From Clostridiaceae bacterium (GTDB lineage: Bacteria; Bacillota; Clostridia; Tissierellales; Sporanaerobacteraceae), in the NCBI GenBank assembly GCA_019391515.1, contig JAHXQP010000025.1, positions 124,001 to 188,000 of the forward strand: a DNA stretch of 64,000 nucleotides. The letters are read 5' to 3'. The translations under genes and the position numbers were made by a program. Positions 1-64,000 of this stretch are shown here, one piece after another. Positions within the stretch are counted from its first letter, which is position 1; the number at the start of each line of letters is the position of its first letter. The notes below the pieces were generated by a model. That model had not been told where the DNA came from. It ran no database searches and saw only the letters and a list, made by a program, of their open reading frames with translations.

Positions 1-1183
1 CTCCTGCTACATGTGGAGTAGCCATTGAAGTTCCAGACATATTTGCATATCTATTATTTAAAAAAGTACTATATATATTAACACCAGGAGCCATTACTCC
101 TACTCCTCCTTTTCCATAATTGGAAAATTTTGCACGCAAACCATTAGAGTCAACTGCTCCTACTGCAAGAACACTGTCATATCTAGCTGGATAACCAATT
201 CTACTCATATAATCGTTCCCTGTTGCAGCCACAACAATTACTCCTTTTGACTCCGCTGTTTTGCAAGCATTATCCATTCCTTCACTATAATCCCATCCTC
301 TTATAGACATATTAACAACATCTACACCTTTATTTGTAGCATGTATTACGCCTTGCATTATATTATAAGTAGATCCTAAACCATCATCTCCTAAAATTTT
401 TACTGGTACTAAAGTTGCTTCTTGCATTACACCCGATACTTCACCATAGCTTGCTATAGTACCTGCTACATGTGTTCCATGCCCCTGTCTATCCATAAAA
501 TCATCAGCATCATTTGAAGTGAAATTTTTACCTAAAGACTTGTTTACATAATTTTTTAAGTTTTTATGATTATAGTCTATTCCTGTGTCAAGAACTGCCA
601 TTTTTACATTCCTATTACCTGATGAAATTTCCCAAGCTTTAGGAATATTAATCATTCCATAGTGCCAAGCTTGATTTTCATGAATTCTTTCAGTTCCTGT
701 ACTCCTAAAACATTGCAATTCATCTGTTTGTCCATCCATTTCGATTACATAATTAGGTTCAATTAATTTAACTTTCAATCCTTTTTCTGTAAGTTTGTCT
801 TCTAATCTCTGTATTACTTTTTCAACACTTTCCCCAGTATCTTCATATTTAACTAAATATACATATCCTACTTCCTCCACTACTTCAGACATAAAATCAT
901 TATTCTTACTACTTATCGTAACTTCTCCACCAAATACAGATGACAATAAAGAATCTTTAACTTCGAAACCTGTTTCATTCAAGATATCTATATGCTTTTC
1001 AACCTGATTATCAAGGCTTTGTATGGAATATTTGCCAACTGGTTTCTCTATTTTCTCTATAGATACAATCAGTTCACCTTCTACTACTTTTGAATCTTTT
1101 ATTGAAGATTTTTCAGCTGATACCGATACAGACAAAGTCATCAATACAACTACAATCATAAATAAACTTAAAAACTTTTTCAT
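1..1183 (-). CDS. Secreted subtilisin-like serine protease (peptidase S8), C-terminus cut by the window edge
   Basis: Translating the minus strand from ATG at 1183 gives 394 residues with no stop before the window edge. Residues 1-23 look like a signal peptide (MKK, then a hydrophobic run ending near SVSVSA). Residues about 24-170 form a long inhibitor-like propeptide region. The S8 catalytic domain follows with all key residues: Asp199 in AVLDTGID, His235 in GHGTHVAG, the oxyanion Asn323 in AATGND and Ser386 in SGTSMATPH. The enzyme should therefore be an active, exported endopeptidase matured by propeptide removal. A GGGGG ribosome site lies about 9 bases before the ATG. What follows the catalytic domain cannot be seen, so cell-wall anchoring or extra domains are open. 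Confidence 0.93.
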   Translation of the reverse strand, partial: MKKFLSLFMIVVVLMTLSVSVSAEKSSIKDSKVVEGELIVSIEKIEKPVGKYSIQSLDNQVEKHIDILNETGFEVKDSLLSSVFGGEVTISSKNNDFMSEVVEEVGYVYLVKYEDTGESVEKVIQRLEDKLTEKGLKVKLIEPNYVIEMDGQTDELQCFRSTGTERIHENQAWHYGMINIPKAWEISSGNRNVKMAVLDTGIDYNHKNLKNYVNKSLGKNFTSNDADDFMDRQGHGTHVAGTIASYGEVSGVMQEATLVPVKILGDDGLGSTYNIMQGVIHATNKGVDVVNMSIRGWDYSEGMDNACKTAESKGVIVVAATGNDYMSRIGYPARYDSVLAVGAVDSNGLRAKFSNYGKGGVGVMAPGVNIYSTFLNNRYANMSGTSMATPHVAG

Positions 1184-1255
1184 TCTTATTATCCCCCTGT
1201 TTTTTTATTATTGTTACTTTTAAAACAAATCTCCATCACTTAAAATTTAAAACCT

Positions 1256-1261
1256 ATTATA
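1256..1261 (-). promoter_or_regulatory. Candidate -10 box for the subtilase gene
   Basis: A perfect TATAAT read on the minus strand, with an upstream TATG extension, lies about 75 bases before the subtilase start. No good -35 hexamer is visible. The rest of the 338-base gap (1184-1521) holds only this and the cutC terminator. Confidence 0.35.
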
Positions 1262-1470
1262 TTTCATACGAGCACTATATAGTTTTAAAAATTAATAAAA
1301 CAATGGTATCACCCCTTTAATATTAAAATAATACTTCTTTAAATATTATATATGTTTTATTACACCACATATTCCACTATAGTCTATAATATTTAAATTT
1401 TTATATAAATCTTTACCACTATTTATATGGATAGTAGGTATCAGTAGGCAGACCATCTCCTTGCAATTAT

Positions 1471-1513
1471 TAAAAAATTAAAGTAAGAAAACTATTTTCA
1501 TAGCCTCTTACTT
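1471..1513 (-). terminator. Probable terminator after cutC
   Basis: On the minus strand AAGTAAGA (1513-1506) pairs with TCTTACTT (1488-1481), followed by a TAATTTTTTAA tract. It sits just past the cutC stop codon. The stem is short, so confidence is moderate. Confidence 0.5.
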
Positions 1514-1521
1514 GTCCATCT

Positions 1522-2268
1522 TTATATCTTCTTTACTCTTGCTACAAATTTAATTGCTTCATGGTAACTTACTATATCATAATCTCTTTCATGGGGTGGT
1601 TCTCCATAAGCAAAAGAAATATTACCTATTGTAGTTGGATCTGTTCTCCAAGATTTACATGAACTATGATATTGAACAATACCAGTTTCATTAATTAGAT
1701 ATGAGCAGTTAGATGCATTAATACCGCTACCAGCTAATATTTCAATCTTGTCTCCATATTTATTTTGAAGTTTAGCCAATAAATCTACGCCTTCTACCGC
1801 CTTAGATTTTAGCCCACTAGTTAGTACTCTCTTAACTCCTAAATTAATTAATATTTCTATAGCTTCATAAGGATTTTTCACACAATCAAATGCTCTATGA
1901 AAAACTGCTTCTTTATTGCTATTATGAATAATCTCTATTATCATACTGCTTTTCTCTTTATCTATGTTTCCATCTCTATCTAAACATCCAAATGCAATAC
2001 CTTGAATATTATAATCCATCATAGATTCTATATCGGCTAACATAGTCTGAAATTCATAATCATTATAATAAAAACCTCCTGGACGAGGCCTTACCATTGC
2101 TATAATAGGAATACAACATTTTTCAGATATTAATTTTATAGTTCCAACAGAAGGAGTCAATCCTCCTAAATACATAGCACTATTAAGTTCTATGCGGTCT
2201 GCTCCAGCTTTCTGTGCAATTAAAACATCTTCTAAACTTCCACAGCATATTTCAGCAATTCTTTCCAT
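1522..2268 (-). CDS. cutC: CutC family protein (copper homeostasis/TIM-barrel)
   Basis: The protein is 248 aa and matches the CutC family (PF03932), a TIM-barrel historically linked to copper homeostasis; its biochemical role is unsettled. Recognisable motifs are the N-terminal EICCGSLEDVLIAQKAGADRIELN-type strand and helix, MVRPRPGGFYY and the HRAFD segment. The frame is open from a TTG at 2283, but that TTG lies inside the GGAGAG ribosome site. ATG at 2268, seven bases downstream, is the better start. The gene is last in a group with a PTS IIA subunit and a glycosylasparaginase (gaps of 24 and 19 bases). That context suggests carbohydrate or amino-sugar catabolism more than metal resistance, but this is inference. 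Confidence 0.85.
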   Translation of the reverse strand: MERIAEICCGSLEDVLIAQKAGADRIELNSAMYLGGLTPSVGTIKLISEKCCIPIIAMVRPRPGGFYYNDYEFQTMLADIESMMDYNIQGIAFGCLDRDGNIDKEKSSMIIEIIHNSNKEAVFHRAFDCVKNPYEAIEILINLGVKRVLTSGLKSKAVEGVDLLAKLQNKYGDKIEILAGSGINASNCSYLINETGIVQYHSSCKSWRTDPTTIGNISFAYGEPPHERDYDIVSYHEAIKFVARVKKI

Positions 2269-2292
2269 TATATTTCTCTCCAATCACCTATA

Positions 2293-2622
2293 TTACAATT
2301 GTTCTATATTATTTTCACCTTTATTTGAATATTTTTTATGAATTAATAGCATTTCATTAGCAACATCTCTCAACATTTCAGTTGACATCATTTGATCTTC
2401 AGCATGCATTAATAAAAGAGATATCTCAATAGGTTCTCCCTGGGTTTCCTGTTGCAATAAATCCACATGAATTTCATGGGCTTTCCCTAAACTACTTTCA
2501 GCATCCTCAAATCTTTCTTCCCTTGCTGCTTTCAATGCTTCAAATGGAAATGATTTTGCATTTCCTACATTGCTAATTATTTGGAAATTTAATAATTCTA
2601 TACCTTCCATAGTATTCACCAT
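2293..2622 (-). CDS. PTS lactose/cellobiose-type IIA component
   Basis: This 109-aa all-helical protein matches the PTS_IIA (LacF/ChbA) family, usually about 100-110 aa. The phosphoacceptor histidine is His73 in the LLMHAEDQMM motif. Such proteins take phosphate from HPr and pass it to IIB for uptake of beta-linked disaccharides. No IIB or IIC gene is in the window, so this subunit must work with partners elsewhere or serve a regulatory role. It lies between a glycosylasparaginase and cutC, which fits processing of GlcNAc-containing material. ATG at 2622 or the in-frame ATG at 2610 could be the start; neither has a strong ribosome site. Confidence 0.88.
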   Translation of the reverse strand: MVNTMEGIELLNFQIISNVGNAKSFPFEALKAAREERFEDAESSLGKAHEIHVDLLQQETQGEPIEISLLLMHAEDQMMSTEMLRDVANEMLLIHKKYSNKGENNIEQL

Positions 2623-2641
2623 CTTTCTCTATTAGATTTAG

Positions 2642-3601
2642 TTATTTTAATTTTAAAGGAGCTGTTCTTTTATTCATATAATTATCTAGCCATTCTTTAG
2701 TCGCAACTTCATAAATTGTTTTATTATTTTCTACTGAACATATATATACAGTTGGTGCCAATTTATCAGTAGCTATTACAAAAGAAAATCCTTCAATATT
2801 GGTAGCTACACCAAATTCACCTTTATTATTAATACAAACAACAGAAATATCTCCTGCTTCCTTTCTTCTATCAACAAGCAATTTATTCAATTCATATACA
2901 GCTTTATCTGCTGCCTCTTGAGGTGTATAACCATCCTTCATTAATCTGACAATTTCATAGGATATACATCCTTTCATAATATCTTCTCCTAGTCCAGTAG
3001 CAGTAGCCCCTCCTATTTCACTATCTACATAAAAACCTGAACCAGATAATGGTGAATCACCAGTTCTTCCTCTTTTTTTCATAAATAATCCGCTCGTAGA
3101 TGTACCACAAGCCATAGAATTGTTGGAATCCAATGCAACCATTCCTACAGTATCATGTCCTGCATAAGGACTTAAACCTTTATCTATAGTCTCTTTTAAC
3201 CTATTTTTATAATGAATAATAGCTCTATCTGTAAGCATGTTAGCTCTTTCAAATCCATTTTTATGAGCATATTCTTCTGCCCCATGACCAACTAGAAAAC
3301 AATTGAATTTTTCTTCACTTAATTTTCTAGCTATACTTATTGGATTTTTAAAATCCTTAATACCTGCAACAGCTCCAATAGATAGACTATCACCATCCAT
3401 ATAAGCGGCATCCAATTCTACTTCTCCATTCTCATTAGGAAGACCACCATATCCAACAGATTTATAATACGGGAAATCTTCTACCATCTTTATAGCTATT
3501 TCAATAGCATCCCCAGAACTTTCCTTATTCTCTAATAATTCATTTGCCTTCTGAACACCTTCTAAAGCCATCCTCCATGTAGCTATAATTGCCCACTTCA
3601 C
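2642..3601 (-). CDS. N4-(beta-N-acetylglucosaminyl)-L-asparaginase (Ntn hydrolase, family T2)
   Basis: The 319-aa protein matches the glycosylasparaginase/isoaspartyl-peptidase family. The precursor is normally self-cleaved before a threonine that becomes the nucleophile; here that is Thr151 in the GHDTVGMVALD motif. A second family signature, SGFYVDSEIGGATATGLGED, follows near residues 187-206. The enzyme should release aspartate and GlcNAc from the asparagine linkage of glycopeptides. The start is GTG at 3601 with GGGGG seven bases upstream; the overlapping ATG would run straight into TGA. It heads the group with the PTS IIA protein and cutC, downstream of a broken M20 dipeptidase. The original unit may have degraded glycopeptides completely. 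Confidence 0.9.
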   Translation of the reverse strand: MKWAIIATWRMALEGVQKANELLENKESSGDAIEIAIKMVEDFPYYKSVGYGGLPNENGEVELDAAYMDGDSLSIGAVAGIKDFKNPISIARKLSEEKFNCFLVGHGAEEYAHKNGFERANMLTDRAIIHYKNRLKETIDKGLSPYAGHDTVGMVALDSNNSMACGTSTSGLFMKKRGRTGDSPLSGSGFYVDSEIGGATATGLGEDIMKGCISYEIVRLMKDGYTPQEAADKAVYELNKLLVDRRKEAGDISVVCINNKGEFGVATNIEGFSFVIATDKLAPTVYICSVENNKTIYEVATKEWLDNYMNKRTAPLKLK

Positions 3602-3696
3602 ATTTATCCCCCATTTCTATTCATTTTAAATTTATGTTTACTTTGCCAATTTGTATATTGCTTGAGAAAATATCTTTGCATTTAAAATAATGTCAC

Positions 3697-4320
3697 TTAT
3701 ATCCATGTATTCATTTGGATATAGTTTTCATCGTTATACTCTATTTGAATTTGAATATTTGCTCTTCCTCTTTCTCCATATACAACTGGATATTTACAAT
3801 CAGGAGTAAATCCCATTATAGGAGGTTTTTCTCTTTCCAAATAATATGGAATATCATTAAATCCACTTTCCTCGTCAGTACCAAATGTAATTCTCACTGA
3901 CTTATTGATTTTTAATCCAGCTTCCTTAATAGCATATAAACCATAAAGTGCTAATATAATAGGCCCTTTATTGTCCAGTAGACCTCTGCCATATATTTTT
4001 CCATTTTCAATATGACCACTAAAAGGTGGAAATTTCCAACCTTCCCCTACAGGGACTACATCTAATGTCCTAAAACTCCTATATAATTTTCTCCTTCACC
4101 ATACTGAGCATATCCAATATAGTTATCTGAATTCTTGGTTTTGAATCCCAAATCTTCAGCTATTTCTAATGCTTTGACTAATGCAGCTTTTGGCTTCTCT
4201 CCAAAAGGGGCATCTATCTTTAATTCTTCCTTAATACTTCCTATATTAACAAGATCTATAATAGACTTCAATAGTTCATCTTTATAATATTCAATCTTAT
4301 CATTTAAATTATATAACCCC
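3697..4320 (-). pseudogene. Broken M20/PepV-like dipeptidase
   Basis: Two pieces of one protein are visible. The first (4271-4062) runs from KSIIDLVNIGS to YIGVLGH. The second starts at DVVPVGEGWKFPPFSGH and runs to 3697, through RITFGTDEESGF and PPIMGFTPDCKYPVVYGE. These are the metal-binding and catalytic blocks of PepV-type M20 peptidases. The frame breaks inside the zinc-ligand motif HLDVVP: the DNA reads GGACATTAGATGTAG, consistent with loss of one base. The protein also ends at about 207 residues where PepV has about 460, and no ATG opens the frame. It is almost certainly non-functional. Confidence 0.85.
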
Positions 4321-4391
4321 CATTATAAAAACCAATATATAAGGTATAATCATCACAGGATTTAGTACAAAAGATAAGTCCAAATATTTAC

Positions 4392-4526
4392 TTGATAAAA
4401 AATGATAAGAACTTTTTCAAACATATGAATTATGAAATAGCCGCTGAACATGGAGTAACTGACAACGAAGATATGAAAAATAATAGAAAATCAAATAAGG
4501 AAAATAGAAAAGACAGTAGGAAATAA
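4392..4526 (+). CDS. Small basic hypothetical protein
   Basis: A plus-strand frame, open from at least 4362, encodes a peptide containing NFFKHMNYEIAAEHG followed by a very polar Lys/Asn/Arg tail that ends at TAA 4524-4526. TTG 4392 (44 codons) or ATG 4422 could start it; neither has an obvious ribosome site. A strong terminator begins only five bases after the stop and a TATAAT lies at 4345-4350, which supports transcription in this direction. The YEIA-E-HG block is loosely like small acid-soluble spore proteins, but the match is not strong enough to assign. The 5' end may be damaged. Confidence 0.4.
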   Translation: MIKNDKNFFKHMNYEIAAEHGVTDNEDMKNNRKSNKENRKDSRK

Positions 4527-4530
4527 AGAA

Positions 4531-4567
4531 AACCCTAGTTATTACTTAATTTGTAATAACTAGGGTT
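4531..4567 (+). terminator. Strong intrinsic terminator
   Basis: AACCCTAGTTATTAC (4531-4545) pairs perfectly with GTAATAACTAGGGTT (4553-4567), a 15-bp stem with a 7-base loop, followed by a T-rich tract on the plus strand (TTGTTTGTTTTTT). It immediately follows the small plus-strand frame. Confidence 0.8.
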
Positions 4568-4662
4568 AATTGTTTGTTTTTTATATTGAGTGAAATTTGT
4601 AAATGCTAGTGTCTTACATTATCATAAGTCAAATCTTATATATAAAGTATTATTGTTTATAT

Positions 4663-5061
4663 TTACCCTATAAAGTGTTTTTTGATCCTCATTACTTCTA
4701 CAATAACAGTTTTTATGATGATAATGACGGACAATGCATAAAATATAGTTCTGTGAACCGATTTATTTTTACTGATAAATGCCCAAATTCCAAATAAAAT
4801 TCCGATTCCTCCTAAAACCGATAAAACAATGAATGCTTTGTTTCCTGGTCCAAATTTAATTACAGGTACTATTCCCGAATAATCCTTTGCACCAGACATA
4901 GCTGACATAATAAATCCTAATAGAAACATACGAAGTGCTAATGTACCCCATCTAGTAATTTGTGGATCTTTTGATAAGACATCTTTTAAAAAAATAACGA
5001 ATACAACAATTAATCCTGTTGATAAGATAGTTGGAATATTTCCAAAAAATAATTTTATCAT
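4663..5061 (-). CDS. Small four-helix membrane protein, unknown function
   Basis: The 132-aa protein has four hydrophobic segments (about residues 10-27, 40-58, 75-95 and 103-122) and a basic C-terminus (RIKKHFIG). The loop SAMSGAKDYSGIVPVIKFGPG between helices 2 and 3 is the most distinctive part. I do not recognise the family. A GGGGGAGG ribosome site precedes ATG 5061. It stands alone between the small plus-strand gene and an IS remnant, with no operon partner to hint at a role. Confidence 0.65.
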   Translation of the reverse strand: MIKLFFGNIPTILSTGLIVVFVIFLKDVLSKDPQITRWGTLALRMFLLGFIMSAMSGAKDYSGIVPVIKFGPGNKAFIVLSVLGGIGILFGIWAFISKNKSVHRTIFYALSVIIIIKTVIVEVMRIKKHFIG

Positions 5062-5207
5062 AGCCTCCCCCTTATTTTTATTAACTAAATACTTATTATA
5101 TACACATGATTATGTTTTTTATATCCTAAAATTTTTTTCTATTATAATCATAATTTTTTAAATGGTTTCTTAAATATTCTACCTATCCCCATGGTATTAG
5201 TATAATA

Positions 5208-5334
5208 TTGTAGACACAATTTTTCCGAACTATGTGAAATATATAATTATGGAAGAAGTGACTAATTTGACAAAAGGTACACAGAAGAATTTAAAAATAC
5301 AATTGCAGAACTTTATATTGCCTTTAAAAATAAT
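5208..5334 (+). pseudogene. IS3-family OrfA remnant (5' end)
   Basis: In the plus frame from 5266 the DNA encodes FDKRYTEEFKNTIAELYIAFKNN, the typical start of IS3/IS150-type OrfA proteins. A preceding ATG GAA GAA GTG ACT AAT is out of frame by one base. TGTAGACACAATTTTTCCG at about 5210 resembles an IS3 terminal repeat. Only about 25 codons remain. The fragment overlaps the last codons of the convergent ABC permease gene, whose C-terminus may have been altered by the insertion. Confidence 0.6.
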
Positions 5335-6014
5335 GTATTTATATCCATCTTTTTTAATAGATATAAATAACAAAAAATATTAATTAATAATAGTAGTATT
5401 AAAGTAATAATTGATAAAAGAAAATCATTAACTTTTCCATATAATATAAGACTATATGGAATCCCAAATAGGAATGTTAACATAGAAGTTATAAACAAGC
5501 CATTTCTTGGTACTTTCATTAATAAAGTGGTTAATCCAGTAATAAATATTATGAAAGTCACAATTAATAACCCATTTCCAAAAATTATAAGTAATTCTGT
5601 CAAGTTAAACAAAGTAAAGGTATATTTCACAAATGTATATTTAGCATATAAGTTTGTCGCAATTAGAGTTATTAAAGAAGAAAAAATAAACATTATCAAT
5701 GAAATTCCAATAGGCAAAATAGATTTTCCTATAAACAACGACTTAATTGAAATAGGTGTTGAAAGTATGGATTCAAAAGTATGATATACTTTCTCTCCAG
5801 CAATAGAATATCCTGTTAACGACATTGGAATTCGAGGTATTCCAATTATCATGATTATAACTGCAATTCTTAAATCTATAGTTTTATAAAAGTAAGCATT
5901 CAGTAAAACAAAAATCGCAGGAGCTAAACATTGGATAAAAATACTTCTTTTCATCTGCTTCAAAGTTAAAAAATAACGCAACTCATGATTAAATACTATT
6001 ATAGATTCTCTCAT
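5313..6014 (-). CDS. ABC transporter permease (second subunit)
   Basis: The 233-aa polytopic protein has about six hydrophobic segments and the SLTGYSIAGEKVYHTFESILSTPIS region typical of ABC-2-type permeases; E-x2-ESILSTPI is the coupling-helix signature shared with its neighbour. It is probably one half of the exporter formed with the permease at 6051-6752 and the ATPase. The last residues (about LKKMDINTLFLKAI) lie over an IS3 OrfA fragment on the other strand, so the C-terminus may have been changed by an insertion. The substrate is unknown; lantibiotic-like peptides, drugs or a small hydrophobic compound are all possible. Confidence 0.78.
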   Translation of the reverse strand: MRESIIVFNHELRYFLTLKQMKRSIFIQCLAPAIFVLLNAYFYKTIDLRIAVIIMIIGIPRIPMSLTGYSIAGEKVYHTFESILSTPISIKSLFIGKSILPIGISLIMFIFSSLITLIATNLYAKYTFVKYTFTLFNLTELLIIFGNGLLIVTFIIFITGLTTLLMKVPRNGLFITSMLTFLFGIPYSLILYGKVNDFLLSIITLILLLLINIFCYLYLLKKMDINTLFLKAI

Positions 6015-6050
6015 TATTACACCTCCATTTCATTTGATTGCAGAATCATA

Positions 6051-6752
6051 TTAAAACAATACATCTTCAAAATAAATCTTGTTAAGTTTTGAATTCGTAT
6101 ATTTTATTAAAATAAGATTTATTAATAACATAATAAAAACTAAACACACATATATACTAGTTAGATATGGTATGGTTTTGGTATTTAATGTAACCACAAT
6201 AGATATTAAGAAAATAGCTATATATAAATGTTTAGATGCTCTACTGTTCGCTATTCTTACATCTTTTGAAGTTAATGAAATAAATGTTACTACTACAGCA
6301 ATAGAAACCTTCAAATTAAATAGTAATAAAATTAATAATAACGCTTCATATCTACTTAGTATTGGTTGAACGTTTATAATATGATTTATTATACTGAATA
6401 TTATAATGAGCATGTATTCTACTAAAGACACTAATAACAAATTGAATAACAATTCAATCCAATAGAGTTTTTTCAAATCTACTGATGTAGATAAAATTGA
6501 TTCAAGAGTATTATTTTCTTTTTCTGAGGCGAAACTTTCTGCCGACCATTGTTTTAATAGGGTAATGCTGAAAATAGCTACAATTGTCATCTGAATTCTT
6601 TCTGATAAATTATGGGAAAGAACTGGCATTAGAAGCCCAGAAATAGTTCCAATTATCATAATTAAAAATAGCGTATTTTTCTTCTCATATAAAAATTCAT
6701 AGTATTGTTTTCGTATAATTGCTTTTATTTCATTCATGCGAATCGCTCTCAA
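6051..6752 (-). CDS. ABC transporter permease (first subunit)
   Basis: This 233-aa membrane protein has about six transmembrane segments. After the first helix it carries SAESFASEKENNTLESILSTSVDLKKLYW, the ABC-2 permease coupling motif (E-x3-TLESIL), paralogous to GEKVYHTFESILSTPI in the next gene. Two different permeases and one ATPase make a heterodimeric exporter. It overlaps the ATPase gene by 23 bases, so the two are translationally coupled. No extracellular domain or peptidase domain is present. Confidence 0.8.
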   Translation of the reverse strand: MRAIRMNEIKAIIRKQYYEFLYEKKNTLFLIMIIGTISGLLMPVLSHNLSERIQMTIVAIFSITLLKQWSAESFASEKENNTLESILSTSVDLKKLYWIELLFNLLLVSLVEYMLIIIFSIINHIINVQPILSRYEALLLILLLFNLKVSIAVVVTFISLTSKDVRIANSRASKHLYIAIFLISIVVTLNTKTIPYLTSIYVCLVFIMLLINLILIKYTNSKLNKIYFEDVLF

Positions 6753-7665
6753 CTTTCATATATAAATCTAATAAGCCTGTGGATTTTGTAATAACATTTT
6801 CAATGTTAATATTTTTAATAGATAATCTCTTTATTACTTCAGATGTTACGTTTTTCTCCATTGTAATCAAAATTTCATTTTTACTAAGTTCATAATTGAT
6901 AATTGACTTAATACTTTTCATTGTCTGTTCTATTTCATTGCTTAGATTTTCTAAGTTTTGGGTTGACTGTATTATTATATTTAACTGGCTTTCCATTTCT
7001 AATTCCCGAATCGTTTTTGTAACAATATCTTTTCCGTGCTTTAAAATAGAAATTTTATCGCAGGTTCTAACTACCTCATCTAGATTATGAGTAGTAATAA
7101 TAAAGGTAGTTCCATGTTTTTCACACATATCTAAAATTGTTTCTCTTAATTTTTCTATACTTACAGGATCTAGTCCATTTGTAGGCTCATCCAATAATAC
7201 AATAGGGGGATTATGCAATATCGCACGAATTAAAGCAACTTTCTTTTTCATACCTGTTGAGAAACCTTTGATTGGTGAGTGTTTTTTGTGTGAAATCTCA
7301 AATAATTCTAAAAGCTCATCTATTCGTTTGTCATATTCATTTTTTGAAACTCCATATATTTCCGAATAGTATTTTAAATTTTCATAAACCGTTAATGGTT
7401 CATAAAGACCAACATGCTCTGATAATACTCCACATTTGGTCCTTATTTCCCTTCCTTTTTCAATTGGATTTAAACCGAAAACAGAGATTTCACCAGAAGT
7501 TGTTGCCATTAATCCAAGCATAAGTCTCAAAGCAGTTGTCTTTCCAGCCCCATTATGTCCTAATAATCCATATATCTCACCTGTATTAATAATAAGATTT
7601 AAGTCATTCAATGCTTTTGTTGTTTCGAAATGTTTACAAACATTTTTGAAAATAATTTTATTGAT
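6730..7665 (-). CDS. ABC transporter ATP-binding protein with a non-canonical start codon
   Basis: The protein has Walker A GHNGAGKTT, the Q-loop region, the signature GFSTGMKKKVALIRA, Walker B IVLLDEPTNGLD and the switch His in IITTHNLDE. It belongs to the CcmA/BcrA-type exporter ATPases, with an accessory C-terminal domain of about 85 residues. The first standard start in frame is TTG 7611, which would remove the conserved first strand. The frame continues upstream as NKIIFKNVCKHFETTKALNDL up to an ATC at 7665-7663, four bases after an excellent GAGGGGAG ribosome site. ATG probably mutated to ATC. Translation from ATC, or a weakened gene, are both possible. Confidence 0.85.
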   Translation of the reverse strand: MNKIIFKNVCKHFETTKALNDLNLIINTGEIYGLLGHNGAGKTTALRLMLGLMATTSGEISVFGLNPIEKGREIRTKCGVLSEHVGLYEPLTVYENLKYYSEIYGVSKNEYDKRIDELLELFEISHKKHSPIKGFSTGMKKKVALIRAILHNPPIVLLDEPTNGLDPVSIEKLRETILDMCEKHGTTFIITTHNLDEVVRTCDKISILKHGKDIVTKTIRELEMESQLNIIIQSTQNLENLSNEIEQTMKSIKSIINYELSKNEILITMEKNVTSEVIKRLSIKNINIENVITKSTGLLDLYMKVESDSHE

Positions 7666-7795
7666 TTTTCTCCCCTCACTTTCTAAATAAACAATATGTC
7701 AATAAAATAGTCGCATATAACCATTTTATTAACATAACGTCTGTTTTGATTATTAAAAGATAGAATTACTGAAATATACTTATTTCTATACTATA

Positions 7796-8176
7796 TTAAT
7801 ATGATATAAGTCCTAGCAAAAAGCAAACAAAAGATACTATTAAAGGCAGATAAAAATGTATATACGATTTTGTATATAAAACGCTAGGTTTATCTATGTA
7901 ATATTTTATACTTTTTATATCTCCAACATCTGCTGACAGCGACATTTTAAGTTGATTTTCAGAAATACATCTCTTCCCATCCACATAATATTCAAATGTA
8001 GCTAGCTTTACATTTCTATTCATCATTATCTCTGGAAAAACAAGTTCAATATTTACTATTTTCCCTTGGGTTTCTGCTATTTTATTTCTATCTAAAAACA
8101 TTGTAATTGATGTTTTTATCGCATACGCCAAAGTCATAGTTGATAAGAAGAAAAAGAAAATATTTTCTGTATCCAT
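7796..8176 (-). CDS. Small membrane protein, DUF3592-like layout
   Basis: The 126-aa protein has an N-terminal hydrophobic helix (about 5-25), a soluble beta-rich middle (GKIVNIELVFPEI ... ATFEYYVDGKRC ... YIDKPSVLYTK) and a C-terminal helix (about 106-124). The alternation TM, beta domain, TM with a Y-x-V-x-G-K segment resembles the DUF3592 family. No function can be assigned. The start ATG at 8176 follows a GGGAGG ribosome site. It lies upstream of the ABC exporter on the same strand, 130 bases from its start, and might be co-transcribed. Confidence 0.65.
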   Translation of the reverse strand: MDTENIFFFFLSTMTLAYAIKTSITMFLDRNKIAETQGKIVNIELVFPEIMMNRNVKLATFEYYVDGKRCISENQLKMSLSADVGDIKSIKYYIDKPSVLYTKSYIHFYLPLIVSFVCFLLGLISY

Positions 8177-8257
8177 GCTTTCAACCTCCCATTTTAAAGC
8201 AAAGTTCTAATTTAGGCACTTATATAAATAAAACGTACACATTTTTTCAAACAAATT

Positions 8258-8570
8258 TTAAGGTACCAACCTAGCATTATCTTGCCATTGATGAGGAATA
8301 ATATATAACAGAGGGCTATGTATTCTTTCTTTGTTGTAATATTCAAATTTTGCCAATCTAGCAGCAAATTCAAAATATTAAACAATTAACTTCTTCTTTC
8401 TTTAATACTGAATAAGAAAACTATATAGAAGCATTATACCTAAAGGTAGGTTTCCCACTCATAAGGGTCAACCTCATCACTAAAAGAATAAGATATCTTA
8501 TGACTTTCAACATATTTTTCAAATTCAAAGCCTGTATACTAATTTCATAAATCACCTAGAAAATCGTATC
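8258..8570 (-). pseudogene. Decayed IS3-family transposase (OrfB C-terminal part)
   Basis: Pieces of the integrase core are readable on the minus strand in different frames: YTGFEFEKYVESHKISYSFSD (about 8560-8465), FSYSVLKKEEVN (about 8420-8385) and KFEYYNKERIHSPLLYIIP ending at TAA 8258. These match the last third of IS3/IS150 OrfB, including the YYN-x-RIHS signature. Several frameshifts and stops show long decay. At 8233-8251 CGTACACATTTTTTCAAAC resembles the element's terminal repeat. The fragment has the opposite orientation to the OrfA remnant at 5.2 kb. Confidence 0.75.
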
Positions 8571-8769
8571 TACAATATTATGCTAACGTCACTTGATATT
8601 CTTTATATCAGATAATTTCTACACTCGTTCTAAATCAAAAATTATAAATATTTTTAATGATAAGTTTAAAATGTAACTATTCCTTTAAATACTTTAAATA
8701 ACTTGAATCCTGTTTATAAAAAACACTATCATCATATATTCATCATTTCAATAGTTTTGGACAAATAGT

Positions 8770-8818
8770 ACTCTAATCGGTATGAACAACATTTCATGTC
8801 GTTCATACCGATTAGAGT
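8770..8818. repeat. Long inverted repeat upstream of agrB
   Basis: Positions 8770-8787 (ACTCTAATCGGTATGAAC) are the exact reverse complement of 8801-8818, 18 bp per arm. The inner bases extend the stem by four more pairs after one mismatch. The right arm overlaps the putative AgrA half-site, so the palindrome doubles that half-site on the opposite strand. Confidence 0.8.
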
Positions 8819-8827
8819 GTCGTTCAT
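8798..8827 (+). promoter_or_regulatory. Putative AgrA (LytTR) binding site: two 9-bp direct repeats, 12-bp spacer
   Basis: GTCGTTCAT occurs at 8798-8806 and again at 8819-8827, separated by 12 bp, which is 21 bp centre to centre. LytTR regulators such as AgrA bind pairs of roughly 9-bp direct repeats with this spacing, just upstream of a -35 box. Here the second repeat ends four bases before the proposed -35 of agrB. Binding by the AgrA encoded at 10848-11558 is inferred. Confidence 0.65.
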
Positions 8828-8831
8828 CCAT

Positions 8832-8860
8832 TTGGTATTTATTAATTCATAATTTATGAT
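8832..8860 (+). promoter_or_regulatory. Predicted agrBD promoter
   Basis: TTGGTA (8832-8837), 17-bp spacer, TATGAT (8855-8860). The weak -35 immediately downstream of the direct repeats is what an activator-dependent promoter should look like. Confidence 0.55.
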
Positions 8861-8898
8861 AAAATTATGCTAATATAGATTATTCTTAGGTGATTAAA

Positions 8899-9486
8899 AT
8901 GATTTTAATTGATAAATTACATAAATATTTTGAAAAGGAATTTAATTTATCTGAGCTTGATGGTATTAAGTTGAAGTATTCCTTAGAAATTATTTTCAGT
9001 GAACTTTCAAAACTTTTTATTTTATTTACTTTGTTTTCAATATTAAGAAAGAAGACTGATTTTATTTATTCATTTTTGACTTTGTTCTTGATTAGAACAT
9101 TTACAGGAGGTTTACACTTTAAAACATATGGCAAATGTCTAATATTTAGTGGATTATTTTTCTATATATCTATATTTTTAAAAGATTTCATTTCGGTTAA
9201 TTTTACAATTATATCAATTCTATTTATATTCTCTTTATTTCCAATTATTATGTTTGCTCCCATTACTCATAAATCTAGACCTAGCTATTCTTATAAAAAG
9301 AAAAAACAATTTAAAATTATTAGCATAATATTAGTTTCTTCTCATTTTTTAATTTGTTTTTTTGCAGATAAAAGCCCATACTTTATTAACTCTATATGGG
9401 TTACAACATTACAATCTATTCAATTACTAATAGCAAAAGGGGGTAATCTTTATGGAAAAAAGAAATTTCTTCAAAAAACCATTTAA
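8899..9486 (+). CDS. agrB: AgrB-like autoinducer-processing membrane protease
   Basis: The 195-aa membrane protein matches the AgrB family (PF04647), which cuts and cyclises the AgrD pro-peptide. The catalytic His and Cys are seven residues apart in RTFTGGLHFKTYGKC (His72 and Cys79 from this start). Four to six hydrophobic segments and the basic SYKKKKQFK loop also fit. The frame opens with GTG at 8890, but that triplet is part of the AGGTG ribosome site. ATG 8899, six bases later, is the likely start. The 3' end overlaps agrD by 35 bases, so the two are translationally coupled. agrBD is transcribed towards agrC, not in one agrBDCA operon. Confidence 0.93.
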   Translation: MILIDKLHKYFEKEFNLSELDGIKLKYSLEIIFSELSKLFILFTLFSILRKKTDFIYSFLTLFLIRTFTGGLHFKTYGKCLIFSGLFFYISIFLKDFISVNFTIISILFIFSLFPIIMFAPITHKSRPSYSYKKKKQFKIISIILVSSHFLICFFADKSPYFINSIWVTTLQSIQLLIAKGGNLYGKKKFLQKTI

Positions 9487-9607
9487 CATCTTGTGTAACT
9501 TATTAATTTTATTAGCACCTTTAGCAATTTCCAATACTGCTTCTATTTTATTTTGGGGTGAACCAGAATGTCCTGATTTTTTAAAAGAGTCAATTCCTAA
9601 CAAATAA
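9452..9607 (+). CDS. agrD: AgrD-like cyclic (thio)lactone autoinducer precursor
   Basis: This 51-aa frame has the three AgrD parts. First is a basic amphipathic leader (MEKRNFFKKPFNILCNLL). Next is a short core, and then the acidic C-terminal recognition tail GEPECPDFLK, which fits the conserved E-P-E-x-P-x-x-L pattern. Placed against clostridial precursors, whose ring Cys is seven residues before the conserved Pro, the ring residue here is Ser31 and the core is SILFW. The product should then be a five-residue lactone rather than a thiolactone. The only Cys near the core, Cys40, lies in the recognition tail. An AAAAGGGGG ribosome site precedes ATG 9452. The last 18 bases overlap the 3' end of agrC. 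Confidence 0.88.
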   Translation: MEKRNFFKKPFNILCNLLILLAPLAISNTASILFWGEPECPDFLKESIPNK

Positions 9608-10861
9608 CACTCTAAATACTATATAATTTTCTTCATTCATCTTATCATTAAAAATTTCTATTTTACCATTGTATTTTTTTACAAGATCTTTAACATTATA
9701 GAGTCCATGACCTCTCCCACTATTTGACTTAATAGAGCTTCCTAATTTAAACATTTTATTTATATTTTTAATGTCTAAATATGGATGTTTATTTTTTAAC
9801 TCTATAACATCCATATCTTTCTCTTTTTTAAGTTTAAGTATAAGAACATTATCTGCTACTTTTGTTTCAAATCCATTATTTATTAGATTTCCTACAATCT
9901 CTATTAGCTCATAATCTTTCAATTTTGTTTTAAAGCCATAATCTTCTATTATTATATTAAAATTTATGCCCAACTTCCCTGCACTTTTTATTTTGCTATA
10001 TAAAAAACCAGCCAATACTTTATTATCAAGCTTAATTAAATCTATTAAGTTATTATCTATTTTCAGATCATCCATATAATTATTCATGGAATTAACAATA
10101 CTTTCATGATCCGTACTTGTAATTGTAAGCATCCTTAAAGCTTGAATATGGTTATCAAATTCATGTTGTTTTCTCCTTATTTCATCTATTAATTCATTAA
10201 TAATAGGGAAATAAGCTTCAAATATCTTTAATTGTTGTTCATCATGTTTGTTTTTCAATCCATCTTTTATAAAAACTAAATTAACATATATAATACCGGA
10301 AGAAAAAAACAACATAATAATTGTATCTTTTAAAAACCCACTAATATCCATATGCCAATATAATAATATAGTTGCTAACAATACTAATATATTTAATACT
10401 ATAGCCTTGAATATCTTATTATTTTCCATAACAAATTTAAACATTAAGTTTATTGGAATATATTTAACCACAAGAATAACCATAACTAATGATATACTCT
10501 CTGAAATCATCCCATAAACAAATTCATAATTTATATTTCCTAGGAAAACTTTTAACAAAACTATACTAAAAAGCTGTATAGATATGATTATAATTGTACT
10601 TACTATATATACATATATAGTTTCTATAATCTTCATATCATATAGTAGACAAATTATACAACAAATTAAAAATCCTCCAATTAAAAAATTGTAACGCATT
10701 GATATATATCTTCCACTTATTCCTGTAATTATTGATGCTCCTAAAATATAAATTGTAACTAAGAACTTATCTATTTTATTATGATTTACTAATTTACTTG
10801 ATATAATAACATACTCTACTATATCGAATATTGACATTAAAATTAATTCAATTAAATTCAT
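9590..10861 (-). CDS. agrC: AgrC-like sensor histidine kinase
   Basis: The 423-aa protein has about six N-terminal transmembrane helices (residues 1-200), a coiled linker, a dimerisation segment with the probable phospho-acceptor His233 (RRKQHEFDNHIQAL) and a C-terminal GHKL ATPase. The N-box region is IVGNLINNGFE and the G-box region is SGRGHGLYNVKDLVKKYNG. This is the AgrC (HPK10) architecture for sensing cyclic peptides. It follows agrA with a 14-base overlap and converges on agrD with an 18-base 3' overlap, so both transcripts are partly antisense at their ends. Confidence 0.92.
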   Translation of the reverse strand: MNLIELILMSIFDIVEYVIISSKLVNHNKIDKFLVTIYILGASIITGISGRYISMRYNFLIGGFLICCIICLLYDMKIIETIYVYIVSTIIIISIQLFSIVLLKVFLGNINYEFVYGMISESISLVMVILVVKYIPINLMFKFVMENNKIFKAIVLNILVLLATILLYWHMDISGFLKDTIIMLFFSSGIIYVNLVFIKDGLKNKHDEQQLKIFEAYFPIINELIDEIRRKQHEFDNHIQALRMLTITSTDHESIVNSMNNYMDDLKIDNNLIDLIKLDNKVLAGFLYSKIKSAGKLGINFNIIIEDYGFKTKLKDYELIEIVGNLINNGFETKVADNVLILKLKKEKDMDVIELKNKHPYLDIKNINKMFKLGSSIKSNSGRGHGLYNVKDLVKKYNGKIEIFNDKMNEENYIVFRVLFVRN

Positions 10862-11558
10862 AAATTTTACTCCCTATATAATCTCTATACTTTCTGCCAA
10901 CTGGAATAGGTAATTCAATTCCATGAAGATAAATATCATTGTTAGCCTTATCAATTTTTTTAATATAATTAAGGTTTATTATATATCCTTTGTGACAACG
11001 TATAAAATTAGTAGTTAGCTTGTCCAATAGTTGCTTTAATGTATAAGTAGATAGATCTATAGATTCATTTATCGTTATAATAAATACCTTTTTATTTTTA
11101 GCTTCAATATAAATTATTTCATCTTGTTTTACAAGATAAGAATAATCTTTTTGCTTTAATTTAAGATATACCTTTTCCTCTACTATTATTCCATGATTAA
11201 TTACTGTTCTTAAAGTATTCCTTACTTCTTCCTCTTTAAAAGGTTTTACTATATAGTCATAACAATGTATTTCTTTAAATGCCATCAATTCTCTTGTAGG
11301 TATTGCAGTTATAAATATAATAGGGGTTAATTTATAATTATCTATATTTCTTATTTCTTTAGCTAATTCAAATCCTGAATAATCTTTAAGTTGAATATCC
11401 AATAAAAACATATCATAATTAGCTTTTTTTATGTAGTTCAAAGCTTTTCCTGCATAGCCAGTTATATCTATTTCTATTTTACTATTTATAGAATTTATTA
11501 TGGCTTCCAAACCTTTTCCAGTTAACAAATCATCTTCTACTATTAACACCTTGGCCAT
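10848..11558 (-). CDS. agrA: AgrA-like response regulator (receiver + LytTR)
   Basis: The 236-aa protein has an N-terminal receiver domain: acidic pocket VEDD at residues 7-10, phospho-acceptor Asp54 in MFLLDIQLKD, Thr in FITAIP and Lys in YIVKPF. A LytTR DNA-binding domain follows from about residue 135, with FIRCHKGYIINLNYIKKI and PIPVGRKYRD as signatures. AgrC should phosphorylate it. Its target site is probably the direct repeat at 8798-8827. It is the first gene of the agrA-agrC pair and starts about 85 bases after the terminator of the glp genes. Confidence 0.93.
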   Translation of the reverse strand: MAKVLIVEDDLLTGKGLEAIINSINSKIEIDITGYAGKALNYIKKANYDMFLLDIQLKDYSGFELAKEIRNIDNYKLTPIIFITAIPTRELMAFKEIHCYDYIVKPFKEEEVRNTLRTVINHGIIVEEKVYLKLKQKDYSYLVKQDEIIYIEAKNKKVFIITINESIDLSTYTLKQLLDKLTTNFIRCHKGYIINLNYIKKIDKANNDIYLHGIELPIPVGRKYRDYIGSKIYEFN

Positions 11559-11644
11559 ATACTCACTCCTATATTAGTAATAAATACCTATATTGTTTAA
11601 TATTCTAGACATCTTCTCATTTTCCTTCTTTCGTATATTATAAG

Positions 11645-11685
11645 AAAAAGGAGTGATTTTCCCTAAGGGAAAATCACTCCTTTTT
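11645..11685. terminator. Strong bidirectional-looking terminator
   Basis: AAAAAGGAGTGATTTTCCCT (11645-11664) is followed directly by AAGGGAAAATCACTCCTTTTT (11665-11685), a near-perfect 20-bp stem with flanking A and T runs. It ends the glp operon on the minus strand and insulates agrA. Confidence 0.85.
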
Positions 11686-11700
11686 ATATACAATATTCTA

Positions 11701-12069
11701 TTATTGTTCTACAGTTCTAGAGGATATTAGGTCTACCCCTGTATCTAATAAGTTCTCGATTATTACTTCTCCTTCTTTTACTGGTGGTTTTACTTCTACA
11801 TTATTTATAACTTTCATTGATTCCATCATTTTAGCTTTAGGTATTCCACCTTTAGTTACCACTGGAAGTCTATTTAAATGGTCACTTTTTAGTTTAACTG
11901 TACTTGTTATAACCCTAGTTGGATTGGTTACTTCTTTTATTCCATATTCTGCTCCTCTTTTACAGGTATTACCTTCTACTGTATATCCTTTTAGACTAGT
12001 TTCATCCTTCTTTATAGTCAATCTACATCCTCTAGGGCATACTATACAAACTTTTTCATATACTTCCAT
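11701..12069 (-). CDS. DUF1667 iron-sulfur-like protein of the glp operon
   Basis: The 122-aa protein matches DUF1667 (PF07892). A Cys cluster C8-x2-C11-x3-C15 (VCIVCPRGC), plus Cys37 in GNTCKRG, suggests an iron-sulfur site. These proteins commonly follow the GlpA-like and flavoprotein genes of anaerobic glycerol-3-phosphate dehydrogenases and may act as a GlpC substitute in electron transfer. That role is inferred from context. The start lies two bases from the stop of the upstream flavoprotein gene, so the genes are tightly coupled. The operon's terminator is 16 bases beyond the stop. Confidence 0.88.
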   Translation of the reverse strand: MEVYEKVCIVCPRGCRLTIKKDETSLKGYTVEGNTCKRGAEYGIKEVTNPTRVITSTVKLKSDHLNRLPVVTKGGIPKAKMMESMKVINNVEVKPPVKEGEVIIENLLDTGVDLISSRTVEQ

Positions 12070-12070
12070 C

Positions 12071-13336
12071 TTATTTCCCTCCCTTTTGGATAGATACTTT
12101 CAGGTCTCCTATTTCTCCATCTTTTAACTCTGAAGCATTTATTTTTATTTCTTCCATTTCTCCTGGAGCAAATTGTATCTTCTTTATTTCCTTTATAGTT
12201 TTATCTCCATTTTCAAGTACTAATTTAGCATCTTTAAATATATCTGTTACCCTCATAAATAAAGTTATATCTTCATCTACATTTTCTACCCTTATTTCTT
12301 GAGGTACTATATATCTAACACCTTCTCCTGGTATAGTTCTTACAGTGTGTGAATCTTCTTTTAGTTCATCTTTAACAAATTTAGCTGCACATTTACCAGC
12401 TTTTCTACTTTCTCTAGTTACATTGTCAACTAAATCATGGACATGGACTACATTTCCGCAAGCAAATATTCCACTTACACTGGTTTCCATAGATTCGTTA
12501 ACTATAGGTCCATTGGTTATAGGGTCTATTTCTATATTAGCTTCATTAGATAGTTCGTTTTCTGGAATAAGTCCTACTGAAAGCAACAATGTATCACATT
12601 CATACTCTACTTCACTTCCTGGTATAGGTCTTCTATTTTCATCTACTTTTGCTACTACTACCCCTTCTAGTCTATCTCTTCCTTTAATATCTACTATAGT
12701 ATGGCTTAAAAGTAGTGGTATATCAAAGTCGTCAAGACATTGGACAATATTTCTTGTAAGTCCACCCGAATAAGGCATAAGCTCTACCACTGCTTCTACT
12801 TTAGCCCCTTCTAAAGTCATCCTTCTCGCCATTATAAGCCCAATATCTCCTGAGCCTAGTATGACTACTTTTTTTCCCACTTGATAGCCTTCCATGTTTA
12901 TAAATCTTTGAGCTGTACCTGCTGTAAATATGCCTGCAGGTCTAGTCCCTGGAATAGTTATAGCACCTCTAGGTCTTTCCCTACATCCCATAGCCAGTAC
13001 AATAGCTTCAGTTTTTATTTGTATAAGTCCATCTTTTGTGTTAATTGCTTCTATATTCCTATCTTCATCTATATGAAGCACCATAGTATCTAATTTATAT
13101 TCAATTCCCATTTTCTTTAATTCCTTTATGAATCTTTCTGAATACTGTGGTCCTGTTAATTCTTCTTTAAATACATGAAGGCCAAATCCATTATGAATAC
13201 ACTGTTGAAGTATTCCGCCAAGCTCTTTATCCCTTTCTATTACCAATATATTTTCTACGCCGTTTTTTCTAGCTTCAATTGCTGCTGCTAAGCCAGCTGG
13301 GCCTCCACCAATGACTACAATTTCATAGCTATCCAT
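12071..13336 (-). CDS. FAD/NAD-dependent oxidoreductase, electron-transfer subunit of glycerol-3-phosphate dehydrogenase set
   Basis: The 421-aa flavoprotein has an N-terminal FAD-binding motif (VVIGGGPAGLAAAIEA), a second dinucleotide site (VVILGSGDIGLIMARR) and the FACGNVVHVHDLVDNV flavin-contact region. It resembles the Pyr_redox_2 proteins paired with GlpA-like dehydrogenases in anaerobic Firmicutes and Thermotoga. It probably moves electrons from the G3P dehydrogenase flavin to NAD or another carrier. It sits between the GlpA-like gene (12-base gap) and DUF1667. A GGGGGCAG ribosome site precedes ATG 13336. Confidence 0.88.
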   Translation of the reverse strand: MDSYEIVVIGGGPAGLAAAIEARKNGVENILVIERDKELGGILQQCIHNGFGLHVFKEELTGPQYSERFIKELKKMGIEYKLDTMVLHIDEDRNIEAINTKDGLIQIKTEAIVLAMGCRERPRGAITIPGTRPAGIFTAGTAQRFINMEGYQVGKKVVILGSGDIGLIMARRMTLEGAKVEAVVELMPYSGGLTRNIVQCLDDFDIPLLLSHTIVDIKGRDRLEGVVVAKVDENRRPIPGSEVEYECDTLLLSVGLIPENELSNEANIEIDPITNGPIVNESMETSVSGIFACGNVVHVHDLVDNVTRESRKAGKCAAKFVKDELKEDSHTVRTIPGEGVRYIVPQEIRVENVDEDITLFMRVTDIFKDAKLVLENGDKTIKEIKKIQFAPGEMEEIKINASELKDGEIGDLKVSIQKGGK

Positions 13337-13348
13337 TTTTCTGCCCCC

Positions 13349-14800
13349 TTACTCTTCACCATTTTCAATTTCTTTTGTTTCTCCTGTGAGTATATAAGAA
13401 TCAGTACCATCTTTAACTATATCTGTCACATCTCTATTTAGTTCTCTTGCCAATATCTCCATAACCCTTGGCATACAAAATCCACCTTGACATCTTCCAA
13501 AACCAGCCCTTGTTCTTCTTTTAACTCCATCTACAGTAGTAGCACCTGCATTCCTATTGATACAATCTACTATTTCACCTTCAGTTATAGTTTCACATCT
13601 ACAGATTATCCTTCCATAACTTGGATCTTTTTTTATCAACTCTGTTTTTTCCTCATTGGACAATTCTGCAAAACGGATTACCTTTTTCCTCTTAGGATTA
13701 AAGTCTTCTTTCTCTTCTAAACCACCTGATATATCTTTTACCATTCCAGTTACATATTCTGCTATAGCTGGAGAAGATGTAAGTCCTGGTGATTTAATTC
13801 CTCCAACATTTATAAATCCTTTCGCTACTTTTGACTCTTCTATAATAAAATCCCCTGTATCTGGCTCTGCCCTTACACCTGTAAAGTTAGTTATATTCTT
13901 ATTGAAAGGTATTTCCTCTAAACTTTTTTGTGCAGTTTCTCTTATCATGCTCAATCTATAGCCTGTAGTTTGAGTGGCATCTTTATTTGGTACCACTTCA
14001 TTGTCTGGCCCTACTATTATATTTCCATGGGCTGTGGGTGAAACTACTATCCCTTTTCCAAACTTTCTAGGACATTGGAATATTACAGTATTTATCATTT
14101 CTCCTGCTGCTTTATCAAGTAAATAGTATTGACCACTTCTTGGAGTTATTTTAAAACTACTATCTCCTACCATTTGACTTATTTCATCTGCATATACTCC
14201 AGCACAGTTTATAACGTATTTTGCTTTTATTTCTCTTTCATTGGTCTTTATCCTATATCCACTATCTGTACTTTCTATATCCTTTACTTCATTATTTAAA
14301 TATAGCTCTGCTCCATTGTCCATTGCATTTTCAGCTAATGCTATAGCTAGCTCCCAAGGACTTATAATTCCAGCTGTAGGAGCATATAGAGCTCCAACTA
14401 CATCTTTACCTATATTAGGTTCCAATTTCTTGATTTTTTCCCTATCTATTATTTCTAATTTAGGTACTCCATTTTTAACTCCTCTTTCATAGAGTTCTTC
14501 AATAGTCTCCATATCCTCTCCGCTAAATCCTACTACTAGTGAACCATTCCTTTTAAAAGGCACATCTAATTCTTCACATATCTTATCAAACATAGGGTTC
14601 CCTTTTACATTGAAATAAGCCATTTTTGTATTAGGCTTTGCATCATAGCCTGCATGAACTATCCCTGTATTTGCCTTAGTTGCACCACTTGAAATATCAT
14701 TATCTTTTTCTAATATAACAGTATCTAATTCATATCTTGATAGTTCTCTTGCTATAAATGTACCTGTTATACCTGCACCTATTATGGCTACATCATACAT
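13349..14800 (-). CDS. glpA: Glycerol-3-phosphate dehydrogenase-like FAD oxidoreductase with C-terminal BFD [2Fe-2S] domain
   Basis: The 483-aa protein starts with a DAO-type FAD site (VAIIGAGITGTFIARELS). Family landmarks follow: SSGATKANTGIVHAGYD, and GGIKSPGLTSSPAIAEYV near residue 350. The last about 90 residues form a BFD-like [2Fe-2S] domain with cysteines in IICRCETITEGEIVDC and GFGRCQGGFC. This is the GlpA-type anaerobic G3P dehydrogenase catalytic chain, which makes dihydroxyacetone phosphate. GlpP lies directly upstream (18 bases), so expression should be induced by glycerol-3-phosphate. glpK and glpF are not in the window. Some family members oxidise 2-hydroxyglutarate instead, but GlpP argues for G3P. 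Confidence 0.88.
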   Translation of the reverse strand: MYDVAIIGAGITGTFIARELSRYELDTVILEKDNDISSGATKANTGIVHAGYDAKPNTKMAYFNVKGNPMFDKICEELDVPFKRNGSLVVGFSGEDMETIEELYERGVKNGVPKLEIIDREKIKKLEPNIGKDVVGALYAPTAGIISPWELAIALAENAMDNGAELYLNNEVKDIESTDSGYRIKTNEREIKAKYVINCAGVYADEISQMVGDSSFKITPRSGQYYLLDKAAGEMINTVIFQCPRKFGKGIVVSPTAHGNIIVGPDNEVVPNKDATQTTGYRLSMIRETAQKSLEEIPFNKNITNFTGVRAEPDTGDFIIEESKVAKGFINVGGIKSPGLTSSPAIAEYVTGMVKDISGGLEEKEDFNPKRKKVIRFAELSNEEKTELIKKDPSYGRIICRCETITEGEIVDCINRNAGATTVDGVKRRTRAGFGRCQGGFCMPRVMEILARELNRDVTDIVKDGTDSYILTGETKEIENGEE

Positions 14801-14818
14801 TTATATCTCTCCCTTCTT

Positions 14819-15385
14819 TTACATATACCAAACTTTTTCATTACTTGTTGATATGGCTACTGCTCCAGAATTTAAACTTCCTATTACATCTTCCTTATCC
14901 ATTATGAGTCCGCCTGTTATTATAGGTCTTCTAGTTTCTTGCACTAACCTTTTTACAACCTTAGGCATTATTCCTGGAAGTATTTCTACAGCATTAGGCT
15001 CAGTCTTTTTTATATTTCTTATACCTGTATCTAAAGATAGTGAATCTAGTACAAAAAGCCTTTGAATAGCAAAAATATCTAATTCTCTTGAATAATTAAT
15101 AAGACTACTTTTAGTAGTTATTATTCCATGAGGATTTATATTTTTTGCTACATATTCCAGCCCCCAGTTGTCTTTAGATATTCCATCTATTAAATCTAGA
15201 TGTATATATATTCCTTTATTTTTTCGTCTCACCTTATCTACTATTTCTTTTAAATTTACAATATTTCCCGTTAAAAGGAAAATGTTTTCACAAGGGGAAT
15301 TTATTGCATTTTCTAGTTTGTCTAGATCATTAACAGCTGCTATTATAGGGTTTATCTCCAATCTTTTAAAAAAATTAGTATCCAA
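14819..15385 (-). CDS. glpP: Glycerol-3-phosphate-responsive antiterminator GlpP
   Basis: The 188-aa protein matches the GlpP family (PF04309): GIITTKSSLINYS, QRLFVLDSLSLDTG, EILPGIMPKVV and ITGGLIMDKEDV. In Bacillus subtilis GlpP binds the glp leader RNA with G3P and prevents termination. A terminator hairpin lies 55 bases upstream of this gene and 25 bases after the predicted transcription start, so GlpP probably controls its own operon in the same way. ATG 15385 has a GAGGAGG ribosome site. It is the first gene of a four-gene unit with the G3P dehydrogenase components. Confidence 0.92.
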   Translation of the reverse strand: MDTNFFKRLEINPIIAAVNDLDKLENAINSPCENIFLLTGNIVNLKEIVDKVRRKNKGIYIHLDLIDGISKDNWGLEYVAKNINPHGIITTKSSLINYSRELDIFAIQRLFVLDSLSLDTGIRNIKKTEPNAVEILPGIMPKVVKRLVQETRRPIITGGLIMDKEDVIGSLNSGAVAISTSNEKVWYM

Positions 15386-15425
15386 AATAATACCTCCTCA
15401 AGGAATTTACTTTTTCTTCCTATTC

Positions 15426-15478
15426 TAAAAAAGCAAAAAAGTGTACCAAAAATCTGTTTCCAGATTTTTTGATACACT
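15426..15478 (-). terminator. Leader terminator (GlpP-type attenuator)
   Basis: On the minus strand AGTGTATCAAAAAATCTG (15478-15461) pairs imperfectly with CAGATTTTTGGTACAC (15456-15441) around a GAAA loop, followed by TTTTTTGCTTTTTT. It lies between the glp promoter and glpP, where GlpP-regulated attenuators sit. Confidence 0.8.
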
Positions 15479-15512
15479 CTCATTATCTCAGCACAATATT
15501 TATTTTAACTAT

Positions 15513-15541
15513 ATTATATCATCTATATACGTTTTTGTAAA
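15513..15541 (-). promoter_or_regulatory. Predicted glp operon promoter
   Basis: Minus strand: TTTACA (15541-15536), 17-bp spacer, perfect TATAAT (15518-15513). Transcription would start near 15505, giving a 120-base leader that contains the attenuator. Upstream, 15542-15819 shows no coding or RNA signal that I can support. Confidence 0.75.
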
Positions 15542-15819
15542 TAAATTAGACATACTTTTTTGATTCTCAGTCATTTATTTATAATAATGTCTCAATATAT
15601 CGTTTATGATTATGTCCTAATATCATAAAAAAATGTATAAATCTAATCCTTCTATTTTTTTAGCTTTAGTTTAGAGTTAGCTGTATCATCAATTATCAGA
15701 AATCCTATATTAATGGCTGTTAAATGATCCAAAAAAATCATTTCTATTTATAGACAATGAAAGTATTTTTTAATCTATCATAAGATTGCCGTCAAATTTT
15801 TAAATGATTTTGTATGAGT

Positions 15820-15853
15820 AAAAAAAGCACCTACTATCACTCCCAGTAGGTGC
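15820..15853 (-). terminator. Terminator of the redox/membrane operon
   Basis: Minus strand GCACCTACT (15853-15845) pairs with AGTAGGTGC (15836-15828), followed by TTTTTTT. It lies about 65 bases past the last gene of the four-gene operon. Confidence 0.75.
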
Positions 15854-15916
15854 CCCTTTCTTGTATGACTAAGAAATACTATTTAAAATAATTTAAATCA
15901 TTCTAAATAGCAAAAA

Positions 15917-16834
15917 CTAATGATTTTCAGTTACAATTTCTTTATATTTTTCAGAGTTAATATATATCTCATCTTTTAAAGAATTAAGCTTATATTTCTT
16001 TTTACATTTAATCTTATAAATAAAAACTCCTATATTTGCCCCTAAAGATAATATACTCAGTAACAGTAATGCACTAGGATTATGAGAAGATTTTACTGCG
16101 AACCTAGATGATTCAGCAAATGTAGGTACTGTTAACGCAAACATTGCATACAATGCTAAACACTGGGCACGATGTTGCAACCAAGCACCTTTTTTAATAA
16201 AAAATGTAGAAATAGTACTAGATATAAGTAAAATTAATCCCGCGTAGAAAGAACGATCTGATATACAATTATATGTGTAGGAAAAGTTCCATATATTATA
16301 AGCCATAATCCAAAACCATAACTGATCAGGCCAAATCATATCTCTGCTTTTATCGTTTGAAATAAATATTCCACACCATCCTGAAATGGTAAGAATATTT
16401 AAAATACCAGCGATACCATTAATAATATTCCAAGGACCACCAATTATAAGTAGACCATTTTCAACTCCATGAATATTAAAACATTGAAAGTCCCGGTATA
16501 CTGCCTCTAAAATATTAATTGCTAGGATTAGTGGAGGAAACATTATCATAAATCTATTTTTATCTAAGTCTTCAATATATCTTAAAGCCATAAAACCTAT
16601 AACTCCTGCAAGGGCAGAATAAGTCTTAGTCCAAGCAAACCAATATCCAGATGGAGAATCTACACCTGCTGTTTTAGGCCATACAGCAATAGTCAATACA
16701 ATAGGCATAATAATATATACTGCAATAGAACAGTATTTGCTTCTTCTAGTTATTTCATTTACTAGAATCAATAAAGCTAATACCAAAAGCGCCATCAATC
16801 CAGTATACCATGGTATTTTCTCAAAGAAAAACAT
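15917..16834 (-). CDS. Polytopic membrane protein, paralogue of the preceding gene
   Basis: The 305-aa protein has about eight hydrophobic segments and a charged C-terminal tail (from about residue 275). It shares spaced motifs with the 263-aa protein encoded just upstream: AINILEAVYRDFQ against CINILEATLTDLK, and WFWIMAYNIWNFSYTYN against ILWIIAYTIWNWIFVTN. The two are therefore diverged paralogues and may form a heteromeric membrane complex. The family resembles DUF5692, a label I give with low certainty. No transporter or enzyme motif is evident. It is the last gene of the operon, 22 bases after its paralogue. The role could be substrate entry or export for the flavoenzymes, or electron input. 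Confidence 0.7.
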   Translation of the reverse strand: MFFFEKIPWYTGLMALLVLALLILVNEITRRSKYCSIAVYIIMPIVLTIAVWPKTAGVDSPSGYWFAWTKTYSALAGVIGFMALRYIEDLDKNRFMIMFPPLILAINILEAVYRDFQCFNIHGVENGLLIIGGPWNIINGIAGILNILTISGWCGIFISNDKSRDMIWPDQLWFWIMAYNIWNFSYTYNCISDRSFYAGLILLISSTISTFFIKKGAWLQHRAQCLALYAMFALTVPTFAESSRFAVKSSHNPSALLLLSILSLGANIGVFIYKIKCKKKYKLNSLKDEIYINSEKYKEIVTENH

Positions 16835-16856
16835 TTTTTCCCCTCCTTATGTTTAT

Positions 16857-17648
16857 CTAATATAATGAAATTATAACCATAGCTATTAACAACATAAGAT
16901 TAACCATCATTAAAACAACTTGGATGCTCTTCTTACTTGTCGCTTCAACAAAATTCGTAAAACTTCTACTTTCAAATTTTTCTTCTAGATATTGTTTATT
17001 GGCAATTTGGATAATACCTGCAACAGTCAATGAATTACCTCTAAAAATTAGCCAAAGAGCAGGATCTAATTTCAGTAGAATGCCTATTATAGGTGCAACT
17101 AAAACTCCTATATGATATAGGGCAATAGATGAGCTAAATTCATTAGTTACAAATATCCAATTCCATATGGTATATGCAATAATCCACAAAATCATACTAA
17201 TTGCCCCATCAGATGTTGCAATATAATAATAATCTAGCCAAGTACCTTCAATTAAAAATACTGTTCCTATAAGTGCTATACCAGTAATTACATTACAATA
17301 CTTTTTCTTTTTTAAATCCGTTAAAGTTGCTTCAAGAATATTGATACATAAAAATATTAATACTATTTTAACGTATAATTCCCCGGGTATAATATCAAAA
17401 ACTGCAAAAACTATTAATATACGCATTAATAAAAGTGTAGATAGTTTCAATTTTTCAAAGAATACAGTTTCTAGTCTTAATAGAACTATAATTGGTAGAA
17501 TAACATTAATTGGAATATTACACCATACAGGTTGATATGATGTTATCATTGACACAATTGTGATTAATAGAGTAAGCAAAATTAATAAACCAAGTGTACT
17601 AAGATTTTTAAACCAAGATTTATCATTTAGCTTTTCCATTTTTTCCAC
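16857..17648 (-). CDS. Polytopic membrane protein of the redox operon
   Basis: The 263-aa protein has seven or eight hydrophobic segments. The INILEA...DLK motif and the WIIAYTIWNWIFVTN motif match those of the downstream 305-aa protein, so the pair are paralogues. W, Y and N residues within the second motif could line a binding site. It follows the FAD/[2Fe-2S] reductase gene by 14 bases and has a GGAGGTGG ribosome site. No signal peptide or known catalytic motif is seen. Conservation of two such proteins beside two soluble redox enzymes implies that the pathway's substrate or product crosses, or sits in, the membrane. Confidence 0.7.
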   Translation of the reverse strand: MEKMEKLNDKSWFKNLSTLGLLILLTLLITIVSMITSYQPVWCNIPINVILPIIVLLRLETVFFEKLKLSTLLLMRILIVFAVFDIIPGELYVKIVLIFLCINILEATLTDLKKKKYCNVITGIALIGTVFLIEGTWLDYYYIATSDGAISMILWIIAYTIWNWIFVTNEFSSSIALYHIGVLVAPIIGILLKLDPALWLIFRGNSLTVAGIIQIANKQYLEEKFESRSFTNFVEATSKKSIQVVLMMVNLMLLIAMVIISLY

Positions 17649-17662
17649 CTCCTCTAATTTTT

Positions 17663-18829
17663 TTATATTCTTATTTCTAAATCAGATATAGGATAAGCTT
17701 TACAAGAGTGAATATAACCAAATTTTTCGTCAGCATGTCGTAATAAAACACCTCTAGGCATAAATACCTTTCCCGATATTAATTTAATACGACAAAAGCT
17801 ACATTCTCCACTACGACAACATACATTAATACGAATACCAGCTCTTTCTAAAGATGTTAGTATAGGTTCTCCTGACATAGCAGAAATTTTTTCATCATTA
17901 TTAATAATAATTGAAAATTCTTCTTTACCACTTAAATCTGAAGGCCAACCTGGTTCATTTTGAATATCTTGACGTGCTCCAAACATTTCTTTTCGTATCA
18001 TTCGAGGTTCTACATCAAGACTTAAAAGTGCTTCTTCAACAAAATCATTCATTATATGAGGACCACAAATGTAATAGGTATGGTCATGAATATTTTTTAC
18101 TAAAGATTTAATACAATTTGCATCAATAAATCCAGTAATCCCAGAATAGTCTTTAGGGGGTTCAGAAAGAACTATTGAGTAATCGAAATTTTTATGTTTA
18201 TTAGCCATATTTATTAATTCATCTTTAAAAAATATAATTTCCTCATTCCTACAACCATAAATTAAATAAATTTTTCTCTTCAACCCAGCTTCTAATACTT
18301 CTCTAATCATACTCATAAAAGGTGTAATACCACTTCCACCAGCTATAAATACTGAAGAATCTTTATGGAATACAGGATTGTAATGGAAATTACCACTAGG
18401 ACCATTTGCAGTAAATTCGTCACCAACTTTTGCCTGATCTAAAAAATAATCTGATACAAACCCAGAATTAATACGAGCAACTGTAATTTCATAATAAGCT
18501 CCTTGTTTACTGGAAGAAGAAATACTATATGGACGGCTAGTAAGAACACCATCGATTTCTATAAAGATATTTATATATTGGCCACTTTGAAATACAGGTA
18601 ATAAGCCTTTCTTAGGAACCAATCGAAAAGTTTTTGCATACTTATTAACTTCAATAATTTCAGATACAACTAATTGTAATTCTTTTGGATGAAGTCTATT
18701 AATTATACGTTCTTTACGTCCTTTTTCCAGACTATAATTTTTTCCATATTTTTTGCTAACTTCAATATCCTTTAATATTTCAGGCCCATTATCCATTTGT
18801 CTTATAATTAATTCTTTCATATCACTCAT
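17663..18829 (-). CDS. FAD/NAD(P)- and [2Fe-2S]-containing ferredoxin reductase-type protein
   Basis: The 388-aa protein has, in order, a 45-residue N-terminal extension, an FNR FAD domain with RPYSISSS (about residues 95-102), a pyridine-nucleotide domain with IAGGSGITPFMSMI and YICGPHIM, and a C-terminal plant-type [2Fe-2S] domain. The cluster cysteines are in CCRSGECSFC and HSCKAYP. This is the layout of Hcr and oxygenase reductases: NAD(P)H to FAD to [2Fe-2S]. The start overlaps the stop of the upstream flavoenzyme (ATGA), so the two are co-translated. It probably feeds electrons to that enzyme, since no oxygenase or Hcp is nearby. Confidence 0.88.
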   Translation of the reverse strand: MSDMKELIIRQMDNGPEILKDIEVSKKYGKNYSLEKGRKERIINRLHPKELQLVVSEIIEVNKYAKTFRLVPKKGLLPVFQSGQYINIFIEIDGVLTSRPYSISSSSKQGAYYEITVARINSGFVSDYFLDQAKVGDEFTANGPSGNFHYNPVFHKDSSVFIAGGSGITPFMSMIREVLEAGLKRKIYLIYGCRNEEIIFFKDELINMANKHKNFDYSIVLSEPPKDYSGITGFIDANCIKSLVKNIHDHTYYICGPHIMNDFVEEALLSLDVEPRMIRKEMFGARQDIQNEPGWPSDLSGKEEFSIIINNDEKISAMSGEPILTSLERAGIRINVCCRSGECSFCRIKLISGKVFMPRGVLLRHADEKFGYIHSCKAYPISDLEIRI

Positions 18830-20361
18830 TTTCTTCCCTCCTTGCTTAATAACTCATCTACAACAGAGCTAGCATACATATAATTAGGCCCAAATCCACA
18901 AATATTGACCCAGCCATTTGCAAAAGTTAAATTTTTAATTAAACTTTCCCTTGGGAAAAAATAAACAGAAGATTTTAAATCCTGTTCAAAACCATATATA
19001 GCCCCTTCAGGATGATTTAAATAGCGCATATGGGTTAAAGGAGTTGCAACTTCTATTTCTTCAATATGAGAACGAATGCCATGGAACTTTTCCTCTAATC
19101 GGTTAATAATAATATTAGCAGCCTTATACTTAGTTTCATAATATTCATCTATAGAAAGTTCCATCCAAGGCTTTCCATATTTTAATGAACCTGCTGTAAT
19201 TACACTTGTACCTGGTGGACTAACTGTTGGATCATCTATTGTATAACAGGTAGTAATTATTGGATCCTTATCTGGCATAAGATTATAAGAGTTTTGGAAT
19301 GCTTCATTACAATCCGTATCAGCATAAATTAAGTTAAAGGAGTCTGTAAAACCAATTTTTTCTGGAGGACAATCTAACCCTATAAAGCAAGTAAGAGCTG
19401 AAATTCCTACCTTATATCCACTTAGATATTCTTTTGCATTAATCATTGTATTTTCTTGTCTTATCAACTTAAAATAAGTATCAATAGGTGAGATCCCTGA
19501 AACAACTATGTCACAGGAATATTCATTTCCTTCTTCATCAACTACACCAACAACAGTACCATTTTCTACAATAATCTCTTCTGCGCCACAATTATACTTT
19601 ATTATTCCATTATTTTCGCTAATGACTTCAGCCAATGCTTGGGAAATTACTTGCGATCCTCCCTTTAAATAATATGGTTTGTCTGTCATATAAATAGCTG
19701 TACAACGAGCTAAAATAGAAAAAGGGAATCTTTCCGGTGGAACACCCATGAAGCACCAATACGCATTTAAGCATAGTTGTAATTCTTTACTTTGAAAAAA
19801 TTCATCTAATACTTCCTGTGTACTTCTTAGTCCATACTTTGCTAACACAGGGAACTTTCTTCTAAATAATGTCTTAGTAAGAGATTTCCTAATAGCTCCA
19901 GGTTCACCTGTAGAATCAGCTTGCATCTTTAGAAACCTCTCTGTCTCACAATCAAATCCAAAGACCGTTTCGAAATAGTTTAATATATTTTGCTTCTCTT
20001 CTGGAAATCGTTTGCATAAGACTTCTTCAGCTTCCTTTCTATCTGCAGGTAAAGATTGTTCAAAGCCATCTGGAAGATTGATTTTGAATAAAGATTTGAT
20101 CGGAACCCATTCAATTTTGTCTTCAATACCATATTGTCTAAAAAGTTCTCTTAATGGCCCAGGATTTTCTAGACTTCCCATTGAACTTAACTGATGTAAT
20201 GCCACCTCAAACTCAAAACGTCCACGCCTAAAGGTAGTTCCACATCCTCCTGGTATATTATGTTTTTCTAAAACAAGAACCTTTTTACCATTTAGTGCAA
20301 GCTTTGCAGCAGATGACAATCCACCATTACCTGCACCAATGACAATATAATCATAATGCAT
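18826..20361 (-). CDS. CrtI/retinol-saturase-like FAD-dependent oxidoreductase
   Basis: The 511-aa protein has a classic FAD motif near its start (IVIGAGNGGLSSAAKLALNGKKV then EKHNIPGG), RGRFEFEVALHQL, and a C-terminal block (GWVNICGFGPNYMYASSVVDE). It falls in the phytoene desaturase/all-trans-retinol 13,14-reductase superfamily, whose members reduce or oxidise C=C bonds of large hydrophobic compounds. The frame opens at 20382, but ATG 20361 has the GGGAGG ribosome site at proper spacing. Genes for carotenoid synthesis are absent, so a carotenoid role is unlikely. With the coupled reductase downstream, reduction of an exogenous isoprenoid- or sterol-like substrate is plausible. This is inference. 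Confidence 0.85.
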   Translation of the reverse strand: MHYDYIVIGAGNGGLSSAAKLALNGKKVLVLEKHNIPGGCGTTFRRGRFEFEVALHQLSSMGSLENPGPLRELFRQYGIEDKIEWVPIKSLFKINLPDGFEQSLPADRKEAEEVLCKRFPEEKQNILNYFETVFGFDCETERFLKMQADSTGEPGAIRKSLTKTLFRRKFPVLAKYGLRSTQEVLDEFFQSKELQLCLNAYWCFMGVPPERFPFSILARCTAIYMTDKPYYLKGGSQVISQALAEVISENNGIIKYNCGAEEIIVENGTVVGVVDEEGNEYSCDIVVSGISPIDTYFKLIRQENTMINAKEYLSGYKVGISALTCFIGLDCPPEKIGFTDSFNLIYADTDCNEAFQNSYNLMPDKDPIITTCYTIDDPTVSPPGTSVITAGSLKYGKPWMELSIDEYYETKYKAANIIINRLEEKFHGIRSHIEEIEVATPLTHMRYLNHPEGAIYGFEQDLKSSVYFFPRESLIKNLTFANGWVNICGFGPNYMYASSVVDELLSKEGRK

Positions 20362-20428
20362 TTTTATACCTCCCTTTTTCATAGTTTATATAAATTTAAT
20401 ATTTAACAAAATATGATTCACCGAATAC

Positions 20429-20446
20429 CATTCTATACATAGTATG
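20429..20446. promoter_or_regulatory. Candidate TetR operator over the -10 of the redox operon
   Basis: CATTCTATACATAGTATG is an imperfect 18-bp palindrome (14 of 18 positions symmetric). Its right end is the proposed -10 (CATACT on the minus strand) of the redox operon. The divergent TetR gene starts 118 bases away. Binding is inferred. Confidence 0.5.
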
Positions 20447-20469
20447 CTATATGTTTTAATTAATGTCAA
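20441..20469 (-). promoter_or_regulatory. Predicted promoter of the redox operon
   Basis: Minus strand: perfect TTGACA (20469-20464), 17-bp spacer, CATACT (20446-20441). Strong -35 and weak -10 with an overlapping palindrome fit a repressible promoter. Confidence 0.6.
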
Positions 20470-20563
20470 TATTTTCACAAAATAAATATTAACTTGTTTT
20501 GATACTATTTTAAAAAATATGGTACTATATAATATAAAGAAATTATAAAGGAGAAAATATTAA

Positions 20564-21157
20564 ATGAAACAATTAAATAAAAGACAAAGACAAGCCCTAG
20601 CCACAAAATTAAAAATCACTGAAAAAGCCATGGAATTAATTAAAACTTATGGCTTAGATTCTATTAAAGTTACAGATATTTGTGAAAGCGCTAATATTTC
20701 TGTTGGAGCATTTTATCATTATTTTAATTCAAAGCAAGATTTAATTGAAAATGCCTATATGAAAATAGACCTATTAGTGGAAAAAAATGTGGAAGGTTTA
20801 CAATATGATAGTAGCTACGATAAGGTTATTGAAATATTCCGACAAGCCATGAATAATATAGAAGAACTTGGATATAAATTTATGTCTGATATATTCAAGC
20901 ATATAGTTATCCACCCTCCAAAATATTCAATACTGGGAACCCGTTATCCTTATAATGCAATTAGAAAATCCATTGAAGAAGGTATAAAATCTGGTGAGTT
21001 TATACCTTCAACAAATGCTGCTGAATTGTCCCACGATTGTATGCGTATTGGACGTGGACTAATTTTTGACTGGTGCTTATATGAAGGAAGTTATTCTCTA
21101 TCTCAAGAAACAGAAAGACTAGTAAGGATACTACTTAATGATTTTGTAAATAAATAG
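20564..21157 (+). CDS. TetR/AcrR-family transcriptional regulator
   Basis: The 197-aa protein has a TetR helix-turn-helix at residues about 12-58 (KITEKAMELIKTYGLDSIKVTDICESANISVGAFYHYFNSKQDLI) and a helical ligand-binding region behind it. An AAAGGAG site precedes ATG 20564. It is divergent from the four-gene redox operon, and a palindrome over that operon's -10 is a likely target. It therefore probably represses the operon until a hydrophobic inducer, perhaps the substrate itself, binds. A TTGATA-18-TACTAT promoter (20499-20528) could drive it. Confidence 0.9.
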   Translation: MKQLNKRQRQALATKLKITEKAMELIKTYGLDSIKVTDICESANISVGAFYHYFNSKQDLIENAYMKIDLLVEKNVEGLQYDSSYDKVIEIFRQAMNNIEELGYKFMSDIFKHIVIHPPKYSILGTRYPYNAIRKSIEEGIKSGEFIPSTNAAELSHDCMRIGRGLIFDWCLYEGSYSLSQETERLVRILLNDFVNK

Positions 21158-21485
21158 TAAACAATATTATAACATGGGATTTAATACAAAAAGCTATTTA
21201 AAAAGTTATAAAATTAAATACTTTTTAGACCTGATCTATGTACAATAAAAAGGGGAAATTTTTACTTTCATATTTCCATAAAAATCATATAAAAATTTAT
21301 TTATAGTTTCCATGATAGTATTTCATTAATTTTGAGTGTTATTATTAACCATAATATACTTACTAATCAACCTAAACATAATTTATGTGAATTACTGTCC
21401 GTAGGTCAGCTGGATTCCCACCGTTTTGGGTATATATACATTGATACAATGTAATAACTCAAAATAAAATCGCAATGAGAATCCT

Positions 21486-21608
21486 GTGTCAATTTTACCT
21501 AAACAACTAAACTTTTGCGATGTTTCTAAAGATTTTGACAAGTTTTATAATCAAAATCAAAACAATTTACTTTCTTTATTAAATAAATTTATTCCACTTT
21601 CCTTTTAG
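21486..21608 (+). pseudogene. Possible transposase N-terminal remnant
   Basis: A 40-codon frame from GTG 21486 to TAG 21606 encodes FCDVSKDFDKFYNQNQNNLLSLLNKFIPLSF. This resembles the start of IS4/IS1182-type DDE transposases and then stops abruptly. The 567-base gap 21158-21724 otherwise holds a weak A/T-flanked hairpin just after tetR (about 21200-21226) and a G+C-richer patch at 21397-21430 that I cannot assign. There is no complete gene here. Confidence 0.35.
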
Positions 21609-21724
21609 CAAATACAAATTTATCTAATTGATCAAATATCCTTGTGGATAATAGAGAATCTTAAGCTCATTATGCATAAGAACAATACTATTGTTTTTGT
21701 ATTCCATTGTAATATAATATACTT

Positions 21725-22039
21725 TTATTCATCTTTATCTAATTTAGGATATCCTAATCTATCTAGTACCATATTATAACCATCTGCTCCGTAGTTCAAT
21801 GCTCTACTTATCCTACTGATGGTAGCTGTACTAGCCCCTGTTTTCTCTTCAATTTCATTATAAGTTCTATTCATTCTAAGTAATTTTGCTACTTCAAGTC
21901 TTTGGCTAATAGCTTGTATTTCTTTTACAGTGCATATATCTTCAAAAAAACGATAACATTCTTCCATATTTTCAAGTTTAAGTATTGCTTCAAATAATGA
22001 ATCTACCTGATCACTCTTTATTCTAGAATTATAATCCAT
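21725..22039 (-). CDS. YerC/YecD-type TrpR-like repressor
   Basis: The 104-aa protein matches the TrpR superfamily subgroup YerC/YecD (TIGR02531): FFEDICTVKEIQAISQRLEVAKLL, then a helix-turn-helix RTYNEIEEKTGASTATISRISRALNYG. Family members are small dimeric DNA-binding proteins whose effector is mostly unknown. A GGGGGTG ribosome site precedes ATG 22039. It stands alone between a transposase remnant and formate-THF ligase. In several Firmicutes it is found close to purine or folate genes, which fits here but does not prove regulation. Confidence 0.88.
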   Translation of the reverse strand: MDYNSRIKSDQVDSLFEAILKLENMEECYRFFEDICTVKEIQAISQRLEVAKLLRMNRTYNEIEEKTGASTATISRISRALNYGADGYNMVLDRLGYPKLDKDE

Positions 22040-22134
22040 AAAATCACACCCCCTTTATCTCGTTACTCCTTTAATTCTACTTTTTTCTTCAAATACCTTC
22101 TGCAATATAAAATTTTACATTTTTTTAATTAATT

Positions 22135-22186
22135 ATAAAAAAGAAGCTATCACATTATCTTAAATAACGATAAAGTGATAGCTTCT
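22135..22186 (-). terminator. Terminator of fhs
   Basis: Minus strand AGAAGCTATCAC (22186-22175) pairs with GTGATAGCTTCT (22153-22142), with an inner TTATC/GATAA pairing, followed by TTTTTT. It lies 13 bases past the fhs stop. Confidence 0.85.
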
Positions 22187-22198
22187 CCTAACTACTTA

Positions 22199-23869
22199 TT
22201 AAAATAATCCTTTTATTTCACCATCTTTGGTTATATCCATATTATTTGCTGCTGGTACCTTTGGAAGGCCTGGCATAGTCATTACATCTCCTGTTAGTGC
22301 TACTAAAAATTTAGCCCCTGCCGATATCTTAATCTCTCTTACTGTGATTTTAAATCCACTTGGTCTTCCTAATAGGTCTGGATTATCAGATAGGGAGTAC
22401 TGGGTCTTAGCCATACATATAGGCATTTTATCAAGCCCAAGCTTTTCAATTTGTTTAATTTCCTTCAAAGCCTTTTGAGTAAATTCTACTCCATCAGCAC
22501 CATAAATATCTTTAGCTATTTTTTCTGCCTTTTCCACTATAGTAGAATTTTCATCATACAATACTTTAAAGTTTGACGGAGTACTTTCTACAACTTCAAC
22601 TACCTTTTTAGCTAATTCTATTCCTCCTTCTCCACCTTTTGCCCATACTTCTGAATGTACTACTTCTACTCCCAATTCTTTACATTTATTAAATACAAGC
22701 TCTAATTCATTGTCTGTATCTGTTGGGAAATGGTTTATAGCTACTACTACTGGAACGCCATAGCCTTTTACATTTTCTATATGTTTTTCTAAGTTTTCAA
22801 ATCCAACTTCTAACGCTTCTAAATTCTCTTCATTTAATTCTGTTTTTTCAACTCCACCATGAAGTTTTAATGCTCTAACAGTGGCAACTATCACTGCTGC
22901 ATCAGGTTTTAAGTCTGCAAACCTACATTTAATATCAAAGAACTTTTCCGCACCTAAATCTGCACCAAAGCCTGCCTCTGTAATAGTATATTCTGCTAAT
23001 TTTAAAGACATCTTTGTTGCCAACACACTATTGCAACCATGGGCAATATTTGCAAAAGGTCCACCATGAATGAAAGCTGGAGTATTTTCCAATGTTTGAA
23101 CTAGGTTTGGTTGTAGTGCATCTTTAAGAAGCAATGTAAGAGCACCTTCAGCATTTAAATCCCTTGCATGTACTGGTTCTCCATTATAATCATAAGCTAC
23201 TAATATATTTCCTAATCTTTCTTTTAAATCTTCTAAATCATTTGCTAAACAAAGGATAGCCATTATTTCAGATGCTACAGTAATATCAAAACTATCTTCT
23301 CTTGGTACACCATTAGGCTTTCCACCTAAGCCAACAACTATATTTCTAAGAGCTCTGTCATTCATATCCAATACCCTTTTCCAAGTAATTCTTCTTGGAT
23401 CTATTCCAAGTTCATTTCCTTGATGGATATGATTGTCAAGTAATGCAGAAAGTAAGTTGTGAGCAGTAGTTATAGCATGGATATCCCCTGTGAAATGTAG
23501 GTTAATATCCTCCATAGGTACTACTTGGGCATATCCTCCTCCTGCAGCTCCTCCTTTAATTCCAAAACAAGGCCCTAAAGAAGGCTCTCTAAGTGCAGAT
23601 ATAGCAGTTTTGCCAATCTTATTTAATGCCATACTTAAACCAATATTCATCGTAGTCTTTCCTTCTCCAGCTGGAGTTGGATTTATAGCTGTAACTAAAA
23701 CCAACTTCCCATCTGGACGATCTTCTCTTTCTTTCAATACATCCAATGAAACTTTAGCTTTATAATCACCATATAACTCCAAATCCCTCCTCCTAAGTCC
23801 TAATTGTTTTGCAATTTCCTCAATAGGTTTCATTTTTGATTCTTGAGCAATCTGAACATCAGTTTTCAT
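22199..23869 (-). CDS. fhs: Formate--tetrahydrofolate ligase
   Basis: The 556-aa protein is full length for the family (about 555-560). It carries the ATP site [17 protein letters not shown], the [11 protein letters not shown]-type segment (here [20 protein letters not shown]), [14 protein letters not shown] and the C-terminal [10 protein letters not shown]. It forms 10-formyl-THF from formate, ATP and THF. That cofactor is used by PurN and PurH encoded a few kilobases upstream and by acetogenic or amino-acid-fermenting C1 metabolism. The frame opens at GTG 23884 inside GAGGGGGAAA; ATG 23869 just after it is the start. It has its own terminator and is separated from the purine operon by another. 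Confidence 0.96.
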
Positions 23870-24089
23870 AGCTTTCCCCCTCACTTAATTTTATCCATAA
23901 TCTCTGGATAATTTATTAAATATCTTAAGTTTAAAATCCTATTAACCATAAAAGTGCATATTCTCCCTTATTAAAGACTAATACCCTACTAAATATTAAT
24001 TATGCTATAAATAGAATGTTTCTCTTATTAGATATCATTATACCAAATTTTCCTTAAAATGAAAATTTAAAGTATTCTATATATTTTAA

Positions 24090-24130
24090 CTTTAAAAATA
24101 AATACCTGCTATAGATAATATATAGCAGGC
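24090..24130 (-). terminator. Terminator at the end of the purine operon
   Basis: Minus strand CCTGCTATA (24129-24121) pairs with TATAGCAGG (24113-24105), followed by TATTTATTTTT. It lies about 30 bases past the permease stop codon. Confidence 0.8.
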
Positions 24131-24160
24131 TCTTTAATTTTAAAACTATTTTTGTTATTT

Positions 24161-25453
24161 TTATATCATAAATCTAATTATAAATAAAACACTTAGTATA
24201 TACATCACTATAGATACTTGTTTTCCTTTACCTGTAAGTAATTTTAAAATCACATAAGATAACATTCCAAATACTATTCCTTCAGCAATACTATATGCTA
24301 AAGGCATCATAAGAATTGTTAAAAATGCTGGTATAGCTTCTGTAAAATCATCTAAATCTATTTCTTTTATTGGACTCATCATGAAAAGCCCTACTAGTAT
24401 AAGAGCTGGTCCTGTAGCTGAAGCCGGTACCATTGTAAACAATGGTGCAAATAATAATGAAAGAGCAAACATACCTGCAGTAGATAGTGCTGTAAGTCCA
24501 GTTCTGCCTCCTTCGGCTACTCCTGAAGCACTTTCAACAAATGTTGTTACAGTACTCGTTCCTAGACATGCTCCTCCTATTGTACCTACAGCATCGGCAA
24601 ACAACGCTTTACTGACCCTTGGAAGTTTTCCTTCTTCATCTAACATATTTGCCTTAGAAGCTACACCTGTTAAAGTTCCGATAGTGTCGAATATATCTAC
24701 AAATAAGAAAGTAAATACTACTACTATCATATCTTTAGAAAGAATATTATTCCATTCAAATTGGAAAGCAACCTTACTTAAAGATGGTGGCAAACTCATT
24801 ATTTTACCGCCTTCTGGCAATATTGTAACTCCCATAGGTATACCTATAATTGTAGTAGTTATAATTCCTATAAGTAATGCGCCTTTTACATTTTTAGCTA
24901 ATAAAACACCTGTTATTATAAGTCCAATCAGTGCTAATAGTGCTTCTGGTTCGTTTATAGCTCCTAGAGCAAGAGGTACTCCTTCTCCTTGAACTACTAT
25001 TCCTGCTGAATTAAGTCCTATAAAAGCTATAAATAATCCAATACCTACCGAAACAGCTTTTTTTAGATTTATAGGTATAGCATCAAAAATAGCTTCTCTC
25101 GCTTTAACAAAAGACAATAGTATGAAAATAATACCTTCTATAAATACTGCTGTTAATGCAAACTGCCATGAATACCCCATTTCTAATACAACTGTATAAG
25201 CAAAGAAAGCATTAAGACCCATACCTGGTGCCAATGCAAAAGGATATTTTGCATAAAGAGCCATTATCAATGTAGCTATAACTGCAGATAGTGCTGTAGC
25301 TGTGAATATTCCTCCCTTATCCATTCCAGTTTTTGAAAGGACTAAAGGATTCACTGCTAGAATGTAAGCCATAGTCATAAATGTAGTAATTCCTGCTAAT
25401 ATTTCTGTTTTTACATCAGTATTATGTTCCTTTAGTTTAAAAAAGTTTTCCAT
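24161..25453 (-). CDS. NCS2 family (AzgA-type) guanine/hypoxanthine permease
   Basis: The 430-aa protein has about 12 transmembrane segments and AzgA-subfamily signatures: ILAGITTFMTMAYILAVNP, LAPGMGLNAFFAYTVV and GTSTVTTFVESASGVAEGGRTGLTAL. These proteins import hypoxanthine, guanine or adenine with protons. It follows purD by 28 bases inside the purine operon, so uptake and synthesis share one promoter and one tandem riboswitch. PbuG/PbuO of Bacillus subtilis are the closest characterised proteins I can name, but the exact base preference cannot be read from sequence. Confidence 0.92.
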   Translation of the reverse strand: MENFFKLKEHNTDVKTEILAGITTFMTMAYILAVNPLVLSKTGMDKGGIFTATALSAVIATLIMALYAKYPFALAPGMGLNAFFAYTVVLEMGYSWQFALTAVFIEGIIFILLSFVKAREAIFDAIPINLKKAVSVGIGLFIAFIGLNSAGIVVQGEGVPLALGAINEPEALLALIGLIITGVLLAKNVKGALLIGIITTTIIGIPMGVTILPEGGKIMSLPPSLSKVAFQFEWNNILSKDMIVVVFTFLFVDIFDTIGTLTGVASKANMLDEEGKLPRVSKALFADAVGTIGGACLGTSTVTTFVESASGVAEGGRTGLTALSTAGMFALSLLFAPLFTMVPASATGPALILVGLFMMSPIKEIDLDDFTEAIPAFLTILMMPLAYSIAEGIVFGMLSYVILKLLTGKGKQVSIVMYILSVLFIIRFMI

Positions 25454-25481
25454 GATTCTCCTCCTTCGTTTAACTCTTACT

Positions 25482-26735
25482 TTATATTATTCCAATATCT
25501 TTCCTATAGCAAAGACCATCAAATTTTATTTTGTCTATATTTTTATAAACTTTTTCTCTAGCCTCTTGGAGAGTATCTCCTAAAGCTGTTACAGATAAAA
25601 CCCTTCCTCCATTAGTTAATAGCTTCCCATCTTCCATTTTTGTTCCATTGTGAAAAAGTATTATATCCTTATCTAGCTCTTTAGTTCCTATTATTTCTTT
25701 CCCTTTTTCATATTCTACTGGATATCCTTTAGATGTTAAAACTACTGTAACACATTTTTTATCTGTCCATTTTAAATCTTCTTCTTTTAAACTTCCATCC
25801 ATAGTTTTTTCAAATACATCTACAATATCATTTTCCAATCTAGGTAAAACCACTTCTGTTTCTGGATCTCCAAATCTTACATTAAACTCTAAAACTTTAG
25901 GTCCATCTTCTGTCAACATAAGTCCTATAAATAAGATACCTCTAAAATCTATATCCTCATTTTTAAATCCAATTTTTATATTCTCTAATATACTTTTCTT
26001 TATTTCTTTCTTTAATTTATCAGCCATTACTGGATTAGGCGAAAAACAACCTACTCCACCAGTATTTGGCCCTTTATCTCCTTCAAATATCTTCTTGTAA
26101 TCCCTTGCACTTTCCATAGGTATTATATTTTCACTGGATACAAAGCAAAGCAAGGAAGTTTCTGTTCCTTCTAAAAATTCTTCTATTAAAATTTCTTCTC
26201 CTGATAAGCCAAATTTCTTATCTACCATTATTTCTTCAATGGCCTTGATTCCTTCTTCCTTGGTTTTGCATATAATAACGCCTTTGCCTGCACAAAGACC
26301 ATCTGCTTTTATAACTATTGGGTAGTTTAGACTATCTAAAAAGCTAATTGCGGCTTTTGCTTCTTTAAAAACCTTATACTTTCCTGTTGGAATATTGTAT
26401 TTTTCCATAAACTCTTTAGATACTATCTTGCTTCCTTCTAAAATTGCACCTTTCTTTTTAGGTCCAAATATCCTAAGACCTTTCTCATTAAATCTATCTA
26501 CTATTCCATTAACTAAAGGATCTTCTGGACCTACAACAGTTAGATCTATATCTTTGCTTATTGCAAAATCCAATAAAAGATCTATATCTTTTGGATTTAT
26601 ATTCACATTTTCAGCTACCTGAAGAGTTCCACCATTACCCGGTGCACAATATATTTTTGATACCCTCTTGCTTTCAGATAGCTTGTGACATAATGCATGC
26701 TCTCTTCCTCCACTGCCTATAACTAAAATTTTCAT
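25482..26735 (-). CDS. purD: Phosphoribosylamine--glycine ligase (GAR synthetase)
   Basis: The 417-aa protein matches monofunctional PurD: N-terminal MKILVIGSGGREHALCHKLS, VVGPEDPLVNGIVD, the ATP-grasp segment YPIVIKADGLCAGKGVII, and metal-binding GILFIGLMLTEDGPKVLEFNVRFGDPETEVVLPRL. It catalyses step 2 of IMP synthesis (PRA + glycine + ATP to GAR). The length is normal, with no fused PurM or PurN. It lies 28 bases after purH. Confidence 0.97.
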   Translation of the reverse strand: MKILVIGSGGREHALCHKLSESKRVSKIYCAPGNGGTLQVAENVNINPKDIDLLLDFAISKDIDLTVVGPEDPLVNGIVDRFNEKGLRIFGPKKKGAILEGSKIVSKEFMEKYNIPTGKYKVFKEAKAAISFLDSLNYPIVIKADGLCAGKGVIICKTKEEGIKAIEEIMVDKKFGLSGEEILIEEFLEGTETSLLCFVSSENIIPMESARDYKKIFEGDKGPNTGGVGCFSPNPVMADKLKKEIKKSILENIKIGFKNEDIDFRGILFIGLMLTEDGPKVLEFNVRFGDPETEVVLPRLENDIVDVFEKTMDGSLKEEDLKWTDKKCVTVVLTSKGYPVEYEKGKEIIGTKELDKDIILFHNGTKMEDGKLLTNGGRVLSVTALGDTLQEAREKVYKNIDKIKFDGLCYRKDIGII

Positions 26736-26763
26736 ATCTATCCCTTCCTTCTAAATGGAATAA

Positions 26764-28296
26764 TCAGTGTTTAAAATGTCTCATATGTGTAAATACCATA
26801 GCCATATTGTTTTCATCTGCCGCCTTAATAGATTCTTCATCTCTAATAGAGCCACCTGGTTGAATAACTGCTGTAACTCCTGCCTTAGCTAATGCTTCAA
26901 TAGAGTCTCCAAATGGGAAAAATCCATCAGAAGCTAATACACTTCCCTTTACTTTTTCTCCACTATGTTCTATAGCCTGTTCTACAGCCCATATCCTATT
27001 TGTCTGACCCATTCCAATACCTATTGTTCCTTTATCTTTTACAAGAACAACTGAGTTACTCTTTACATTCTTAACTGCTTTCCATGCAAACACTAGCTCT
27101 TCTAACTCTTTTTCTGTAGGTTTTCTCTTAGTTACAACTTCCAAGTCCTCTTTTAAAAGGACTGTATCCCTTTCTTGTACTAAGATACCTCCTAGAACCT
27201 TTTTAACATCATAGGATTTATAATCATTTTTCATAATATCTTTTAATTCTAAAAGTCTAATATTTTTCTTAGACTTTAGTATTTCCAATGCCTGTTTTGT
27301 ATAGTATGGTGCTACTACTACTTCAATAAAAATATTATTTATCATTTCTGCTACTTCTTCATCTACTTCCCTATTTGCTGCTATTATACCACCAAAGATA
27401 GATACTTTATCTGATTCATAAGCTTTTTTATATGCTTCTAAAAGATTTTCTCCACTTCCTATACCACAAGGATTAGCATGTTTTACTGCTACTACTGTAG
27501 GCTCTTCAAATTCTTTAAGTATTTCTAATGCTCCATTTGTATCATTTATGTTATTAAAAGATAGTTCTTTTCCATGTAATTGAGTAGTCCCTGTAAGGGT
27601 TCCTCTATTATCCCCTACTTCCCTATAAAATGCTGCTTTTTGGTGAGGATTTTCTCCATATCTTAAACCAACTTTTTCTTCAAAAGTTAAAGTAATAGTA
27701 TCTGGAAAATCTACATTATCTTTTTCATTGAAGTAATTAGCTATAAGGGTATCATAGTTACTTGTATATTGGAATACCTTCCTTGCAAGGATTCCTCTAG
27801 TTTTTAAACTAGTTTCCCCGTTTTTTCTTAATTCATCTATTACCTTTTCATAATCTTTCGGATCTACTATAACTGTTACATATCTATAGTTTTTTGCTGC
27901 TGCCCTAATCATTGAAGGGCCGCCAATATCGATGTTTTCAATTACTTCTTCATGGGTTACTCCTTCTTTTAGTACAGTTTGTTTAAATGGATATAGATTG
28001 TTTACTACTAAATCTATTGGCTTCATATCCAGTTCTTTCAATGTTTTCACATGTTCTTCATTCTGTCTTACATGAAGAAGACCACCATGAATACTAGGAT
28101 GAAGAGTTTTAACCCTTCCATCAAAAGCTTCTGGAAATCCTGTTATATCTGAAATATCTATTACTTCCAATCCTGCCTCTTGTAAAGCTTTTTTAGTTCC
28201 ACCTGTAGATATTATTTCCCATCCTAAATCTACTAATTTCTTTGAAAAGTCTACAATGCCAGTTTTGTCCCAAACACTAATAAGTGCCCTTTTCAT
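26764..28296 (-). CDS. purH: Bifunctional AICAR formyltransferase/IMP cyclohydrolase
   Basis: The 510-aa protein has an N-terminal IMP cyclohydrolase domain ([62 protein letters not shown]). The C-terminal AICAR transformylase domain has [26 protein letters not shown] and the end [13 protein letters not shown]. It carries out the last two steps to IMP using 10-formyl-THF, which the nearby fhs product supplies. The start is four bases after the purN stop. Confidence 0.97.
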
Positions 28297-28300
28297 ATTA

Positions 28301-28927
28301 TCACCTCAATATAGTTACTTTTCTATCTTCTAGTTTTATATTCCTATCACAAAACAACTTTACAGCTTCAGCCAATATTTCATGTTCTACCTCTAAAACT
28401 CTATCTTTCAATGTTTCTACTGTATCCTGATCTTTTACTTCTACTGTTTTCTGAAGTATTATAGGTCCTGTATCCGTTCCCTCATCAACAAAATGGACCG
28501 TTGCTCCCGTTACTTTTACTCCATACCTTAGGACCTCTTTGTGGACTTTCTCCCCATAATAGCCTTTCCCACAAAAGCTAGGTATTAATGATGGATGGAT
28601 ATTTATTATTCTTCCACTATATTCCCTTACAAATTCTTTAGACAAGACCCTTAAATATCCAGCCAATACTACTAAATCAATTTCCCTATTTTTAAATGTT
28701 TCAATAACTTTCCTATTGTATTCTTCCTCTGAACCAAAGCTTTTTCTATCTATATATAAAGCTTCAATTCCTTCTTTTTCTGCCCGTTTTAATCCATAAG
28801 CATCTTTTTTATTGGACACAACCAGTTTTATTTCCCCATTTATATATCCACTTTTTGTACCATCCATTAGACATTGAAGATTGGTACCGCTACCAGATAT
28901 TAAAACTCCAATTTTTATTGGTGACAT
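28301..28927 (-). CDS. purN: Phosphoribosylglycinamide formyltransferase (GAR transformylase)
   Basis: The 208-aa protein matches Pur[19 protein letters not shown] for the phosphate site, [10 protein letters not shown], the catalytic Asn-His-Asp set within [24 protein letters not shown], and [13 protein letters not shown]. It transfers a formyl group from 10-formyl-THF to GAR. Its start overlaps the purM end by 13 bases, so the two are coupled. Confidence 0.96.
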
Positions 28928-29949
28928 AGTATTACCCTTTCTTCTTCAGTTTTTATTTCTCCAAGAAGAACTGCCTTTTCACCTTTTTCATTTAAAAATG
29001 ATAGTACATCATCTATTTCATCTTTTCCTACAACGAAAACAATTCCTATACCCATATTAAATGTGCTATACATCTCATCTGTATCTATATCTCCATATTC
29101 TTGAATTAAATCAAATATATATGGTCTTTCAATATCTTTAGTATTTATAACTGCAGTAAGGCCTTCAGGAAGCATCCTTGGAATATTTTCATAGAACCCA
29201 CCGCCAGTAATATGACTAATTCCTTTAAGATTAAAGTTTTCTATTAAATCATATAGTGGATTTGTATATATTCTTGTAGGTTTTAAAAGTGCTTCTCCCA
29301 ATGTAGATTTAAGTTCAGGAATATATTTATCAACATCTAATTTAGCCTTATCAAAGAATATTTTCCTAACTAAAGAGTAACCATTGCTATGAACCCCACT
29401 TGATGGAAGACCTACAACTAAATCCCCTTCTTCAATAGCTGAGCCATCTATTATCTTGTCTTTATCTACTATACCTACACCAAAACCTGCCATATCATAT
29501 TCTCCGTCTTGATAAAATCCTGGCATTTCTGCTGTTTCCCCTCCTATTAAAGCACAGCCACCTTTTATACAACCGTTAGCTACTCCTTCAACTATCTTAG
29601 CCATCTTTTCAGGTTCAAGCTTTCCTGTAGCTATATAATCAAGGAAAAATAATGGTTTTGCTCCTTGACATAGAATGTCATTTACACACATAGCCACACA
29701 ATCTTCACCTACAGTATCATGTTTGTCCATCATAAATGCAATTTTCAACTTAGTTCCTACTCCATCTGTTCCAGATACCAATACAGGTTCATTATATTTT
29801 TCCTTATCTAGAGCAAATAATCCACTAAAACCACCTACATTTGAAAGTACTCCTTCTGTATATGTCTTATTTATAAAGCTTTTTATAAGTTGTACTTCTT
29901 TGTATCCAGCCTCTTTATTGACTCCAGCTTCTTTATAAGTTAGTTTCAT
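28915..29949 (-). CDS. purM: Phosphoribosylformylglycinamidine cyclo-ligase (AIR synthetase)
   Basis: The 344-aa protein matches PurM: LTYKEAGVNKEAGYKEV at the N-terminus, VSGTDGVGTKLKIAF, the dimer-contact DCVAMCVNDILCQGAKPLFFLDYIA, GGETAEMPGFY and THITGGGF-like SHITGGGFYENIPR. It closes the imidazole ring of FGAM to AIR. It has normal length, follows purF by 14 bases and overlaps purN. Confidence 0.97.
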   Translation of the reverse strand: MKLTYKEAGVNKEAGYKEVQLIKSFINKTYTEGVLSNVGGFSGLFALDKEKYNEPVLVSGTDGVGTKLKIAFMMDKHDTVGEDCVAMCVNDILCQGAKPLFFLDYIATGKLEPEKMAKIVEGVANGCIKGGCALIGGETAEMPGFYQDGEYDMAGFGVGIVDKDKIIDGSAIEEGDLVVGLPSSGVHSNGYSLVRKIFFDKAKLDVDKYIPELKSTLGEALLKPTRIYTNPLYDLIENFNLKGISHITGGGFYENIPRMLPEGLTAVINTKDIERPYIFDLIQEYGDIDTDEMYSTFNMGIGIVFVVGKDEIDDVLSFLNEKGEKAVLLGEIKTEEERVILCHQ

Positions 29950-29963
29950 ATCTTTCTCCTTTC

Positions 29964-31316
29964 TTATACATCTTCAATATCCATAGGATAGTTTTCATCA
30001 AAACAACCTGTGCAAAACACATCTTCTCCTCCTGTCCCATCTATAAGGCCTTGTAAAGATAGGTAATTAAGAGAATCTGCTCCTATTGTTTCTCTTATTT
30101 CTTCTATAGATTTATCAGAAGCAATTAAATTTTTCCTCTTGGTAGTATCCAATCCAAAGTAACAAGGAAATATTACAGGAGGGGAGCTTATTCTAACATG
30201 GACTTCACTTGCTCCTGCCTTCTTAAGCATTGTTACTATTGATCTCATTGTAGTACCTCTAACTATAGAATCATCTACAAGTACTACTTTCTTCCCTTCT
30301 ACATTTTCTTCTAATACATTTAGCTTTATCCTTACTCCTTGTTCCCTTAGTTCCTGAGTTGGCTTTATAAAAGTTCTTCCTACATATCTATTTTTTATTA
30401 ACCCTTCATCATAAGGTATACCCGAAGCTTCTGCATATCCTATAGCTGCAACTGTTCCTGAATCTGGAGCTGAAATAACTATATCTCCATCTGCAGGCCA
30501 TTCCTTAGCAAGTATTTGGCCTGCCTTTCTTCTAGCTAAATAAATAGTTTTTCCATCTATTTTGCTATCTGGTCTAGCCATATATATAAGTTCAAATATA
30601 CAAAGTTTTTTATTGTACTCTTTACCAGTCTTTATACTTTTTAGCTCTCCATCACTTATAACTACCATTTCTCCTGGTTCTACATCTCTTATATAAGTAG
30701 CTCCTATAGTATCAAAAGCACAAGTTTCAGAAGATAGTATATAGTTATCTCCAAATTTACCTATAGATAGTGGTTTAATTCCATAAGGATCTCTCACTCC
30801 AATAAGTCTATCTAATGTCATAAGTACTAGTGAATAAGAACCTTTAACCATCTTTAAAGATTTTTGTATAGCTATTTCTATATCATCTTTGTGAAACCTA
30901 GCTATTAGATTTGCTATTACTTCCGTATCTGTATTTGTTGAAAATATAACTCCGTCATCTTCTAACTTTTCTCTTAACTGTCTAGAATTTATTAAATTAC
31001 CATCATTGGCTAGGGCTAGTGCACCTTTTTTATATCCAACTACTAATGGCTGAGCACTTAATGAAATTTCTTCTTCCCCATTATCTTTCGATTCTACATG
31101 ACCTATGCCTATATTGCCTCTAAATCTACTTAATGTTTCTTTTGGAAAAACTTCATGGACTAGTCCTGCGTCTTTAAAATAATCTATAAATCCATTTTTA
31201 TTTACTGCGATTCCAGCACTTTCTTGTCCCCTATGTTGTAGTGCATACATTCCATAGTATAGCATTTTGGAAATATCTTTATTTTCCTTATCATATATTC
31301 CAATAATTCCGCACAA
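29964..31316 (-). CDS. purF: Amidophosphoribosyltransferase
   Basis: The protein has an N-terminal class II glutaminase domain (CGIIGIYD, YALQHRGQESAGIA) and a phosphoribosyltransferase domain with the PRPP loop VVLVDDSIVRGTT. Late cysteines (FPCYFGLD and EDVFCTGC) fit the [4Fe-4S]-bearing Gram-positive type. It makes phosphoribosylamine from PRPP and glutamine, the committed step. The frame runs to GTG 31325, giving MVNL before Cys. TTG 31316, just before the Cys codon and after an AAGGGTGG ribosome site, would put the nucleophile at position 2, exposed by simple Met removal; I prefer it. Without that start, a four-residue propeptide would have to be cut. purC is missing between purE and purF. 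Confidence 0.95.
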   Translation of the reverse strand: MCGIIGIYDKENKDISKMLYYGMYALQHRGQESAGIAVNKNGFIDYFKDAGLVHEVFPKETLSRFRGNIGIGHVESKDNGEEEISLSAQPLVVGYKKGALALANDGNLINSRQLREKLEDDGVIFSTNTDTEVIANLIARFHKDDIEIAIQKSLKMVKGSYSLVLMTLDRLIGVRDPYGIKPLSIGKFGDNYILSSETCAFDTIGATYIRDVEPGEMVVISDGELKSIKTGKEYNKKLCIFELIYMARPDSKIDGKTIYLARRKAGQILAKEWPADGDIVISAPDSGTVAAIGYAEASGIPYDEGLIKNRYVGRTFIKPTQELREQGVRIKLNVLEENVEGKKVVLVDDSIVRGTTMRSIVTMLKKAGASEVHVRISSPPVIFPCYFGLDTTKRKNLIASDKSIEEIRETIGADSLNYLSLQGLIDGTGGEDVFCTGCFDENYPMDIEDV

Positions 31317-31336
31317 ATTGACCACCCTTTCAGGCC

Positions 31337-31825
31337 TTAGTTAAGTTTATTTACTACCTCTTTATCCATTTCACTAACTTCCCTAGCCATTTGTTCTTTA
31401 TATTCCTTAAGCTTTTCTTTCAATCCATCATATTTTATTGACAACATTTGTACTGCTAGAATACCTGCATTTTCTCCCCCATTAATAGCTACTGTAGCTA
31501 CTGGAACACCTTTTGGCATCTGTACTATAGAAAGTAAAGAGTCTAATCCATCCATAGTAGATGATTTAATAGGTAAACCTATAATAGGTAAAGTGCTAAC
31601 TCCTGCTAAAACTCCTGCTAAATGGGCTGCCTTTCCTGCAGCAGCAATAATCACTTCTATACCATTTTCTTCTGCATTTCTTACAAACTCTATAGCTTCA
31701 AATGGAGTTCTATGGGCTGATATAACCCTTACTTCAGACTCTATTCCAAAATTATCTAAAACCTTAACTGTCTTTTTCACTATATCTATATCAGATATAC
31801 TTCCCATAACAACAGCAACTTTCAT
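31337..31825 (-). CDS. purE: N5-carboxyaminoimidazole ribonucleotide mutase (PurE)
   Basis: The 162-aa protein matches class I or II PurE: VAVVMGSISDIDIVKKTV (the SDWD-type site reads SDID), SAHRTPFEAIEFV, AAAGKAAHLAGVLAG and LPIIGLPI. It normally converts N5-CAIR to CAIR. No purK is nearby, so it could instead be the direct AIR-carboxylating class II enzyme; the SDID and AAGKAAHL spellings deserve comparison with class II enzymes. It follows purL by 56 bases, a gap that holds a 39-base palindrome. Confidence 0.94.
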   Translation of the reverse strand: MKVAVVMGSISDIDIVKKTVKVLDNFGIESEVRVISAHRTPFEAIEFVRNAEENGIEVIIAAAGKAAHLAGVLAGVSTLPIIGLPIKSSTMDGLDSLLSIVQMPKGVPVATVAINGGENAGILAVQMLSIKYDGLKEKLKEYKEQMAREVSEMDKEVVNKLN

Positions 31826-31855
31826 GAGTATACCCCCTAAAGTTTGTTATTTGTA

Positions 31856-31894
31856 ATATTTTAGATAATTGGCTAAGCCAATTATCTAAAATAT
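31856..31894. repeat. 39-base palindrome between purL and purE
   Basis: ATATTTTAGATAATTGGCT (31856-31874) and AGCCAATTATCTAAAATAT (31876-31894) are perfect 19-bp inverted repeats around one base. The hairpin includes the last codons and stop of purL. There is no U-tract after it on the minus strand, so it is probably an RNA processing or stability element, or a weak attenuator, not a standard terminator. Confidence 0.85.
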
Positions 31895-34800
31895 CCTACT
31901 CCTGCCTCAAATATCCTTTGATCTTTTTCTCCTGGGATATTTTTACAAACATTTTTTCCTATTCTTTCTGAATGTCCCATCTTACCTAGAACCCTACCAT
32001 CAGGACTTGTTATAGATTCTACTCCTAATAATGAACCATTTGGATTGAAATCTACATATCTAGTGGCTATTTGACCATTTTTTATAAGTTTTTCTAATTC
32101 AGCTTCATTTGCAACAAACCTTCCCTCACCATGAGAAATAGGCATTGTATATACTTCTCCTACTTTGGTATTGCCAAGCCAAGGTGAAAGATTTGAAACT
32201 ATTTCTGTTTTTGCCATAGTAGAAACATGGCTTCCTATACTATTAAAAGTAAGGGTTGGTGAACTTTCATCTATCTCTCTTATTTCTCCATAAGGTAAAA
32301 GTCCTAGCTTTATAAGAGCTTGAAATCCGTTACATATACCTAAAATAAGTCCATCTCTTTTTTCAAGAAGATTCATTGTAGCTTCTTTTACATATGGATT
32401 TCTAAATACTGTGGCTATAAACTTACCGGATCCATCTGGTTCATCTCCACCACTAAATCCTCCAGGGATAGCAATTATTTGAGACTGATTTATAAGTTTC
32501 ACCATTTCTTCTATAGAATATTTAATATCTTCTTTATTTAGATTTCTAAATACAAAAGTTTCTACTGCTCCTCCAGCCTTTTCAAAAGCCCTTTCTGTAT
32601 CCCATTCACAATTTGTTCCTGGAAATACAGGAATAAATACCCTTGGCTTTCCAAGTCTACCTTCAAAATTAACCTTTGGTCCATTAGTATATCTAATATC
32701 AATATCCTTTTCTTCTGTCTCTGCTTTTATTGGGAATATATCTTCTAATGGTTCTTCCCATTCAGCCATTAACTTATCTAAATCTATTTTTTCCTGGGAA
32801 ATTTCAATATATTCTCCAGCATGAGTAGCTCCAAGTACTTCAAAATCCACACTTTCAAATATTTTTTTAATATTCTCCGATTTATCTATTTCAAGTATTA
32901 TAGAACCATATTTAGGAGTAAATAGTTCTTTTTTATCTACATCTTCATTGAATCTAAATCCAATTTTATTTCCAAAGCACATTTCTGAAATACTTCTGCC
33001 AATTCCGCCTATTTTAACTGTTGAAGCAGAAAGTACTTTTCCATCTTCTATTAGTTCATATATTCTACTATAGTTTCTGTCCATCTGTTCAAAGTTTGGC
33101 ATTCCTTTTTCATCTATATCTAGTGGAAGTAATATTACAAAGCTTCCACTTTTCTTAAACTCTGGAGAAACTACCTTATCTGCCTTTCCTACATTTACCG
33201 CAAAAGATATAAGGGTTGGAGGAACATCTAAATCGTTGAAGGTACCTGACATGCTATCTTTTCCTCCAATACTAGGAATATTAAGTTCCTTTTGAGCTAC
33301 AAAAGCTCCTAACACAGCACTAAAAGGTTTCCCCCATCTTCTTTTGTCTTCACCTAGTTTTTCAAAATACTCTTGGAAAGTCAGTCTAGTCTTTTTATAA
33401 TTTCCACCTATAGCCACAATCTTTGCTACAGATTCAATTACTGCATAAAGTCCACCATGGAAAGGACTCCATTTTGAAAGTTTTGGATCAAATCCATAAG
33501 TCATTATTGAACAAGTATTGGTTTCTCCTTCCAATACAGGAATCTTGGACACCATTCCTTCTACTGGAGTCTGTCTATACTCTCCACCAAGAGGCATATG
33601 AACAGTTCCACAACCTATAGTATTGTCAAATTTCTCTACCAATCCTTTTTGACTAGCCGTATTTAAATCCTTCATATTTAAAGTCCAAGCTGTCTTAATA
33701 TCATCTAAGTTTTCTTCTACTTCCTGTGGTATATCCTTTAAATAACTGTCTTCCATGGGCTGTTCTACAAATACTTTAGTAAATTTCTCAGTTCCATTTG
33801 TATCTAAGAACTTTCTTGAAATATCTACTATAGTATCCCCTTCCCATTCCATTACAAGCCTATCTGTATCTGTAACATTAGCTACTATAGTCATCTCTAC
33901 ATTTTCTTCTTCTGTATATTTCTTGAACTCTTCTAAATCTTCCCTATCTATAACTACTGCCATTCTTTCTTGAGATTCAGAAAGGGCTATTTCCGTTCCG
34001 TCTAATCCTTCATATTTTTTAGGTACTTTGTCTAAGTCTATATAAAGTCCATCTGCCAATTCTCCAATAGCTACTGAAACTCCACCTGCTCCAAAGTCAT
34101 TACATCTTTTAATCATCTTGCTTACTTCTGGTTTTCTAAATAGTCTTTGTATTTTTCTTTCTATTGGAGGGTTACCTTTCTGAACTTCTGAGCCACAAGT
34201 ATATAGTGATTCTTCATCATGTTCCTTTGATGAGCCTACTGCTCCTCCTAATCCATCTCTTCCTGTTCTTCCACCTACCAATAATACTAAATCTCCATTT
34301 TCAGGTCTCTTCCTTATTACATTTTCCTTAGGGCTTGCTCCAAGTACAGCTCCTACTTCCATTTTCTTTGCAATATATCCATTGTCATAAATCTCTCTTA
34401 CATATCCAGTAGAAACTCCAATTTGATTTCCATAAGAACTATATCCTTTCATAGCATCTATAGTTATTCTTCTTTGAGGTAATTTTCCTTGCAATGTATC
34501 TTCAATTTTCTGTCTTGGATTTCCACTGCCTGTTATTCTCATAGCTTGATATACATAACTTCTTCCTGAAAGTGGGTCTCTAATAGCTCCACCAAGACAA
34601 GTTGCTGCACCACCAAAAGGTTCTATTTCTGTTGGATGGTTATGAGTTTCATTCTTAAACATCAATAACCACTTTTCATTTTTTCCGTCTACATCTACAT
34701 CTATTTCAATACTTGCTGCATTTATTTCTTCTGATTTTTCTAAATCATCAAGTAACCCTTTCTTCGAAAGGTTCTTACCCATTATAGTACCCATATCCAT

Positions 34801-35619
34801 TAAAGAAACTGGTTTTTCTCTGTCTTCATATACATATTCTCTAGTACTTAAATATTCTTTAAGGGCCTTTTCAAATATAGAGCTATAGAATCCTTCTTCA
34901 ATATCTATATTTTCAATCCTAGTATTGAAAGTTGTATGTCTACAATGGTCTGACCAATAGGTGTCTATTACCTTTAACTCTGTTATAGTAGGATTTCTTT
35001 TTTCTGTATTCTTAAAGTATTCTTGGCAAAATAGCAAGTCTCCAATATCCATAGCAAATCCTATTTCATCTCTTAAACTTTCCAACTCTTCCTTGGTTTT
35101 ATCTACAAATCCATTAACTGTCTCTACTTTCCTCGCCACTTCCCACTCTACTTCTAGAGTTTCTAATTCTAGTGGAACTTCTCTACATTCAACACTATTT
35201 ATATGATAATCTTTAATTTTTTCTAATTCATTATTTCCAATTTTTCCTTGAAGAACTATCACTTTAGAGCTGCCTACTTTATATCCGCTTTTTTCTGTAA
35301 GTATTTCTAAACATTGTACTGCTGAGTCTGCTCTTTGATCATATTGTCCTGGAAGATATTCTACTCTAAAATAAGATTCATCTTCAGCTATAGGAAAACT
35401 ATTTTCATATACTAAATCTACATTTGGTTCCGAAAAAATAGTGTTTATAGCTTTTTTATATTCTTCTTCAGAAATATTTCCAATTTGATAATAGTTTAGT
35501 ACCCTGATATTTTCCAATCCTTCAATATTAAGATTTTCTTTTAAATCTCTATAAAGCTTTTTTGCTTCTATATCAAATCCGCTTTTCTTCTCTACAAACA
35601 ATTTTTTAATATTCTCCAC
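31882..35619 (-). CDS. purL: Phosphoribosylformylglycinamidine synthase, single-chain clostridial type
   Basis: The 1245-aa protein fuses a PurS-like N-terminal region, the PurL ATPase core and a C-terminal PurQ-like glutaminase. Landmarks are DTYWSDHCRHTTF, FKNETHNHPTEIEPFGGAATCLGGAIRDPLSGR, the second AIRS half with IGGKDSMSGTF, and the glutaminase: PVFPGTNCEWDTE, GICNGFQALIKLGLL with the nucleophile Cys, and SHGEGRF. This is the FGAM synthase type common in Clostridia (TIGR01857), unlike the PurSQL of Bacillus. It makes FGAM from FGAR, glutamine and ATP. It is first in the operon. GTG 35619 follows an AAGGAGGG ribosome site directly after the riboswitch terminator. Confidence 0.97.
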   Translation of the reverse strand: MENIKKLFVEKKSGFDIEAKKLYRDLKENLNIEGLENIRVLNYYQIGNISEEEYKKAINTIFSEPNVDLVYENSFPIAEDESYFRVEYLPGQYDQRADSAVQCLEILTEKSGYKVGSSKVIVLQGKIGNNELEKIKDYHINSVECREVPLELETLEVEWEVARKVETVNGFVDKTKEELESLRDEIGFAMDIGDLLFCQEYFKNTEKRNPTITELKVIDTYWSDHCRHTTFNTRIENIDIEEGFYSSIFEKALKEYLSTREYVYEDREKPVSLMDMGTIMGKNLSKKGLLDDLEKSEEINAASIEIDVDVDGKNEKWLLMFKNETHNHPTEIEPFGGAATCLGGAIRDPLSGRSYVYQAMRITGSGNPRQKIEDTLQGKLPQRRITIDAMKGYSSYGNQIGVSTGYVREIYDNGYIAKKMEVGAVLGASPKENVIRKRPENGDLVLLVGGRTGRDGLGGAVGSSKEHDEESLYTCGSEVQKGNPPIERKIQRLFRKPEVSKMIKRCNDFGAGGVSVAIGELADGLYIDLDKVPKKYEGLDGTEIALSESQERMAVVIDREDLEEFKKYTEEENVEMTIVANVTDTDRLVMEWEGDTIVDISRKFLDTNGTEKFTKVFVEQPMEDSYLKDIPQEVEENLDDIKTAWTLNMKDLNTASQKGLVEKFDNTIGCGTVHMPLGGEYRQTPVEGMVSKIPVLEGETNTCSIMTYGFDPKLSKWSPFHGGLYAVIESVAKIVAIGGNYKKTRLTFQEYFEKLGEDKRRWGKPFSAVLGAFVAQKELNIPSIGGKDSMSGTFNDLDVPPTLISFAVNVGKADKVVSPEFKKSGSFVILLPLDIDEKGMPNFEQMDRNYSRIYELIEDGKVLSASTVKIGGIGRSISEMCFGNKIGFRFNEDVDKKELFTPKYGSIILEIDKSENIKKIFESVDFEVLGATHAGEYIEISQEKIDLDKLMAEWEEPLEDIFPIKAETEEKDIDIRYTNGPKVNFEGRLGKPRVFIPVFPGTNCEWDTERAFEKAGGAVETFVFRNLNKEDIKYSIEEMVKLINQSQIIAIPGGFSGGDEPDGSGKFIATVFRNPYVKEATMNLLEKRDGLILGICNGFQALIKLGLLPYGEIREIDESSPTLTFNSIGSHVSTMAKTEIVSNLSPWLGNTKVGEVYTMPISHGEGRFVANEAELEKLIKNGQIATRYVDFNPNGSLLGVESITSPDGRVLGKMGHSERIGKNVCKNIPGEKDQRIFEAGVGYFR

Positions 35620-35643
35620 AGGAAAACCCTCCTTAAAAATTTT

Positions 35644-35690
35644 AAAGCCCGAACGGGCAGGCTCTAGTGAAACCTACCCGTCCGGGCTTT
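35644..35690 (-). terminator. Riboswitch-controlled terminator before purL
   Basis: Minus strand AAAGCCCGGACGGGTAGG (35690-35673) pairs with CCTGCCCGTTCGGGCTTT (35661-35644), a GC-rich stem unlike the surrounding DNA. A mixed AAAATTTTT tract follows. The stem begins within the end of the PRPP-type aptamer and ends ten bases before the purL ribosome site, so it is the expression platform. Confidence 0.85.
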
Positions 35691-35776
35691 TCCCCCCTCG
35701 GTGTAGTATTGGCTGTCCAATACTTGTACCGCTCGGTCCAGACAAGAATTATTCTTCGGAACCCTAGGCACACTTT
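35690..35776 (-). ncRNA. PRPP-type (ykkC subtype 2) riboswitch aptamer
   Basis: The minus strand carries the ykkC core: GTGTGCCTAGGGTTCCG, then CTGGACCGAGCGGTAC, then TACACCGAGGGG. ykkC RNAs include guanidine-I, ppGpp and PRPP classes. The class fused behind a guanine aptamer in front of purine genes is PRPP (established by the Breaker laboratory). PRPP excess should favour expression. Subtype choice rests on context and on single bases I cannot score with certainty. Confidence 0.82.
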
Positions 35777-35847
35777 CACTCATAGCTAAATGATTTACGG
35801 TCATTAGTAGAAACTTCTCAGCCCTATTCCGAGAATTATATGAGCAA
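35777..35847 (-). ncRNA. Guanine-class purine riboswitch aptamer
   Basis: The minus strand shows all purine-aptamer blocks: P1 TTGCTCATATAA against CTATGAGTGA, GGAATAGGG and GAAGTTTCTAC around P2, and L3 CCGTAAA inside the P3 arms TAATGA and TCATTTA. The base that pairs with the ligand, just before TATGAG, is C (AGCTATGAG), which indicates guanine or hypoxanthine rather than adenine. Guanine should favour termination. It lies directly upstream of the PRPP-type aptamer. Confidence 0.92.
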
Positions 35848-35867
35848 CGATTAATTTATCTATAATT

Positions 35868-35896
35868 ATAATATCAACATTATTTATGTCTGTCAA
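35868..35896 (-). promoter_or_regulatory. Predicted purine operon promoter
   Basis: Minus strand: perfect TTGACA (35896-35891), 17-bp spacer, TATTAT (35873-35868). Transcription would begin near 35861, just before the guanine aptamer. Confidence 0.75.
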
Positions 35897-36040
35897 TGGA
35901 ATTTATAAAAATATTTTTAAATGTTTGCCATATCATAAACATTGTTATGCTTTTTTGAAACAATTATTTATCTTACAACGAATAATAGTTTTCTTATATA
36001 TTTTTCTTCATCTAAAAAAATAACTTATTTTCAAAATATA

Positions 36041-36076
36041 AAAATCTCTCTGTTTCTTAAAACAGAGAGATTTTTT
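36041..36076 (-). terminator. Terminator of the nhaC-ald operon
   Basis: AAAATCTCTCTGTTT (36041-36055) pairs with AAACAGAGAGATTTT (36060-36074), flanked by T runs on both strands. It begins one base past the ald stop. Confidence 0.85.
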
Positions 36077-36077
36077 T

Positions 36078-37202
36078 CTAATCCTCCATACCTAATGCTT
36101 TTTCTGGAGAGATATATGGCCTATTTTGTTTTTTACCTGTTTCTTCTAATGTCAATTGTCCTTCATAAGAAGTAAGACCTCTTCTTAAATATTTATTATC
36201 AATTAATGCTTGTTTAACACCTTTATCTGCAATTTGTAATGCAAAAGGTAGTGTAGCATTACATAGTGAATAAGTAGAAGTTTGTGGAAATGCTGCTGGT
36301 ATATTGTCAACTACATAATGAGTTATTCCTTCTTCTACATATACTGGATCATCATGGCTTGTGGATCTTGAAGTTTCTATAGCTCCATTGTCATCACATG
36401 AAACGTCAACAATCAATGAATTTGGTTTCATAAGTTTCAACATTTCTCTTGAAACTAAATGATCTGTTCTCCATTTTGGCCATAGTATACAGTTCATAAG
36501 TACGTCTGTTCTTTTCAAACAATTGATTAGATTTTGTTCATCAGAATAAAGTAATTCTACATTTGGAGACAATATATGTTTTGCATGTTCTAAACTATCT
36601 GTATTTAAATCTAAAATAGTTACCTTATTTCCAAAAGCTGCTGCAAGTTCTGCTGCTCCAAGGCCTGCATTTCCTGCACCTATTATTGTGATTTCTGGTG
36701 TTCTCACTCCATGAACTCTAGAAAGCATTAGACCATTTCCTCCATGGATACTTTGAGAGAAATTAAGAGCTGCTATAAATCCACCTTTTCCAGCTATTTC
36801 ACTCATAGGTTTAAGCAGTGGAAAGCCTCCATTTTTATCGTAAACATCTTCATATGCAATCCCTATTGATTTGCTTTCTAAGAATTTATCTGTCTGTTCT
36901 TTATGAGCATTTGAGTGAATATAGGTAAATACTATTAAATCTTCTCTTAGGTATTTGTATTCTTCTTCTAATATCTCTTTAACCTTGTAGATAAGTTCTG
37001 ATCTCTTATATAGTTCTTCTGCAGTATCTACTATTTCTGCACCTTGAGCTATATATTCTTCATTTGAAAATCCACTTCCTACACCTGCGTCATTTTCTAC
37101 TAAAACAGTATGTCCTCTTTTTACAAATTCCTTAACCCCATTTGGAGTACAAGCTACCCTATATTCGTTGTTTTTTATTTCTTTTGCTATACCTACTATC
37201 AT
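36078..37202 (-). CDS. ald: Alanine dehydrogenase
   Basis: The 374-aa protein matches Ald/PntA family enzymes: MIVGIAKEIKNNEYRVACTPNGV with the substrate Arg, the catalytic Lys in ELIYKVKE, the His in FTYIHSNAH, and the NAD site ITIIGAGNAGLGAAELAAAFG. A DVSCDDNGAIETSRSTSHDDP segment follows. It interconverts alanine and pyruvate plus ammonia with NAD. It is the second gene after nhaC, 32 bases apart, and should share the sigma-54 promoter. Alanine catabolism coupled to Na+/H+ exchange would fit an amino-acid fermenter. Confidence 0.95.
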   Translation of the reverse strand: MIVGIAKEIKNNEYRVACTPNGVKEFVKRGHTVLVENDAGVGSGFSNEEYIAQGAEIVDTAEELYKRSELIYKVKEILEEEYKYLREDLIVFTYIHSNAHKEQTDKFLESKSIGIAYEDVYDKNGGFPLLKPMSEIAGKGGFIAALNFSQSIHGGNGLMLSRVHGVRTPEITIIGAGNAGLGAAELAAAFGNKVTILDLNTDSLEHAKHILSPNVELLYSDEQNLINCLKRTDVLMNCILWPKWRTDHLVSREMLKLMKPNSLIVDVSCDDNGAIETSRSTSHDDPVYVEEGITHYVVDNIPAAFPQTSTYSLCNATLPFALQIADKGVKQALIDNKYLRRGLTSYEGQLTLEETGKKQNRPYISPEKALGMED

Positions 37203-37234
37203 TTCTACTCCTCCTTATATATAAAGTTTTAAAT

Positions 37235-38647
37235 TTATAGTACAAATCCAAGTATTAAATACAATATACAAGATATAGCTGCTGCAGTTAGTGCATAAGG
37301 CATTTGGGTTTTAACATGATCCATATGGTCTGAACCTGATGCCAATGATGAAAGAATATTTGTGTCTGATATTGGAGAACAGTGGTCCCCAAAACAACCT
37401 CCACCCATAACTGCTGCAATAGTTGCATATATAATACTTGTTATTGCTCCTCCTGTAAGTTCAAAAGCTAATGGAATCGCTATTGGAGTCATTATTGCGT
37501 AAGTTCCCCAGCTTGTCCCAGTAAAGAATGAAACAAAAGCACAAGTAAGGAATGTAAATACTAATAAAAGTGTTGGTGTCATCCAAGTTTTTGTTATAGA
37601 TACTACATAGTTTGCAGTTCCCAACTCTTTACTAATAGCATTTAAACAATATGCTAAAGATAATATAATTACTGCTGATGTAATACCTTTTATTCCTTCT
37701 ATAGCAGTATCCATAAGTTCTTGTACTGTAGCCATCTTTTGAAAAAGCATAGTTACAAATTGGAATACGACTGCTGCAATAAAGCCTTCAAGAGTTTTAG
37801 CATTTCCTGTTGCTAAATAAGTTCCTAGAGTAACACCTATTATTATTACAGCTGGTCCAAAGAAGTTTATTAAAAGATTAGCTTCTACACCTTCGTTAGG
37901 TTTGATTTGTTCCAATTCTTTACCTAGCATTGGTTTTGCTCCATCAGCAATAACCTTTCCTGTTTCCCTTGCCCTTTTTTCTGCTTTTCTCATAGGTCCA
38001 AAATCCGGTACAATTCCCGTAGCTATAAGTCCTACTAGAGCTATAGATATTATTCCATAAAAATTATAAGGAACCATTTTTACTACTGCATTTGTTGCTA
38101 TAGTTTTGTCTGCAAATGCTCCTAATCCTACAAGTAAACCAGCTTCATAAACTCCCCATGCTGAAAACGGTATCAGTGTACATACTGGAGCAGACGTGGA
38201 ACTACATATATAAGAAAGTTTTTCTCTAGATACTCTAGCTTTATCTGTAATTCCCTTCATTACAGTCCCTACATATAATGGACTAAAATAGTCACTGAAG
38301 AAAATAAATATTCCAAGTAGCCAAGATATTACTTGAGCTCCTACTGCATTAATATTCCTTTTGCTTATTTTTTTTGTAAAGGCATCGATAGCACCAGATT
38401 TTTGAAAATAAGCAACCATAATACCTACAAAAACTTCAATACAAACAACCCATATAAAATCTGCATTTCCTAATGCATCTTGAACTAATCCAGTAAAACC
38501 AAATAAAACATTTTGTCCTGTTACACCTATTCCTACTAAAATCCCTATTAATAATGAAAATACTGCATCCCTCGTAATAAAAGCTAGAACAACTGCTACC
38601 AATGGTGGCAATAAAGATAATATACCGTAGCTTGTTGCTGGATCCAT
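37235..38647 (-). CDS. NhaC-family Na+/H+ antiporter or amino-acid/sodium antiporter
   Basis: The 470-aa protein has about 11-12 transmembrane segments and the NhaC superfamily signatures: LLPPLVAVVLAFITRDAVFSLLIGI, ISWLLGIFIFFSDYFSPLYVG, FFTGTSWGTYAIMTPIAIPLA and GGGCFGDHCSPISDTNILSS. Members exchange Na+ for H+, and some exchange organic acids. The frame opens at 38680, but an AAAGGAGGT site precedes ATG 38647 by six bases, which I take as the start. A sigma-54 promoter lies 49 bases upstream. Co-transcription with ald suggests a link to alanine, perhaps transport, so antiport of an amino acid is an alternative. Confidence 0.9.
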   Translation of the reverse strand: MDPATSYGILSLLPPLVAVVLAFITRDAVFSLLIGILVGIGVTGQNVLFGFTGLVQDALGNADFIWVVCIEVFVGIMVAYFQKSGAIDAFTKKISKRNINAVGAQVISWLLGIFIFFSDYFSPLYVGTVMKGITDKARVSREKLSYICSSTSAPVCTLIPFSAWGVYEAGLLVGLGAFADKTIATNAVVKMVPYNFYGIISIALVGLIATGIVPDFGPMRKAEKRARETGKVIADGAKPMLGKELEQIKPNEGVEANLLINFFGPAVIIIGVTLGTYLATGNAKTLEGFIAAVVFQFVTMLFQKMATVQELMDTAIEGIKGITSAVIILSLAYCLNAISKELGTANYVVSITKTWMTPTLLLVFTFLTCAFVSFFTGTSWGTYAIMTPIAIPLAFELTGGAITSIIYATIAAVMGGGCFGDHCSPISDTNILSSLASGSDHMDHVKTQMPYALTAAAISCILYLILGFVL

Positions 38648-38695
38648 TACATAACCTCCTTTTATTTTGTTGTTTTTCAATTCAGTATTATATAT

Positions 38696-38712
38696 TGCAA
38701 AGGTAATGCCAA
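38696..38712 (-). promoter_or_regulatory. Sigma-54 promoter of nhaC-ald
   Basis: The minus strand reads TTGGCATTACCTTTGCAA. The TGGCA (-24) and TTGCA (-12) blocks have the obligatory spacing, GG at 38710-38709 and GC at 38698-38697. The adjacent gene encodes a sigma-54 activator. A 12-bp direct repeat TTAAGATATGTA (38715-38726, 38728-38739) abuts the -24 side. Confidence 0.85.
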
Positions 38713-38800
38713 TTTTAAGATATGTACTTAAGATATGTATTTATCAATGTCTTCCTGTGAAATCATTTTCCTAAGCTTATTGTCTAAAAAATAAAATAGC

Positions 38801-38814
38801 GACATATTTCTGTC
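38801..38814. promoter_or_regulatory. Putative enhancer site 1, GACA-N6-TGTC
   Basis: GACATATTTCTGTC, a GACA-N6-TGTC palindrome about 100 bp upstream of the sigma-54 promoter, within the range of bacterial enhancer sites. Confidence 0.5.
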
Positions 38815-38946
38815 ACTACTATTTTCCATAACACTATTTATTTTCCATTTAACTTCCTGTTCTCCCTTCTTTATATGATTTTTTATACGTATTAATTTTT
38901 CTATAGAAAAACATAATGTGTACAAGCTAGTCAGCAAGCTATACCC

Positions 38947-38999
38947 AAAATAATAGACAGGTTTCTGTCTATATTCGACAATAACCTGTCTATTATTTT
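38947..38999. promoter_or_regulatory. Two more GACA-N6-TGTC palindromes, also a hairpin after the activator gene
   Basis: GACAGGTTTCTGTC (38956-38969) and GACAATAACCTGTC (38977-38990) repeat the site-1 pattern, 7 bp apart. Together they form a stem (AAAATAATAGACAGGTT with AACCTGTCTATTATTTT) that could also terminate the activator transcript on the minus strand. Enhancer, terminator or both remain possible. Confidence 0.55.
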
Positions 39000-40399
39000 A
39001 CATATCTATTTACTTCTATATTATATTTATTTATCTTATAATGAAGGGTCTGTCTTGGAATACTTAAATAGTTGCTAGCTTTAGAAATATTCCCATCTGT
39101 TTTCTTCAATGAATTTATTATCATTCTTTTTTCAAGCTCTTCTACCGCTTCATTAAGAGGTTTTATTTCATCTATATTATCTTTTAACTCTCTATTTTCT
39201 ATATTTTCACTTAAATATATAGGCAAATGTCTAACTTCTATTAGATCTTTATATACCATATTTATAGAAGCTTCTATTATATGCTGAAGTTCTCTTACAT
39301 TCCCTGGCCAATTATACTCATAAAATATCCTTTCAACTTCCTTTGATATTCCACTAACATTTTTATTAAGCTTCTCATTATATTTTTTTATAAATAAATT
39401 CACATAGAGGGAGATATCTTCTTTTCTTTCTCTTAATGGGACCAGTTTTATACTTACTACATTCAATCTATAAAGTAAATCTTCCCTTATATGGCCTTTT
39501 TCCAAAGCTTCCATTGGCTCTTCATTCATAGCAGCCATAATCCTTACATCTACTTTTCTATCCTTTGAATCTCCAACTCTCCTTACGTATCCATCTTGTA
39601 AAACCCTTAAAAGCTTTGCTTGAAGATTGATAGGCATAGAGTTTATCTCATCTAAAAACAGTGTACCTCCATTAGCTTGCTCAAATAGTCCAGGTTTGTC
39701 TATAGCACCTGTAAAAGAACCTTTTACTGAACCAAATAGTATAGATTCAAATAAACTTTCAGGTAATGCTGCACAGTTTTGTGCAATAAAAGGTTTGTTT
39801 TTCCTATAGCTATAATTGTGTATTGACTGAACAAATAACTCCTTTCCAGTCCCTGTTTCCCCATATACTAAAACTGAAGAAATACTATCGGCTACCATTT
39901 TACACTTATATATATTCTCCTTCATTCCTTTATTTTTAGTTAAAATATCTTCAAAATTATATTTAGCAATAGTCCTATTATTTTTATTATTCTCTTTTGA
40001 TGGTATTTGAATACTTTTTTTGTTTTTATCTGATAATTTTTCTATCCTAGTTATATCTTTGGATATCTCTATAGCTCCAAGGATTTTACCACTTTTAATA
40101 ATAGGTAGAGTTAAATTTTGGGTATTGTAAACTCTGCCCTTGTAATCATAGAATACTTGATTGTCCTCATATTTAGGAATTCCATGTTTCAAACAATTAA
40201 TTATAGTACTTTCTTCTACATCTAAAGTGGGATATACTTCAAGGATATTTTTATCTATAATATCCTTAAAATCTTCTAACTTCGATTCATCATCAAATCT
40301 AGGATTATATCGTACAGAATAAACTATTTTTCCCGTATGATCTATTATCATTATTGCATCTACATATTCCATGTCCAATTGTTCTAATTTTTTTGACAT
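38993..40399 (-). CDS. PAS-AAA+-Fis sigma-54-dependent transcriptional activator
   Basis: The 468-aa protein has an N-terminal PAS sensor (about residues 10-125), a central AAA+ domain and a C-terminal Fis-type helix-turn-helix (ISKASNYLSIPRQTLHYKINKY). AAA+ motifs are Walker A YGETGTGKEL, the sigma-54 contact loop GSFTGA (usual GAFTGA), Walker B GGTLFLDEIN, and the R-finger region around VRRVGDSKDRKVDVR. It should activate the sigma-54 promoter of nhaC-ald about 280 bp downstream of its stop. The ligand of the PAS domain is unknown; alanine or another amino acid is a guess from the target. ATG 40399 has a GGAGGAG ribosome site. Confidence 0.93.
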   Translation of the reverse strand: MSKKLEQLDMEYVDAIMIIDHTGKIVYSVRYNPRFDDESKLEDFKDIIDKNILEVYPTLDVEESTIINCLKHGIPKYEDNQVFYDYKGRVYNTQNLTLPIIKSGKILGAIEISKDITRIEKLSDKNKKSIQIPSKENNKNNRTIAKYNFEDILTKNKGMKENIYKCKMVADSISSVLVYGETGTGKELFVQSIHNYSYRKNKPFIAQNCAALPESLFESILFGSVKGSFTGAIDKPGLFEQANGGTLFLDEINSMPINLQAKLLRVLQDGYVRRVGDSKDRKVDVRIMAAMNEEPMEALEKGHIREDLLYRLNVVSIKLVPLRERKEDISLYVNLFIKKYNEKLNKNVSGISKEVERIFYEYNWPGNVRELQHIIEASINMVYKDLIEVRHLPIYLSENIENRELKDNIDEIKPLNEAVEELEKRMIINSLKKTDGNISKASNYLSIPRQTLHYKINKYNIEVNRYVK

Positions 40400-40456
40400 T
40401 TATACTCCTCCTGATAAAAACATTAATACTATTTTACCATAAAAATTGCGTAAATA

Positions 40457-40494
40457 AAAAAATACTACTAGGAAAATTCCCTAATAGTATTTTT
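40457..40494 (-). terminator. Terminator after the sulfite-reductase-like gene
   Basis: AAAAAATACTACTAGG (40457-40472) and CCCTAATAGTATTTTT (40479-40494) form a hairpin with one mismatch and T runs on both strands, 16 bases beyond the stop. Confidence 0.75.
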
Positions 40495-40510
40495 AACACT
40501 AGATTCAATA

Positions 40511-41464
40511 TTAACAAGTAGCTCCACCTTTAACGTGTAATTGAGCAGCAAGTATTTCTTCTTTTCTTTCTAATATTTCATCATTATATAGTTGTTTTTC
40601 AAACTCTTCAAAACCCATTCTCTCAAGAGTATCCGCTAAACGCTCACCAGTATCCCCTTGTTCTCTATATATTAACATAGTTTTTTCAATTACATCCATT
40701 ATTTCTTCCTTGCTTCTCAACATCTTACTTATTGGTCTACCTTGGTTTTTCCTCTTGCCCCACATGCCACCTAAAGTAACTTGATATCCAGTTTCTCCAT
40801 CTGGTATAGCATCAAAATGGCATTTTCCTACACATAGACCACAGTTATTGCATAATTCTTCGTCAATTTCTAACTTTCCTTCTACAACCTTTGCTGCATC
40901 CATAGGACAAACATCTTCAACACTACATCTAGCACAGCCCATACACATTTCTGGATCATAATTAGGTTCTAATTGTCCATATATACCTAAATCATTAAGG
41001 TCTGGTTTAATACAGCTATTTGGACATCCTCCCATACCTATTTTAAATTTATGAGGTGTTAAAACATCATGCCAATTTAAGTAAAATTCATTGTGTATCT
41101 CTTCAGTTATAGCAAAAGTATCTACTAAACCATATTGACATGTGGTGCCTTTACATGAAACTACTGGTCTTATCTTAGAACCAGTTCCTCCTGTTAAAAG
41201 TCCTTCCTTAGCTACATATTCTCTAAAATCTTCAATTTTATCAAATGGAACTCCTGGACATTCTATTGTCAGTCTTGATGTAAATGTTATAGTACCATCA
41301 CCATATTTTTCTGCTGCTTCAGCTATACATTGTAATTGCTTTGCACTGATCTTTCCATTAACAGTTATAATTCTAGCTGAAAACTCATCAGTTCCTTTAT
41401 TAGCTAAAAAACCTAATGCTTTTACTCTCTTTTGCTCTTCTGGACTAATCGTCAAACTTGCCAT
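40511..41464 (-). CDS. Sulfite/nitrite reductase-like siroheme protein with ferredoxin domain
   Basis: The 317-aa protein has a ferredoxin-like half domain and the siroheme-[4Fe-4S] ligands in CKGTTC and GGCPNSC (C-x5-C, C-x3-C). An inserted bacterial ferredoxin follows with two clusters (CMGCARCSVEDVCP and CNNCGLCVGKCHF). This compact form resembles AsrC-type anaerobic sulfite reductases and small dissimilatory-like reductases. It probably reduces sulfite, or possibly nitrite, for assimilation or electron disposal. No asrA or asrB is adjacent. It follows a CoA-disulfide reductase-rhodanese gene by 32 bases, both opposite a LysR gene, which favours sulfur as the substrate. Confidence 0.85.
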   Translation of the reverse strand: MASLTISPEEQKRVKALGFLANKGTDEFSARIITVNGKISAKQLQCIAEAAEKYGDGTITFTSRLTIECPGVPFDKIEDFREYVAKEGLLTGGTGSKIRPVVSCKGTTCQYGLVDTFAITEEIHNEFYLNWHDVLTPHKFKIGMGGCPNSCIKPDLNDLGIYGQLEPNYDPEMCMGCARCSVEDVCPMDAAKVVEGKLEIDEELCNNCGLCVGKCHFDAIPDGETGYQVTLGGMWGKRKNQGRPISKMLRSKEEIMDVIEKTMLIYREQGDTGERLADTLERMGFEEFEKQLYNDEILERKEEILAAQLHVKGGATC

Positions 41465-41496
41465 TATAATCCCCCTTTATTTTTATAGTTTTAAAA

Positions 41497-43128
41497 CTAT
41501 TTAATATTATTTAATATACTTCCACCTTCAAGGACTACTGTATTTTCATATCCATAATGCTTCAATCTATTTTGTAGTAAATAGGCCCTTTTTCCTTTAT
41601 CACAACAAATTAATATCTTATCATCTTTATGAATACCTTTTATCTCGCCATTTACCTTAGGTAAATCTACATAAGTGGCATTAGACAATTTTGGAGTTAT
41701 ACTTGCATCTATTACTTTATAATCATCAAAGTCTCCGTTGGCAAACTCTCTGGGTGTAGCAGTTACAAAATCACCAGATATTTTATTTAACAATACATTT
41801 ACAGTATGTGCAAAAGGATGGATTGCTGTTGAGAAAGGTGGTGCATAAGCCAAATCTAAATCCTTTATATCTTCTAATTTTCCATCTAAAGATATAGCTG
41901 TCACTGCAATATCTACAACTTTATCTACTGCTGAACGATCTAAACCTAAAACCTGAAGTCCTAAAAGTTTCTTTGTATTTTTATCAGCTGTCATCTTTAT
42001 TATAAAAGCTGATGAATCAGGGAAATAATGTGCTTTATCATCTACTACTGTTACTACACTAATAGCATCATAGCCCATACTTTTAGCTTCATCTTCTGTA
42101 AGCCCAGTCCTACCAATATTTAAACCTGGTAATTGTGCTACTGCTGTTCCTAAAGCTCCACTATATTTCTTCTCTTTTCCATTTATATTCATAGCTGCAA
42201 TCCTACCAGAAATATTAGCTGTAGAACCCATAGGTGACCAAGCTGGTTTATTCGTAATTCTATTGGATACTGTTGCACAATCTCCAACTGCATATATATC
42301 GGGTATATTGGTTTCTAAATATTCGTTAACTTTTACTGTTCCATTTGGCATCAACTCTATGCCAGTACCATCCAAAAACTTAGTATTTGCTCTTATACCA
42401 ATAGATAGAACAACTAAATCTGTATTCATCTTATTTCTATCAGTTTTTAATTGTTTAACTCGACCATTTTCACCAATAATAGATTCTAGTTTAGTACCTG
42501 TAAATACCATTATCCTATTTTCAAATAAACGATTTAATATATAGTCTGTCATTTCTTTATCAAATCCTGGTGGAATAGTTTCTGCCATATCTATTACAGT
42601 AGTAACTATACCCTGTGCTGCTAGATTTTCTGCAACTTCTAATCCTATAAATCCTCCACCTACTACTGTAGCCCTTCTAGGTTTCAATTCTTCTATTTCT
42701 TCTCTTAAAGTTATAGCATCTTCTGGAGTCCTCATAAAAAAGATTCCATCTAGATCCATACCTTCTAATGGTGGTTTAATTGGACTTGCTCCTGTAGCTA
42801 TAACCAATTTATCGTATGTATACTCCTTATTTTCATTGCTGTTTAAATCTGTGGCTTCAATAGTCTTATTATCTGGACTGATTTTAGTGACCTTAGTTTC
42901 TGTAAACACTTCCACTCCAGTCAATTCTGAAAAGCTTTCTGGAGTATTAACTATTAACTCTTCCTTATCTTTAATCACTTGTCCTACGTAATAAGGTAAT
43001 CCACAACCTGCATAAGAAATATCTTTACTATCTGTAAATAACTTTACATCATGACCCCTATTCTCTCTTTTAAGTTTTGCAGCAACTTTTGTTCCCGCTG
43101 CTACTCCTCCAATTATGAGAATTCTCAT
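41497..43128 (-). CDS. CoA-disulfide/persulfide reductase with C-terminal rhodanese domain
   Basis: The 543-aa flavoprotein has FAD motif IIGGVAAGTKVAAKLKR, the single redox Cys42 in SYAGCGLPYY, an NAD site VVGGGFIGLEVAENLA and the FAD contact YAVGDCATV. A rhodanese-like domain follows from about residue 450, with Cys509 in ICCDKGKRAYLL (C-x2-G-x-R active loop). This CoADR-RHD fusion is known from enzymes that reduce CoA persulfide, polysulfide or CoA disulfide with NAD(P)H. Placed before the sulfite-reductase-like gene, it probably processes sulfane sulfur. The start ATG 43128 has a GAGGTGG ribosome site. Confidence 0.92.
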   Translation of the reverse strand: MRILIIGGVAAGTKVAAKLKRENRGHDVKLFTDSKDISYAGCGLPYYVGQVIKDKEELIVNTPESFSELTGVEVFTETKVTKISPDNKTIEATDLNSNENKEYTYDKLVIATGASPIKPPLEGMDLDGIFFMRTPEDAITLREEIEELKPRRATVVGGGFIGLEVAENLAAQGIVTTVIDMAETIPPGFDKEMTDYILNRLFENRIMVFTGTKLESIIGENGRVKQLKTDRNKMNTDLVVLSIGIRANTKFLDGTGIELMPNGTVKVNEYLETNIPDIYAVGDCATVSNRITNKPAWSPMGSTANISGRIAAMNINGKEKKYSGALGTAVAQLPGLNIGRTGLTEDEAKSMGYDAISVVTVVDDKAHYFPDSSAFIIKMTADKNTKKLLGLQVLGLDRSAVDKVVDIAVTAISLDGKLEDIKDLDLAYAPPFSTAIHPFAHTVNVLLNKISGDFVTATPREFANGDFDDYKVIDASITPKLSNATYVDLPKVNGEIKGIHKDDKILICCDKGKRAYLLQNRLKHYGYENTVVLEGGSILNNIK

Positions 43129-43251
43129 TTGACCACCTCTTATTTTTTTAAGGAAAATAATTAATATTACAAAAACTCTGTTAATTATTCTACTAGTTTG
43201 AGTATAGCACTTGTTAAATTTTTAGTAAAATGGTATTATCTTATCATATCA

Positions 43252-43266
43252 ATAGGTAAAACCTAT
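43252..43266. promoter_or_regulatory. Candidate LysR box
   Basis: ATAGGT-AAA-ACCTAT is a perfect 15-bp palindrome of the T-N11-A type. It lies between the divergent LysR gene and the sulfur genes, 44 bases before the LysR start. Confidence 0.6.
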
Positions 43267-43309
43267 CATAAAAAATTGAACGTTTCCCATATCGAAAGGG
43301 GGAGAACTT

Positions 43310-44236
43310 TTGACCATTCGACATTTAAGAATATTTGTTGCAGTTGTCACTGCAGGTAAAATGTGTGATGCTGCTGACCAACTTTTCTTATCTCAGCCAA
43401 CCGTTAGTCAAGCAATAAAAGAGTTAGAAGAACATTATGAAGTTCTGCTATTTGAGCGATTAGGAAAAAAACTCTACATAACAGATGCAGGTGAAAAACT
43501 ATTAAAATATGCTAAAAATATCCTAACTGAATTTGATAATATTGAAAAAAGAATGTTGGAAATGTCTTCAAAAAAGAGCCTCAGTATAGGAGCTACCATT
43601 ACAATAGGAAATTGTATATTGCCATACGCTATAAATGATATTAAAGAAGTATATCCAGATATTCATACCTCATCTTGTATCAGCAATACTAAAGTAATTG
43701 AAGAAAAACTTCTAACCTCTGAACTAGATATAGCCATGATTGAAGGCAATATAAGTGACCCTAATCTAGTAAGCATACCTTTTTTAAAAGATTCTTTAGT
43801 ACTTGCGTGTAATTCAAAACATAAACTAGCTAAGAAAGAGGAGCTTACAATTGAAGATCTTAAAAACACCAACTTTGTCTTTAGAGAAAAAGGAAGTGGC
43901 ACTAGGGAGTTATTTGAAGACTATATACAAAAAAGTAAAATCCCTATCAATGTAGTACTACAAAGTAATTGCCCTGGTTCCATAAAAAATGCTATACTAA
44001 TAAATAATTTCGCATCCGTTATATCTATCAGACTGATTGAACAAGAAATATTAAATGGAGATATCACTATATTCAGATGTTCTAAAAATCTATTGGATAG
44101 AACCTTTAAAATCGTCTATCATAAGGATAAATTCATAGATTCAGTAATGAATAATTTTATAAATATGTTGAAAAACTACGAAGATAGCCATAAACTTGAT
44201 AATTTACCATCGAAAAAACTATTAGGGTTTAAATAA
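43310..44236 (+). CDS. LysR-family transcriptional regulator
   Basis: The 308-aa protein has a LysR helix-turn-helix at residues 1-60 (TIRHLRIFVAVVTAGKMCDAADQLFLSQPTVSQAIKELE) and a co-inducer domain behind it (SIGATITIGNCILP, LDIAMIEGNI, FVFREKGSGTRELFE). The YwfK/CysL group has the same GSGTRELFE block, which suits sulfite metabolism control. Translation starts at TTG 43310 after an AAAGGGGGAG site. It is divergent from the CoADR-rhodanese and sulfite-reductase-like genes and very probably regulates them. Confidence 0.92.
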   Translation: MTIRHLRIFVAVVTAGKMCDAADQLFLSQPTVSQAIKELEEHYEVLLFERLGKKLYITDAGEKLLKYAKNILTEFDNIEKRMLEMSSKKSLSIGATITIGNCILPYAINDIKEVYPDIHTSSCISNTKVIEEKLLTSELDIAMIEGNISDPNLVSIPFLKDSLVLACNSKHKLAKKEELTIEDLKNTNFVFREKGSGTRELFEDYIQKSKIPINVVLQSNCPGSIKNAILINNFASVISIRLIEQEILNGDITIFRCSKNLLDRTFKIVYHKDKFIDSVMNNFINMLKNYEDSHKLDNLPSKKLLGFK

Positions 44237-44276
44237 TAAATCAAGGCTATAGTTGATTAGCCTTGATTTATTATTT
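44231..44276. terminator. Bidirectional terminator between the LysR and EamA genes
   Basis: AAATAATAAATCAAGGCTA (44231-44249) pairs perfectly with TAGCCTTGATTTATTATTT (44258-44276). It serves the convergent LysR and transporter genes, with T-rich sequence on both sides. Confidence 0.85.
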
Positions 44277-44295
44277 TTATTCCCTAAACCTAATA

Positions 44296-45246
44296 TTATT
44301 CATTCTCTCTAATAGCATGTTTCAAGCGTTCCTTATGTCCATAATAATTTGTTCCCCAGACCCCTATTAAAATAACTATTGAACCTATAGCTTCATACCA
44401 ATGGAATGACTCTCCTAATATAAATACCCCTACTAAAATAGAGACTACTGTTGTTAAACTTGAAAAAACTATTGATTGATTAGCAGTTATTTTAGAAAGG
44501 GTATAGTGTTCCAATAAGGTTGCAAAAACAGATGTCACTACCCCTAAACAAATTAAAGATACCAAGACCTCCATATTCTTTAAACTTCTTAGTCCAATTA
44601 AAAAACTATCAATATTCCCATGATAAATTAGAGAAATAATAGTAAAAGATATAGCTCCAATCCAAGTCATAACAAAGGTAAGCTCTGTTGGACTAAATTC
44701 TGTAGACAGTTTTCTCGATACTATATTGTAGGAAGAAAAACAAATCATTCCTAATAAAATACTCAAATATCCAATAAATTCTCCATTAGAACATCCTTCC
44801 ATATTCATAAAAGCTATGAATAAAACTGCAGATATGGAAATTCCAATAAAAAACATCTCTTTTTTTGACGGAGTTTCCTTCAGGAAAACAATTGAAAGTA
44901 TAATGACAACTACAGGAGCTAAAGCCATGATTATCCCTACTTCAGTTGAAGATATCAACTTCAAACCCGTGGATTCAAATATAAAATATAGTACAGGCTG
45001 TAGGATTGAAAGGGATATAACACCTTTCATATTCTTATTTTTATAATCAACTTCAAGCTTTCCACCAAAATATAATATTGTCAACACAATAGCAGCCAAA
45101 ATAAACCTCATAGATAATATAGTAAACATATCTAAGTACTTCAATAGTATTTTTATAAACATAAAAGAAAATCCAAATATTATTGATCTTGTGGCTCCAG
45201 CTAAATATGGCTTATAGTCTTGCTTCACTTGCATCGTTCCTTCCAT
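44296..45246 (-). CDS. EamA/DMT-family transporter
   Basis: The 316-aa protein has ten hydrophobic segments in two EamA repeats: SIIFGFSFMFIKILLKYLDMFTILSMRFILAA in the first, and SYNIVSRKLSTEFSPTELTFVMTWIGA with VSILVGVFILGESFHWYEAIGSIVILIGVWG in the second. The family exports amino acids and other metabolites, and the substrate cannot be predicted. The frame begins at ATG 45246; ATG 45234 follows GGAAGGA and is an alternative. It has no clear operon partner. Confidence 0.9.
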   Translation of the reverse strand: MEGTMQVKQDYKPYLAGATRSIIFGFSFMFIKILLKYLDMFTILSMRFILAAIVLTILYFGGKLEVDYKNKNMKGVISLSILQPVLYFIFESTGLKLISSTEVGIIMALAPVVVIILSIVFLKETPSKKEMFFIGISISAVLFIAFMNMEGCSNGEFIGYLSILLGMICFSSYNIVSRKLSTEFSPTELTFVMTWIGAISFTIISLIYHGNIDSFLIGLRSLKNMEVLVSLICLGVVTSVFATLLEHYTLSKITANQSIVFSSLTTVVSILVGVFILGESFHWYEAIGSIVILIGVWGTNYYGHKERLKHAIRENE

Positions 45247-45307
45247 ATTATATTTAATATTATAAGATTATTATACTATATATTGGACTTTCATTTATTA
45301 TTTGATA

Positions 45308-45436
45308 TTATTTTTTCTTTTTATCTGATATCGTGGCTAAAGCTAATCCAATGCCTATTCCTATACTAATATTATCCATCAAAATGTCAAAGATTGTTCC
45401 AAAACCAATCCTAGAGCTATCACTATAGTCAATCAT
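45308..45436 (-). CDS. Small glycine-zipper membrane peptide (copy 1)
   Basis: A 42-codon frame from ATG 45436 to TAA 45308 encodes a polar start (MIDYSDSSRIGFGTIFD) and one hydrophobic helix with alternating glycines (DNISIGIGIGLALA) ending in a lysine-rich tail. The pattern DN-x3-GI-x-IG recurs in a 36-aa peptide at 55637-55747, so it is a real small-protein family here. A GCAGGAA site touches the ATG. The function is unknown; membrane insertion or oligomerisation is suggested by the zipper. Confidence 0.6.
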   Translation of the reverse strand: MIDYSDSSRIGFGTIFDILMDNISIGIGIGLALATISDKKKK

Positions 45437-45513
45437 TTCCTGCTCTATAAACCCTATATTATTAAAAATAAATCTATACCAAGACCTAAAAAAGATAATA
45501 ATGAAAATTAATA

Positions 45514-45873
45514 CTAATCCTCAATCTTTTTAATATCAAACCTACCCAAATCTTTAGGAATTATAAGTCTGGGAGTTAAATAAGCTAATATACCAACTGA
45601 TCCCATGAAAATAAAAGTTACAATTAATCCATTTTTAAAATCATTATTAGTAGCATCTTTAGCTAACATGTTAAAATCTCTATCTAATATATATCTATAT
45701 ATAAAAGTTCCTACAAAAACCTCTAAAAATAAAGCAATGTTTTTAAGCCTAATTAAATTTTTCATCCCATTACAAACTAAATAACTTCCATCTTTTAACT
45801 CTAATTTGTTAGGATTTTTACTAAAACCTATTACTCCATTATACATAATTTCCTTTCTTAAGTGATCATCCAT
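45514..45873 (-). CDS. Hypothetical membrane protein
   Basis: The 119-aa protein has a soluble N-terminus with a repeated LE/LKDG pattern (NKLELKDGSYLVCNGMKNLIRLKN) and two hydrophobic segments (about residues 45-62 and 82-102). I do not recognise a family. It has the same orientation as the glycine-zipper peptide downstream, 77 bases away, and they may be co-transcribed. Confidence 0.55.
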   Translation of the reverse strand: MDDHLRKEIMYNGVIGFSKNPNKLELKDGSYLVCNGMKNLIRLKNIALFLEVFVGTFIYRYILDRDFNMLAKDATNNDFKNGLIVTFIFMGSVGILAYLTPRLIIPKDLGRFDIKKIED

Positions 45874-46021
45874 ACTATCATGCCTTTCTAGTTTTAATAA
45901 ACCCTAATTTATAAATTAAAAGTACCAAATTTAGAATCTCATTTTTTATGGGCTATCGCTCTATATCTTTTTATTTTATTTTATAGATTTAATTATGCAA
46001 TTTCCTCAAATAACTAATTTT

Positions 46022-46882
46022 TTAATAAGGATATAAAAATTCATTTTCTGGCTTATCTACATTTTCTATATTTTCTAATTCTATAATAGGCATTTCTTCT
46101 CCATTGACCTCTTCATATTTAATAACTCCTTTTATTTTAGCCCATGAATCTACCTCTAATTCAGATGCTTTATCATATCTACATAGAAACCCTACTGGTT
46201 GCATATCAGCAGCACAACATACCATTAGAAGCCTAGCTACTATAAACTCATTTTGTTTAAATGTACCATCTTTTAAAATAGAACCAACAATTTCTACCTT
46301 ATGACCTTCATACTTTCCTATATTCATAAATAATTCATCAACCCAAGCCATAAAACTATCATCATTAATAATAATAGTATTATCTCTAACAGTAAGCTTA
46401 CTATCTTCTTGTTCTTTAACACTTTCATATTCCGTTACATTATCAGATGCTGTTTCATCATCTATTATATCATTTTGCTCTGTTTCTAAAGAACCAATAT
46501 TAGATTCTTCTAAATATACTTTATCTTCTATAAAATTATTTTCTGATACATTATCTTTGCTTCCATTATTTGTAGATACAGATGTTGAGACCATAGTTTT
46601 AGGCGGTAATACAAATGATATAATCAAAGGAACAATAAATATAACATAATTTACAACTTTATTATTCTTACTTCTAACTTTAAAAAGTTCCTTACTAAAA
46701 AACAAAGATATTATTATAAAACTAACTATAGCAAATTTCATATATGGTATAACCCTAGGGTGGACATAATATTGAACCTTATTAGTTCTAATTACATAAT
46801 AAAAAAAAGATGAAAATCCTAATAAAGATATTATTTTTAATAAAACTTCTATATTAATTCTATAAATTTTTTTAGCACTCAT
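46022..46882 (-). CDS. YcgQ/TIGR03943-family membrane protein, partner of the permease fusion
   Basis: The 286-aa protein has an N-terminal membrane part (helices about 10-28, 45-62, 75-92), an acidic linker (residues about 105-160) and a C-terminal beta-rich domain. That domain includes GHKVEIVGSILKDGTFKQNEFIVARLLMVCCAADMQPVGFLC, a block typical of the TIGR03943/DUF1980 family. The paired Cys (MVCCAAD) is conserved and may bind metal. In Bacillus the YcgQ-YcgR pair is zinc-linked and controlled by Zur. Here it follows the CobW-permease fusion by ten bases as last gene of the zinc cluster. The pair probably makes a membrane complex that moves zinc or a zinc-loaded carrier. Confidence 0.85.
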   Translation of the reverse strand: MSAKKIYRINIEVLLKIISLLGFSSFFYYVIRTNKVQYYVHPRVIPYMKFAIVSFIIISLFFSKELFKVRSKNNKVVNYVIFIVPLIISFVLPPKTMVSTSVSTNNGSKDNVSENNFIEDKVYLEESNIGSLETEQNDIIDDETASDNVTEYESVKEQEDSKLTVRDNTIIINDDSFMAWVDELFMNIGKYEGHKVEIVGSILKDGTFKQNEFIVARLLMVCCAADMQPVGFLCRYDKASELEVDSWAKIKGVIKYEEVNGEEMPIIELENIENVDKPENEFLYPY

Positions 46883-46892
46883 ACAATCATCC

Positions 46893-48476
46893 TTAAATAA
46901 TAGTTTGATAAAGGCAAAGAATTGAAAAAGTTATATTCCATACTATAAATAATAATTTTATTATGAATCTTTTACTAAAACCTTCAGATAACATTAATAA
47001 ATTTTTAATATCTGCCATAGCACCTAAAACCATAAATCCCATTATAGAACTCATAGGAAATTGATTTGAAAAACTACGTGCAATAAATGCATCTGAAGAT
47101 GAACATACAGAAAAAAGAAATGCAAGCAACATCATTATTAAAACTGATATAATTTCAGATTCTGTAATTTGAGTAAATATGCTTTTAGGAATAAATACCT
47201 GAACTGTAGCTGTAATAAATGCACCTATTATTAAATATTTACCAACATTAAAGAACTCTTCCCCTGCATGTTTAAATACAGATGAAATTTTTAATAATTT
47301 ACCTTCTTTTGCAGAATAACCATTACAATAGGCACAATTACATGAATAATTACTTATTCCACCCACAAGCACTTCCTTTTCTTCAGGAAAAATTAAAAAT
47401 ATAATACCCGTAATTACTGCAATCATAATACCTAATCCTACCCTTGTAAAGGCAACCACTGGACCAAAAGCATAATAAGTTGACACTATAACTATAGGGT
47501 TTACTATAGGAGCTGATAACATAAATGCTACAGCTATATGTAATGGTACACCCTTCTTTACTAAACTAGATGTAACCGGTACAATAGCACAATCACATAC
47601 TGGAAAAAATAAACCACCAATAATAGCAATAAAAAATGATAATATATTATTTTGGGGAAAATATTTAACTATTACCTCTTTGGTTATAAATAATTGGATA
47701 ATGGAAGAAATAAATACTCCCAATAACAAAAATGGAAATGCCTCCATCAGTATACTCATAAAAACTGTATTCAAAACTTGAAATTTAGATATATACTCGC
47801 TTAAATCTATCACTCTAAATATATTATCAAATAAGTAAAACGTAATTAATATTAGAACTACCAATGATAATTTATCTGTTATATTTTTATTTGAAGGTTT
47901 TTTATAATCATATTCCAAATATAATAAAAAATCCTCTGGCCTTTCCATTGTTATTATTTTTCCCGATTTATTTATATTCCTTATTTCTTTTTTTAAACTT
48001 TTAATTTCATCTGTAGAAACTTTATTCCCATAATTCAGAACAATTACATCACTGTATAATATTTGTGATACAATGTTAGATCCTATTATTCCCATAAGCA
48101 TACGAAACTGTCTACAATCAATTATATTAATAATGTTATCAATAATACAGTGTTTGCGAATATCCCTATGAGATAGTATGTCCAACAATTCTTCCAAGTT
48201 AGACATACCATTTTGTTCTATAATCACTCTATCAGGTGAATACTCTTCAATTACTTTTTTTATATATTCCTTATTTATATTTTTATCTTTTGGTACTTTT
48301 TCTATATAAATATTTTTATTATTTACTATATCATTTGTTATTTTTTCTTCGCCAAATTCACATTGTATTAAAACTATTTTTTCTTTAGAATATGCAGAAT
48401 GTTTCAACATTTTATTAATTAAAGAAGTCTTACCAGAACTTAAAAACCCAGTAAATATATCAATTTGTATTTTCAT
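46893..48476 (-). CDS. Fusion of a G3E (CobW-like) GTPase domain to a YcgR/DUF318 permease
   Basis: The 527-aa protein has two parts. Residues 1-190 are a G3E-type P-loop domain: GFLSSGKTSLINKML, CEFGEEKI, VIIEQNGMSNLEEL, and a degenerate VLNYGNKVSTDE. The usual GCxCC metal motif of CobW proteins is missing. Residues about 200-527 are an eight-helix permease of the DUF318/ArsP-like family with FPVCDCAIVPVTSSL, SAPIVNPIVIVSTYYAFG and CSSSDAFIARSF. A cytoplasmic loop holds a Cys cluster (YSCNCAYCNGY). The fusion suggests that GTP-driven metallochaperone and transport functions act together. It lies between a complete CobW gene (13 bases) and the YcgQ partner. Confidence 0.85.
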   Translation of the reverse strand: MKIQIDIFTGFLSSGKTSLINKMLKHSAYSKEKIVLIQCEFGEEKITNDIVNNKNIYIEKVPKDKNINKEYIKKVIEEYSPDRVIIEQNGMSNLEELLDILSHRDIRKHCIIDNIINIIDCRQFRMLMGIIGSNIVSQILYSDVIVLNYGNKVSTDEIKSLKKEIRNINKSGKIITMERPEDFLLYLEYDYKKPSNKNITDKLSLVVLILITFYLFDNIFRVIDLSEYISKFQVLNTVFMSILMEAFPFLLLGVFISSIIQLFITKEVIVKYFPQNNILSFFIAIIGGLFFPVCDCAIVPVTSSLVKKGVPLHIAVAFMLSAPIVNPIVIVSTYYAFGPVVAFTRVGLGIMIAVITGIIFLIFPEEKEVLVGGISNYSCNCAYCNGYSAKEGKLLKISSVFKHAGEEFFNVGKYLIIGAFITATVQVFIPKSIFTQITESEIISVLIMMLLAFLFSVCSSSDAFIARSFSNQFPMSSIMGFMVLGAMADIKNLLMLSEGFSKRFIIKLLFIVWNITFSILCLYQTII

Positions 48477-48489
48477 AATATCTTATCCT

Positions 48490-49437
48490 TTAATTTATAT
48501 TATTAAATGTGTCTTTTAATTGTTCTTTATTAAGATCAGTTCCTATTACACAAAGTCGTCCTGTATAGTCTCCACTCATTTCCTTTACTTCTAATTTAGC
48601 AGGAATATAATCAAATAATATCCATTTATTCCCATCTATTTTTAATATACCTTTACCTCGAATAACCTTACCAAAATTTTCTTTGTCTTGTAAACCGTTA
48701 AGTAAATCTTTTATTTCATCCTTCATAAATACTTTTGATGTTTCAGATTCCCATACTTGAAATACTTCAGGTGCATCATGGTGATGGTGGCGGTGAGCAT
48801 TTAAATATACTTCATCTTGATCTTGTATAGAGTCATATAAGTCGTTTTCTGCTAAAGTAATAATTTCTCTCCCATTAATGCTATTCCAAGGATTTGTAAC
48901 AATACTTGCCTTTGGATTTATTTTCCGTATAGAGTTTGTGACCGTTTCTATCTTTTCTTCAGTAGCTTCTTGTGTCCTACTTAGTAATATAGTATTAGCA
49001 TATATTATTTGATTTTCAAAGAACTCTCCAAAGTTTGAAATGTGCAAATTAAATCTTTCTACATCTACTACTGTCAAAAGCATATTTACTTTAGTAATAT
49101 TTTTTAAACTATCAATTTCACAGACCTTAATTATTTCAGATAGTTTCCCTACTCCTGAAGGTTCAATTATTATTCTCTCTGGCTTAAAGTTGTCCATTAT
49201 TTCTTTTATAGAATTTTCAAGATCCCCTACGAGAGTACAACAAATGCAACCAGAATTTATTTCCTTAACTTCCAAACCAGATTTTTTAAGTAAAGTGCCA
49301 TCTATACCAACTTCACCAAATTCATTTTCTATAATTACAATCTTTTCATTACATAATTTTTCCTCAAGAAATTTTTTAATTAATGTAGTCTTCCCAGCCC
49401 CTAAAAAGCCAGAAATAATATCTATTTTTGTCTTCAT
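48490..49437 (-). CDS. CobW/YciC-type zinc GTP-binding metallochaperone
   Basis: The 315-aa protein is a G3E GTPase: Walker A SGFLGAGKTT, NEFGEVGIDG, the metal motif GCICCTL (Cys64, Cys66, Cys67) and the Walker B-like RIIIEPSGVGKL. A His-rich loop (AHRHHHHD) and a C-terminal CobW_C domain (IRGKGILKIDGNKWILFDYIP) follow. ZNG1/YciC proteins deliver zinc to client enzymes during shortage. The frame opens upstream at 49494, but AAGGGGGTTGTG just precedes ATG 49437, which is the real start. It follows the Fur-type gene by 13 bases. Confidence 0.92.
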   Translation of the reverse strand: MKTKIDIISGFLGAGKTTLIKKFLEEKLCNEKIVIIENEFGEVGIDGTLLKKSGLEVKEINSGCICCTLVGDLENSIKEIMDNFKPERIIIEPSGVGKLSEIIKVCEIDSLKNITKVNMLLTVVDVERFNLHISNFGEFFENQIIYANTILLSRTQEATEEKIETVTNSIRKINPKASIVTNPWNSINGREIITLAENDLYDSIQDQDEVYLNAHRHHHHDAPEVFQVWESETSKVFMKDEIKDLLNGLQDKENFGKVIRGKGILKIDGNKWILFDYIPAKLEVKEMSGDYTGRLCVIGTDLNKEQLKDTFNNIN

Positions 49438-49450
49438 AAACACAACCCCC

Positions 49451-49882
49451 TTATTTCTTTTTTTTGCATTCAGGACAATAACCATACATCTCAAGTTTAT
49501 GTCCGACTATTTCAAATTCAGTAGCATCTTCAAGAGAACTTTCATAAACCCCAAGAGGACAATGTCCTATATCTATGGCTTTATTACATTTCATACATAC
49601 TAAATAATGTTCATGGTCTGTATGGTTTAATTCATACATAGATATATTTTCTTTTACTATAGTCAATTTTACTACTATCCCTTTTGATATAAATGTATTT
49701 AAAACTCTGTATATAGTTGAAAGACTTATAGAATCATCTAATTTCTTACTTTCTAAAAAAATTTGTTCTGCTGTAAGAGGATCTTTTGCTTGTTTTAATA
49801 TTTCTAATATAATATTTCTTTGCTTTGTATTTTTAATACCATATCTTTTAAAAAACTCTTTATTATCTGTAAGTTTCTCCAT
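49451..49882 (-). CDS. zur: Fur-family regulator, probably Zur
   Basis: The 143-aa protein has the Fur winged helix (NTKQRNIILEILKQAKDPLTAEQIFLESKK, SISLSTIYRVLNTFISKG) and the metal region ELNHTDHEHYLVCMKCNKAIDI. Two CxxC pairs (CMKC, CPEC) form the structural zinc site. Its place between znuB-like and cobW genes, and a palindromic box in front of the cluster, make zinc the likely signal. ATG 49891 touches the AAAGGAG site; ATG 49882, nine bases later, is the better start. Fe or Mn sensing is less likely. Confidence 0.88.
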   Translation of the reverse strand: MEKLTDNKEFFKRYGIKNTKQRNIILEILKQAKDPLTAEQIFLESKKLDDSISLSTIYRVLNTFISKGIVVKLTIVKENISMYELNHTDHEHYLVCMKCNKAIDIGHCPLGVYESSLEDATEFEIVGHKLEMYGYCPECKKKK

Positions 49883-49931
49883 TGTATTCATCTCCTTTCA
49901 AGGGATTATATATTCCTATAAAAAAATTTGA

Positions 49932-50759
49932 TTAATTCGATTTAAGTTTATTTATAAAGAAAAATACCATAAAGCAAATAGCATTTATAATTACAATAGT
50001 CGCTCCTGTTGGAAAATTTAATATATAAGATATAAAAATCCCCAATATTACACTTGATACTGATATAATTGATGATATCAATATAGTATCTTTAAAACCT
50101 TTAGACACTTGTAAAGCAGTTACTGTAGGAAAGATAATCATACTTGAAATTAACATAGTACCAACTACACGTATACCAAGAACAACAGTAATAGATGTTA
50201 ATATAGATATTAAATAATTCATGTTCTTAGAGTTTAAACCTATAACTGTTGCAAATTCTTCATCATATGTTATAGCAAACAAACTGTTATAGAAAAATAA
50301 TGTTATGAATATAACTACAGCAGATAATATTATTGAAAGTATTACATCTAATTTACTAATAACTAATATACTTCCAAAAAGATAGGAAAACAAATCTATA
50401 TTAAAACCTTTTGCTACACTAGTAATTAAAACCCCAACCGCCACAGCAAAAGATGAAATAAGTGCTATGGCAGCATCACCATGTAAATCAGCCTTTTCAT
50501 TGAGTTTTAATATTAAAAACGATGAAAAAATTACTAAAGGAATAGATACTACCAGTGGCGACTTATTTAAAAGTAGTGCTATAGCAATTGTTGCAAAACT
50601 TACATGAGCTAATCCATCACCAATCATAGAATATTTTTTTAATACAAGAAATATTCCTAAGAAGGAACAGCATATAGCAATTAGTGAACCTACTAAAATT
50701 GCTCTTAATATAAAATCCGATTGTAATGCTTCCATTATCATAGAAATAACATTTTCCAT
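49932..50759 (-). CDS. Zinc/manganese ABC transporter permease (ZnuB-like)
   Basis: The 275-aa protein has eight or nine transmembrane helices of the ABC-3 family (COG1108): ILRAILVGSLIAICCSFLGIFLVLKKYSMIGDGLAHVSFA, FSYLFGSILVISK, and AITYDEEFATVIGLNSK. It forms the channel for the ZnuA/ZnuC-like proteins encoded upstream. The frame extends to 50849 over the ATPase gene, but GGAGG before ATG 50759 marks the start, so the genes nearly abut. It lies 49 bases before zur in the same direction. Confidence 0.92.
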   Translation of the reverse strand: MENVISMIMEALQSDFILRAILVGSLIAICCSFLGIFLVLKKYSMIGDGLAHVSFATIAIALLLNKSPLVVSIPLVIFSSFLILKLNEKADLHGDAAIALISSFAVAVGVLITSVAKGFNIDLFSYLFGSILVISKLDVILSIILSAVVIFITLFFYNSLFAITYDEEFATVIGLNSKNMNYLISILTSITVVLGIRVVGTMLISSMIIFPTVTALQVSKGFKDTILISSIISVSSVILGIFISYILNFPTGATIVIINAICFMVFFFINKLKSN

Positions 50760-50778
50760 ATATATACCTCCAGTAATT

Positions 50779-51495
50779 CTATTCCCCTGTATAAATTCCA
50801 AAATATTTAGCCATTGCTTTTGAATGACGAAAATCATTGTAACTACCATAAAAAATTATTTTTTTATCTAAATACAATATTTTACTTACATATTTCTCTA
50901 TAGAAGCAATATCGTGAGATACAAGCATTATCGTAACATCTTCTTCATTTAATTCTTTTAAAATACTATAAAACTCTTCTCTTATTTCAGGATCTAGTGC
51001 ACTAGTAGGCTCATCTAAAATTAATATACTAGGATTAGCCACCATTGCTCTAGCTAATAATACCCTCTGTTGCTGTCCTCCTGATAAATTCCCAATTTTT
51101 TTATCTTTTAAGTTTTCTATATTTAGCTTATTGAGTGTTATGTCAACCCTACTATAATCATCTTTTGAATAAAATTTAAATCCCGTTTTCTCAGATAATA
51201 ATCCAGTAGCTACTATTTCTTTTACAGTCGCAGGAAATAATCTATCATTCATAACTCCTTTTTGAGGTACATACCCTATAGAATTTTTCTCTAGGATATC
51301 ATGATTAAATTTAATCTGCCCCTTAGAATTTTTTATAAGCCCTAATAAGATTTTTATTAATGTTGTCTTACCAGAACCATTAGGCCCAACTATACCTATA
51401 TAGTCTCCTTCTGCAACTTCAAAACTAATATTTTTTAACACTTCATTTTTACCATAATTAAAATTTAAATTCCTTATAGTTATCATATTATTCAT
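50779..51495 (-). CDS. Zinc/manganese ABC transporter ATP-binding protein (ZnuC-like)
   Basis: The 238-aa protein has Walker A GPNGSGKTTL, Q-loop GYVPQKGV, signature NLSGGQQQRVLLARA, Walker B ILILDEPTSALD and switch LVSHDIASI. It matches the ZnuC/MntB group (COG1121). It powers the transporter with the permease and the His-rich binding protein. Its start overlaps the binding-protein stop by eight bases. ATG 51495 or the in-frame ATG 51486 may start it. Confidence 0.93.
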   Translation of the reverse strand: MNNMITIRNLNFNYGKNEVLKNISFEVAEGDYIGIVGPNGSGKTTLIKILLGLIKNSKGQIKFNHDILEKNSIGYVPQKGVMNDRLFPATVKEIVATGLLSEKTGFKFYSKDDYSRVDITLNKLNIENLKDKKIGNLSGGQQQRVLLARAMVANPSILILDEPTSALDPEIREEFYSILKELNEEDVTIMLVSHDIASIEKYVSKILYLDKKIIFYGSYNDFRHSKAMAKYFGIYTGE

Positions 51496-52510
51496 TATAT
51501 ACTAGCCCCTGTTTCAATTTTTCTAAATTGTCTTCCATTATTTTTATATAAGATATACCTAATTCTAACTCTTCTTTCGATACATTATGTGCTCCATGTA
51601 ATAGCATCATTTTTGCCCCAGTTTGTTCTGATATAATTTTTGCTATTTTAGGGTCAATTAATTCTTCATAATATATTACATTCATTCCTGAAGATTTCAT
51701 ATTTTGAATTAATTCTGTAATTCTTTGAGGTGTAGGTTCTGCATTTGGTGTAAAACCATTGTAAGGAGATATATAATCTAAACCATAACGTTTAGCAAAA
51801 TATCCAAAAGCAAAATGTCCTCCATAAATAATAGTTTTATGTTCTGTTTTTTCAAAGGTTTCAGTAAACTTTCTATCTAATTCCGCCAACTTTTTCTTAT
51901 ATGATTCTCCATTTGCTCTATAAAAATCTTCATTATCCTTATCTACTTTTACTACAGTTTCTACTATATCGTCCACCATCTTTTGTGCATATACAGGATC
52001 TAACCATATATGTGGATCTTTCCCACCATGATGATGGCTATCATGACCGTTATTATTATCTTCTTCATGTTCATCTTCACGTCCCTCATGATCTGCTTCA
52101 AGTTCATTATGCTCATGATCATCTTCATCTATGAGTTTTATACCTTCACTTAAATCAACAATTGCAACATTATCTTCACCAACATTTTTTATTACTTTTT
52201 CCGCCCAAGGCTCCATATATTCTCCTGTATAAATGAAGACATCAGCTTTCTTTATATTTCCAATATCTTGTGGCGTAGGTTCATAAGAATGTGCTTCTAC
52301 CCCTGGTGGAAGTAATAAACTAACTTCTCCTTTGTCTTTTACAATTTCTCTTGCAAAATCATACTGTGGAAACAAAGTTGTAATAATCTGTATTCTTTCT
52401 CCATCTCCTTTATCTTTTGTAGATTCTTTTTTAACTGAATTACAACCAGTTACTAAATTTAATGTTAGTACTAATATAAGTACACTAATAAAAATCTTTG
52501 TTTTTTTCAT
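51488..52510 (-). CDS. Zinc ABC transporter substrate-binding lipoprotein (ZnuA-like)
   Basis: The 340-aa protein starts with a lipoprotein signal ending at Cys23 (LVTGCNSV). It has the cluster A-I fold: the first metal His in GVEAHSYEPTPQD, a His/Asp/Glu-rich loop at about 132-165 (DDHEHNELEADHEG ... GHDSHHHGG), a second site in DPHIWLDP, and HFAFGYFAKRYGL. The His-rich loop is typical of zinc-binding family members, and manganese binders usually lack it. It is the first gene of the cluster, directly behind the Zur-type box. A GGAGGG ribosome site precedes ATG 52510. Confidence 0.95.
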   Translation of the reverse strand: MKKTKIFISVLILVLTLNLVTGCNSVKKESTKDKGDGERIQIITTLFPQYDFAREIVKDKGEVSLLLPPGVEAHSYEPTPQDIGNIKKADVFIYTGEYMEPWAEKVIKNVGEDNVAIVDLSEGIKLIDEDDHEHNELEADHEGREDEHEEDNNNGHDSHHHGGKDPHIWLDPVYAQKMVDDIVETVVKVDKDNEDFYRANGESYKKKLAELDRKFTETFEKTEHKTIIYGGHFAFGYFAKRYGLDYISPYNGFTPNAEPTPQRITELIQNMKSSGMNVIYYEELIDPKIAKIISEQTGAKMMLLHGAHNVSKEELELGISYIKIMEDNLEKLKQGLVYNE

Positions 52511-52616
52511 AAATATCCCTCCTAGATTATGTTTTAAAACCTTATTTAAAGTATTCTAAACATATTTGTTTCTATTTATTTAATCAAAATATCTAATATA
52601 AGTTTAATATTCATAA

Positions 52617-52639
52617 TTGCAAATGCGTATCATTAGCAA
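52617..52639. promoter_or_regulatory. Zur-type operator in front of the zinc cluster
   Basis: TTGCAAATG (52617-52625) and CATTAGCAA (52631-52639) form a 9-5-9 palindrome with only one asymmetric position per arm. Its near edge overlaps TTGCAA on the minus strand, which could be the -35 of the znuA promoter (with an AT-rich -10 about 17 bp on). Binding by the cluster's Fur-type protein is inferred. Confidence 0.75.
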
Positions 52640-52891
52640 CTAAAAATTCTTCTAAAAAAACCCCTAACGCTATTGTTAAGAGCTTTTTATACAATTAACA
52701 CCTTTCACTTTAATAAAAATTATATATGATTTGTTATATATAGTCAATAAAAACTTCTATTTCATATGATTATCTTATGATAATGTCTCCTTATAATCAT
52801 CTTTTAATGGAGTAGAAAGGGTTGGTGTTCGTTGCATTTGACTTAGCAACGATTTATGATAGAAACTTTTATAAATCGGATTAGATCCTAT

Positions 52892-52927
52892 AAAAAAACG
52901 GCAAGATTTTACTCTTACCGTTTTTTT
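52892..52927 (-). terminator. Terminator of the MerR gene
   Basis: AAAAAAACGGCAAGA (52892-52906) pairs with TCTTACCGTTTTTTT (52912-52926) with one mismatch, seven bases past the stop. Between it and the Zur box (52640-52891) I see only a short CGTTGC/GCAACG hairpin near 52833-52855. Confidence 0.85.
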
Positions 52928-52933
52928 ATTCTT

Positions 52934-53800
52934 CTATTTAAAATCTGGAAACCTCTCTTTAAATACTTCATTAGCTTTTAATAAGTTTTGATAATATTCC
53001 TCATATGAAGGGGATAATTTTCTCATTGCAGGAATGAAGATATCATTATAACCACTTGTTTGTCCAAATGATTTCATAACTTCCATTAGTTGCCCATATG
53101 GAGATGATTTGTATTCTGACGATTCTTTGAAAGCTTGATACTGCTTAACCGTTTCAGAATATTCATCTAGAAATTCTTCAGGATTCTCAATATTTTGCTG
53201 CCTTTTTTCTTCGACTTCCTTCAGTTTTTCATCTGTCCAAAAATCCATTCCTTCTTCAAATTGACTCATAATTTCATCTGAAATTTCGGGTGGATCTACT
53301 TGGTCTAAAAAACTTACAATTACCTTATAAGCTTTCCTTTGTTCTTCTGTTTTTATAGGCTCTTCTAAAAATTGACTGAAATGACTTACAAAAAACCTGC
53401 CATAGAATCCTGGAAAAACTTCTAAAAGTTTTTCTTTTATTGATTTCTTTCTATTTAATTCTATAATTTCCTTATTAATTTCTTCAATGTTTTTACCATC
53501 TGAAAGCTGTTCTAATAATTGTGCTTGTTTTTCAGAAAGTTCATTTTCTAATTGCTTTCTAATAACAGATTTTCTTAACTCTTCTTTAGAGAATTTAGAA
53601 TCTAAAACTCTTTTAATTTCAAGTACTGATAATCCTAATGATCTAAGTATACTTACTTGTTTCAATCTCTCAATTTCAAATTCATTAAATTGTCTATATC
53701 CACTTTCATTAATTTTTGGATCGATGATTTTCTTTTTTTGATAGTAATTAATAGCTTTTTTTGTTAATCCAGTGGCATTACATACTTCATTTATTTTCAC
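52934..53800 (-). CDS. MerR-family regulator with a long helical C-terminal domain
   Basis: The 288-aa protein has a MerR helix-turn-helix (KINEVCNATGLTKKAINYYQKKKIIDPKINESGYRQFNEFEIERLKQVSILRSLGLSVLEIKRVL) followed by a long coiled coil to about residue 120 and an uncharacterised helical domain (about 125-288). There is no Cys-based metal site. Members with large C-terminal domains usually sense small organic ligands. The frame opens at GTG 53809 inside GGGAGGTG; the second GTG at 53800 is the likely start. Targets are unknown. Self-regulation is the default guess. Confidence 0.88.
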   Translation of the reverse strand: MKINEVCNATGLTKKAINYYQKKKIIDPKINESGYRQFNEFEIERLKQVSILRSLGLSVLEIKRVLDSKFSKEELRKSVIRKQLENELSEKQAQLLEQLSDGKNIEEINKEIIELNRKKSIKEKLLEVFPGFYGRFFVSHFSQFLEEPIKTEEQRKAYKVIVSFLDQVDPPEISDEIMSQFEEGMDFWTDEKLKEVEEKRQQNIENPEEFLDEYSETVKQYQAFKESSEYKSSPYGQLMEVMKSFGQTSGYNDIFIPAMRKLSPSYEEYYQNLLKANEVFKERFPDFK

Positions 53801-53960
53801 AATGAACACCTCCCAAATTAACTATAAGCTAACCCCTTAGGGACTAGTCAAGAAAAATAGATAATAGCATAAAATTTTTACAACTTGTTAGTTTATTTTA
53901 TAATAAGGCTAATATGATTTTTATCAGCCTTATTTAGTGCTAAAAATATTTATTTTAAAT

Positions 53961-54221
53961 TTAATCACAGCCACAAATATTAGATAATTTTATATCCATT
54001 GTAAATTTACATTCTTTGTCCATATTATTATAAACTTCAAATATTAAATCATGTATCTTACCTATATCTCCTCTTATTGTAGTAGACAATATTCCGACAT
54101 TATACTCTATATCATAAGACTTAATTATATTTAAAACCTTATCTACCTGCAATACATAATCATCACTAACAATTGGAATAAAAGCTATCTCACAGGAAGC
54201 TATTTTTCCCATAGTGCACAT
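53961..54221 (-). CDS. Thiamine-binding-like protein (YkoF/MTH1187 family)
   Basis: The 86-aa protein matches the ferredoxin-like thiamine_BP fold (MTH1187/YkoF, PF01910): CEIAFIPIVSDDYVLQVDKVLNIIKSYDIEYNVGILSTTIRGDI then HDLIFEVYNNM. Characterised members bind thiamine or hydroxymethylpyrimidine. The start overlaps the methyltransferase gene by 22 bases, so the two are coupled. The CGCD tail and CTMG start add cysteines that may matter. No thiamine riboswitch was seen. Confidence 0.75.
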   Translation of the reverse strand: MCTMGKIASCEIAFIPIVSDDYVLQVDKVLNIIKSYDIEYNVGILSTTIRGDIGKIHDLIFEVYNNMDKECKFTMDIKLSNICGCD

Positions 54222-54874
54222 ACAAAACCACCTCTTTTATTGTGTTTAAATAATTCCTTTTCTTTACTCAAAGAAATCTCTTCTTCTTTTGCACTTGGAG
54301 AAATAAATAAACACTTTGTTATATCCTTTAATTTATCTGGTTTAAGTTGTTTTAAATCTTCTTCAGTTTTAAAAACTGCATATTTAAACACTGTATTTTC
54401 TTGAAATTCTTTTGATAAATACATATCTCCCCATTGGCTATCCTTGTTTATAGTACCAATTACCATTTGTCCATTATCATTTAATACTCTAAACATTTCT
54501 TCTATAGCTCTTTTAGTATCCTTTATAAATTCAAATGCTGTAACTGAAATTACTGCATCAAAACAGTTAGCTTCAAATTGTAAATCATATACATTCATAT
54601 TATAAAATTGAATATCTAAATTCTCTTTTTTAGCTTTAGTCTTTCCTACTTTTAACATTTCTTCTGATATATCTATAGCCGTTACTTTACAACCCATCCT
54701 TGCTAATTTCATACTAAAATTACCTGTACCACAACCTACATCTAATACCTTAGTTCCTGGTTTTATTTTTAATAAATCAAAAACACATTTGGTTTCTACT
54801 TCATCTACAAAGTTTCCCATCTTTGTCTTATACCATTCGTCATAAAGCATGGCTTCATTATCAAAAAAAGACAT
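54200..54874 (-). CDS. Class I SAM-dependent methyltransferase
   Basis: The 224-aa protein has motif I VLDVGCGTGNFSMKLA (residues about 42-57), an acidic end of strand 2 (TAIDISEEML) and FDAVISVTAFEFI as motif IV. This fits the Methyltransf_11/UbiE group. The substrate is unknown. It overlaps the thiamine-binding-like gene, so both may serve one small-molecule pathway. It has a plain ATG 54874 with a weak AAAGTAGGG ribosome site. Confidence 0.88.
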   Translation of the reverse strand: MSFFDNEAMLYDEWYKTKMGNFVDEVETKCVFDLLKIKPGTKVLDVGCGTGNFSMKLARMGCKVTAIDISEEMLKVGKTKAKKENLDIQFYNMNVYDLQFEANCFDAVISVTAFEFIKDTKRAIEEMFRVLNDNGQMVIGTINKDSQWGDMYLSKEFQENTVFKYAVFKTEEDLKQLKPDKLKDITKCLFISPSAKEEEISLSKEKELFKHNKRGGFVCALWEK

Positions 54875-55026
54875 TTCATTCCCTACTTTCTATTTATTTT
54901 TATAACCTTAAACAAGTTCATTATGTCAAATATATAGTCTTTGCCCAACTTTTTTTAATACCAATTTAAAAATGATATCTGTGTCTGTTTCATTATCAAT
55001 ACAAATTAATGAAAAGAAAACATCTT

Positions 55027-55320
55027 CTATTTCACTTTTCTAGTATTAAAAGTACTACGTATCATTTTATAAACATCTTTATTTTCTCTTTTTAATGTCA
55101 TCCTTGTTGCTAATAATTCACCGCAATTAGGGCAAAGTAAAACTCCTAGATCCTTAGACAAATCAATAGAACTTTTAATAATTCTATCAATATGCATTCT
55201 TAACAAATTTCCTTTACCCACTTTTTGATATTTAACAATATCATATTTACAGTAACCACAAGAAACCACTAATATATAGCTGCCTTTTATTTTTTTATAA
55301 CAAGGGTTTTTATAAATCAA
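55027..55320 (-). CDS. Small zinc-ribbon-like protein, unknown function
   Basis: The 97-aa protein has two Cys pairs: VSCGYCKYD near residue 21 and LLCPNCGELL near residue 63. They would form one rubredoxin-like zinc site, with a basic C-terminus (NTRKVK). I do not recognise the family name. It has an AGGGGG ribosome site and stands between the methyltransferase and a truncated AraC gene without overlap. Confidence 0.7.
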   Translation of the reverse strand: MIYKNPCYKKIKGSYILVVSCGYCKYDIVKYQKVGKGNLLRMHIDRIIKSSIDLSKDLGVLLCPNCGELLATRMTLKRENKDVYKMIRSTFNTRKVK

Positions 55321-55387
55321 ATAATCCCCCTCTCTTTAATACACACTACTTATTAACTTACCGTCTTCCTTTTTTATATTCTTATAT

Positions 55388-55519
55388 TTAGTTATTATGC
55401 TGAAAATGATATGTTGAACAACAAGCAATCTTTGCAAGCTGTTCATAATTAATCTCATCTTCCAAATGTTCCTCAATATAATTTATTGCACTATTTAATC
55501 GTTCTATCCATTCCATCAT
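55388..55519 (-). pseudogene. Truncated AraC-family regulator (N-terminal fragment)
   Basis: From ATG 55519 (or 55516), after a perfect AAAGGAGGG site, the frame encodes MEWIERLNSAINYIEEHLEDEINYEQLAKIACCSTYHFQ and stops three codons later. This is the first helix-turn-helix of AraC regulators, which normally continue for about 250 more residues. The rest is missing from the window, so this is a decay product or a very small DNA-binding remnant. Its promoter region contains one copy of a 66-bp repeat. Confidence 0.75.
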
Positions 55520-55530
55520 GTTCCCTCCTT

Positions 55531-55596
55531 TTATAGTAAATATAATATAGAGGAATTATTTTTTCCTCTCATTTAATGCACAAATAAGAGAGATTG
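55531..55596. repeat. 66-bp repeat, copy A
   Basis: Nearly identical to 57761-57827 (two substitutions, one inserted base). Read on the minus strand it has CTCTC...GAGAG and GGAA...TTCC symmetries and a TATATTATA stretch. It ends at the ribosome site of the truncated AraC gene, so it looks like a promoter-operator segment. Confidence 0.85.
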
Positions 55597-55636
55597 TATA
55601 TCACTATATAAAATTTAAACCATACAATCTTCAATA

Positions 55637-55747
55637 TTATTTCTTCTTATTCAAACTGTTCCCTATAACTATACCAAAAACTAGTCCAATACTTATTCCA
55701 GTAGCTAAATTGTCTATTAAAATACCAAGAGTTTCATCACTCTTCAT
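55637..55747 (-). CDS. Small glycine-zipper membrane peptide (copy 2)
   Basis: A 36-codon frame from ATG 55747 to TAA 55637 encodes MKSDETLGILIDNLATGISIGLVFGIVIGN and a lysine tail. It shares the IDN-x3-GISIG core and the one-helix layout with the 42-aa peptide at 45308-45436. No neighbour is clearly linked. A type I toxin-like peptide is possible, but no antisense RNA signal was seen. Confidence 0.55.
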   Translation of the reverse strand: MKSDETLGILIDNLATGISIGLVFGIVIGNSLNKKK

Positions 55748-55940
55748 CTATACTAGCTTAACTACTACTCAAAAAAATTAAATCATTTGGAATAAAGAAA
55801 GAAAAAAATATAATAAAGATAATTTAATTTTAGGAAAAGGGCTTTTTTAATCATACCTTTTCCTATTTCTTTTTTTCTTGAGATTTTTGCTATAATGTAT
55901 ACATTCTAATACATGAAATTAGTCAAATTATTTAATTCGA

Positions 55941-57596
55941 TTATAATTCTTTAAGGTTAGTTAAAATATTGGTAATAGGTGGCACTACTTGTTTTTTTCT
56001 AGATAAAACATCTGGTACATAAAAAGAATCATTATCAAGAGTTTTCCCAAACGCTTTAGCTACCAATTCTTTGTTCTGCCCTACTACAATCATTTCTGAT
56101 GCTTCTTTGAATATATCTGTTAACATAAGTATAAATATAGAATAGCCTTGTTCTTTTGATAGTTGTTCCATTAAAGATATTAAATCTGATTTCATATCTT
56201 TCAAACTATCTGGATCCATAGTATATACTTGTGCTATACCAATATTGCTGTCTTCTATGGTAAACTTTTTAAAATCTTGTTTTAACAATTCTTCAGGTGT
56301 TCTACCTACTAATGAAGTGCCTGCTTTAAACATTTCCATAGCAAATTTCTCTATATCTAAATTTGCTATACTTGCTAATCTTCTTAATATTATTTTATCC
56401 ATATTAGTAGATGTAGGCGATCTAAATAATAGGGTGTCAGATATTATAGCAGCAGCCAATACTCCCGCTATTTTCTTAGAAGGTCTTCTTCCATTTTCAA
56501 ATAGTATAGAACCAATTATTGTCGATGTACTTCCTACTGGTTCGTTTCTAAAGTATATTGGATTACTTGTAAATACATCTGCTACTCTATGGTGATCTAT
56601 AATCTCTAAAATTTCACATTCTTCTAGTCCATCTACCGACTGGCTTCTTTCATTATGATCCACTAAAATTACTTTTTTCTTCATATTAGAGATTAAATGA
56701 TATCTAGATATTAATCCTACTACTTTATTGTTATTATTATCGTCTATCACTGGATAAGATCTGTATCTTGTCTGAGACATCGTATCCTTTACATCATCTA
56801 CTAAATCTTCTAGTGTGAACACTACTAAGTCCTCTTTAGTCATTACATGGCTAATAGGAACAGACTGTGTTATCAATCTCGATGTTGTAAATGTATCATA
56901 AGGTGTAGAAAGTATGGTTACACCTTTTTGTTGTGCAATTTTTATGATTTTTTCATCTGTTTTCATACTACCTGTTACAATCATCAAAGATATATTTCTA
57001 TTTATGGCAAGTTCTTGCGCATCTTTTCTATTTCCACATATGATTATATCATTCTCCTCTATATATTCTCCTATAGATTTTGGCTCCATTGCTAAAACTA
57101 AAAGCTTTCCAGTTATAGGTTTTATTTTTTCTGGAATAGTAATAATTTCAGCTGCAAGAGTATCTTTAATATTATCTATAGTAGTACCTGCTTTTCCTAA
57201 AATACCATTATCCCATACATCTATGTATGCTCCTATTATATCCGATACAGTTACAATACCTGAAAGTTGTTCATTTTCATCTATAACAGGAAGACAATTT
57301 AAATTGTTTTTTTTCATCAATTCTAAAGCCTTACGTAAAGATATATCTGGACTAACTGGTGCTATTTTATCAAAATCTAAATCCTCTACACTTATTCTTA
57401 CTGTTTCTAAAACAGTAGGAGGTTCAACCCCAAAATATTCTAATATAAATTTTGTTTCTCTGTTCATATCTCCTAATCTTACAGGAATAGCATTAATATC
57501 TCCAGTTGCATTTTTATATTCTGCATAGGCTAAAGCTGCACATATAGAATCTGAGTCTGGATTTTTATGCCCTATAATATATACTGTTTCCTTCAT
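55941..57596 (-). CDS. ppaC: Family II Mn-dependent inorganic pyrophosphatase with CBS and DRTGG domains
   Basis: The 551-aa protein has the DHH domain split by a regulatory insert. N-terminal metal motifs are HKNPDSDS and the later LVDHNE and DHHRVAD. The insert holds CBS1 (residues about 68-130), a DRTGG domain (about 135-245) and CBS2 (about 250-310). A DHHA2 domain with GRTPEELLKQDFK ends it. This is the nucleotide-regulated clostridial pyrophosphatase type: AMP or ADP inhibit and ATP or diadenosine polyphosphates activate. It removes PPi from biosynthesis. Upstream lie an attenuator-like hairpin and a 15-bp palindrome, so its leader may be regulated. Confidence 0.95.
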   Translation of the reverse strand: MKETVYIIGHKNPDSDSICAALAYAEYKNATGDINAIPVRLGDMNRETKFILEYFGVEPPTVLETVRISVEDLDFDKIAPVSPDISLRKALELMKKNNLNCLPVIDENEQLSGIVTVSDIIGAYIDVWDNGILGKAGTTIDNIKDTLAAEIITIPEKIKPITGKLLVLAMEPKSIGEYIEENDIIICGNRKDAQELAINRNISLMIVTGSMKTDEKIIKIAQQKGVTILSTPYDTFTTSRLITQSVPISHVMTKEDLVVFTLEDLVDDVKDTMSQTRYRSYPVIDDNNNNKVVGLISRYHLISNMKKKVILVDHNERSQSVDGLEECEILEIIDHHRVADVFTSNPIYFRNEPVGSTSTIIGSILFENGRRPSKKIAGVLAAAIISDTLLFRSPTSTNMDKIILRRLASIANLDIEKFAMEMFKAGTSLVGRTPEELLKQDFKKFTIEDSNIGIAQVYTMDPDSLKDMKSDLISLMEQLSKEQGYSIFILMLTDIFKEASEMIVVGQNKELVAKAFGKTLDNDSFYVPDVLSRKKQVVPPITNILTNLKEL

Positions 57597-57671
57597 TTTC
57601 TCCTCCTCTAATACTTATCTTTAGTTTGTACAAAATAAAATTGTAATTTTGTTTAATATAAGTTTACCACA

Positions 57672-57706
57672 CAAAAGTATATTATACAGATTATAATATA
57701 CTTTTG
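57672..57706. repeat. 15-bp-arm palindrome in the ppaC leader
   Basis: CAAAAGTATATTATA (57672-57686) and TATAATATACTTTTG (57692-57706) are perfect inverted repeats with a 5-base loop, 76 bases upstream of ppaC. There is no long T-run, so it could be an operator or an RNA hairpin. Confidence 0.8.
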
Positions 57707-57724
57707 CGAACCAATTATAACTTA

Positions 57725-57762
57725 AATCAAAAAGGTGCTTACCTTTTTAGGCAAACACCTTT
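57725..57762 (-). terminator. Terminator or attenuator between hsdS and ppaC
   Basis: Minus strand AAAGGTGTTTGCC (57762-57750) pairs with GGTAAGCACCTTT (57743-57731), followed by TTTTGATTT. It ends transcription from hsdS or attenuates a start within repeat copy B. Confidence 0.7.
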
Positions 57763-57827
57763 ATAGTATATATAATATAGATGAATTATTTTTTCCCTCT
57801 CATTTAATGCACAAATAAGAGAGATTG
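57761..57827. repeat. 67-bp repeat, copy B
   Basis: Copy of 55531-55596. On the minus strand it runs straight into the hairpin at 57762-57725, so if it is a promoter the product would be a very short RNA. The remainder of the gap, 57828-57917, has no recognisable content. Confidence 0.85.
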
Positions 57828-57917
57828 ATATAATACCACTGTCCTTCAATTAAAGCTTTTTTATTCATTTTATTATATCATAAATGTTGCGTTATACTGG
57901 TTTATTGAATACTATAT

Positions 57918-59132
57918 CTATATAAACATTCTCTGCATTAATCCTTTTTTAAACTTTTTATATTCTTCTAATTTTTCTTCTTCTAATTCTATTTTTTTGT
58001 CTATTGATGATAGGAAATTGGCTATTTTTGTTTGTTCTTCTTTTATTGGAATACTAATTATTACATCTTTAAATAAATTATATTTTAATGTTAAGGTATC
58101 AGAAGTCATGCCTTGAGATTTTTTATAAAATTTATGTATTACTTCTGACTGCTTAAAATAGTAACCAATAAATTCTGGATTTATATTTCCTAACATATTT
58201 ATTACTACATATGCCGAACTTACTATTCCATTATATTTTGAAATTCCACTTGCTCCTTGCCACATTCTCATAGAATTATATACAAGATTATTTTTACGAA
58301 CTACTTTATAATTAGATTTATTTTCACTGGAAATATCTCTTTCTCCTAACTCACTTTGTTTTTTAATACCATCATGCAAAGTTACAGAGAGTAATTCATC
58401 AAATTTATTATAGTCTTTATACTTTATTATGCTTTCTTTACTTATCTCCTCCAATTTCTTCTCTTCCCAATCAGGATAATTATTTCCATTATCGTCTTTA
58501 AATCTTATTTCTTGACTAAATATTCTTTGCATCATGCCTTTTTTATATTTTTTAAGATTCTCTATTTTTTCTTGTTGTAGTTCTAGTTTTTTATCTATTT
58601 TATAGAAAAAACCTCCTATTTTTTGTTGTTCTTGGAGTGATGGAATATAAACTTTAACTTTTATTAAATTATCATTATATAAGTGGACTACAGATGCACC
58701 TTCAGCAATTTTTGCAATGTCTATTTTTCTTACAGAATTAATTTGATAACTTAAAAATTTACTACTAACTACATTTACTTTTGGACTTAACACATTTATA
58801 TCTCCACCTAAAGCCACATTATCTTTAAATAAAGCAGATACCATTGACATATCCAATGCTGTTTCACCTGATGATGGTATTAATATATCTCCTTTTTGTC
58901 CAAAAAATAAATTCTTTTTATCTATATTAGTATAACTATTTACTTCTTTTACTACCTCGCCATATGTTGTATATAATTGTCCATATAGAATACATTTTAT
59001 TCCTTTATCTGTTAATTTTGACTTTGGTATTCCTTTTCCTTTTTTTAAATTACCAATCTCCCCTAACTTCTTCTCTTCCCATTCTCCTTCAAATTCTGGA
59101 AATCTCAGTTTTGGTACTAATCTTTCTTCCAA
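57918..59132 (-). CDS. hsdS: Type I restriction-modification specificity subunit
   Basis: The 404-aa protein has two target-recognition domains. TRD1 starts at RFPEFEGEWEEKKLGEI and ends at IPSLQEQQKIGGFFYKIDKKLELQQEKIENLKKYKKGMMQRIF. TRD2 starts at YPDWEEKKLEEIS and ends with a matching IPIKEEQTKIANFLSSIDKKIELEEEKLEEYKKFKKGLMQRMF helix. The repeated central and C-terminal conserved helices are typical of a full, two-TRD HsdS. It defines the DNA sequence for HsdM and HsdR, 15 bases after hsdM. The other S-like gene at 60685-61242 gives this locus an extra half subunit. Confidence 0.95.
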   Translation of the reverse strand: MEERLVPKLRFPEFEGEWEEKKLGEIGNLKKGKGIPKSKLTDKGIKCILYGQLYTTYGEVVKEVNSYTNIDKKNLFFGQKGDILIPSSGETALDMSMVSALFKDNVALGGDINVLSPKVNVVSSKFLSYQINSVRKIDIAKIAEGASVVHLYNDNLIKVKVYIPSLQEQQKIGGFFYKIDKKLELQQEKIENLKKYKKGMMQRIFSQEIRFKDDNGNNYPDWEEKKLEEISKESIIKYKDYNKFDELLSVTLHDGIKKQSELGERDISSENKSNYKVVRKNNLVYNSMRMWQGASGISKYNGIVSSAYVVINMLGNINPEFIGYYFKQSEVIHKFYKKSQGMTSDTLTLKYNLFKDVIISIPIKEEQTKIANFLSSIDKKIELEEEKLEEYKKFKKGLMQRMFI

Positions 59133-59147
59133 ATTGCTACCTCCTTC

Positions 59148-60692
59148 CTAGAGTCCTAGTTCTTTTAAATATTTATCTATTTCTTCATCTATTTCACTTA
59201 TTTCTTTATCTATTTCATTTAATCTTACCTTTACTTCATCTATATCTATTCTTGGTTCTGGTTCGAAGGTATCTACATATCTTGGGATGTTTAAGTTATA
59301 GTCGTTTTCTTCTATTTCTTCTAATGTAGCATTGTGAGAATACTTGTCTATTTCCTCCCTGTTTGCATAGGTATTAACTATCTTTTCTATGTCTTCTTGT
59401 CTTAGCATATTCTTATTTCCTACTTTTTGAAAACCTTTTGATGCATCTATGAAAAGAATGGTATCATCTTCTCTTCTACATTTCTTATATACTAATATGA
59501 CTGTAGGTATTCCTGTACCATAGAATAAATTTTCTGGCAATCCTATTACTGCATCTAAGTAATTTTTACCTTTAATTAAATATTTTCTAATATTTTCTTC
59601 TGCTCCTCCTCTGAATAATACTCCATGAGGTAAAACTACTGCCATTGTTCCATTGTCTGCTAAGTGGTGGATCATATGCTGAACAAATACATAGTCTGCA
59701 CGAGATTTTGGTGCAAGTTTTCCATATCCTGAAAATCTTTCGTCTTGTTCAAATTTCTTATCACTACTCCATTTTGAACTATATGGTGGATTTGCTACTA
59801 CTGCTTCAAACTCCATTCCCATATGTTGTGGTTCTTCTATTGTATCTGCATTTTGTATATCGAATCTCGAATGATGTACTTCGTGAAGTAACATATTCAT
59901 TCTTGCTAAGTTAAAGGTTGTAGAATTTAATTCTTGTCCATAAAACTTACCTACCTTAGCTTCTTTATTTACTCTTAAAAGAAGTGAACCTGAACCACAA
60001 GTTGGGTCATATACATCTTTTAATTCTTCTTTTTCCAATGTTACAATCTTAGCTAGTACTTTACTTACTCCTTGTGGTGTATAGAATTCTCCAGCTTTCT
60101 GTCCTGCATTTGCAGCAAATTTACCAATTAAATATTCATAAGTATCTCCTAATATATCTATCTCTGTATCGTCTTGTGTAAAAGAAATTTCATTTACAAG
60201 CACTAATATTTTAGCCATTAAATTGGATCTTGCTTTTACTGTTTTCCCTAATTTTGTAGATGAAAGGTCCATATCATCAAATAAGTTTTCAAATGTCTCT
60301 TGTGAATCTTGTCCTAGTGTAGATTCTGTTATATTGTTTATTGCCTCTATAAGATATTCTACATCAAATTTTCCACTATCCCCTTTTTCTATTTCTTCTA
60401 TCATAGTTGAAAAAAGATACTCTGGTTCTATCATATACCCTCTTTGCTCTATTAAAGCCTTTGTCAAAGGTTCTCTTATTTCTTTCATTTTCCAAGCTTC
60501 CCTATATGTCATACTATCATTTTTTAAAATATAGTTTGCTCTTTGTTCCACCTTTTCAGATAAATATCTATAAAATATTACTCCTAATATATAATCCTTA
60601 AACTCATTAGCATTCATATTTCCTCTTAGCTCATTTGCCATATTCCACAATTTCTTATATAGTTCCTGTTGATGTAATTTTTCTTTAACCAT
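59148..60692 (-). CDS. hsdM: Type I restriction-modification DNA methyltransferase
   Basis: The 514-aa protein has an N-terminal HsdM_N helical domain (ELYKKLWNMANELRGNMNANEFKDYILGVIFYRYLSEKV) and the N6-adenine methyltransferase core: FYTPQGVSKVLAKIV, motif I YDPTCGSGSLLLRV, motif IV VVANPPYSSKW. All catalytic blocks are intact, so methylation should work even if restriction does not. The C-terminus is coiled and acidic. It overlaps the half-S gene by eight bases. Confidence 0.96.
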   Translation of the reverse strand: MVKEKLHQQELYKKLWNMANELRGNMNANEFKDYILGVIFYRYLSEKVEQRANYILKNDSMTYREAWKMKEIREPLTKALIEQRGYMIEPEYLFSTMIEEIEKGDSGKFDVEYLIEAINNITESTLGQDSQETFENLFDDMDLSSTKLGKTVKARSNLMAKILVLVNEISFTQDDTEIDILGDTYEYLIGKFAANAGQKAGEFYTPQGVSKVLAKIVTLEKEELKDVYDPTCGSGSLLLRVNKEAKVGKFYGQELNSTTFNLARMNMLLHEVHHSRFDIQNADTIEEPQHMGMEFEAVVANPPYSSKWSSDKKFEQDERFSGYGKLAPKSRADYVFVQHMIHHLADNGTMAVVLPHGVLFRGGAEENIRKYLIKGKNYLDAVIGLPENLFYGTGIPTVILVYKKCRREDDTILFIDASKGFQKVGNKNMLRQEDIEKIVNTYANREEIDKYSHNATLEEIEENDYNLNIPRYVDTFEPEPRIDIDEVKVRLNEIDKEISEIDEEIDKYLKELGL

Positions 60693-61242
60693 TCATGATT
60701 TCCTCCTCATTTATTGTTATTAATGATTTTTCTAGTAGTTCTTCTCTTTCTGCAAATAGTTGCTTTCGCTTTCTATTTAATCTATTTACTTTTCCTAGCT
60801 TTCTTTGAAATTCAATATTTGGCAATTTTACATTCATCTTTCTGAATTCATTTATAGGAATACTCATAATTATTGAACCTTGTTTTATTTTATAGAGTTC
60901 CCTTTTAAAACTTTCGCTTTTAGCTATATACCATTCTAAATAATCGGGATCTACAGTATTTCTATCTTTAATCTCTATTATTATATAATTGGAAGGTATG
61001 ACCTTTCCTAAATCTTTTTTATTTGCTTTTTTAGCATTATAAGATGTAAGATTAAGTAATATCATATCTTCTCTAACTACTGGTATATTTTGATTAGTTT
61101 CTTCCATAAGCTTTGGTACTATTATACTAGATTCATTTTCAAAAGAATATACTGTCCTTTTTTCTGTTTCCATAGTATTATCTATTCTAATCCTACTTAA
61201 AGGTATTCCTTGGGTTATTTCTACTATTTCTTTAAGCCTCAT
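60685..61242 (-). CDS. Half-size type I specificity (HsdS-like) subunit
   Basis: The 185-aa protein has one target-recognition domain: RLKEIVEITQGIPLSRI at the start, GSIIMSIPINEFRKMNVKLPNIEFQRKLG at the end, and a helix (NRLNRKRKQLFAEREELLEKSL). Half subunits can dimerise to recognise palindromic split sites or swap with HsdS domains. It sits between hsdR and hsdM, overlapping hsdM. Whether it supports HsdM or blocks HsdS is unknown. Confidence 0.85.
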   Translation of the reverse strand: MRLKEIVEITQGIPLSRIRIDNTMETEKRTVYSFENESSIIVPKLMEETNQNIPVVREDMILLNLTSYNAKKANKKDLGKVIPSNYIIIEIKDRNTVDPDYLEWYIAKSESFKRELYKIKQGSIIMSIPINEFRKMNVKLPNIEFQRKLGKVNRLNRKRKQLFAEREELLEKSLITINEEEIMNG

Positions 61243-61253
61243 TCCAACCCTCC

Positions 61254-63218
61254 TTATTTATATTCTTCTGATACCTCTCTTATAAATGTTTCTATTTCCT
61301 GAGATTTATTAACATTTTCTAAAAAAGAGTATTTTGCTTCTGTCAAAGTATCACTTAACTCTTCCCTGTCTATTATTCCACTAAATTCATATTCTTGTAT
61401 TAGTCTCTCTACTTGTTCTTCTGGAAGCCTATTCTTTATTGCAAAATCATTTATCATTCTTTCTTTTCTCTCTATTTCAAACTCCGTAAACGCCTTGTCT
61501 ATAGAATCTTCATTACTTAGTTTTGGAACTACTTTATCTAAAAACTCTTTAATAAGTTCTACTTTATTCCTAAGTTCTATACTGTCAGCTCTATCTAATT
61601 CTTTTACAATGTAGCTTATATCTTCTTTTCGTTTTTCTTCATTTTCTAAATCTATCTTTCTGATTAAATTCATGATATAATCTACATTTATTTTATCTCT
61701 ATGCATTATTTCAAGAGCAAAATCTATATCATCAAGAATAGATACTTTTTCTTTTTTATTTTTATCATGATTTTCTTTAATAAGTAAATATTTACTTTTA
61801 TAATCTTGATAGTCTTGAATATCCATTCCTATTGTTTCTTCTGTAAATTCAAATTCATCAAAGTTTTCCATTTTAACTAACGTTTTGGTTAAATCTCTAA
61901 ATGTTATCACAAATTCCTTTTGTTTTTCTTCACTTTTAATACTATCTATACTTTCAGGTGTTGGAGCAATATTTAAAAGCGCATTTATTTGTTTTTTAAA
62001 CTGTTCTAAATATTCATCAAAAGATTTAGCCAAAACTAAATCTATATCATCGGTTTTTGAAAATATTTTTAAAGCTTCATCTGTAGCCTCTTTTAGGTTT
62101 CTAAAGCATACTATATTTCCATAAGGTTTTTTATCAGAGTCTAGTCTATTAGTTCTTGAATATGCTTGAAGTAAATTATGATATTTCAAGTTTTTATCAA
62201 CATAAAGAGTATTTAACTTTTTAGAGTCAAATCCTGTTAAAAACATATTTACAACTAGAAGTATATCTATCTTTGTCTCCCTTACTTTCTTGTCTACATC
62301 TGCTCTATATGCATCATAATTATCTGTAGAATAGTTAGTATTAAACATTTCGTTATAATCTTTAATCATTCTTTCTAAACTATCTCTTCCATGAACTTTA
62401 TCTTCACTTAAATCTGGGTTTGGCTCATATGTAAATATACTAGCAATTTTAAAATCATGGTCTAGTTCTTTGAATTTATCATAATATTTTACTAAGGATT
62501 CTATACCATCCGTTGCAAATATTGCGTTATAGCCTTTACTTCTTGCCCTTTGATCATGATACCCTATTATGTGTCTTGCCACTAAATCTATTCTATCATC
62601 TGCCTGCCAAACTTCTTCAGTATTTATAGCTTGTACTTTTTCCGCAGCTATTTCATCTAGTTTAGCTCCAAGTGTATTTATATAGGTTACTAAAAAACCT
62701 AGAACATTTCCATCATGAATTGCATCTTTTATTAGATAATAATGTAAACATTTATCAAATAAATCTGCTGTAGTTCTATCATCTTCTGATTTATTTTCTG
62801 GAAGTCTTGGGGTACCTGTAAATCCAAAATACTGGCTGTTTTGGAAATGCTCTTTTATAGCTGTATGCATCTTTCCAAATTGAGATCTGTGACATTCATC
62901 TATTATAAATATAACTTTTTTATTTTTATAAGGTTCCATAATATTCTTATATTTAGGATTTTTAATAGCATTACTCATTTTTTGGATAGTAGTGACTATA
63001 ATGGGATTCATAATATCCTTTATTTGTTCAACTAAATTATCTGTACTATCCGTTCTATCTACTGAACCGGGTTGAAAATCATTGAACTCTTTTTCTGTTT
63101 GATGGTCTAAATCCTGTCTATCTACTAAGAAAAATACTTTATCTATACCTTCTTCATTTGAAAGTATTTGACTTGCTTTAAATGATGTAAGTGTTTTACC
63201 TGATCCCTCTCGTGTCAA
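61254..63218 (-). pseudogene. hsdR: 5'-truncated type I restriction subunit HsdR (helicase part only)
   Basis: The 654-aa frame begins at TTG 63218, immediately before the ATP-binding motif GSGKTLTSFKA. It contains the full SF2 motor: FLVDRQDLDHQ, DECHRSQFG, FGFTGTPRL, LLVVNMFLTGFDSK and YSRTNRLD, then the helical C-terminal domain. Normal HsdR has about 250-300 more N-terminal residues carrying the PD-(D/E)xK nuclease. Upstream the frame reads only NLQVFSIIPL before a TAG, with no HsdR similarity, so the gene was joined to other DNA at about 63215. Restriction by this protein alone is unlikely. It starts 26 bases after a GIY-YIG-like gene. Confidence 0.75.
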
Positions 63219-63243
63219 GGGTATGATAGAAAATACTTGTAAA

Positions 63244-63765
63244 TTATAAATCTAAAAACTCCTTAATTCTTTCTCTTCTATATTTTCTTTTAATATACTG
63301 ATCCTCCCTTATCTCATGTCTTAATAGCCATCTTCCATTTTGCTTTTGTGCTTTATCATTGGGATAATATTTTTCATATTCAACTTGAAAAATTGGCTGA
63401 TATTCATTTATCTCACCAATCTCGGCATCTCTTCTATCTATTTCATTTAATAAACCAGTCTTTAAAACTTCAATTTTGATGGTTATTTTTCCAGCTTTAA
63501 TTTCTTCTATGTTTACTCCCCAAAGTTCCTTACCATCTTCTTCTAAAGCCCTCACATGCTCCATAAACCTTACACCCATTTGGCTACTTTCTCCTATAGC
63601 AATTGGAAGATTATTAAAACATATCATATAAACCCCTGAAACTTCATTTGTACCATTTACTTTATTATATTTTTTTACATACTCACCTACATTAGTATAT
63701 TTATCAATGAGCTGCTTTCCACGACTTTCATACCAGTCGTATGTTTCCTTTAAACCTTTTCTCAT
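63244..63765 (-). CDS. GIY-YIG-like nuclease-domain protein
   Basis: The 173-aa protein has a central GIY-YIG-type pattern: SGVYMI, then PIAIGESSQMGVRFMEHVRAL. The first Tyr and the catalytic-type Arg and His (R-x3-EH) are present, but the YIG motif reads AIG. A downstream acidic segment (EIDRRDAEIGEINEYQP) could supply the metal-binding Glu. The C-terminus is very basic. It directly precedes the HsdR gene, which has lost its nuclease domain. It could be a separate nuclease, a partner of the remaining HsdR motor, or an unrelated insertion product. ATG 63765 has a GGAGATG ribosome site. Confidence 0.65.
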   Translation of the reverse strand: MRKGLKETYDWYESRGKQLIDKYTNVGEYVKKYNKVNGTNEVSGVYMICFNNLPIAIGESSQMGVRFMEHVRALEEDGKELWGVNIEEIKAGKITIKIEVLKTGLLNEIDRRDAEIGEINEYQPIFQVEYEKYYPNDKAQKQNGRWLLRHEIREDQYIKRKYRRERIKEFLDL

Positions 63766-63887
63766 GATTATTACATCTCCTGTTTATTTTGATTTTATAA
63801 TCACTACTTCTGTTCTTTTTTATAATCATCTTTTAGCTAATCTAATAAAATTCACTTAAGCTAATTTTTTATTTAAACCAATAACTA

Positions 63888-63913
63888 AGGAGACCCTATA
63901 ATGGATCTCCTTC
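63888..63913 (-). terminator. Probable terminator of the right-edge gene
   Basis: AAGGAGA (63888-63894) pairs with TCTCCTT (63906-63912) about eight bases past the stop of the edge gene, with no long T-run on the minus strand. Confidence 0.45.
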
Positions 63914-63920
63914 TATTGTA

Positions 63921-64000
63921 CTATTGATATTCTATTCTTTCTATACCTTTTCCTGAAATATAAATTTTATCAATATATTTCTCGACAATTTCTTTAGTTA
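63921..64000 (-). CDS. C-terminal end of a gene cut by the window edge, possibly a site-specific recombinase
   Basis: Twenty-six codons ending at TAG 63921 read TKEIVEKYIDKIYISGKGIERIEYQ. The pattern 'tKelV..fIdkIyi..g..IEi' is common at the end of large serine recombinases, but the piece is too short to be sure. If correct, a recombinase next to the restriction locus would fit a mobile or rearranging region. Confidence 0.4.
   Translation of the reverse strand, partial: TKEIVEKYIDKIYISGKGIERIEYQ

Follow-up and report, generated by a model that had tools for sequence, protein, structure and literature searches.

A TetR-linked operon of a Clostridiaceae bacterium that may encode a C=C reductase for unsaturated fatty acids with DUF5692 membrane partners

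The DNA analysed here (the window) is a 64,000-nt stretch of Clostridiaceae bacterium GCA_019391515.1, contig JAHXQP010000025.1, positions 124,001-188,000 of the forward strand. A minus-strand run of four close-set ORFs encodes a CrtI-like FAD oxidoreductase (18826..20382, 518 aa as listed), an FNR-type reductase with FAD-binding, NAD-binding and plant-type [2Fe-2S] domains (17663..18829, 388 aa), a short DUF5692-like membrane protein (DUFs; 16857..17648, 263 aa) and a long DUF5692 membrane protein (DUFL; 15917..16834, 305 aa). The first two genes share 4 bp, and gaps of 14 and 22 bp precede the genes of the 263-aa and 305-aa proteins, respectively. A TetR-family regulator gene (20564..21157, plus strand; PF00440, E 1.7e-12) is divergent, and homologous divergent TetR genes are found in L019 (from Clostridium simiarum, which can be cultured), L020, L021 and L028, the one in L020 being cut by the contig end. 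The tight packing and the divergent TetR gene, described in an earlier note, are borne out by the ORF list, and the domain searches agree. A scan of GC content gave no clear step, and a recent transfer marked by a GC shift was therefore rejected. The CrtI-like gene probably starts at 20361 (511 aa) rather than at the listed 20382: homologues begin at or beside the residue encoded at 20361 (the start in L028 having been set by trimming to that same residue), and AAGGGAGG sits directly upstream of it.

A sigma-70-like promoter, TTGACA-17-CATACT, was found by pattern scan at 20469..20441 (minus strand), as the earlier note had proposed. Taken alone this match is weak, because the scanned region holds 52 promoter-like matches versus 49.9 expected, but TTGACA is preserved in three of the four aligned loci (window, L019, L020 and L028). 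The palindrome noted over the -10 had been given no coordinates; the short one at that place is CATAGTATG, but it is missing in the three relatives that share the divergent TetR arrangement, and it was rejected as operator for this reason. A scan of the window's intergenic stretch for longer palindromes found none. The conserved element is instead the block AGAATnnnATTCGGTGAA (20434..20417, minus strand), located directly 3' of the -10 and kept in all four loci. It holds an inner inverted repeat, ATTC-GGT-GAAT, and occurs at one place only in the window at up to two mismatches (0.27 expected). This conserved block at the start site is probably the TetR operator, through which the divergent regulator may control the operon. 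The single terminator also proposed is found at 15860..15820 (minus strand), as a hairpin of -22 kcal/mol (z -5.28) with a U run, to which none of 200 shuffles was equal. The hairpin came from folding against shuffles; the pattern scan for terminators listed none.

The CrtI-like protein matches PF13450 (E 1.8e-12), and its predicted structure (mean pLDDT 77.3; residues 46-63 and 458-478 under 50) has the FAD Rossmann fold of the superfamily, the nearest solved relatives being CrtI/CrtD (4rep, E 1.3e-25, TM 0.71; 4dgk, E 5.7e-20). It shares this fold and the N-terminal FAD region with CrtI phytoene desaturase. Its nearest NCBIfam models are carotenoid isomerase (best) and CrtI families, but it scores only 162.2 bits against the curated cut-off of 586.9 for carotenoid isomerase (TIGR02730) and 125.4 bits against 238.1 for the CrtI phytoene desaturase family (TIGR02734). 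It further differs from CrtI and CRTISO in having an FNR partner and in standing outside any carotenoid pathway. The absence of carotenoid genes nearby, already remarked upon, extends to the whole genome for phytoene synthase: PF00494 had no match, in a search whose control was positive in 7 of 14 known genomes. Carotenoid biosynthesis was rejected on these grounds and on the scores.

The reductase matches PF00970, PF00175 and PF00111, all above cut-off, and its cysteines C338-x4-C343-x2-C346-x29-C376 are invariant in all 11 sequences compared. In a tree of 32 CrtI-like proteins, the 19 that are paired with an FNR gene form one clade (support 100/100), and an FNR gene was present in the retrieved flanks of none of the other 13. 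This suggests that the CrtI-FNR pair is most likely one enzyme, with electrons predicted to pass from NAD(P)H to FNR-[2Fe-2S] and on to the CrtI-like FAD. Domains and pairing thus support the earlier proposal of a reductive electron chain able to serve a flavoenzyme acting on C=C bonds.

The four genes were proposed to form one system, and they are indeed conserved together. Among 12 related loci (Clostridia, Spirochaetes and one deltaproteobacterium), nine have all four genes and all 12 keep the CrtI-FNR pair. No full-length match above 34% identity was found in 99 other genomes of the window's genus, family and order.

The paralogy of the two membrane proteins had been read from their sequences. 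The long one is a clear member of DUF5692 (PF18948, 427.6 bits for a gathering score of 27). The short one, at 23.6 bits, lies under that score and outside formal Pfam membership, but its alignment with DUF5692 by hhalign (probability 97.5%, E 7.7e-12) indicates that the two are related and that both belong to the DUF5692 group. The model of DUFL is mostly helical (pLDDT 89.8, pTM 0.88). Foldseek against the PDB gave no hit with E <= 0.001 (best E 0.17). VIA-align scores against 7TM proteins did not exceed a Z of 6.5, within the range of chance for helical bundles and under the level that the tool takes as meaningful for these. Numerous polar residues are invariant in DUF5692 (N26, E27, R30, K70, E110, D165, D170 and R222). 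The alignment of the long protein contains no invariant histidine, and heme-type electron transport by it was set aside; the alignment of the short protein does have one, H179. Neither enzyme discussed here, CrtI-FNR or the IsrA introduced below, requires DUF5692, since genome G207 has the pair and G167 has IsrA without it. A third DUF5692 gene in the window's genome has no redox partner. Uptake or lipid presentation by the membrane pair is a guess.

The CrtI family also contains desaturases and isomerases, and FNR-[2Fe-2S] chains normally carry electrons to their partner. An oxidative, desaturase-like enzyme of lipid remodelling, or one reducing a lipid or quinone made by the cell, with DUF5692 as lipid transporter, is very unlikely in our view. 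The family is largely made of desaturases, 4rep and 4dgk among them, and the DUF5692 polar residues are compatible with transport or catalysis; the supply of electrons by the FNR chain argues against oxidation, and the patchy distribution in the 99 related genomes disfavours a core lipid pathway.

Other places where DUF5692 occurs connect it with two further proteins, the isoprene-reductase-like IsrA and PAI, the P. acnes linoleate isomerase of solved structure 2b9w. Of 15 such places, nine have an IsrA-like gene within 6.5 kb (five of these nine stemming from two genomes of one genus), eight have a PAI homologue within the same distance, and five have neither. Among 299 genomes, DUF5692 was present in 7 of 8 with IsrA (p 6.6e-11) and in 7 of 7 with PAI (p 8.4e-12). 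A shared anaerobic lifestyle may account for part of this co-occurrence. The PAI homologues match 2b9w near full length, as their best solved relative (L032, E 2e-68; the copy in the window's genome, E 1e-63; L026, E 2.8e-31; the L036 type, which is more distant, E 1.4e-19). Members of the IsrA family are about 900 aa long and have PF14691, PF07992, two ferredoxin sites and HypA/HypB neighbours. The IsrA-like protein of L023 fits this description, with 907 aa, PF14691 at 373-451, PF07992 at 467-763, Fer4 at 306-328 and a second but weak site near 846.

The cassette itself touches both proteins in a few places. Of 19 CrtI-FNR loci read, PAI is adjacent in two and IsrA in one. The order is TetR-DUFs-CrtI-FNR-IsrA-HypA in L023 and HTH-PAI-CrtI-FNR-unknown-DUF5692 in L026, and in L103, from the window's genus, CrtI-FNR is flanked by pieces of PAI-like genes. 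Full-length IsrA-like genes were found in 8 of the 12 cassette genomes searched; with G000 excluded, they occur in 7 of 11, versus 7 of 298 in a sample of the phylum (p 2e-8). They are absent from the other four, which are MAGs of completeness not given, and PAI-like genes are present in just two of the 12, so that the cassette needs neither. The window's genome has IsrA-like, HypA, HypB and PAI-like genes away from the operon, with no DUF5692 gene beside the IsrA- or PAI-like ones. A second IsrA-like gene (G000:C3) was considered for an in-frame TGA encoding selenocysteine; this was rejected, since an uninterrupted frame of 890 aa begins within the match, which leaves the TGA outside that frame. 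A related GntR regulator adjoins the cassette in L022, and the same type adjoins divergent CrtI-FNR pairs (L102, L104) and IsrA operons (L092, L094, L096, L100). These regulators name no ligand, because the NCBIfam matches of the L022 protein (NanR, FadR, LldR, PdhR and others) are all weak and far below cut-off.

These neighbourhoods bear on whether the CrtI-like protein works instead as a reduced-FAD isomerase, cis-trans or positional, with FNR keeping the FAD reduced and no net hydrogenation. Its top family match is a carotenoid isomerase, and the nearby PAI homologues belong to what we take to be a flavin isomerase family acting without net redox reaction. A constantly adjacent NAD(P)H reductase would, however, exceed the needs of a catalytic flavin, and the L023 cassette stands with the reductase-like IsrA; we regard net isomerisation as distinctly improbable. 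PAI binds FAD and falls within the broader amine-oxidase/CrtI fold group, and its homologues adjoin CrtI-FNR (L026, L103) and DUF5692, but it is a separate protein, outside the window's operon, and presumably works without an FNR partner.

Among the closest described systems is the isr operon (IsrA, HypA, HypB) of Acetobacterium wieringae, for which anaerobic C=C reduction is likewise proposed (PMC10134865). The IsrA published there has 901 aa and the same domains as the L023 protein, a likeness of length and domains, and L023 carries its IsrA-like gene and HypA straight after the cassette. In the window's operon, in contrast, IsrA and Hyp genes are lacking, and the predicted reductase pairs a CrtI-like flavoenzyme with FNR-[2Fe-2S] as electron donor. 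The isr paper also gives co-occurrence values for its 988 homologues of IsrA, 0.4 with DUF5692 and 0.21 with TetR. The earlier claim that no system of this composition is described holds for the open-licence papers searched, where none was found for the CrtI-FNR-DUF5692 set, but DUF5692 itself, named in one of those papers, was already in print. The words "linoleic" and "phytoene" do not occur in the main text of the isr paper.

The earlier note had favoured an isoprenoid, sterol or similar compound as substrate. Three points favour dienes or polyenes of isoprenoid type (carotenoids, retinoids, terpenes): chains of this kind are what CrtI-like enzymes are made for, the nearest models and folds are those of carotenoid isomerase and CrtI (4rep, 4dgk), and IsrA is a putative isoprene reductase, increased with isoprene in A. 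wieringae (PMC10134865). Yet phytoene synthase, the one terpene gene searched for, has no match in the genome, the scores fall far under both cut-offs, and the neighbourhoods bring in a fatty-acid isomerase homologue. Such substrates therefore seem unlikely to us, and the PAI and IsrA links favour instead either an unsaturated fatty acid or a conjugated diene.

With the substrate proposed from genome context, we give an even chance to the operon encoding a TetR-controlled, NAD(P)H-dependent C=C reductase for unsaturated fatty acids or chains much like them, with a membrane partner. Its role would then be anaerobic biohydrogenation, serving electron disposal and/or detoxification. An unsaturated lipid would free TetR from the conserved operator block over the start site, and the DUF5692 pair, for which association alone is observed, may deliver or hold the lipid in the membrane or dock the enzyme. 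The FNR protein would then take up electrons from NAD(P)H on its FAD and, by way of its [2Fe-2S] domain, hand them to the CrtI-like FAD, as the domains, the 4-bp gene overlap and the constant pairing suggest. The final step would be reduction of a C=C bond, which may be conjugated, by the CrtI-like flavoenzyme. The CLA reductase of Butyrivibrio fibrisolvens, reportedly studied by Fukuda (2007) and Hughes (1982), resembles this in proposed reaction type (conjugated linoleic acid reduction).

IsrA-HypA-HypB, together with a PAI-like isomerase, might provide a second route to the same end, based on iron-sulfur (perhaps nickel) chemistry and sharing the DUF5692 partner. More tentatively, and with less than even confidence, we suggest that anaerobes use at least two unrelated kits, CrtI-FNR and IsrA-HypAB, to hydrogenate unfunctionalised, possibly conjugated, fatty-acid C=C bonds, that DUF5692 is their shared lipid-presenting partner, and that some genomes add a PAI-type isomerase making the conjugated diene.

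Because bacteria in the rumen hydrogenate dietary polyunsaturated fatty acids, only a minor share of these passes into meat and milk (PMC2836310). If the proposed function is true, it would provide testable reductase genes and a role for DUF5692, and common gene neighbourhoods would link the isoprene reductase family with a family of fatty-acid isomerases. If the reading of two kits is also true, these would be genes for the reductive steps of biohydrogenation in gut, rumen and digester.

The four tightly packed genes, the terminator and the divergent TetR described in the earlier note are all present, with the four genes on the minus strand. They encode a CrtI-like flavoenzyme (18826–20382; Pfam NAD_binding_8 and Amino_oxidase), an FNR-type reductase (17663–18829; FAD_binding_6, NAD_binding_1 and Fer2) and two membrane proteins that are paralogues of each other, a short DUF5692-like one (DUFs, 16857–17648; 23.6 bits, under the Pfam cut-off) and a long DUF5692 one (DUFL, 15917–16834; 427.6 bits). 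The regulator (20564–21157) carries TetR_N, and the flanking genes, both on the minus strand, are ordinary: a glycerol-3-phosphate responsive antiterminator (14819–15385) and a YerC/TrpR-like regulator (21725–22039). The nearest NCBIfam models were carotenoid isomerase and CrtI for the flavoenzyme, both cut-offs being far from reached, and PaaE for the reductase, with a score below the cut-off. Since the first residue of homologues falls on or beside residue 8 in the listed flavoenzyme reading frame, and a Shine-Dalgarno-like AAGGGAGG precedes this position, the true start is probably 20361. The note had also remarked that no carotenoid genes lie nearby, and phytoene synthase was not found in the whole genome.

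The gene set proved to be conserved in other genomes, a point that the note had left to a neighbourhood search. Searched once with the flavoenzyme as query, named genomes yielded 12 loci (54–79% identity) in Clostridia, Spirochaetes and one deltaproteobacterial MAG. The FNR gene was directly behind the flavoenzyme gene in all 12 (in L027 the contig stops within it), a short DUF5692-like gene was present in ten, and all four genes in nine (the last gene of L020 is cut by a contig end). L023 is without the long DUF5692 gene, and L026 carries a divergent DUF5692 gene. The order is CrtI-FNR-DUFs-DUFL in the window, L019, L020 and L028, and DUFs-CrtI-FNR-DUFL in L021, L022, L024, L025, L029 and L030. 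A search of 99 further genomes from the same genus, family and order as the window gave a best full-length flavoenzyme match of 34% identity (short FAD-motif stretches exceed this value), and two of 299 phylum genomes, the window's own included, passed E 1e-60 with a profile. Close orthologues are rare, which points to horizontal spread.

From the 99-genome search, 19 loci were retained for flank reading, weaker matches falling outside that set. In four of them (L046–L049; complete, 30–36% identity) an FNR-[2Fe-2S] gene directly follows the CrtI-like gene. L059 has a CrtI fragment plus FNR, L050 is cut by a contig end, and no FNR was found within flanks of up to 1.5 kb at the 13 more distant loci. 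Additional CrtI-FNR pairs were found in G301 (L106, a second copy) and G207 (L089/L091). In a midpoint-rooted tree of 32 proteins, from which L050 and L059 were excluded as incomplete, a 100/100 branch splits 19 FNR-paired proteins from 13 others, some of these on long branches. This separation marks CrtI-FNR as an old two-component unit, to which the DUF5692 pair was added in the window's subfamily. Four cysteines are invariant in the FNR proteins (C-x4-C-x2-C-x29-C). Ahead of their FAD domain lie some 45 residues that are conserved in part and may serve in docking.

DUF5692 was found in 11 of the 299 phylum genomes (in G219 as a short match only) and in none of 14 control genomes. It occupies 17 places, and the 15 outside the window were fetched. 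An isoprene-reductase-like (IsrA-like) gene lies within 6.5 kb in nine of these 15, and a flavoprotein gene like the P. acnes linoleate isomerase (PAI) in eight, one genus (G056 and G095) supplying five of the nine and four of the eight. Neither was found within 6.5 kb at five places (L031, L033, L034, L043, L045). Per genome, each is near DUF5692 in 6 of 11. The domains of the IsrA-like proteins are PF14691, PF07992 and Fer4, and their genes have HypA/HypB as neighbours; in both respects they resemble, by description and not by sequence, the published isoprene reductase, a protein of 901 aa (PMC10134865). The same paper gives a co-occurrence of 0.4 between isoprene reductase homologues and DUF5692.

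The PAI-like protein of L032 gave a full-length match to structure 2b9w (E 2e-68; next-best match 8e-8). Three of the eight (L036, L037, L039) belong to a more distant type, 25–29% identical to L032, and for L036 the sole match was 2b9w (E 1.4e-19). This structure, labelled 'putative aminooxidase' in its file, we take to be the P. acnes PUFA isomerase (Liavonchanka 2006). The P. acnes enzyme converts linoleic acid to t10,c12-CLA, according to PMC2885616. An intact HTH/transposase-like gene (~330–375 aa), perhaps a domesticated transposase working as a regulator, adjoins the PAI-like gene in all eight PAI-bearing DUF5692 places (L032, 6479–7516; also in L036–L042). It is also seen beside PAI-like genes in L026 (5333–6400) and L075 (9995–11041), with a remnant in L103.

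IsrA-like proteins occurred in eight of the 299 genomes, seven also with DUF5692 (G167 without), and PAI-like proteins in seven, all with DUF5692 (G136 through the distant type only). The hypergeometric p values for IsrA and PAI, 6.6e-11 and 8.4e-12, or 1.6e-9 and 2.3e-10 with the own genome removed, are overstated because the genomes are related; counted by family, DUF5692 accompanies IsrA in 5/6 and PAI in 5/5. In the same sample, G164, G219 and G239 have DUF5692, and neither IsrA-like nor PAI-like proteins were found there. Full-length IsrA-like proteins were present in eight of 12 searched cassette genomes; without the window's own, the proportion was 7/11, versus 7/298 in the phylum sample (p 2e-8), two sets that differ in composition, some cassette hosts belonging to other phyla.

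Among 19 CrtI-FNR loci (the window, L019–L030, L091, L102–L106; some flanks short), PAI adjoins the pair in two and IsrA in one. L023 is a single run of TetR, DUFs, CrtI, FNR, IsrA-like and HypA. The order in L026 is HTH, PAI-like (2b9w, E 2.8e-31), CrtI, FNR, a 372-aa protein and DUF5692; the 372-aa protein (10768–11886) has no Pfam match. L103, whose genome belongs to the window's genus, reads HTH remnant, broken PAI-like gene, CrtI, FNR, PAI-like fragment, the broken genes lying at 7118–7741 and 10887–11690. The L030 genome has HypB-IsrA-HypA-DUF5692 at a second place (L100). A GntR regulator (GntR and FCD domains) adjoins the L022 cassette, and GntR regulators also adjoin CrtI-FNR in L102 and L104 and IsrA operons in L092, L094, L096 and L100. 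Identities are 31–44% between L022 and the four IsrA-operon regulators, 30–38% between L104 and these five, and 36% between L102 and L104.

In the window's own genome, no DUF5692 gene adjoins an IsrA- or PAI-like gene. Another contig (L075) carries HTH, PAI-like (2b9w, E 1e-63), ABC-type-looking (by eye), HypB, IsrA-like (63% identical to that of L023) and HypA genes, and a second IsrA-HypA pair is at L090. At 4784–8331 of L075 (C4), between PAI-like and HypB, inspection by eye gave what looks like a set of ABC transporter genes, plus a small protein bearing an HGHECPG motif, and a small membrane-like protein follows HypA; these might take up metal for IsrA. Elsewhere in the genome, at L031 (9338–10450, C28), a DUF5692 gene stands alone, without redox partner and with an amidase gene nearby.

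The conservation of the cassette, its gene pairing, domains and common context are direct observations. The leading reading is a TetR-controlled, NAD(P)H-dependent reductase of C=C bonds in unsaturated fatty acids, in which the role of DUF5692 as lipid partner is the least secure element. The DUF5692 structure model is confident (pLDDT 89.8) but structure searches gave no convincing relative, the many invariant polar residues of the alignment are compatible with a transporter or an enzyme too, and both enzyme kits occur without DUF5692 (IsrA in G167, CrtI-FNR in G207). Novelty would fall if the B. fibrisolvens CLA reductase gene (Fukuda 2007) belongs to the CrtI-like family. In the fatty-acid reading, electrons would pass from NAD(P)H through the FAD and [2Fe-2S] of the FNR protein to the CrtI-like FAD and on to the C=C bond of a fatty acid, and a lipid would release TetR. 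Conjugated dienes include both isoprene and CLA; PAI would form such a diene, which IsrA or CrtI-FNR would then reduce.
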